From positions 1 through 21,229 of IMG/VR virus record IMGVR_UViG_3300025889_001127: 21,229 nt of DNA. One strand, 5' to 3'. A model generated the notes under the pieces. The model was not told the origin of the DNA. It was given only the letters and a program-made list of their open reading frames with translations, and made no database searches. A program made the translations under genes and the position numbers. This DNA is from a virus. Below, piece by piece: positions 1 through 21,229 of this stretch. Position 1 is the stretch's first letter. Each line of letters opens with the position of its first letter.

Positions 1-1
1 A

Positions 2-856
2 AGCGGAACAATGAAGGTCTGGATCAATGGGACGCAATACGGAAGTTCAGTAAGCAAAACCAACAATTACACGCAAACACGTTTTGATATTGGTGTTGCG
101 GTAAGAACATACTATTTTACGGGGTTTGTTTCAAGTGTTCGTACTGTTACGGGAACCGCTGTTTACACAACTGCTTTCACTCCCCCAACCGCACCTCTCA
201 CCGCTATCGCCAACACCTCCCTACTCTGCAATTTTACCAACGCTGGCATCCTAGACAACACAGGTTTCAACGCTCTCGAGACAGTCGGTAACGCACAGGT
301 GGATACTAGCGTAGTTAAGTACGGTACTGGGTCGATGAAGTTTGATGGCAGCGGTGACTGGGCTTTAGTTCGTTACCAACCAACACATGAACTATCTACA
401 GGTGATTGGACTATTGAGTTTTTTGTTTACCCAACTTCACTTGCTAGTACCAGTGGTTTGTTTGGGTTTAGAGATAACACGGGACAATACGGGTTAAATG
501 CTAAGCTAAATACTAACGGCACACTTGGCGTTGAATTTAGTAATAGCGGCTCTGGTTGGACGGTACTTGGTACAACTACAGAAACGGCAAGCACTAATAC
601 TTGGACTCATATCGCCATAGTCCGAAATGGGGCTAACTTATATGGTTTTGTTGATGGCGTTAGCTATACATTTTCATCAGGATACTCTGGGCAAGTTTAT
701 GTAGTACCAAATGGTGTTTTAGCTATAGGGGCTAATGCCCCTTCTGGTGCAACTTTTACAGGCTACATAGACGAGTTCAGAATCACTAAGGGCGTGGCCC
801 GATACACTTCAGCATTCACCCCGCCTGATAAGGCTTTGCCAAACATAGGAGTTTAA
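2..856 (+). CDS. Tail fibre/appendage protein with LamG (concanavalin A-like) domains, 5' end missing
   Basis: The reading frame is open to the left edge of the window, so this is the C-terminal part of a longer protein; the ATG at 11 is probably an internal Met. The visible part holds the end of one LamG-like beta-sandwich (starting near MKVWINGTQYGSS and ending VYTTAFTPP) and a second, apparently complete one (from TSLLCNFTNAG to ARYTSAFTPP). The second copy carries typical segments: KYGTGSMKFDGSGD, DWTIEFFVYP, WTHIAIVRNG and FTGYIDEFRITKG. Such domains in phages usually sit in tail fibres or other surface appendages and are thought to bind host glycans. It lies 3 bases before the tail-chaperone-like gene, consistent with a receptor-binding module. 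The domain family is recognised with good confidence; the exact appendage is inferred. Confidence 0.75.
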   Translation, partial: SGTMKVWINGTQYGSSVSKTNNYTQTRFDIGVAVRTYYFTGFVSSVRTVTGTAVYTTAFTPPTAPLTAIANTSLLCNFTNAGILDNTGFNALETVGNAQVDTSVVKYGTGSMKFDGSGDWALVRYQPTHELSTGDWTIEFFVYPTSLASTSGLFGFRDNTGQYGLNAKLNTNGTLGVEFSNSGSGWTVLGTTTETASTNTWTHIAIVRNGANLYGFVDGVSYTFSSGYSGQVYVVPNGVLAIGANAPSGATFTGYIDEFRITKGVARYTSAFTPPDKALPNIGV

Positions 857-859
857 TCA

Positions 860-1309
860 ATGCAAATCTATTTCAATACCCGAATAGATCACTATAAAAA
901 GATCTTCCCTAACATTAGCTTCCCTGCTTCTGGGCCTAGTGATGTGTTCCTCACACAGCAAGGTGCATATAAGGTGTCGGCATTCAGGGACTATGATAGG
1001 GCTACACAGAAGCTGGTGTCTTGTGCTCCTGTCATTGAGAATGGTTTTGCCTATGTGGTTAAGGTTGTGGACAAGACAGAAGCAGAGATTGCTGCTGATG
1101 TAGCTGCTAAAGCTGCACAGGTCAGGGCCGCTAGGGATCGTGCCTTAACTGCCAGTGACTGGACACAGGTTGCAGATGCTCCTGTAGACAAAGCAGCCTG
1201 GGCTACCTATCGCCAAACCTTGCGTGACTTGCCTGATGCTGAAGGCTTTCCTGATGTGGAGTTACCGCACGACCCAGACTGGGTTGATCCTAACCAGCAA
1301 GGAGAGTAG
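860..1309 (+). CDS. Phage tail assembly chaperone-like protein
   Basis: A 149-residue protein. From about residue 87 it matches the pattern of the Phage_tail_APC family: RAARDRALTASDWTQ, then a short spacer, AWATYRQTLRDLP, then GFPDVELPHDPD. In that family the segment 'R..R...L..TDW...D.P...W..YRQ.LRD.P...FP' is diagnostic and is found next to tail fibre genes, where the protein is thought to help fibre folding or attachment. The N-terminal 80 residues are less conserved. A good ribosome binding site (aggag, 8 bases before the ATG) supports this start, and the gene directly follows the LamG protein. The family call is fairly sure; a chaperone role rather than a structural one is inference. 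Confidence 0.7.
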   Translation: MQIYFNTRIDHYKKIFPNISFPASGPSDVFLTQQGAYKVSAFRDYDRATQKLVSCAPVIENGFAYVVKVVDKTEAEIAADVAAKAAQVRAARDRALTASDWTQVADAPVDKAAWATYRQTLRDLPDAEGFPDVELPHDPDWVDPNQQGE

Positions 1310-1312
1310 TGA

Positions 1313-1534
1313 ATGGAAGAACTGGAGCGCATCACTCGCTTAGAAGCACAGCATCAAGAACTAATGCGTCTGCTTCAGGAAACCAGACATGACATGAAAG
1401 AGATGCATGAAGATATGCATGAGTTAAAAGAGTCTCTTACAAAGTGGAAGGGTATTAGTGCTGGTATCGCTATCACTGTATCGTTGATATGGACAGCATT
1501 ACTGGGTATCTACGGAATCTTTGCAGGTAAATAA
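1313..1534 (+). CDS. Small coiled-coil protein with one C-terminal membrane segment
   Basis: A 73-residue protein. Residues about 3-45 form a charged heptad-like helix (RITRLEAQHQELMRLL, then HDMKEMHEDMHELKESL). Residues about 48-70 form one hydrophobic membrane-spanning segment (ISAGIAITVSLIWTALLGIY). This resembles XhlA-type phage haemolysin/lysis accessory proteins, which have the same size and order of parts, but the similarity is of shape rather than a clear motif. It sits among tail genes, not beside the holin and endolysin at 11476-12248, so it could instead be a minor virion or membrane-associated factor. AGGAGAG precedes the start at a normal distance, and its stop overlaps the next ATG by one base (TAATG). 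Confidence 0.6.
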   Translation: MEELERITRLEAQHQELMRLLQETRHDMKEMHEDMHELKESLTKWKGISAGIAITVSLIWTALLGIYGIFAGK

Positions 1535-1878
1535 TGTCTAAAAAAACAAGTGCAATTGTTACAAGAACAAGCGCAACAAAATACACATTATATAAAGTAC
1601 CTCCTAGTAATAGAGGCGAGTGGGAATTATTATATGTTGTATCTTTAACAGGGACAGACAGCCCATCTGTGTTTTTTTATGATTCCAGTACAGATACGGA
1701 ATATAAAATATTTGGTGCAAAGAATCTAGGTGCTGGTGATTATTTATTATTAACAGATGCTGTTGTAGTTATGGAACAGAATGATGAGATTAGAGTGCAA
1801 AACAGCGGTACAGAAACTCTAACTTATGTTGTTACTGTTAATTTAATTCAAAACATTGCATCAAGTTATCACTCATAA
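1534..1878 (+). CDS. Unknown beta-rich protein, AT-rich gene
   Basis: A 114-residue protein that I do not recognise. It is rich in Ser, Thr, Val and Tyr with alternating hydrophobic residues, no Cys and no membrane segment, which suggests a beta-sandwich such as a capsid or tail decoration domain. The central part (TDSPSVFFYDSSTDTEYKIF, then GAGDYLLLTDAVVVMEQNDE) resembles small trimeric or hexameric phage ring-type proteins only in general character. The gene is clearly more AT-rich than its left neighbour: a hand count gives 18 G+C in 60 at 1741-1800 against 31 in 60 at 1261-1320. Leucine codons are mainly TTA. It is probably a virion component acquired separately. Confidence 0.6.
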   Translation: MSKKTSAIVTRTSATKYTLYKVPPSNRGEWELLYVVSLTGTDSPSVFFYDSSTDTEYKIFGAKNLGAGDYLLLTDAVVVMEQNDEIRVQNSGTETLTYVVTVNLIQNIASSYHS

Positions 1879-1893
1879 ACAAAGGAGAAGGTT

Positions 1894-2031
1894 ATGCCGA
1901 TGGTTGGAGACAAGAAGTTTGCTTATACAGCAAAAGGTAAGAAAGAAGCTAAGAAGTATGCTGAAAAGATGGGTTCTAAAACACCCGCTAAAAAGCCAAT
2001 GCAGATGAAGAAAACTGGAAGGGGTCGATAA
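1894..2031 (+). CDS. Small lysine-rich conserved phage protein (45 aa)
   Basis: A 45-residue protein starting MPMVGDKKFAYTAKGKKEAK, with 15 Lys/Arg in 45 residues. Small proteins with the pattern 'MP.VG.K.F.YT.KG...AK..A.K.G' recur beside structural genes in environmental tailed phages, and I recognise it on that basis; no function is known to me. The start is well supported by AAGGAGAAGG a few bases before the ATG at 1894. Its stop overlaps the ATG of the next gene (TAATG at 2029-2033). The high positive charge and lack of hydrophobic core suggest nucleic-acid contact or a mostly disordered protein; this is inference. Confidence 0.7.
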   Translation: MPMVGDKKFAYTAKGKKEAKKYAEKMGSKTPAKKPMQMKKTGRGR

Positions 2032-2306
2032 TGGTACTTAGCCAACCTATTAATCTTATTAGCGCAGCGACATCGCCTGTTAATTCAATTTCAATTATCC
2101 CTGGTGATGAGGCTGTACACTTTCAAATTACTGGTATTACCACAGCCACGGTAGAGATTCAAGGCTCTGTTGATGGTACTAACTTTGCTGTTATCCAAAG
2201 CAAGACTGCAAATGCCTGTACCACTATTGAAAAGCCTCCTAAGTATGTCAGGGCTAGTATTACTTCCCATTCTGCTGGGACTGTTATTGTTAAGGCGATC
2301 TACTAA
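2031..2306 (+). CDS. Unknown small beta-sandwich-like virion protein
   Basis: A 91-residue protein, not recognised by name. It alternates short beta-type segments ([57 protein letters not shown]). The phrase '[13 protein letters not shown]' is typical of small Ig-like or discoidin-like beta-sandwich domains found in phage tail and capsid decoration proteins. A purine-rich stretch (GGAAGGGG) lies before the ATG, and the gene overlaps both neighbours by one to three bases, so it belongs to one tightly packed cistron group. A structural role at the virion surface is likely from fold type and context but unproven. Confidence 0.6.
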
Positions 2307-2458
2307 TGCCGCTGAAAAAGGGCAAGTCTGATAAGACAGTATCGGAGAATATCAGCAAACTCCGTAAGGAAGGTTATCCTGCCAAGCAGAGTGTGGCTAT
2401 AGCCTTGTCAACGGCGGGAAGGAAGAAGAAAGATGGAAAGAAAAGGACTGTACGCTAA
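2306..2458 (+). CDS. DUF6496-like small basic protein (50 aa)
   Basis: A 50-residue protein starting [20 protein letters not shown] and continuing [20 protein letters not shown]. The order 'MPLKKGKS...I..NI..LR.EGYP.KQAVAIAL..AG' is the hallmark of a small protein family found in very many phages (DUF6496 as I recall it). Function is not established. Lys/Arg make up 16 of 50 residues. The start overlaps the preceding stop (TAATG at 2304-2308), and the gene's end overlaps the start of the next small basic gene by 26 bases in another frame. The family recognition is good; the number of the family should be confirmed by a profile search. Confidence 0.75.
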
Positions 2459-2591
2459 CATCCAAGCAAAGCGTAAGCGTATCGCTGCTGGTAGTGGTGA
2501 GCGTATGCGTAAAGTTGGTTCCAAAGGCGCACCATCAGCACAAGACTTTAAAGATGCTGCCAAAACAGCAAAGAAAAAGGTAAAGAAATGA
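2433..2591 (+). CDS. Small basic conserved phage protein, KGLYANI family (52 aa)
   Basis: A 52-residue protein that begins [20 protein letters not shown] and continues [20 protein letters not shown]. This '[37 protein letters not shown]' sequence is a frequent companion of DUF6496-type proteins in phage genomes, and I recognise it from that pattern. No function is known to me. It has 17 Lys/Arg in 52 residues. The ATG at 2433 is preceded by GGAAGAAGAAAG within the end of the previous gene. The stop TGA overlaps the ATG of the next gene (ATGA at 2588-2591). Confidence 0.75.
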
Positions 2592-2776
2592 ACACATTCC
2601 TAGGCGTTATTCTGTTCTGTATGCAAGGCGAATGCGCCTTCTGGAAGTCAATTGTGTTTGATGATATGCAAGACTGTCAAGCCGTTGTCTTAGCGGTGAT
2701 GGACGAAATGCGTCAAGAAGAGTTTAACATTGTTCAGGGTGTGTGTCTTCCTATCGAAGATGGGGTTAAGACTTAA
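2588..2776 (+). CDS. Small Cys-containing protein with hydrophobic N-terminus
   Basis: A 62-residue protein. It opens with a hydrophobic stretch ([20 protein letters not shown]) that could be a short signal or anchor segment, followed by a soluble part with further Cys residues (DDMQDCQAVV and QGVCLPIEDG). Four cysteines (positions 11, 16, 29 and 53) suggest disulfide formation if it is exported. Similar tiny Cys proteins with a hydrophobic start occur beside the basic small genes in related phages, from memory of such layouts. Function is unknown. It overlaps the previous gene by four bases and the next gene's ATG by one base (TAATG). Confidence 0.6.
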   Translation: MNTFLGVILFCMQGECAFWKSIVFDDMQDCQAVVLAVMDEMRQEEFNIVQGVCLPIEDGVKT

Positions 2777-3024
2777 TGGTCAAGAAAGCCTATCAAAACC
2801 CTGAAGGCGGTCTTAACAAAAAAGGCAGGGAATACTTTAAGCGCACTGAAGGAGCCAATCTAAAGCCTCCAGTAAGCTCTGAGCAGGCTAAGAAGTCTCC
2901 AACAGCAGCAAAGCGTAGAAAGTCCTTCTGCGCCCGTATGAGTGGTGTTCCTGGGCCTATGAAGGATGAAAAAGGAAGGCCTACCCGCAAAGCATTAGCA
3001 CTTCGCAAATGGGATTGTAAATAA
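2776..3024 (+). CDS. DUF6321-like small basic protein (82 aa)
   Basis: An 82-residue protein. It contains GGLNKKGREYFKRTEGANLK, then KKSPTAAKRRKSFCARMSGV and KDEKGRPTRKALALRKWDC. The signature 'GGLN.KGR.Y......LK.PV......SP..A.RRKSFCARM.G..GPMKD.KGRPTRKALALRKWDC' is a conserved phage protein family (DUF6321, as I recall). Lys/Arg account for 23 of 82 residues. Function is unknown; the strong conservation and charge suggest contact with DNA or with an acidic capsid surface, which is inference. It sits directly before the head-tail adaptor and its stop overlaps that gene's start (TAATG). Confidence 0.75.
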   Translation: MVKKAYQNPEGGLNKKGREYFKRTEGANLKPPVSSEQAKKSPTAAKRRKSFCARMSGVPGPMKDEKGRPTRKALALRKWDCK

Positions 3025-3683
3025 TGGCAAGCACAACATATTTAAACTTAGTTAATTCTGTTCTCAAGCGTTTGCGTGAGAAAACAGTCACTTCTGTCGA
3101 TCAAACACAGTACAGTCAATTAATTGGTGAGTTTATCAATGATGCTAAAAGAGAAGTTGAAGATGCTTGGAACTGGGATTGTCTTCGTAATACTTACTCA
3201 TTTAACACTGTATCAGGCACTGTTAGCTATTCGCTTACAGGCGCTGGAGACAAGGCCAGGATTTTATCGGCATATAATGACACTGAAGACTGGTTTCTAG
3301 AATACGCACCATCATCTTATTTCGATCAGATGCTGTTGTTAACAGACTCTGTGCAAGAAGGTGAAGTTCTATATTATAACCCTAATGGTATCGACACCAA
3401 CGGGGATATGATTATAGACATCTATCCAAAACCCAACTCAGTACAAACAATTCGCTTTAACTTAGCTGTGCCAGAGGTAGAATTAGTAAGCGACTCTGAT
3501 ACCACATTCTTACCTAAGTTACCAATTATACAGCTTGCCCATGCCAAAGCAATTGAAGAGCGTGGTGAGGACGGTGGTATTGGTGTCAACAGTCAATATG
3601 CTGTTGCTAAACAATCTCTGGCTGATGCTATTGGTATTGAGGCAGGGCGCAGGCCAGACGAGACTAACTGGGCCTGGATCTAA
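3024..3683 (+). CDS. Head-tail adaptor protein (SU10-type / gp11-like connector)
   Basis: A 219-residue protein. The N-terminal part (NLVNSVLKRLREKTV, then QYSQLIGEFINDAKREVEDA followed by WNWDCL) is the characteristic start of SU10-type adaptor proteins of podoviruses, in which 'I.E.INDAK.EVEDAWNW' is strongly conserved. A beta-rich middle (SFNTVSGTVSYSLTG, DIYPKPNSVQTIRFNL) and a helical C-terminus (LAHAKAIEERGEDGG) complete the family plan. The adaptor joins the portal ring to the tail nozzle and closes the channel. The length fits the family, about 190-230 residues. Its direct partner, the nozzle candidate, follows with a one-base overlap. The call is confident at family level; comparison with T7 gp11 is by role. 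Confidence 0.75.
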   Translation: MASTTYLNLVNSVLKRLREKTVTSVDQTQYSQLIGEFINDAKREVEDAWNWDCLRNTYSFNTVSGTVSYSLTGAGDKARILSAYNDTEDWFLEYAPSSYFDQMLLLTDSVQEGEVLYYNPNGIDTNGDMIIDIYPKPNSVQTIRFNLAVPEVELVSDSDTTFLPKLPIIQLAHAKAIEERGEDGGIGVNSQYAVAKQSLADAIGIEAGRRPDETNWAWI

Positions 3684-5284
3684 TGCCAAATAAACCATTA
3701 CAACCAGTATCAATTACCAGCCCAGGCTTCTTTGGCTTAAATAGTCAAGAGGCTGGTGTGGGTATGAACCCATCCTTTGCTTTGATGACATCAAACAGTG
3801 TTGTAGATAAGTCAGGCAGGATTGCAGCTAGGAAGGGATGGACATACACAACGACATCTGGCGGTACTTCAACATCGCCTAAAATGATGTTTGAGTTTGA
3901 TAACTTTGATGGCACTAATACCATCATCAGCGCTGGTAATAATAAGATATTTACTGGCGAAACAACAATGACAGAAGCCACTGTCAGAAACACAGATAAC
4001 AGCGGCGATCAGTCGGTAACAATTACTGCCGATAACTGGCAATTTGTACAGGCTCAGTACCAGTCTGGTCTTACCCGTAGTCCTCATGGGTACATGGTAC
4101 AGAAAACCCACACACCACTGGTCTATCATAAGCTACCGCTATCTGGCGGCAGTCCTCACGATCATGATGATGGTTTCGGGTTTCAAAGACTTGCTGATGT
4201 TGGGACTGTTCCTACAGGATACAGTGTATCGACATTTCAGCCTAATTGTGGATTAGCCGCCTTTGGTCGTCTATGGCTTGCTAATGTTGGTGATAACAAG
4301 TTAACAGTCTATTATTCTGTATTATTAGACTCATCTGATTTTACTGGACTAGGTTCTGGATTTATTAACCTAGAACAAGTTATTACAAACAGTGATGAAA
4401 TTGTAGCACTTGCAGAGCATAATAATTCATTAATCATCTTCTGCCGAAATAACATCGTTATTTATAATAATGCAAACAACATAGATAATATTGTATTAGC
4501 AGACACGGTTGTTGGTATCGGTTGTATCGCTAGGGATTCTGTACAGAATATCGGTACTGATCTTATTTTCTTGTCTAACTCTGGTCTTCGTAGCCTTGGT
4601 AGAACTATTCAAGAAAAGTCATCACCGTTGCGTGATTTGTCTAAGAACATCCGTGACAACTTTTTAGCTATTATTAACACGGAGAATGTTGATAATATTA
4701 AAAGTGTGTATTATGAGCCAGATGCTTTTTATCTGTTAAGGACATCCTCTTTTGTATACTGTTTTGATGTAAGAGCATTCTTAGAAGACGGTTCATCACG
4801 AGTAACTATATGGGATACTATTAACCCATTATCATTCTTAGCCACACGCAATAGGCGTTTATTATTAGGTAAGACTGATGGTATAGCTAATTATACTGGC
4901 TACCAAGATAATGGATCATCTTATACATTTACTTACTACACACCTTATTTAGACTTTGGTGATCCTTCTTTAACTAAGTTTCCAAAGAAGATGATTGTTA
5001 CTGTACTAGGATCAAATGTAACCTTTGATGTTAAATGGGCGTTTGATTACAGTTCAAATTATTCGATATTACAAGATACAAGCACCGCTGCTAATGTTGC
5101 AGAATATGGAATAGCGGAGTATAATATCGATGAATATTCTGCATCAATTGCCATTGAACAGTTGCAACAGCAATTAAACGGTAATGGCAACATTATCCAG
5201 ATTGGTATTGAAGCGTTGATTAACGGCAATGCTTTCTCGGTTCAAAAGCTAGACATTTATTCCGTGATAGGAAGGATTATTTAA
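3683..5284 (+). CDS. Tail nozzle/hub protein (P22 gp10 / T7 gp12-type candidate)
   Basis: A 533-residue beta-rich protein. It starts with SITSPGFFGLNSQEAGVGMN, then FALMTSNSVVDKSGRIAARKGW, a beginning seen in podovirus tail proteins that follow the adaptor gene. Later segments repeat beta-propeller-like blades (GLAAFGRLWLANVGDNKLTV, IVALAEHNNSLIIFCRNNIV, QNIGTDLIFLSNSGLRSLG, SVYYEPDAFYLLRTSSFVYC). In P22 gp10 and T7 gp12 a propeller of this kind forms the tail hub or nozzle below the adaptor. Position immediately after the adaptor supports the assignment. No single motif proves it, so the exact homologue is inferred. The second half is AT-richer than the first, with many TTA and ATT codons. 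Confidence 0.65.
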   Translation: MPNKPLQPVSITSPGFFGLNSQEAGVGMNPSFALMTSNSVVDKSGRIAARKGWTYTTTSGGTSTSPKMMFEFDNFDGTNTIISAGNNKIFTGETTMTEATVRNTDNSGDQSVTITADNWQFVQAQYQSGLTRSPHGYMVQKTHTPLVYHKLPLSGGSPHDHDDGFGFQRLADVGTVPTGYSVSTFQPNCGLAAFGRLWLANVGDNKLTVYYSVLLDSSDFTGLGSGFINLEQVITNSDEIVALAEHNNSLIIFCRNNIVIYNNANNIDNIVLADTVVGIGCIARDSVQNIGTDLIFLSNSGLRSLGRTIQEKSSPLRDLSKNIRDNFLAIINTENVDNIKSVYYEPDAFYLLRTSSFVYCFDVRAFLEDGSSRVTIWDTINPLSFLATRNRRLLLGKTDGIANYTGYQDNGSSYTFTYYTPYLDFGDPSLTKFPKKMIVTVLGSNVTFDVKWAFDYSSNYSILQDTSTAANVAEYGIAEYNIDEYSASIAIEQLQQQLNGNGNIIQIGIEALINGNAFSVQKLDIYSVIGRII

Positions 5285-5285
5285 G

Positions 5286-5516
5286 ATGGCTAATTACACA
5301 AAGGTAACCAACTTTACAGCAAAGGACAGCCTTACCTCTGGTGATCCCAATAAGGTTGTAAAAGGTGCGGAGATTGACACTGAATTTGCCGCAATTTCTA
5401 CGGCGATTGCTACGAAGGCAGACACAGCAAGTCCTACATTTACAGGCACTGTTACCACAGCTAACTTAACTGTGTCTGGTACTTTTAGCGGGACTATTTC
5501 TGGAGGTACATACTAA
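5286..5516 (+). CDS. Small tail-fibre-repeat protein
   Basis: A 76-residue protein. The first half (NYTKVTNFTAKDSLTSGDPN, KVVKGAEIDTEFAAISTAIA) is a conserved beginning found on many podovirus tail proteins and fibre N-termini. The second half has the collagen-like fibre repeat pattern KADTASPTFTGTVTTANLTV, then SGTFSGTISGGTY, in which 'SPTFTGTVT' is the usual repeat unit of trimeric fibre shafts. Here it stands alone as a short gene, so it may be an adaptor that docks fibres or a remnant N-terminal module separated from its fibre. Its start is preceded by GGAAGG, and it follows the nozzle candidate by one base. The module recognition is good; its role as an independent protein is uncertain. 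Confidence 0.6.
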   Translation: MANYTKVTNFTAKDSLTSGDPNKVVKGAEIDTEFAAISTAIATKADTASPTFTGTVTTANLTVSGTFSGTISGGTY

Positions 5517-7871
5517 ATGGCTTTGTCAACACAAGATTTTAATAGGTTCCTACAGGAGGCCTCAAGCTATACTGGCTTCGGCATGAAGAAGTATGATGAG
5601 TTAAAAGCGCTTGGAGCCACTGATAAGCAAATACAAGAGATTGCCGCTAGAGCGCCTATTGTTGGTGACGCTGTTGCTGGTATGTTCTCAGGGTTATCTT
5701 CATGGGGTTCTGGAGAAAAAGCGGATCTTAGCAGAGTCCCTCCTGGTTTTGACTGGGTTAAATATGTACAATCTAATCCTGATCTAATTGCTGCTGATAT
5801 TGATACTGCTGAAGAAGCCAAAAGGCATTATGCTTTGTTTGGCTATCAAGAGAATCGTCCTAATGCACCAGCACCATTACCAGGCAGGGATGAGCGTTAT
5901 CAGACCATCCGCAATGAGTTAGAAACGCAATACAATAATCTTGTTGCGCTTGGTCAACAGCAAGGTAAAGATTTATCCTATCAGGGCCAAAAAAGTGATC
6001 TTCCAGCAGTCTTTAATCAACAAGCAAGAGAACTTGCAAATGCTGGTGTTTCTAGCATCGCTAATCTTGGTATACAAGATGGAACTTTAATAGACAAAAC
6101 AACAGGTAAAAAAGTTGCCGCTTCTAATCTTGGTGGACAGGTTGCTGTAGATAGAGACACAGGCGTTCAAAAATGGGGTGATATTTTCTCTGGTGTTAAA
6201 GGTGGCGCTAACTATGGTATTCAAGCACTAGAAGACGGTTCTGTACTTCTATTTCCAGCGTGGGAAAAGACAAAGAGTCCTATAGCACAGCTAGGTTTAG
6301 GCGGTTTAGAAGATGTTATCGGTCCTATCCTTACTATTGCAGGCGCTTACTACGGTATGCCTGGACTTGGGACTGTTGGCGGTGCTGCCGCAGGCGCTGC
6401 TGCTGGTAACACAGTAGGTCAGTTTTTAGCATCTGGTGATGTTGATTGGGGTCAAGTGGCAACTTCAGCGGCATTGGCTGGTGGTGCTTCTTATCTTTCT
6501 GGTGCAGGAGGTGCTGCTGGAGGCGCTGGGGATGCCGCAAGTGCATTAGCAGATGCAGAGTTTATTGCCGCTGATGCTGCACAGCTAGGTCAACAAGGAC
6601 TTAGCACAGCCGCTATTCAACAAAACCTAATTGCATCTGGTGTTGATCCGACTATTGCCGCAAGTGCCGCTAATCTTGCATCTTCTGGTGCTGGATATAG
6701 CACCATTCTCCAAGATATTCAAGGATTTGGCGCTGATACAGGAGGTTTGCTTACGGCAACGCCTGAGGACATGGCGCAGTTTGGTGGCATCACAACAGGC
6801 GGTACAGGTGTTGGCTTAACAGAAGAGCAACTAAGCGCTATCCAGCGTGGTGAAATTCCTGGCGCTACCTTTGCTGAACAGGTAGAAAATGCTAAGTTTA
6901 TTCTTCCCGCTACTGGCGCTGGAGCAACAACTACAGGTATTCCTGGGTCAGAAGCAAATGTAGCAACTGTGACATCAGGCGCATTAAAAGATATATTTGG
7001 TGATGGTGGTATCGGCGGTTTCTTAACAGGGCTTGCAGGCGCTGGTATCGACTATGCGGCGCTAAAGGCTATCTCTGACGAGGCAAAGACACTTGGTCGT
7101 GAGACAGAGCAACGAGCCACTGCCGCTGGTGCAGCCGCTAATGTTCCGTTTACGCCCTACACAGTCACCACAGGTGCTGGTACTACTGCCTTTGGTGGTA
7201 CGAGAGAAGCGCCTACAGCCACTGTAACAGCCTCTCCAGAGTACCAAGCATTGCGTAATCAAGCCTTGGGTCAGGCAGGCGCTACGCTAGGCGCTATCAA
7301 CCCAGCACAGGCCGCTGAAAGCCTGTTCCAGCGCTCTGAAGCACTGGCTGCACCAGCAAGACAGCGTGAAACAGAGCAGTTGCTGTCCAGTCTTGGTGCT
7401 AGGGGCTTACTTGGCCTTTCAACGAATGTTCCCACTGTTGGTGGTACTGTTGCTGGTGTTAATCCTTTTGTGGAGTCTCTAGCATCTGCACAGCGTACTG
7501 CACAGGCTCGTTCAGCGCTGGAATCGCAACAATTCGGTACGCAAGAGGCACAGCGACAGGCGGCACTGGCTAATGCTCTTATCGGCACTGGTCAAAATAT
7601 TGATACTGCGGCATTGGCAACACTTACACAAGGCGCTAACTTAGGTACTTTAGCTACTTCTGCTGACCAAACCAGTGCGGCTAATCAGCTTCGTGCTACA
7701 CTTGCTGGTCAAGCTCTGCGTCAACAGTATGAAAATATAGGGCTTGTTGAGCGAAGCAAAGGAATACAAGCTGCTGCTGGTGTTGGTCGAGGATTGTTAG
7801 GACTACCAACACAGCCTGGTAATACTCCTTCGACGAATATTATCGGAAATATTCTTGATTATATTTTTTAG
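5517..7871 (+). CDS. Large Ala/Gly-rich internal virion (DNA ejection) protein
   Basis: A 784-residue protein rich in Ala, Gly, Thr and Gln. Residues about 75-115 carry 'FDWVKYVQSNPDLIAADIDT' then 'HYALFGYQENR', a short module also seen in secreted and calcium-binding bacterial proteins ('YL..NPDV......A..HY...G..EGR'). Around residues 260-340 there is a long hydrophobic Gly/Ala stretch (GPILTIAGAYYGMPGLGTVG, GGAAAGAAAGNTVGQFLASG) that looks like glycine-zipper membrane-active sequence. The last third is helical with repeated Ala/Gln/Glu. Podovirus internal core proteins that enter the host envelope during DNA ejection show this composition and gene position, after the nozzle. A T7 gp14/gp15/gp16 equivalence cannot be set from sequence alone. 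GGAGG precedes the ATG. Confidence 0.6.
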   Translation: MALSTQDFNRFLQEASSYTGFGMKKYDELKALGATDKQIQEIAARAPIVGDAVAGMFSGLSSWGSGEKADLSRVPPGFDWVKYVQSNPDLIAADIDTAEEAKRHYALFGYQENRPNAPAPLPGRDERYQTIRNELETQYNNLVALGQQQGKDLSYQGQKSDLPAVFNQQARELANAGVSSIANLGIQDGTLIDKTTGKKVAASNLGGQVAVDRDTGVQKWGDIFSGVKGGANYGIQALEDGSVLLFPAWEKTKSPIAQLGLGGLEDVIGPILTIAGAYYGMPGLGTVGGAAAGAAAGNTVGQFLASGDVDWGQVATSAALAGGASYLSGAGGAAGGAGDAASALADAEFIAADAAQLGQQGLSTAAIQQNLIASGVDPTIAASAANLASSGAGYSTILQDIQGFGADTGGLLTATPEDMAQFGGITTGGTGVGLTEEQLSAIQRGEIPGATFAEQVENAKFILPATGAGATTTGIPGSEANVATVTSGALKDIFGDGGIGGFLTGLAGAGIDYAALKAISDEAKTLGRETEQRATAAGAAANVPFTPYTVTTGAGTTAFGGTREAPTATVTASPEYQALRNQALGQAGATLGAINPAQAAESLFQRSEALAAPARQRETEQLLSSLGARGLLGLSTNVPTVGGTVAGVNPFVESLASAQRTAQARSALESQQFGTQEAQRQAALANALIGTGQNIDTAALATLTQGANLGTLATSADQTSAANQLRATLAGQALRQQYENIGLVERSKGIQAAAGVGRGLLGLPTQPGNTPSTNIIGNILDYIF

Positions 7872-7886
7872 GAATAAGGAAACATA

Positions 7887-9008
7887 ATGGCACAATCAAT
7901 TACAGAAGGGTTATTCCCATCAGTGGCTGGCTTGTTTAGTCCTGTTGGTACAGAACAGACGAAGCGTTTAGAAATGGCTGCAAGACCAGTAGATCCTTTG
8001 CAAGCTGTTACAGGTGATATTGGTTTCCTTGGTGAACGGATGCAACAGGGCATTGGTAGCGCTTTTGGGCAGATGCCAGAGCAAGACCGTAAGCGTATGC
8101 AAGCACAGCAGGCAGCACAGGAATTGCAGCAGCAAGGTGTTGATGTATCCACACCACAGGGCTTATTAGCGCTTGCACAGCGTTTGGATGCCTTGCCAGG
8201 GTTTAGTGGTGAGTCTCTAGCAATCAGACAAGCAGCGGCTCAGATGGCCCAGCAACAGCAGACTACGGGGCTGGAGCAGGAGCGTATTAAGGCTCAAACT
8301 GGGTTGTATGAGGCACAGACGAAGAAGGCTATGCAACCAACAGTAATACAACCTAGAGCAAAGGTGGTTACTGATCTCGGAAACCGTGTTCGTATTGAAG
8401 ATCCTAATACTGGTGATATTGTTTATGAGGCGAAAGGGGCTGCACCAAAGGCAGCAGGAAGCGATCAGCCGTTAAAGGTTGGGTATGACAAAACAGGTAG
8501 GTATACAAACCAATATGGCGAAGTGTTCACCCCGCCAGAACTTAAGGATCGAAGAAAAGAAGTACAACAGGTTGAAAAAGTAATTCAAACCATGAAAGAG
8601 GTCAGCGGTAAGGATGTAACAACGGCTGGAGGATTGCTCGACTATACTGAAGGCTGGTTTGGACTTAAGCCTGCATTAGGGGCTGTGTTTGCTAGTGATA
8701 CATATCAAGCACAGTTAAAAATAAGAGCAAGTACGCTTAAAGAATTACTTGCCAATCTACCACCAGGCGTAGCGTCAGATAAAGACATTGAGTTGGCAAG
8801 GTCGTCACAGCCTAACTTCCGTGATCCTGAAAGCGTTGCTGATTGGTTTGAAAGAGCGTCTAGAGGATTGAATCGTGCTTTACAGGATTATCAAGATAGG
8901 TACGGTATTAAATCTAAATATACTGATATAAAGATGCCAAACTGGAGACAAAGCGGTCAGAAAAAAGAGCAACTGTCTGATGATGATTTAATAGGCAAAT
9001 ATCAATAA
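7887..9008 (+). CDS. Internal virion protein candidate, Gln-rich coiled coil
   Basis: A 373-residue protein with no catalytic motif seen. Residues about 60-150 are a long Gln/Ala/Glu helix (QDRKRMQAQQAAQELQQQGV, IRQAAAQMAQQQQTTGLEQE, RIKAQTGLYEAQTKKAM), likely to form coiled coils. The C-terminal half has more regular mixed content (DSYLPPGV-like stretch LLANLPPGVASDKDIELARS and WFERASRGLNRALQDYQDRY), which resembles the C-terminal part of podovirus internal proteins next to the large ejection proteins. It starts 15 bases after the 784-residue protein with AAGGA before the ATG. I infer a role in the internal core or DNA ejection from composition and position between two other such candidates. 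Confidence 0.55.
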   Translation: MAQSITEGLFPSVAGLFSPVGTEQTKRLEMAARPVDPLQAVTGDIGFLGERMQQGIGSAFGQMPEQDRKRMQAQQAAQELQQQGVDVSTPQGLLALAQRLDALPGFSGESLAIRQAAAQMAQQQQTTGLEQERIKAQTGLYEAQTKKAMQPTVIQPRAKVVTDLGNRVRIEDPNTGDIVYEAKGAAPKAAGSDQPLKVGYDKTGRYTNQYGEVFTPPELKDRRKEVQQVEKVIQTMKEVSGKDVTTAGGLLDYTEGWFGLKPALGAVFASDTYQAQLKIRASTLKELLANLPPGVASDKDIELARSSQPNFRDPESVADWFERASRGLNRALQDYQDRYGIKSKYTDIKMPNWRQSGQKKEQLSDDDLIGKYQ

Positions 9009-9018
9009 AGGCATACTA

Positions 9019-10995
9019 ATGGCTTATACATACGAACAAGTAATAACGGCTCTACGCAATGCCGATGCCGCTGGTGATGTTGAGGCTGCTAAAAGGCTTG
9101 CTGGTATTGCCAAAGGATTGCGTAGCCAACAAATGCCTTCGGCAGTATCACAAATACCTATGGAACCTGGCTATGTTCCCCAAGAGCCACAACAACAACC
9201 AGAGCCAAGTTTGATAGAGAAAGCTGCTGGTGTTGGTGAATCTGCTCTTTCAATGCTAACAGGTGCTACTGGCGGTACTTTAGGAACTGTTATAGGAACT
9301 GGTGAGGGTATTGTAAAGTCTGTTCAAGAGGGTACTTTTGGAACACAGGAAGGTGTAAAGACAGCAGAGAAGGCTGCTATGGAAAGGGCAGGGCAGCTAA
9401 CATATCAGCCAAGAACAGAACAAGGAAAAAAATATACGCAAGAAGCTGGTGAGTTTCTTCAAGAGGCTTTGCCACCTGTTTTACCTATGGTTGGCACATC
9501 TCCACAATTAGCATCAGCGGCAACAAGGCAGGCACTTACAGGCGTAAAACAAGCTGCTCAGGTAGGTACAGAAAGCGCTAAAAACGCTGGTGTTGCTTTG
9601 TCTGCAAGAGTAGCTGCGCTAAAAGATGTTCCTATTATCCGTAGAGGTACTGTAGGCGCTGCTGCAACACCAGATGCGTTGCGTAGGACAACCATAGCTG
9701 AGGGTATGCCTGTGCCTTTTGCTGGAAAATCAGGACTTACGGCTGGACAAGCAACAAGAAATTTTGATCAGCTAAAGTTTGAAAAGGAAATAGCAAAACA
9801 AGAAATAGGTCAGCCAATTAGAGAAAGAATTCTTAATCAAACAGAAACTTTAAATCAGAATTTTGATGCTTTCATTGATAATGATTCGCTTGGAGGACAA
9901 GCCACAAGAGCAACTGGTGTGGCTGTGTCTGAGGGTGTTTTGGCTCCCGAGTTACTTGGTAAAGCTGTTGATAAGGCTGTTAGAAACAGAGCAGAAGCTA
10001 TAAAAACTCGTATTCGTAATCTTTATAGACAAGCTGACGAAAAAGGAGAAACATCTGCTCCTGTTGATATATCACCATTAGCATCGTTTTTAAACGAAAG
10101 TGTTAATTATGAAGGCTCTTCTCCAAATATCAGCGCAATAAAAAGAGAAGGTATTCGTTTAGGAATTCTGAAAGATCAAGACGGTAAGGTTGTTGCTTCC
10201 GCATATCCAAGAATCAGCATTAAAGATGCAGAAACATTGCGTCAATTTTCTAATAAGGTTACAAACTGGACTGACCCGCAACAGGCAATGTTTGCTAGGC
10301 AGATTGTTCATGCCATTGATGACGCTACAGAAAACGCTGGTGGTGATCTTTATAAAGAAGCCCGTAAATTACGACATTCTTATGCTAATGAATTTCAAAA
10401 CCAGTCTCTAACAAAGAAGTTGCTCGGCACAAAAAGAGGAACAGACGAGCGACAAATTGCGTTTGAAGATGTTTTTGATAAAGTTATCTTGTCGTCCAGC
10501 AAAGAAGAAATGAACAAGCTAAGAAGTACTTTGTTAAAAGGAGGCGATGCTGGTAAACAAGCATGGATCGATCTAAAGACGGCAGCTATGGACTATATTA
10601 AAGAGTCCTCGCTGTCTACACAAAGAGATGAGCGTGGTAACTTCACAATTCTTCCTAATAAACTTAGCAAAACCATTAAAGCAATGGATAGTGAAGGTAA
10701 ATTAGAAAGTCTTTATGGGAAGAAACGAGCGCAACAAATAAGAGATTTGTCTGAACTGGCTAATGACATATATACAGCACCACCAGGCGCTGTAAACTTT
10801 TCTAATACAGCCTCTGCTTTGTCAGTTGCTCTTGATAGTTTCGCTGGTTTTAGTGTATCTGGTCTTCCTGCACCATTTATAACTATGCTTCGTGAAGGTA
10901 GTAAATATGTTAAAAACAGAAGCGTAAGAAAAAGAATTGAAAAAAAATCTTTAGAAGAGCAGGGACAGCAGAGCAAAAGCGCTCAAGTAATGTAA
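9019..10995 (+). CDS. Internal virion protein candidate with ADAAGD-type N-terminal helix
   Basis: A 658-residue, mainly helical protein. Residues 4-35 (YEQVITALRNADAAGDVEAA, then KRLAGIAKGL) match a short N-terminal helix pair found on many phage and proteobacterial proteins ('ALRNADAAGD.EAA..LA'). Residues about 65-105 are Gly/Ala/Thr-rich and hydrophobic (GESALSMLTGATGGTLGTVI), suggesting membrane contact. The rest is charged helix with short breaks, ending in a basic tail (SKYVKNRSVRKRIEKKSLEE). No lysozyme or transglycosylase motif was found, unlike T7 gp16. It lies third in a row of large internal-type proteins and just before the lysis group, as internal proteins commonly do. Function is inferred. 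Confidence 0.55.
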   Translation: MAYTYEQVITALRNADAAGDVEAAKRLAGIAKGLRSQQMPSAVSQIPMEPGYVPQEPQQQPEPSLIEKAAGVGESALSMLTGATGGTLGTVIGTGEGIVKSVQEGTFGTQEGVKTAEKAAMERAGQLTYQPRTEQGKKYTQEAGEFLQEALPPVLPMVGTSPQLASAATRQALTGVKQAAQVGTESAKNAGVALSARVAALKDVPIIRRGTVGAAATPDALRRTTIAEGMPVPFAGKSGLTAGQATRNFDQLKFEKEIAKQEIGQPIRERILNQTETLNQNFDAFIDNDSLGGQATRATGVAVSEGVLAPELLGKAVDKAVRNRAEAIKTRIRNLYRQADEKGETSAPVDISPLASFLNESVNYEGSSPNISAIKREGIRLGILKDQDGKVVASAYPRISIKDAETLRQFSNKVTNWTDPQQAMFARQIVHAIDDATENAGGDLYKEARKLRHSYANEFQNQSLTKKLLGTKRGTDERQIAFEDVFDKVILSSSKEEMNKLRSTLLKGGDAGKQAWIDLKTAAMDYIKESSLSTQRDERGNFTILPNKLSKTIKAMDSEGKLESLYGKKRAQQIRDLSELANDIYTAPPGAVNFSNTASALSVALDSFAGFSVSGLPAPFITMLREGSKYVKNRSVRKRIEKKSLEEQGQQSKSAQVM

Positions 10996-11013
10996 TCATG
11001 AAAGGAAGCCTAA

Positions 11014-11472
11014 ATGTTAGCCGAACTTGCAGCAGCCAATGCCGCATTTCAGGTTATCAAGACGGCGATAAAAAACAGCGGGGAGATAGTACAGGCAGGG
11101 CAGGCTGTTTTCGACTACTTTGATAATAAAACTAAGTTACAGGAAAAGTTATCAGATAAACCACAAAAGCAACGATCAGACTTAGAAGAATTCTTTGCCC
11201 TAGAACAACTCAAACAACAGGAAAAAGAACTAAGGGAACTGATGATCTACGCAGGCAGGCCAGGGCTTTGGGACGACTGGTTAGCCTTCCAGAAGCAGGC
11301 CAGACAGCGTAGGGAAGACGAAGAGCGTCAACGCATCAAAGCTGAACTTGACCGCAAGCAACGCCGTAAGAAGCTGTTAGAGAAGATTATGCTGACATTC
11401 TGGATGATTGTGTTATTTATCTTCATCATGGCTATCGCAGCCTCTGGTGTTTACATTATCTATATAGGATAG
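11014..11472 (+). CDS. Coiled-coil protein with C-terminal membrane anchor, conserved beside holin
   Basis: A 152-residue protein. Residues 1-35 are an Ala-rich helix (ELAAANAAFQVIKTAIKNSG), residues 50-120 a highly charged helix including the recognisable phrase MIYAGRPGLWDDWLAFQ, and residues about 125-150 a single membrane segment (KIMLTFWMIVLFIFIMAIAA). Proteins of this plan, with 'YAGRPGLW.DW..FQ', recur just before the lysis genes of marine and freshwater podoviruses, from memory; no function is established. The tail anchor leaves the coiled coil on one side of the inner membrane, so it might be a lysis regulator, a spanin-like factor or a virion assembly factor. Start supported by AAGGAAG. 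Confidence 0.65.
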   Translation: MLAELAAANAAFQVIKTAIKNSGEIVQAGQAVFDYFDNKTKLQEKLSDKPQKQRSDLEEFFALEQLKQQEKELRELMIYAGRPGLWDDWLAFQKQARQRREDEERQRIKAELDRKQRRKKLLEKIMLTFWMIVLFIFIMAIAASGVYIIYIG

Positions 11473-11475
11473 CGA

Positions 11476-11874
11476 ATGATACCGATACCAATGTTACTTG
11501 ATATAGGCTCTAAAATACTTGACAAAGTGCTACCAGACCCTGAAGCAAAGGCACAGGCACAGCTAAAGCTGTTGGAGATGCAACAGCAGGGTGAATTAGC
11601 GCAGATCAATGCTGATGTGGCAGAGCAACAGGAGCTAACAAAGCGTCAGCAGGCTGATATGAACTCTGATAGCTGGTTATCCAAGAACATCCGTCCAATG
11701 ACGCTGATAGCTATTCTATTTGCTTACTTCTTGTTTGCTCTGATGTCTGCCTTTGACTACGATGCCAACCAAGCCTATGTAGAATTACTTGGTCAATGGG
11801 GCATGTTGATCATGTCATTTTATTTTGGTGGTAGAACACTTGAGAAGATCATCGACATGAAAGGTAAGAAATGA
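11476..11874 (+). CDS. Holin, GTA_holin_3TM family
   Basis: A 132-residue protein. An N-terminal amphipathic hydrophobic segment (residues 1-20, IPMLLDIGSKILDKVLP) is followed by a Gln/Glu-rich helix (residues 22-62). The segment DSWLSKNIRPMTLIAILFA starts a first membrane span at residues about 75-93, and a second span lies at about 103-118 (VELLGQWGMLIMSFYFGGR). The phrase 'D.WLSKNIRP.TL' and the 'FYFGGRTLEK' ending are typical of the gene-transfer-agent holin family, here read as two clear spans plus an N-terminal hydrophobic helix. It would form the inner-membrane lesion that releases the peptidase encoded by the next gene, whose ATG overlaps this stop (ATGA). Good confidence. Confidence 0.8.
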   Translation: MIPIPMLLDIGSKILDKVLPDPEAKAQAQLKLLEMQQQGELAQINADVAEQQELTKRQQADMNSDSWLSKNIRPMTLIAILFAYFLFALMSAFDYDANQAYVELLGQWGMLIMSFYFGGRTLEKIIDMKGKK

Positions 11875-12248
11875 TTGATTGGGGTAAGTATCCTAACTTC
11901 AGCGCTAAAGAGTTTGCTTGTTCCTGTTGTGGCTCTGAAGGCATCAAAGAAGAATTAGTTGAAAAAGCACAGCTATTGCGAGACATATATAAAAAACCTT
12001 TACGAGTAACATCAGGCTACAGGTGTCCATTGCACCCAATTGAACGCAAAAAGTCTTCGCCAGGCGCTCATGCTCTGGGACTTGCTGTTGACTTTGGGGT
12101 TGATCGTGGTGATGCTTATGAGGTTCTGAAGATTGCATTTGGATTAGGCTTTACAGGTATCGGAGTACAACAAAAAGGCGATGGTAGGTTTATCCACTTA
12201 GACATCGCAGATAAACAACTACCACGCCCTACTATCTGGAGTTATTAG
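11871..12248 (+). CDS. Endolysin, M15-type zinc D-Ala-D-Ala peptidase
   Basis: A 125-residue single-domain protein of the Peptidase_M15_3 family. Key residues are visible: VTSGYRCP (residues 47-53), HALGLAVDF with H67 and D74 as zinc ligands (HxxGxAxD), and RFIHLDI with H109 as third ligand and D111 next to it. These enzymes cleave peptide bonds of the peptidoglycan stem or cross-bridge. There is no signal peptide, so release depends on the holin upstream, with which it overlaps by four bases. An N-terminal Cys cluster (ACSCCGSEG, residues 16-24) is common in this phage subfamily. It is the last + strand gene; its TAG stop at 12246-12248 overlaps the stop of the convergent small gene. Confidence 0.9.
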   Translation: MIDWGKYPNFSAKEFACSCCGSEGIKEELVEKAQLLRDIYKKPLRVTSGYRCPLHPIERKKSSPGAHALGLAVDFGVDRGDAYEVLKIAFGLGFTGIGVQQKGDGRFIHLDIADKQLPRPTIWSY

Positions 12249-12379
12249 TCCCAGCTAAACATTATTCTGACGAAGGCTACATCGAATATCAAGTGATGTA
12301 GACCTTCCTCAAAGTCATCGTCAACATACTCGATGCCTAACATAATGCCAGTGATGAAGTGAATGGTGATTTCCATCAT
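12245..12379 (-). CDS. Small conserved phage protein after the reductase (44 aa)
   Basis: A 44-residue protein, MMEITIHFITGIMLGIEYVD, then an acidic turn and LIFDVAFVRIMFSW. The layout 'HF..G...GIEYV.....LV.D...VRI.' is seen in tiny proteins of many enterobacterial and aquatic phages; I recognise the pattern but know no function. It begins inside the end of the reductase gene with an ATGA overlap (ATG at 12379-12377; a second ATG follows at 12376), which suggests translational coupling. Its stop (12245-12247) overlaps the stop of the + strand peptidase gene. A strong stem-loop lies within its coding sequence. Start choice between the two adjacent ATGs is open. Confidence 0.65.
   Translation of the reverse strand: MMEITIHFITGIMLGIEYVDDDFEEGLHHLIFDVAFVRIMFSWD
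12272..12307. other. Strong stem-loop at the convergence of the two gene arms
   Basis: Bases 12272-12283 (gaaggctacatc) pair with 12295-12307 (gatgtagaccttc): 12 base pairs with one single-base bulge (a at 12302) and an 11-base loop. It lies 24 bases past the + strand stop and inside the small - strand gene. No T-run follows on either strand, so it is not a standard intrinsic terminator, but position between convergent arms suggests a role in blocking read-through or in stabilising 3' ends of one or both transcripts. Confidence 0.6.
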
Positions 12380-14271
12380 CGAATCTCACAAGCACCAGCA
12401 CTACACGCTAGTTCTTGAGCGCCTTCAACATTATCCTCAGACTCGTTTAACTCATCCCAGTTAATATCCTGGGGTGTAGCAGCCAACAGTGATTCATAAA
12501 TCTCTTTGCTACACTCTTCATAAGGCGCTTGACGATAAGTGCCACCATCGTAAGGCAGGAACGAGATACCGCTAATCTCATCAAAGTTCCTCCACACCCA
12601 CGCACCAACATCCATCCACTCATCTTCTTTGACTGAGATAGTCACGGAAGGCTTGTGTTCGCACCAGTGACGCTGGTACTGCATCCACAGGTCTAGGTGG
12701 TCCAGTGCTGTAAGGTCATCACGGATACGAGCGCCTTCAGGTGACTTCACAGGGAATGAGAATACCACTGTAGACTCTGGACGCATAACACAGTCTTCAG
12801 CATACACACCTTTGCTGATTAAGAACTGCGTAAGAGGGTCTTTTTTATCGCCACGAACACGACGAATATAATACTCACTATGTCGAGTATGAATACCAGA
12901 GGCAGAGTCAACAAGCTGAGAGACAGTACCACTAGGCTTGACACAAGTAATCGCAGTTGATTGAGGGATTCCCAGAGTAGCGCTATACTCAGCGTTGGCA
13001 TCCACAGCCACCTGTCTAAGATATTCAAGGTTTGAAGCCGTTTCAGTACACACTCTGCCCATCCATTCATTGTCTAAGATTCCTGTAAGTGAGACACCAA
13101 GTAAACGCTCTTCTTCTGTGTTCTTCTGCCAAATCTTACGCAGATACGGGAAGTGCGTCAGTGTCGATTGATAAGTACCAAGCTGTGTTGCAATCTTAAT
13201 CTTCTCAGCAAGATCAACGACACTATCTCCTGCACGAACAACAACCTCAGTAAGGTTACAGAACTGATAAGGGCGTAGGATAATCTCGCTGCAAGGGTTA
13301 GTGCCAAACTCATGGTCAGGATCACGCCTGCCATTCTTCATAGCCTGCTTAACCGATGCCTCACGGCTAAACAATCCACGCTCACCACTGTGGCTATCGT
13401 ACAGCGATGTCCACTCATGTAAGAACTGTCCAATGTCAGGCTTCTGTGTGTAGATGGCTGAGTTATTGGCTAATGCTCGTTGACCGTTCTGTTCCCACCA
13501 TGAACCAGCCTTGGCTGAACGCATACGATCATCTTGCAAGTCAGACAGGGAAATCATTGCTGATCGTCGGACTCCACCCACAACAACAACTTCCCCGATC
13601 TTGCAGAGAAGATCATGACACTCGATTGATGTGAGTTTCCTACCAGCGGCTCCCTTAAACTTGACGATAGCGAATCTAAAAAGCTCATCCAAAGGCGCTG
13701 GTCCTGAAGCTCTTCCTCCAAAAGTCTTGAGTCGGGTTCCAGCGGGTCGCACTTTGCTAAGGTCGTACTTTGCCACTTCGCCAGAGTATAGTAGAGCGAT
13801 GAGTTGTCGTAGTGCCTTCGCCCAACCTTCTTTGCTATCTGCGACATGGATAGTAGTCTGACTATCAAACAACTGATCTGGCACTTCAGGTAACTGATTG
13901 ACATACTGTTGCTCCACAGAGAATCCAACCCCAGTACCGCAGAGCAGGATATACATAGCCTCATCGAATGCTTTCGGGTCATCAATGGGCAGGTACGAGC
14001 AGTTGTAACCTGCGGTGTTATCCCTGTCCAGGGCTTTGCCAGCAGTCATGATAGACCGCATAGATGGCATCACCTCTAGGTTGACGATGGCATCCTTTAG
14101 TGCTGCTTTGTTGGGGATGTCATGGTTGTACTTCTCTTTAAGATGCTTCTCCATAAAGTTAAGGTAACGATCTACAGTTTCGCCCCAATGCTCACGGCGA
14201 TGTTGATCTGGCAGAAACCGACTGTAGCGGCTCTTAGAAATAAATTGCTGGTAAATGTCCATTTTAGTCAT
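12376..14271 (-). CDS. nrdJ: Adenosylcobalamin-dependent ribonucleoside-triphosphate reductase (class II)
   Basis: A 631-residue class II ribonucleotide reductase, which converts ribonucleotides to deoxyribonucleotides for phage DNA synthesis using a B12 cofactor instead of a second subunit. Visible features: C91 in AGYNCSYLPID (first redox Cys), GTGVGFSVE (112-120), VRPAGTRLKTFGG, N325-P-C327-S-E329 (radical Cys and catalytic Asn/Glu), C338 in PYQFCNLTEV (redox partner), and VKPSGTVSQLVDSASGIHTR. The C-terminus has C623 and C628 (ACSAGACEI), the swinging pair that is reduced by thioredoxin. It resembles the monomeric Lactobacillus-type enzyme (about 740 residues) but is shorter. GAGGA precedes the ATG, which lies within the end of the preceding small gene. 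No thioredoxin or small NrdB-type subunit is seen in the window. Confidence 0.93.
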   Translation of the reverse strand: MTKMDIYQQFISKSRYSRFLPDQHRREHWGETVDRYLNFMEKHLKEKYNHDIPNKAALKDAIVNLEVMPSMRSIMTAGKALDRDNTAGYNCSYLPIDDPKAFDEAMYILLCGTGVGFSVEQQYVNQLPEVPDQLFDSQTTIHVADSKEGWAKALRQLIALLYSGEVAKYDLSKVRPAGTRLKTFGGRASGPAPLDELFRFAIVKFKGAAGRKLTSIECHDLLCKIGEVVVVGGVRRSAMISLSDLQDDRMRSAKAGSWWEQNGQRALANNSAIYTQKPDIGQFLHEWTSLYDSHSGERGLFSREASVKQAMKNGRRDPDHEFGTNPCSEIILRPYQFCNLTEVVVRAGDSVVDLAEKIKIATQLGTYQSTLTHFPYLRKIWQKNTEEERLLGVSLTGILDNEWMGRVCTETASNLEYLRQVAVDANAEYSATLGIPQSTAITCVKPSGTVSQLVDSASGIHTRHSEYYIRRVRGDKKDPLTQFLISKGVYAEDCVMRPESTVVFSFPVKSPEGARIRDDLTALDHLDLWMQYQRHWCEHKPSVTISVKEDEWMDVGAWVWRNFDEISGISFLPYDGGTYRQAPYEECSKEIYESLLAATPQDINWDELNESEDNVEGAQELACSAGACEIR

Positions 14272-14422
14272 TGATTAAGTCCTCTAGTTGTTCAAAGTTA
14301 TTTTCAACCTTATCTATAAACCTCTCTAGCAAATCCTCTGAAGATATGTCTAGTAATTCTAGCAGCGTTATCTCATCGAACTGCTTCAACTTATCTATTA
14401 TATCCCTCAGAGTGTATGCCAT
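14264..14422 (-). CDS. Small acidic helical protein upstream of the reductase (52 aa)
   Basis: A 52-residue protein: MAYTLRDIIDKLKQFDEITL, then LELLDISSEDLLERFIDKVE and a short acidic end. The phrase 'L.DII.KLK..DEITLLELLDISSED...RFID..E' is a conserved short protein in many T7-like and other lytic phages, recognised from its pattern; no function is known to me. It is strongly acidic and helical, which might suit a protein-binding inhibitor or adaptor. It overlaps the reductase start by eight bases, and the DUF3310 gene ends two bases before its ATG, so it belongs to the same cistron group. Confidence 0.7.
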   Translation of the reverse strand: MAYTLRDIIDKLKQFDEITLLELLDISSEDLLERFIDKVENNFEQLEDLIND

Positions 14423-14424
14423 GC

Positions 14425-14739
14425 TTATCCTTTCTTATAGTAGATACTACGAATCTTATCATAATTCTTGATAGCGAATTGTAGGTAGTGCAATGCCTTC
14501 TCCAAGTCCTGCTGACCATTCTTCTTGTTATGGCGCTGGACATACTTGATTACATTACACAGCCACGGGTCCAACTCCCAGTCAATGAAAACATCCCAGG
14601 GCTGGATCTTTGTAGACTTGTAATGGCTACCGCCAACCTGCATTTTGTCCACCAACATCTTGCCCAGATCTGTCTTCTCTGTGCTACGAGACACGACAGC
14701 GTTCCATTCATCAGGTGTTACATCATCAATACTAGCCAT
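14425..14739 (-). CDS. DUF3310 protein (SaV-like)
   Basis: A 104-residue protein with the DUF3310 core at residues about 33-95: VGGSHYKSTKIQPWDVFIDW, then LDPWLCNVIKYVQRHNKKNG, then QQDLEKALHYLQFAI. This family is very common in tailed phages and often sits with nucleotide-metabolism genes; its core resembles a nucleotide-pool or kinase-like accessory fold in name only, and no reaction is proven. Here it lies between the metallophosphoesterase and the gene for the small acidic protein before the reductase, consistent with a nucleotide-metabolism role. The start is well supported by AAGGAAG four bases before the ATG. It overlaps the preceding gene by eight bases. Confidence 0.85.
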   Translation of the reverse strand: MASIDDVTPDEWNAVVSRSTEKTDLGKMLVDKMQVGGSHYKSTKIQPWDVFIDWELDPWLCNVIKYVQRHNKKNGQQDLEKALHYLQFAIKNYDKIRSIYYKKG

Positions 14740-15493
14740 ATTTCTTCCTTAAGTAATCCAACGATACAAACATTTCATCAAAGTGACCGTCATTGACTTC
14801 GTGCAGCACCACAATGCCACGCCAATGTTGGTTGCCCTGATGACCCATATAGTCCTCATCATGCAGGTAACACGAACCTGCGATGATGCAGGTGATATTA
14901 CTGCCATCAGCCCTGCGTCCATAGGCTACTTGCCTGCCCTGCTGATGCCCTACTACAGCGGATTGGTGAACCTTACTAATCATGGCTGAGGCTGTGCCAA
15001 TTGGCCTGCCCATAACGCCACTTACAAGGTAATGGCAATATACCACGCCGTCAATAACAACAGGATCAAGGAAATCAAACACCTCCCAACCAGCCTCTTC
15101 GTATCCGCAATCATCCGTGCTAATAGTTCCGTCGAGTTTAGGATCGCTTTCAATTGCTCTTTTGATCCTGTTTTCGTGATTGCCAAGCGTGAGAACCATT
15201 CGAGGTCGATATTGTCTATCCTTGTTTCGTCTTGCTCTCTCATTAAAGTCCTTTAGTGGTTGTAGTAATAGTTCCATTCCCTTGCGTGTGGCTTCAATGT
15301 CTTTCTTATAACGCCTACCCTCAAAAGACTTTTTACCTTTGTCGTACTCTGACAGCGAAGGCATATCAGCAAAGTCACCGATGTTGATAATGACATCAGG
15401 CTTCTTCTCAACGATGTAGTGACCAATCCATTCCAGATGCTCAAGGGGAACGCCATCCTTGACTTGACAGTCGGGTATGATTAGATGTTTCAT
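14732..15493 (-). CDS. Calcineurin-like metallophosphoesterase
   Basis: A 253-residue protein with the metallophosphoesterase signature. Motif I is at residues 7-10 (PDCQ), motif II is GDFAD (G39-D43), motif III is GNHE (104-107), and later metal-binding His residues are visible at H154 (VYCHYL) and H183 (VVGHQQG). It would hydrolyse phosphoesters using two metal ions; the natural substrate is unknown and could be DNA ends, cyclic nucleotides or a phosphorylated protein. Motif I normally reads DxH, but here Gln replaces His, a variant I believe is shared by phage members. It overlaps both neighbours by 4-8 bases. Family confidence is high, substrate is not assignable. Confidence 0.85.
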   Translation of the reverse strand: MKHLIIPDCQVKDGVPLEHLEWIGHYIVEKKPDVIINIGDFADMPSLSEYDKGKKSFEGRRYKKDIEATRKGMELLLQPLKDFNERARRNKDRQYRPRMVLTLGNHENRIKRAIESDPKLDGTISTDDCGYEEAGWEVFDFLDPVVIDGVVYCHYLVSGVMGRPIGTASAMISKVHQSAVVGHQQGRQVAYGRRADGSNITCIIAGSCYLHDEDYMGHQGNQHWRGIVVLHEVNDGHFDEMFVSLDYLRKKYG

Positions 15494-15780
15494 TTCCAGT
15501 CGTCATGCTCTTCTAAAGATTCACGGACACGCCTAGAGAATTCATCATCACGAGGAATGTGATTGAAGATGCGGTTATTAAAAATTGTTTCTGTGTGGAT
15601 ATGCTCACTGATGTCATAGCCATAGAAAGCACTAAGGAAGTCTACAAAGGACTTCAGCGGTACTTCCCAGCTATCTTCCTCATGAAACTCAGCTTCAAAA
15701 GATAAGACACGGTTGTTAGCCACACCATCATAGCCTTCATCACTAAACTGCTCTGTGATCTTAAACTCATATTTGTTCAC
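15490..15780 (-). CDS. Unknown acidic protein, GTG start
   Basis: A 96-residue acidic protein, not recognised. It starts MNKYEFKITEQFSDEGYDGV, has a mid part rich in aromatic residues (EVPLKSFVDFLSAFYGYDIS) and ends in Asp/Glu-rich helix (RVRESLEEHDDW). The codon at the start is GTG (15778-15780), with AAAGGAGT four bases upstream, the best ribosome site in this arm. The beta-to-helix pattern and the phrase 'F..FL..F.GYDI' resemble small phage proteins next to nucleases, but I cannot name a family. It overlaps the nuclease gene by 14 bases and the phosphoesterase gene by four bases. Confidence 0.6.
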   Translation of the reverse strand: MNKYEFKITEQFSDEGYDGVANNRVLSFEAEFHEEDSWEVPLKSFVDFLSAFYGYDISEHIHTETIFNNRIFNHIPRDDEFSRRVRESLEEHDDWK

Positions 15781-16120
15781 GGGTACTCCTTTCTAAAAGG
15801 TCAAAGTAATATTCAGCGTCAACCACTACCAAGGGCTTGGCCCTATTTTGTTTAATAACGACGACAGCTTCTCTGCTGGGAGGGCAGTTCTCTTGCGCTT
15901 GTTCGTAGAAGCCGTATACGGCAATTCGATCCCTTGACTTGCATTCGACACTAATACCCAGTCGTCGTGCCGCCACTGGCGAGAAGAGGATGTCTTCGCC
16001 ACCTGCGCCCATACTTGTTGATCTAATGTCTTCATCACTTAGTCCAAATAGGGTTATTAGCTTGTCCCTGACCCACTGTTGGAGCAACCTTCCTTTTGCT
16101 TTTGCGCTTTGTGTTTTCAA
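15767..16120 (-). CDS. PD-(D/E)XK nuclease, possible Holliday junction resolvase, TTG start
   Basis: A 117-residue protein with a PD-(D/E)XK active-site pattern: GAGGEDILFSP with E42-D43, then 15 residues to E59-C60-K61 (VECKSRDR), and a following helix FYEQAQEN (residues 71-78). Small phage nucleases with this spacing include Holliday junction resolvases and putative debranching or DNA-processing nucleases that sit near helicase, polymerase and exonuclease genes. The start codon is TTG at 16120-16118, supported by AAAGGA eight bases upstream; no ATG occurs before residue 37. It overlaps the neighbouring genes on both sides. Nuclease identity is fairly confident; the exact substrate is not. 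Confidence 0.75.
   Translation of the reverse strand: MKTQSAKAKGRLLQQWVRDKLITLFGLSDEDIRSTSMGAGGEDILFSPVAARRLGISVECKSRDRIAVYGFYEQAQENCPPSREAVVVIKQNRAKPLVVVDAEYYFDLLERSTREQI
15785..15792 (-). promoter_or_regulatory. Ribosome binding site for the GTG-start gene at 15780
   Basis: AAAGGAGT on the - strand, four bases before the GTG at 15780, within the end of the nuclease gene. It is close to a full Shine-Dalgarno match. Confidence 0.6.
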
Positions 16121-16337
16121 TCTTAATTTCCTTTCGCTTTTTGATCCACGCCTTCGGTATCATCATCCTGGCATTGTTGCTTCCCAGCGACAGTGTTGAT
16201 GCGATGACAACAGCGTCATCATCTTCAGTGATGAGAAAGCCTAGCGTGGTGCAGGGATGTAACTCTGGCTTAGTGTCAACTTCCCAACCTGCGCTGCATA
16301 CAGCGTCAATCCATTCCACTAAGATAACTTTATTCAT
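16035..16337 (-). CDS. Small unknown phage protein (100 aa)
   Basis: A 100-residue protein starting MNKVILVEWIDAVCSAGWEV, then HPCTTLGFLITEDDDAVVIA, LGSNNARMMIPKAWIKKRKE and a very basic end. Small phage proteins with 'V.WIDA....GW', '..TVGF...EDD..V..A' and 'R..IPK..I' share this plan, from memory; no function is known. The ATG at 16337 is preferred because the conserved part begins there; it lies within the last codons of the HNH gene. A longer reading from an ATG at 16355 or a TTG at 16388 is possible. Its C-terminus overlaps the nuclease gene by 86 bases in another frame, an unusually long overlap for this arm. Confidence 0.65.
   Translation of the reverse strand: MNKVILVEWIDAVCSAGWEVDTKPELHPCTTLGFLITEDDDAVVIASTLSLGSNNARMMIPKAWIKKRKEIKIENTKRKSKRKVAPTVGQGQANNPIWTK
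16129..16134 (-). promoter_or_regulatory. Ribosome binding site for the TTG-start nuclease
   Basis: AAAGGA on the - strand, eight bases before the TTG at 16120. It lies inside the coding sequence of the preceding small gene and is the main support for the rare start codon. Confidence 0.55.
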
Positions 16338-16854
16338 GACGGGCAAACTCTCCATGTAGTTCTTCTCTAGCTTTTTTAACAGCTTCAACGGCTTCTTCCA
16401 GCGTTTTAAAAAGGCCTATATATTTTTCTTTTTTGTTAATCATTAGTCGAGCCTTCCATTTTTTACAGGGAGCGTACCAAGACACACCTTTAAATCCGCT
16501 GGTGTTGTTTTTTCCAATTCGTGAATTTCTACAGTTTTCAGATGTTGTAGCAGGCCGTAAATTTTCTATGCGATTGTTAATTTTATTACCATCTATGTGG
16601 TCAAGACAGTATGGTAAATAGCCGTGATGCATTAAAAAAATAATCCTATGAGTAAGGTATTTTTTGCTATTTATTCTTGTATATAAATACCCACGACCAT
16701 TTAAGGATCCAGCAACATCTCCTACCTTAATATTATTAGACTTAGCAACCTTCCAATACAGAACCCCGTCTTTGTACTCAAATAACTTATTCAGCAAATC
16801 CTGTGTCAATTCGTTGGTGGTGTCCACAGTTCTTCGTCCTTTCGTCGTATCCAT
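16330..16854 (-). CDS. HNH homing endonuclease with AP2 DNA-binding domain
   Basis: A 174-residue protein. The HNH part has H69-R70 (LTHRIIFLMHHGYLP), D85-H86-I87-D88-G89-N90 and N98-L99-R100 followed by N107 (HNH_3 type). Residues about 119-168 form an AP2 domain: SGFKGVSWYAPCKKWKARLM, then KEKYIGLFKTLEEAVEAVKK. Such freestanding genes cut at a specific site and spread by gene conversion. The gene overlaps the end of the exonuclease by 49 bases and the start of the next gene by eight bases. It is much more AT-rich than its surroundings: 17 G+C of 60 at 16621-16680 against 31 of 60 at 17161-17220. The ATG at 16854 is used here; a TTG at 16809, overlapping the exonuclease stop, is an alternative start. 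Confidence 0.9.
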   Translation of the reverse strand: MDTTKGRRTVDTTNELTQDLLNKLFEYKDGVLYWKVAKSNNIKVGDVAGSLNGRGYLYTRINSKKYLTHRIIFLMHHGYLPYCLDHIDGNKINNRIENLRPATTSENCRNSRIGKNNTSGFKGVSWYAPCKKWKARLMINKKEKYIGLFKTLEEAVEAVKKAREELHGEFARHE

Positions 16855-17486
16855 AACAGTTGGCCTTGCTCTGTCAAGTACTCTACATCACCCTTGTAAG
16901 CCTCTAGGACAGCTTTGTATAACTCCTGCTCAGTCTCGCAATCCTGTATAATCTTCTCAGCCTTCTTAGGACCGATACCAGCCAGTCCTGGGATATTGTC
17001 TGTTCTATCGCCTGTAAGCAATTGTCGGTAGAAGTTCTTAATTGCCTGCGATTCAGTAATGTAATAGCGCTCATTCTTAACGAAGTTGTAATGATGGCCT
17101 CTTAGATTGTCCAAATCTTTGTCAATCGAACAGATAATATAATCATTCTCGCCTAGGCTGTAGGCTCTGATGCCGATGGCATCATCAGCTTCTTGCTTTT
17201 CCTGCACAGAGAAGGCCCAAGCATCTATCATGTACTGACGGATAACACCAAGATGCCTAGGCTTCTCTGATATACGAGTGCCTTTGTACGGCGCTGACTT
17301 CGCTATGTCAAACCTAAAGTTACTAGAGCCAGTAAGATAGCCTTCGCAGTCTTCAACCTCTGTATAAGTAAACACCAGTTCTTCTAAAAACTCTGATGCC
17401 TTCTTAATAGCGATCTTTTCTGACTCATCCTCACAACCATAGGCTATGCGGTAAGCGACGATGTCAGCGTCGATTAAGGCTATCAC
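16806..17486 (-). CDS. 5'-3' exonuclease, T7 gp6-like, FEN/PIN superfamily
   Basis: A 226-residue exonuclease that would remove RNA primers and process 5' ends. Metal-binding acidic residues are visible: D6 and D8 (LIDADIVAY), E99-D101-D102 (EADDAIGI), D122 and D124 (SIDKDLDNL), D160 and D163 (GDRTDNIPGL). The helix-hairpin-helix segment GIGPKKA (170-176) follows, and YKGTR is at 67-71. The C-terminal GQLLWIRRKDEELWTPP is usual for T7-like members. The start is GTG at 17486-17484, overlapping the TGA of the preceding gene (GTGA) without a good ribosome site, so translation is probably coupled. The HNH gene begins inside its 3' end. High confidence. Confidence 0.92.
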   Translation of the reverse strand: MIALIDADIVAYRIAYGCEDESEKIAIKKASEFLEELVFTYTEVEDCEGYLTGSSNFRFDIAKSAPYKGTRISEKPRHLGVIRQYMIDAWAFSVQEKQEADDAIGIRAYSLGENDYIICSIDKDLDNLRGHHYNFVKNERYYITESQAIKNFYRQLLTGDRTDNIPGLAGIGPKKAEKIIQDCETEQELYKAVLEAYKGDVEYLTEQGQLLWIRRKDEELWTPPTN

Positions 17487-17887
17487 AGGAAGTCGTCGTC
17501 GTCTTCAGAAGCATCATAGGCTTGTAACTCCTCAATGACCATCTTCTTTAATGATGCAGAAGTGCCTTCCTTGTTCTTCCACTTCCAGCTATAAGAAGTC
17601 ACCAGCGCCACTGCCTTGCTGCCGTTGCCAACAGCTACATTAGCCAAGTCATTGCCCTCAGCATCGAAGACTTTGATAGGGATATTGCTCTTAGCGGTGA
17701 TGTAGAAGCCTTTCTCTGGCTTATCTTCACGGCTACGAACTTCCAGGCCAAGTCCTTCCAGAGCCTTTACAGCGCCTTCAGAGAGGTTACACAGGTCTAC
17801 CTGATACTTACCACTCATGTCGTTCTGTTTGTTGTGGAAACACCACTGTACTTCTGCTTTGATTTTGACGGGCTTTGCGTTTTCCAT
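17483..17887 (-). CDS. Probable ssDNA-binding protein with acidic C-terminus
   Basis: A 134-residue protein starting MENAKPVKIKAEVQWCFHNK. It has a beta-rich body (GKYQVDLCNLSEGAVKALEG, KGFYITAKSNIPIKVFDAEG, NVAVGNGSKAVALVTSYSWK) and ends in an acidic tail DASEDDDDFL, a feature of T7 gp2.5-type and other SSBs that bind partner proteins. Position between DNA polymerase and the 5'-3' exonuclease is where T7-like phages place replication accessory proteins. The phrase 'SGKYQVDL.NLS..AV.ALE..G' is known to me from proteins annotated as phage ssDNA-binding proteins. The ATG at 17887 is chosen because AAAGGA lies six bases before it; a longer TTG start at 17902 is less likely. Confidence 0.65.
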   Translation of the reverse strand: MENAKPVKIKAEVQWCFHNKQNDMSGKYQVDLCNLSEGAVKALEGLGLEVRSREDKPEKGFYITAKSNIPIKVFDAEGNDLANVAVGNGSKAVALVTSYSWKWKNKEGTSASLKKMVIEELQAYDASEDDDDFL

Positions 17888-17893
17888 CATAGT

Positions 17894-17899
17894 TCCTTT
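17894..17899 (-). promoter_or_regulatory. Ribosome binding site deciding the SSB-like start
   Basis: AAAGGA on the - strand, six bases before the ATG at 17887. It favours that ATG over the adjacent ATG at 17890 (three bases away) and over the upstream TTG at 17902. Confidence 0.6.
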
Positions 17900-18099
17900 C
17901 AATGTTTAGAGAGACTGCTGTGAGTGTACAACTTATCCTGCAAAATATCGAGCATAACAACATCCAATGCTTCTGTCAATAGTTTATATATCCTTTGTTT
18001 ATCCTCCATAAGATCATCTGATGCACCTATCATAAATTGGCCCTCTAGTGTTTCATAGACGACCACGCCTCTTGCAATATCTGCTCGGTCAACTTTCAA
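17899..18099 (-). CDS. Unknown small protein, TTG start coupled to polymerase stop
   Basis: A 66-residue protein, not recognised. It reads MKVDRADIARGVVVYETLEG, then FMIGASDDLMEDKQRIYKLL and TEALDVVMLDILQDKLY. The start is TTG at 18099-18097, which overlaps the polymerase stop (ATTGA), and no ribosome site is visible, so expression would depend on coupling. The first ATG is at residue 23. The amphipathic helix at the end suggests a small soluble helper of replication. The gene ends just before the SSB-like gene and contains that gene's ribosome site near its 3' end. Coding status is probable because the frame fills the gap neatly, but the start is uncertain. Confidence 0.5.
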   Translation of the reverse strand: MKVDRADIARGVVVYETLEGQFMIGASDDLMEDKQRIYKLLTEALDVVMLDILQDKLYTHSSLSKH

Positions 18100-19823
18100 T
18101 GTGTTTCTGCCCAGTTAAGTCCAACCTTGTATTCGCCCGTGAGTGGGCATCGTAACCCCAGAGCCGTGCCAGCCTCTGTGATCGCCTGTACTGCCATCTT
18201 ACCAGCCCTCTCAGCATCTTCCTGGGCCACTTCCATTTGCCATTCATCATGTACATTCGCAACAAAGTGCGCCTTTACTTTAAATTTCTTAAACTTTTCA
18301 TTGAGTATTATCAATGCCTGCTTCATTACTATCGCACCAGCACTCTGTAATAGCGTGTTAAGTGCTGCGTGTGAGGAACGAATGTGTAATCGCCGACCAT
18401 CCAAACCACCGATGTGTCCTTGCGAAGATGCCCTTTCAATCGCTGTTTTAAGTGATTTGAGCGCTGGTGTATTATCAAGAAAGGTGTCGATAAGCCGCTT
18501 ACCCTCTTTTTCCTTACCACCCACAATTGACCCGATCTTAGCTGGGCCTGCGCCGTAGAGTAGAGCGTAGATGAATGTCTTTGCTTGCGCCCGTTCTGCC
18601 AATCCTGCGGCATTTTGGTTCTTGGTATGAATATCACCCTCGCAGACTTCTTTAACATAAGATTCATCAATGTCCTTTCCTACATCTCTTTCATCATTAA
18701 GATAGTGCGCCAACATACGCAATTCCAACCCACTGGCATCAGCCCCGACTAGCCTATACCCATCATCAACAACCCAGCAGGCACGACACTCATGCCCATA
18801 AGGGCTGGATGATGACGGTATCTGGGCCATGTTAGGGCTGTGGTGTGTCATTCGCCCTGTGACAGCCCCGTTGGTGATGACCTTACCACGCACCCGTCCA
18901 TCGTCCTCAACAGCAGCAATCCATGATTTAACCTGAGCGTACCGTTTCTGAAGCATAAGGTACTCGGCAACAAGTTTAGCTTCTGGAAGATCAACTCCTG
19001 AAAGCGTGGTTTCATCGACAATCACCGATCCTTTCTCTGTTAGCTTTGTTGGCTTCCAGCCCAGTTCCTGCAATCGCTTCGCTATCTGCTGCCGTGAACC
19101 AGGGTTGAATACTTCAACATGATCCTTCAGTCGCTTTCCTGTTTTTTTGTGGAATCTTTCTGTTGTAACTGTTGGAAATACTCCTTGAAGCTGTTGTTCG
19201 ATTTCTCGCATTCGATCAGAAAACTCTGCCACAAGGCCCATGCATCTTGACAGGTCGAGTTTAAAGCCTCTTCGCTCTTGTTTGCATATAATTGCAGCAA
19301 CCTCATGTTCGATTTCAATTGCTCGTTCACCAAACCCGTAAACCGATTCTTCTCGTTTGAGTTCATGATAGACCCTTTCTAGTAAGTTAACATCCCTGAT
19401 GCAATACTTCGTCAACAACTTAATATGTGGCTTGTCAAACGGCAGTTTACTTTCCTTATCATAAGGAAGTCCGTTAATACGATGCCAAACTCTTTTGTAT
19501 TCAATTTTCTTTAAACTTAACTGTTTTCCGAATGCGTCTAAGCTGTGTCCTCCTTCTCTGTTCGGGTTCAGTAGCCTTGACATCACTAGGGTGTCTACGC
19601 ACTGGCTTAAGCGAATCTTCGTATGCCATAGCCTGTTCAGGTGATAGGCATCGAAACTTACGCCGTTGTGCATAACTAACTGACTTGTTCCCAGATACTC
19701 GCTCAACCCGTTTGCTTGAGTCCATACTTTGATTTCACCATCCTTCTTGGTAACACAACACCAAATTGTATCAAACTTAGTATTAGTCTCAATGTCAAGA
19801 AAGATCACTGATAGAGATCCCAT
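18096..19823 (-). CDS. DNA polymerase, family A (T7-like) with 3'-5' exonuclease domain
   Basis: A 575-residue replicative polymerase. The exonuclease domain shows D10-I-E12, N53...F57-D58 (MHNGVSFDAYHL) and Y140...D144 (KYCIRDV). The polymerase domain shows motif A with D362 (VGADASGLELRML), motif B R411, K415, Y419 and Y423-G424 (RAQAKTFIYALLYGAG), and motif C H525-D526-E527 (ANVHDEWQMEV). It is shorter than T7 gp5 (704 residues), with no obvious thioredoxin-binding insert. Y419 is at the position that in E. coli Pol I is F762. The annotated ATG at 19823 has AGGA directly against it; a GTG at 19808, giving a protein starting at VIFLDIE, is a possible alternative. The first bases overlap the preceding gene by 19. 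Confidence 0.93.
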   Translation of the reverse strand: MGSLSVIFLDIETNTKFDTIWCCVTKKDGEIKVWTQANGLSEYLGTSQLVMHNGVSFDAYHLNRLWHTKIRLSQCVDTLVMSRLLNPNREGGHSLDAFGKQLSLKKIEYKRVWHRINGLPYDKESKLPFDKPHIKLLTKYCIRDVNLLERVYHELKREESVYGFGERAIEIEHEVAAIICKQERRGFKLDLSRCMGLVAEFSDRMREIEQQLQGVFPTVTTERFHKKTGKRLKDHVEVFNPGSRQQIAKRLQELGWKPTKLTEKGSVIVDETTLSGVDLPEAKLVAEYLMLQKRYAQVKSWIAAVEDDGRVRGKVITNGAVTGRMTHHSPNMAQIPSSSSPYGHECRACWVVDDGYRLVGADASGLELRMLAHYLNDERDVGKDIDESYVKEVCEGDIHTKNQNAAGLAERAQAKTFIYALLYGAGPAKIGSIVGGKEKEGKRLIDTFLDNTPALKSLKTAIERASSQGHIGGLDGRRLHIRSSHAALNTLLQSAGAIVMKQALIILNEKFKKFKVKAHFVANVHDEWQMEVAQEDAERAGKMAVQAITEAGTALGLRCPLTGEYKVGLNWAETH

Positions 19824-20014
19824 TCCTGCTGGTTATAGCGATAAATCTTACCATCGTTACCCAGTCCTAAAATGTTACCATTCCTGTCACTGGTAATGCT
19901 TAGGACTGTGAAAGGCGCTGCATCTTCAACTCTAGCATCCTGTCCTTTTGTTGCTGGGGTGTCATTGATGACCAATTTTTTAGGTCGTCCTGGCTTCTTA
20001 GGCAAGTTTTGCAT
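19805..20014 (-). CDS. Small protein with AT-hook-like motif, overlapping a DUF1289 gene
   Basis: A 69-residue protein starting MQNLPKKPGRPKKLVINDTP. Residues 6-13 (KKPGRPKK) resemble an AT-hook, a short DNA minor-groove-binding motif. Residues 35-69 (FTVLSITSDRNGNILGLGND, then GKIYRYNQQEWDLYQ) form a compact beta-type unit with a clear protein-like pattern. The ATG at 20014 follows AAAGGA by four bases. The first 115 bases overlap the 3' half of the DUF1289 gene in another frame, and the last 19 bases overlap the polymerase start. Function is unknown; binding DNA beside the replication genes is possible. Confidence in coding is moderate because both frames read well. Confidence 0.55.
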   Translation of the reverse strand: MQNLPKKPGRPKKLVINDTPATKGQDARVEDAAPFTVLSITSDRNGNILGLGNDGKIYRYNQQEWDLYQ

Positions 20015-20124
20015 ATTTTCCTTTCCCAATCAAAATCACAAATGTTAACACATGGAGACACCTTTTCAGGCTCGTCTGGTAATTCTACCAGATAAGGCAC
20101 ACCAGAGACACGGGCTTTAACCAT
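19900..20124 (-). CDS. DUF1289 protein (four-cysteine domain)
   Basis: A 74-residue protein matching DUF1289: SPCVNICDFDWERKICKTCL, then RSQDDLKNWSSMTPQQQKDR. Cys25, Cys29, Cys38 and Cys41 give the usual CxxxC...CxxC pattern, likely to bind zinc, followed by the typical 'R..DDL..W..M....Q' helix. DUF1289 proteins are widespread small bacterial proteins of unknown role and are less common in phages. The ATG at 20124 overlaps the previous stop by one base (TAATG). The 3' half overlaps the AT-hook-like gene out of frame for 115 bases, and contains that gene's ribosome site. Family assignment is confident, role is unknown. Confidence 0.8.
   Translation of the reverse strand: MVKARVSGVPYLVELPDEPEKVSPCVNICDFDWERKICKTCLRSQDDLKNWSSMTPQQQKDRMLELKMQRLSQS
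20019..20024 (-). promoter_or_regulatory. Ribosome binding site embedded in the DUF1289 gene
   Basis: AAAGGA on the - strand, four bases before the ATG at 20014. It falls within codons for the WERK part of the DUF1289 protein and supports independent translation of the overlapping gene. Confidence 0.55.
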
Positions 20125-20342
20125 TACAGATCCCCTACATAGTATTTCAGTACCAGCTTCACAGCCTTGATATGCTTCTTCAGCAGCTTAAGGTCTTTGT
20201 CTTTGTCGGTGTCAAAGATAGACATACCAGTGCCTTGTTTCCTACATACAAAGTCATGCTCCAATGTCTCAAGCAATCCTTTTAGATTCTTTGACACAAT
20301 AATATCAGATAATTCCCAGTCTACATCAACTTCTATCTTCAT
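20124..20342 (-). CDS. Unknown conserved small phage protein (72 aa)
   Basis: A 72-residue protein starting MKIEVDVDWELSDIIVSKNL, then KGLLETLEHDF, MSIFDTDKDKDLKLLKKHIK and AVKLVLKYYVGDL. Short phage proteins with 'L.D.IV...LK..L' followed by '.VFDTD...D...IK.HI.A...VLKY' share this plan, from memory, and often lie next to another small acidic gene, as here. No function is known to me. The charged helix at residues 45-66 could form a coiled coil with a partner. The gene overlaps its upstream neighbour by four bases and the DUF1289 start by one base. Confidence 0.65.
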   Translation of the reverse strand: MKIEVDVDWELSDIIVSKNLKGLLETLEHDFVCRKQGTGMSIFDTDKDKDLKLLKKHIKAVKLVLKYYVGDL

Positions 20343-20566
20343 CCTTGGAATCTCCGCTTCAGTTCGTGCAACAAATCACCAAACTCAAACTCATCAAAGT
20401 CTAGTTCAGCATCCCATTGCCCTGCCAGGGTCAGGACTAATTGTTTGTCTGTCATGTCCTTTGGCTCTGGCTTAATAAACTTTTCAGCCTCTTCTTGCAT
20501 CTGCTCATACAACTCATCTTGGTAGCGCTCATACATAGCCGCAGCTTGGTCGTAGTTCGTGAACAT
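20339..20566 (-). CDS. Unknown acidic helical protein (75 aa)
   Basis: A 75-residue protein, not recognised. It is mostly helical and very acidic: YDQAAAMYERYQDELYEQMQ, EEAEKFIKPEPKD, then AELDFDEFEFGDLLHELKRR. The alternating Glu/Tyr and the Asp/Phe-rich part (DFDEFEFGDLL) suggest a protein-binding acidic surface, perhaps a DNA mimic or an adaptor, but this is only a possibility. A purine-rich site (GGAAAGGA) lies seven bases before the ATG. A 56-base gap separates it from the next gene upstream, the largest intergenic space in this arm, and nothing promoter-like could be confirmed there. Confidence 0.6.
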   Translation of the reverse strand: MFTNYDQAAAMYERYQDELYEQMQEEAEKFIKPEPKDMTDKQLVLTLAGQWDAELDFDEFEFGDLLHELKRRFQG

Positions 20567-20622
20567 TAGTAAATCCTTTCCAGTGTTATAGTCTTCACCA
20601 TCGCTGACAATTGTGGTGACTG

Positions 20623-20829
20623 CTAGTATATAGTCCTCATAACAGCATCATAGATAGCGTCTTTACATACTTCGTTAAACTCTTCCAGTTCGTCATCTGT
20701 GAGAGGCTTGCCTGTGTCGTACCAAATAGCATAACTAGCAAACGCATCACAGAAGTCAGGATAGTCTGTTGTGTCAATCCCGTCAACCTCGATGTCAACG
20801 ACTTCACGGCCTTTGAATGTGCAGATCAT
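20623..20829 (-). CDS. Unknown conserved small phage protein (68 aa)
   Basis: A 68-residue acidic protein starting MICTFKGREVVDIEVDGIDT, then DYPDFCDAFASYAIWYDTGK, LTDDELEEFNEVCKDAIYDA and a short end. The order 'GID..DYPDFCDA....A....G..LTD.ELE..N' is found in small proteins of many phages, recognised from its pattern; function is unknown to me. It has a compact mixed alpha/beta appearance. Its ATG overlaps the stop of the upstream gene by one base. Confidence 0.65.
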   Translation of the reverse strand: MICTFKGREVVDIEVDGIDTTDYPDFCDAFASYAIWYDTGKPLTDDELEEFNEVCKDAIYDAVMRTIY

Positions 20830-21077
20830 TAGAGTTCTCCTTTATCACTGTTTTGGTTACGATAATTATCAAGTTCATAAGCCTGACAGAAAGTATCCCA
20901 TAGCTTATCACCACGCAACTGCAATGTGTAGCGCAGGCCTATGATGATATTGGCTAAGTCGTCCTCTGTCAACGGCCCTTCAGGGCTGTCCATCATACGC
21001 CACAGAAGCGTTTCTAAGTCCTGTGTCATGCCTGTAACACTTAAAATGTCCTGCTCTAAATCGAATCGTGTTTTCAT
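20829..21077 (-). CDS. Unknown conserved small phage protein (82 aa)
   Basis: An 82-residue helical protein: MKTRFDLEQDILSVTGMTQD, LETLLWRMMDSPEGPLTEDD, LANIIIGLRYTLQLRGDKLW and a polar end. The plan 'T..DLEQ.I......T.D.......M..P.....D..AN...G......L....LW..F' is a recurrent small phage protein close to helicase or polymerase genes, from memory. No function is known. Its ATG overlaps the stop of the helicase gene (ATGA at 21077-21074), so it is probably translated by coupling and belongs to the replication cistron. Confidence 0.65.
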   Translation of the reverse strand: MKTRFDLEQDILSVTGMTQDLETLLWRMMDSPEGPLTEDDLANIIIGLRYTLQLRGDKLWDTFCQAYELDNYRNQNSDKGEL

Positions 21078-21229
21078 AGTGCAGTCTCCGCTATCTCTGT
21101 CATCCTACCTGTGAATTTGTCATAGTAAACAGCACCAGACGGTCCAGTTTCACCGCTATATCGGTTCTTGATTACCCGCAGCCGTGTGGTGTTGCGCTCT
21201 ATCGGATCTTCTGCCTGTGCATGCGCTCC
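21074..21229 (-). CDS. DNA helicase (T7 gp4-like primase-helicase or DnaB-type), C-terminal end only
   Basis: The frame runs off the window edge, leaving the last 51 residues. They include RNTTRLRVIKNRYSGETGPS, then GAVYYDKFTGRMTEIAET, which match the C-terminus of T7-like replicative helicases ('R....LR.LK.R..G.TG..G...Y...TGR'). The segment holds the Arg-rich strand and glycine turn after the last helicase motif. The full protein would unwind DNA ahead of the polymerase encoded downstream in this arm. Whether a primase domain is fused at the N-terminus cannot be told. The TGA stop overlaps the next ATG. Confidence 0.8.
   Translation of the reverse strand, partial: GAHAQAEDPIERNTTRLRVIKNRYSGETGPSGAVYYDKFTGRMTEIAETAL

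Follow-up and report, generated by a model that had tools for sequence, protein, structure and literature searches.

The window analysed in this study, a 21,229-base virus record (IMGVR_UViG_3300025889_001127), carries on its minus strand two small genes that overlap in the same direction but in different frames. The upstream gene (19900..20124, minus strand) encodes a protein of 74 aa that the preliminary description had assigned to the DUF1289 family, and the PF06945 profile confirms this identity with an E-value of 2.2e-13 and a score of 50.3 bits, compared with a gathering cut-off of 27. The protein has four Cys in the arrangement C-x3-C ... C-x2-C; these residues (C25, C29, C38 and C41) are invariant in our alignment A1, and all four are invariant in alignment A6 as well. 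The downstream gene, which we call ORF2 (19805..20014, minus strand), encodes 69 aa from an ATG located within DUF1289 to a stop at 19805, and it is found in 12 further lineages. The two genes share 115 nt of the same strand (19900..20014), exactly the interval first described, and throughout this interval, which carries the dual-coding signal presented below, the third base of each DUF1289 codon is the first base of an ORF2 codon. As the comparison of lineages makes clear, the start codon of ORF2 and the codon for the first Cys of the DUF1289 CxxC are interlocked as A|TGC (20011..20014). An SD-like sequence, AAGGA (20019..20023), lies within DUF1289, 4 nt ahead of this ATG, and is the probable ribosome-binding site of ORF2.

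Downstream of ORF2, and overlapping it by 19 nt, is the DNA polymerase A gene (18096..19823, minus strand; Pfam DNA_pol_A 3e-50), which was used as a control in our analysis. Overlaps between neighbouring genes in this arm measure 1, 4 and 19 nt, with a few that may be larger depending on the choice of start. The polymerase gene also contains, wholly nested in its +2 frame, an ORF of 74 aa (ORF3; 19501..19725, minus strand) that was recognised by the conservation of its open frame in related polymerases. With this conserved and fully nested ORF in the same arm, the DUF1289/ORF2 overlap is not the exception that it had been taken to be.

Other features of the window concern its general organisation. 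The GC skew changes sign near position ~12000, where gene direction appears to turn from the plus to the minus strand. In addition, unrelated genes share a peptide of the form [KR]VSGVPYEVEL at their N-terminus or close to it. They include DUF1289 in the window (copy at ~20077-20124, minus strand), a coiled-coil gene and a ThyX-like one, besides others (L266, L273, L042, L069, L094, L163 and more). The codons that encode this peptide vary, and it looks like a protein module exchanged among genes.

Lineages that keep the overlapping pair

To collect relatives, viral contigs were searched by polymerase and by DUF1289, which yielded about 280 loci; alignments A2 and A3, when used for searching, yielded no usable pattern. 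The pair formed by DUF1289 and ORF2, in the same order, in the same relative frame and with an overlap of 91-118 nt, is present in 13 lineages: the window, L002, L274, the L003 group, L019, L021, the L007 group, L022, L026, L055, L255/L051, L257 and L029. In all of them, the ORF2 ATG takes its A from the end of one DUF1289 codon and its TG from a CxxC Cys codon (A|TGY); the Cys codon used is the first one in four lineages (the window, L002, L003 and L274) and the second one in the other nine. An SD-like match of 4-6 bases precedes this ATG in 13 of 13 lineages, which agrees with the earlier proposal that ORF2 has its own ribosome site inside DUF1289. The remaining alternative frame, +1, is shut by stops within the overlap region in every one of the 13.

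The pair is located either ahead of DNA polymerase or, in L022, L026, L029, L055, L257 and L274, ahead of a small MRCxSC gene that is followed by a primase-helicase, and since it is found in either of these two gene settings, it behaves as a cassette. For the nearest relative, L001, whose polymerase is 86% identical to that of the window, the contig holds only the end of ORF2, which is conserved (GKIYRYN..QQEWNIYQ). Compared by polymerase, the phage records nearest to the window belong to Pelagibacter and Roseobacter phages, at 38-47% identity. ORF2 was absent from all 50,697 phage records searched and had no match in Pfam or PHROGs, and DUF1289 relatives of the window type were not found among 84,980 prokaryote genomes. 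The preliminary description had named relatives with DUF1289 but no second frame, or a second frame free of purifying selection, as evidence that would count against its reading; relatives of the first kind do exist (L279 and others), while the 13 lineages listed above keep both the start and a constrained open frame.

Constraint on the second frame and the nature of the ORF2 tail

Because each ORF2 codon opens on the wobble base of a DUF1289 codon, constraint on ORF2 can be read in the third positions of DUF1289. Across the 13 lineages, only 14 of the 413 DUF1289 codons in the overlap end in T, compared with 5-11 of 24 further upstream in these DUF1289 genes and about 30% in neighbouring genes. 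At stop-prone third positions, T was observed at 0 of 149 sites, with 31.7 expected, and at third positions where T is harmless to ORF2 it was observed at 14 of 251, with 56.3 expected. Since T is depleted also where no stop would form, the bias opposes T-first codons and not stops alone, and this avoidance keeps the ORF2 tail hydrophilic. Control DUF1289 genes without a long ORF2 overlap showed normal T use at third positions (T3), with 8 of 33 in L279 and 4-12 of about 33 in 16 others.

To control for shared ancestry, we took the polymerase genes from ten of these lineages and divided them into 299 windows of 29 codons, leaving out the nested-ORF region. In these control windows, at most 4 of 10 lineages were open in the same alternative frame, compared with 10 of 10 for the DUF1289 overlap; the lowest observed/expected ratio of T3 was 0.67 among the control windows, compared with 0.17 in the overlap. 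This control was substituted for the product of the per-lineage open-frame probabilities, 7e-15, which is not a P value, the lineages being correlated. Windows of the polymerase that were open in all lineages numbered 29, and every one of them fell within the single region that holds ORF3. Third-base identity was 0.80 over the first 13 codons of the overlap and 0.46 over its remaining codons, compared with 0.57 in the polymerase. Substitutions counted within clades were few and carry no weight here. These results suggest that selection keeps both readings of the shared DNA in the 13 related lineages of these uncultured phages, in line with the overprinting that had been proposed for this locus.

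The structure of ORF2 was modelled with AlphaFold2 on an alignment of 25 ORF2 proteins. In the model, residues 1-36 have low confidence and no secondary structure, while residues 37-67 (19814..19906, minus strand) form a confident core of four beta strands, with a pLDDT of ~93 in residues 41-60. The overlap spans residues 1-38, and its border coincides with the predicted border of the fold; residues 1-36 are accordingly described here as a predicted disordered tail. A Foldseek search with this model gave no significant structural match, and several of the top matches are propeller proteins, all of them weak (E of at least 0.04).

As a null model for the tail, DUF1289 was resampled synonymously with the second frame held open. 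The first 13 residues of ORF2 contain 3.9 K/R, compared with 2.1 expected (z 6.8), and the similarity between lineages over residues 2-13 exceeds what resampling predicts (z 11.7 and 4.6). Past residue 14, the tail is near the resampling expectation and displays little sequence conservation, just openness and hydrophilicity. Measured against the polymerase windows, the excesses in the basic patch reach only the top 4-5%, and because 4-5% of those windows equal them, we grade the conservation of the patch (residues 2-13) as likely and not as proven; after allowing for shared ancestry, it is weaker than the open-frame signal.

From sequence and lineage comparison, the basic patch in the window reads KKPGRPKK (ORF2 residues 6-13; 19976..19999, minus strand), and ORF2 had earlier been called an AT-hook-like gene. 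A genuine AT-hook function of this arm, with binding to the minor groove of AT-rich DNA, would be compatible with dual coding but is very improbable: the segment PKKPGRPKK of the window does resemble a GRP core with basic flanks, but GRP is conserved in no other lineage, the residues at this site in relatives being KNKARPNQ, KNKRGSNK, KNRKRTDD or NRGRTKKL, and Pfam AT_hook gave no match at E<=1. We therefore rejected the AT-hook identity of the arm, whose GRP core occurs in the window only; as the alignments indicate, what is conserved appears to be a short generic basic patch and not the GRP core.

The reading that we favour, with a probability of roughly 0.87, is that DUF1289 and ORF2 are two separately translated genes, the arm of ORF2 having been overprinted on the older DUF1289 with an internal AAGGA/ATG start. 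Both would belong to the replication arm of a phage whose family-A DNA polymerase is T7-like. On a polycistronic message, ribosomes would begin DUF1289 at 20124 and ORF2, independently, at 20014, thus giving two proteins; we infer these two independent initiations from the start, the SD sequence and the selection on the second frame. Once initiated at the internal AAGGA/ATG, ORF2 would share its first 38 codons, in a different frame, with the sequence for the C-terminal half of DUF1289. The overprinted stretch would give this small beta protein a flexible basic arm, and its folded part would begin where DUF1289 stops. We suggest, tentatively, that this arm might contact nucleic acid or, within the replication machinery, an acidic partner; a role in replication is suggested because the gene adjoins either the polymerase or, together with the MRCxSC gene, the primase-helicase.

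A counterpoint to two proteins made in this way is the downstream ATG in L026 and L055, which could give a core-only ORF2 product. A rival reading holds that ORF2 is real but is translated from at or near its core, and that the openness upstream is a by-product of the composition and codon use of DUF1289. An ATG near the core is missing in most lineages, whereas the internal ATG with its SD sequence is present in 13 of 13, even if GTG/TTG or ATG codons do occur near the core in some of them. The near-neutral behaviour of the tail past residue 14 and the existence of relatives with a tail-less ORF2 (L010, L011 and others) would fit a core start, but T is avoided even where no stop results (14 compared with 56 expected), and its use is normal in DUF1289 genes without the long overlap; overall, we consider a core start very improbable. 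Least probable of all is that the second frame is kept for a reason of RNA or DNA, such as a regulatory structure or coupling, and not for its peptide, for although the conserved third bases in overlap codons 1-13 lie where ORF2 starts and could mark a nucleic-acid element, the signal is phased by codon, one frame is stop-free over 29-38 codons in all lineages, and T is depleted along the whole overlap while the later sequence varies (third-base identity of 0.46).

Other forms of ORF2 and an open frame within the polymerase gene

ORF2 was also found in forms that differ in the position of the basic tail. In type B (L052, L056, L069, L076, L079 and L148), DUF1289 lies upstream but the overlap is only 14 nt, and ORF2 begins with MARTKKVVEE, a similar basic patch that is almost wholly outside the overlap. 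In type D (L129, L163 and L165), a coiled-coil gene replaces DUF1289 upstream, the overlap is 46-49 nt, and ORF2 begins with MARGRKR, MAGRNKRK or MARRSKR. In type C (L010, L011, L020, L036, L050, L105 and many others), the N-terminal tail is missing and there is a C-terminal extension that ends in NKG[STR]KKR, encoded by about 110 nt overlapping the start of DNA polymerase. Within this overlap, T was observed at 0 of 101 stop-prone wobble sites, compared with 18.6 expected, based on 8 fairly closely related representatives.

In the polymerase tree, type C falls within type A (support 98) and type D beside A (87-89), and an AU test did not reject types A, C and D as one clade (p 0.34). The tail-less ORF2 was considered as the ancestral form and rejected, as type C falls inside the tailed forms with good support; judging from this placement, type C more likely lost its N-terminal tail. 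The simplest reading is that A, C and D had a tailed ancestor, that C lost the N-terminal tail and gained a basic C-terminal one, and that D swapped its upstream gene. A single origin of the long overlap at the root of the phage group is one possibility, and its shortening in a B-like sister group another. DUF1289 is the older of the two frames, because it is represented by a widespread Pfam family and ORF2 has no match in Pfam or PHROGs. The earlier idea of a new tail born inside an old gene is thus partly sustained: DUF1289 is older and the tail is predicted to be disordered, but the direction of change is no more than plausible, as a shortening of the type B kind fits too.

That the replication arm is a workshop of overprinting, in which ORF2 repeatedly gains a basic, disordered tail from DUF1289, from the unrelated coiled-coil gene or from polymerase, with ORF3 nested besides in most of these phages, has in our estimate an even chance of being correct. 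The same core protein is found with its tail overlapping one neighbour or another, located at the N- or the C-terminus, or overlapping almost nothing, which provides a clean natural experiment on the origin and persistence of overlapping genes, including matched controls in which the host gene is kept and the second frame is not.

ORF3 is located in the exonuclease domain of the polymerase. Of 85 non-redundant lineages, 67 have this frame open and 18 have it closed; by comparison, the most open 42-codon polymerase window outside the ORF3 region is open in 21 of 85, with a mean of 2%. An ATG formed by a codon-end A and TGG is present in 55 of the 67 open lineages and in 1 of the 18 closed ones, and an SD-like site upstream of the start in 55 of 67 and 4 of 18, respectively. 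In open lineages, third-base identity is 0.63 in codons 22-64, compared with 0.44-0.52 elsewhere in the gene, and T3 in the same codons is 0.16 in open and 0.37 in closed lineages, two groups that are partly defined by the openness of the frame itself. ORF3 had no Pfam match and no meaningful PHROGs match. ORF3 is probably a real, unannotated gene, and our analysis suggests that annotation rules which disallow long overlaps overlook genuine small genes in the replication modules of phages, with this one in the polymerase probably among them.

Elsewhere in the polymerase gene, the +1 frame of codons ~370-480 (18329-18670, minus strand) is nearly stop-free in the 85 lineages, with an observed/expected ratio of ~0.15-0.5 (0.15-0.17 in codons 400-480), and it has no fixed start among them. 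This scarcity of stops should be viewed with caution, as it may reflect either coding or composition.

Comparison with known overlapping genes

Previous work has documented terminal overlaps, which form when a start codon moves upstream or by overprinting, and has established that the younger product is disordered (PMC2268670, PMC3887535, PMC8227390). An overlap longer than 50 nt is present at least once in 61% of dsDNA virus genomes (PMC7017920). As in the known terminal overlaps of viruses and prokaryotes, the 3' end of DUF1289 encodes the 5' end of the next gene in another frame, and the younger product, here the ORF2 tail, is disordered by prediction. The DUF1289/ORF2 overlap differs from them in that 91-118 nt are kept in 13 diverged lineages with the start tied to a conserved Cys codon, and in that the basic tail of related ORF2 forms overlaps a different neighbour or lies at the opposite terminus, over polymerase. 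Relative to family PF06945, the DUF1289 of the window shares the profile match and the four Cys, but its C-terminal half carries a second reading frame. ORF3 is comparable to gene E of phiX174, nested in gene D (PMC8227390), as a small ORF lying wholly within an essential gene in another frame; the host gene is in this case a family-A DNA polymerase, and ORF3 is a putative gene known from its sequence. The class of overlap is therefore already known, and what is new is the family in which it occurs, its conservation in 13 lineages with a Cys-tied start, and the relocation of the tail among neighbouring genes.
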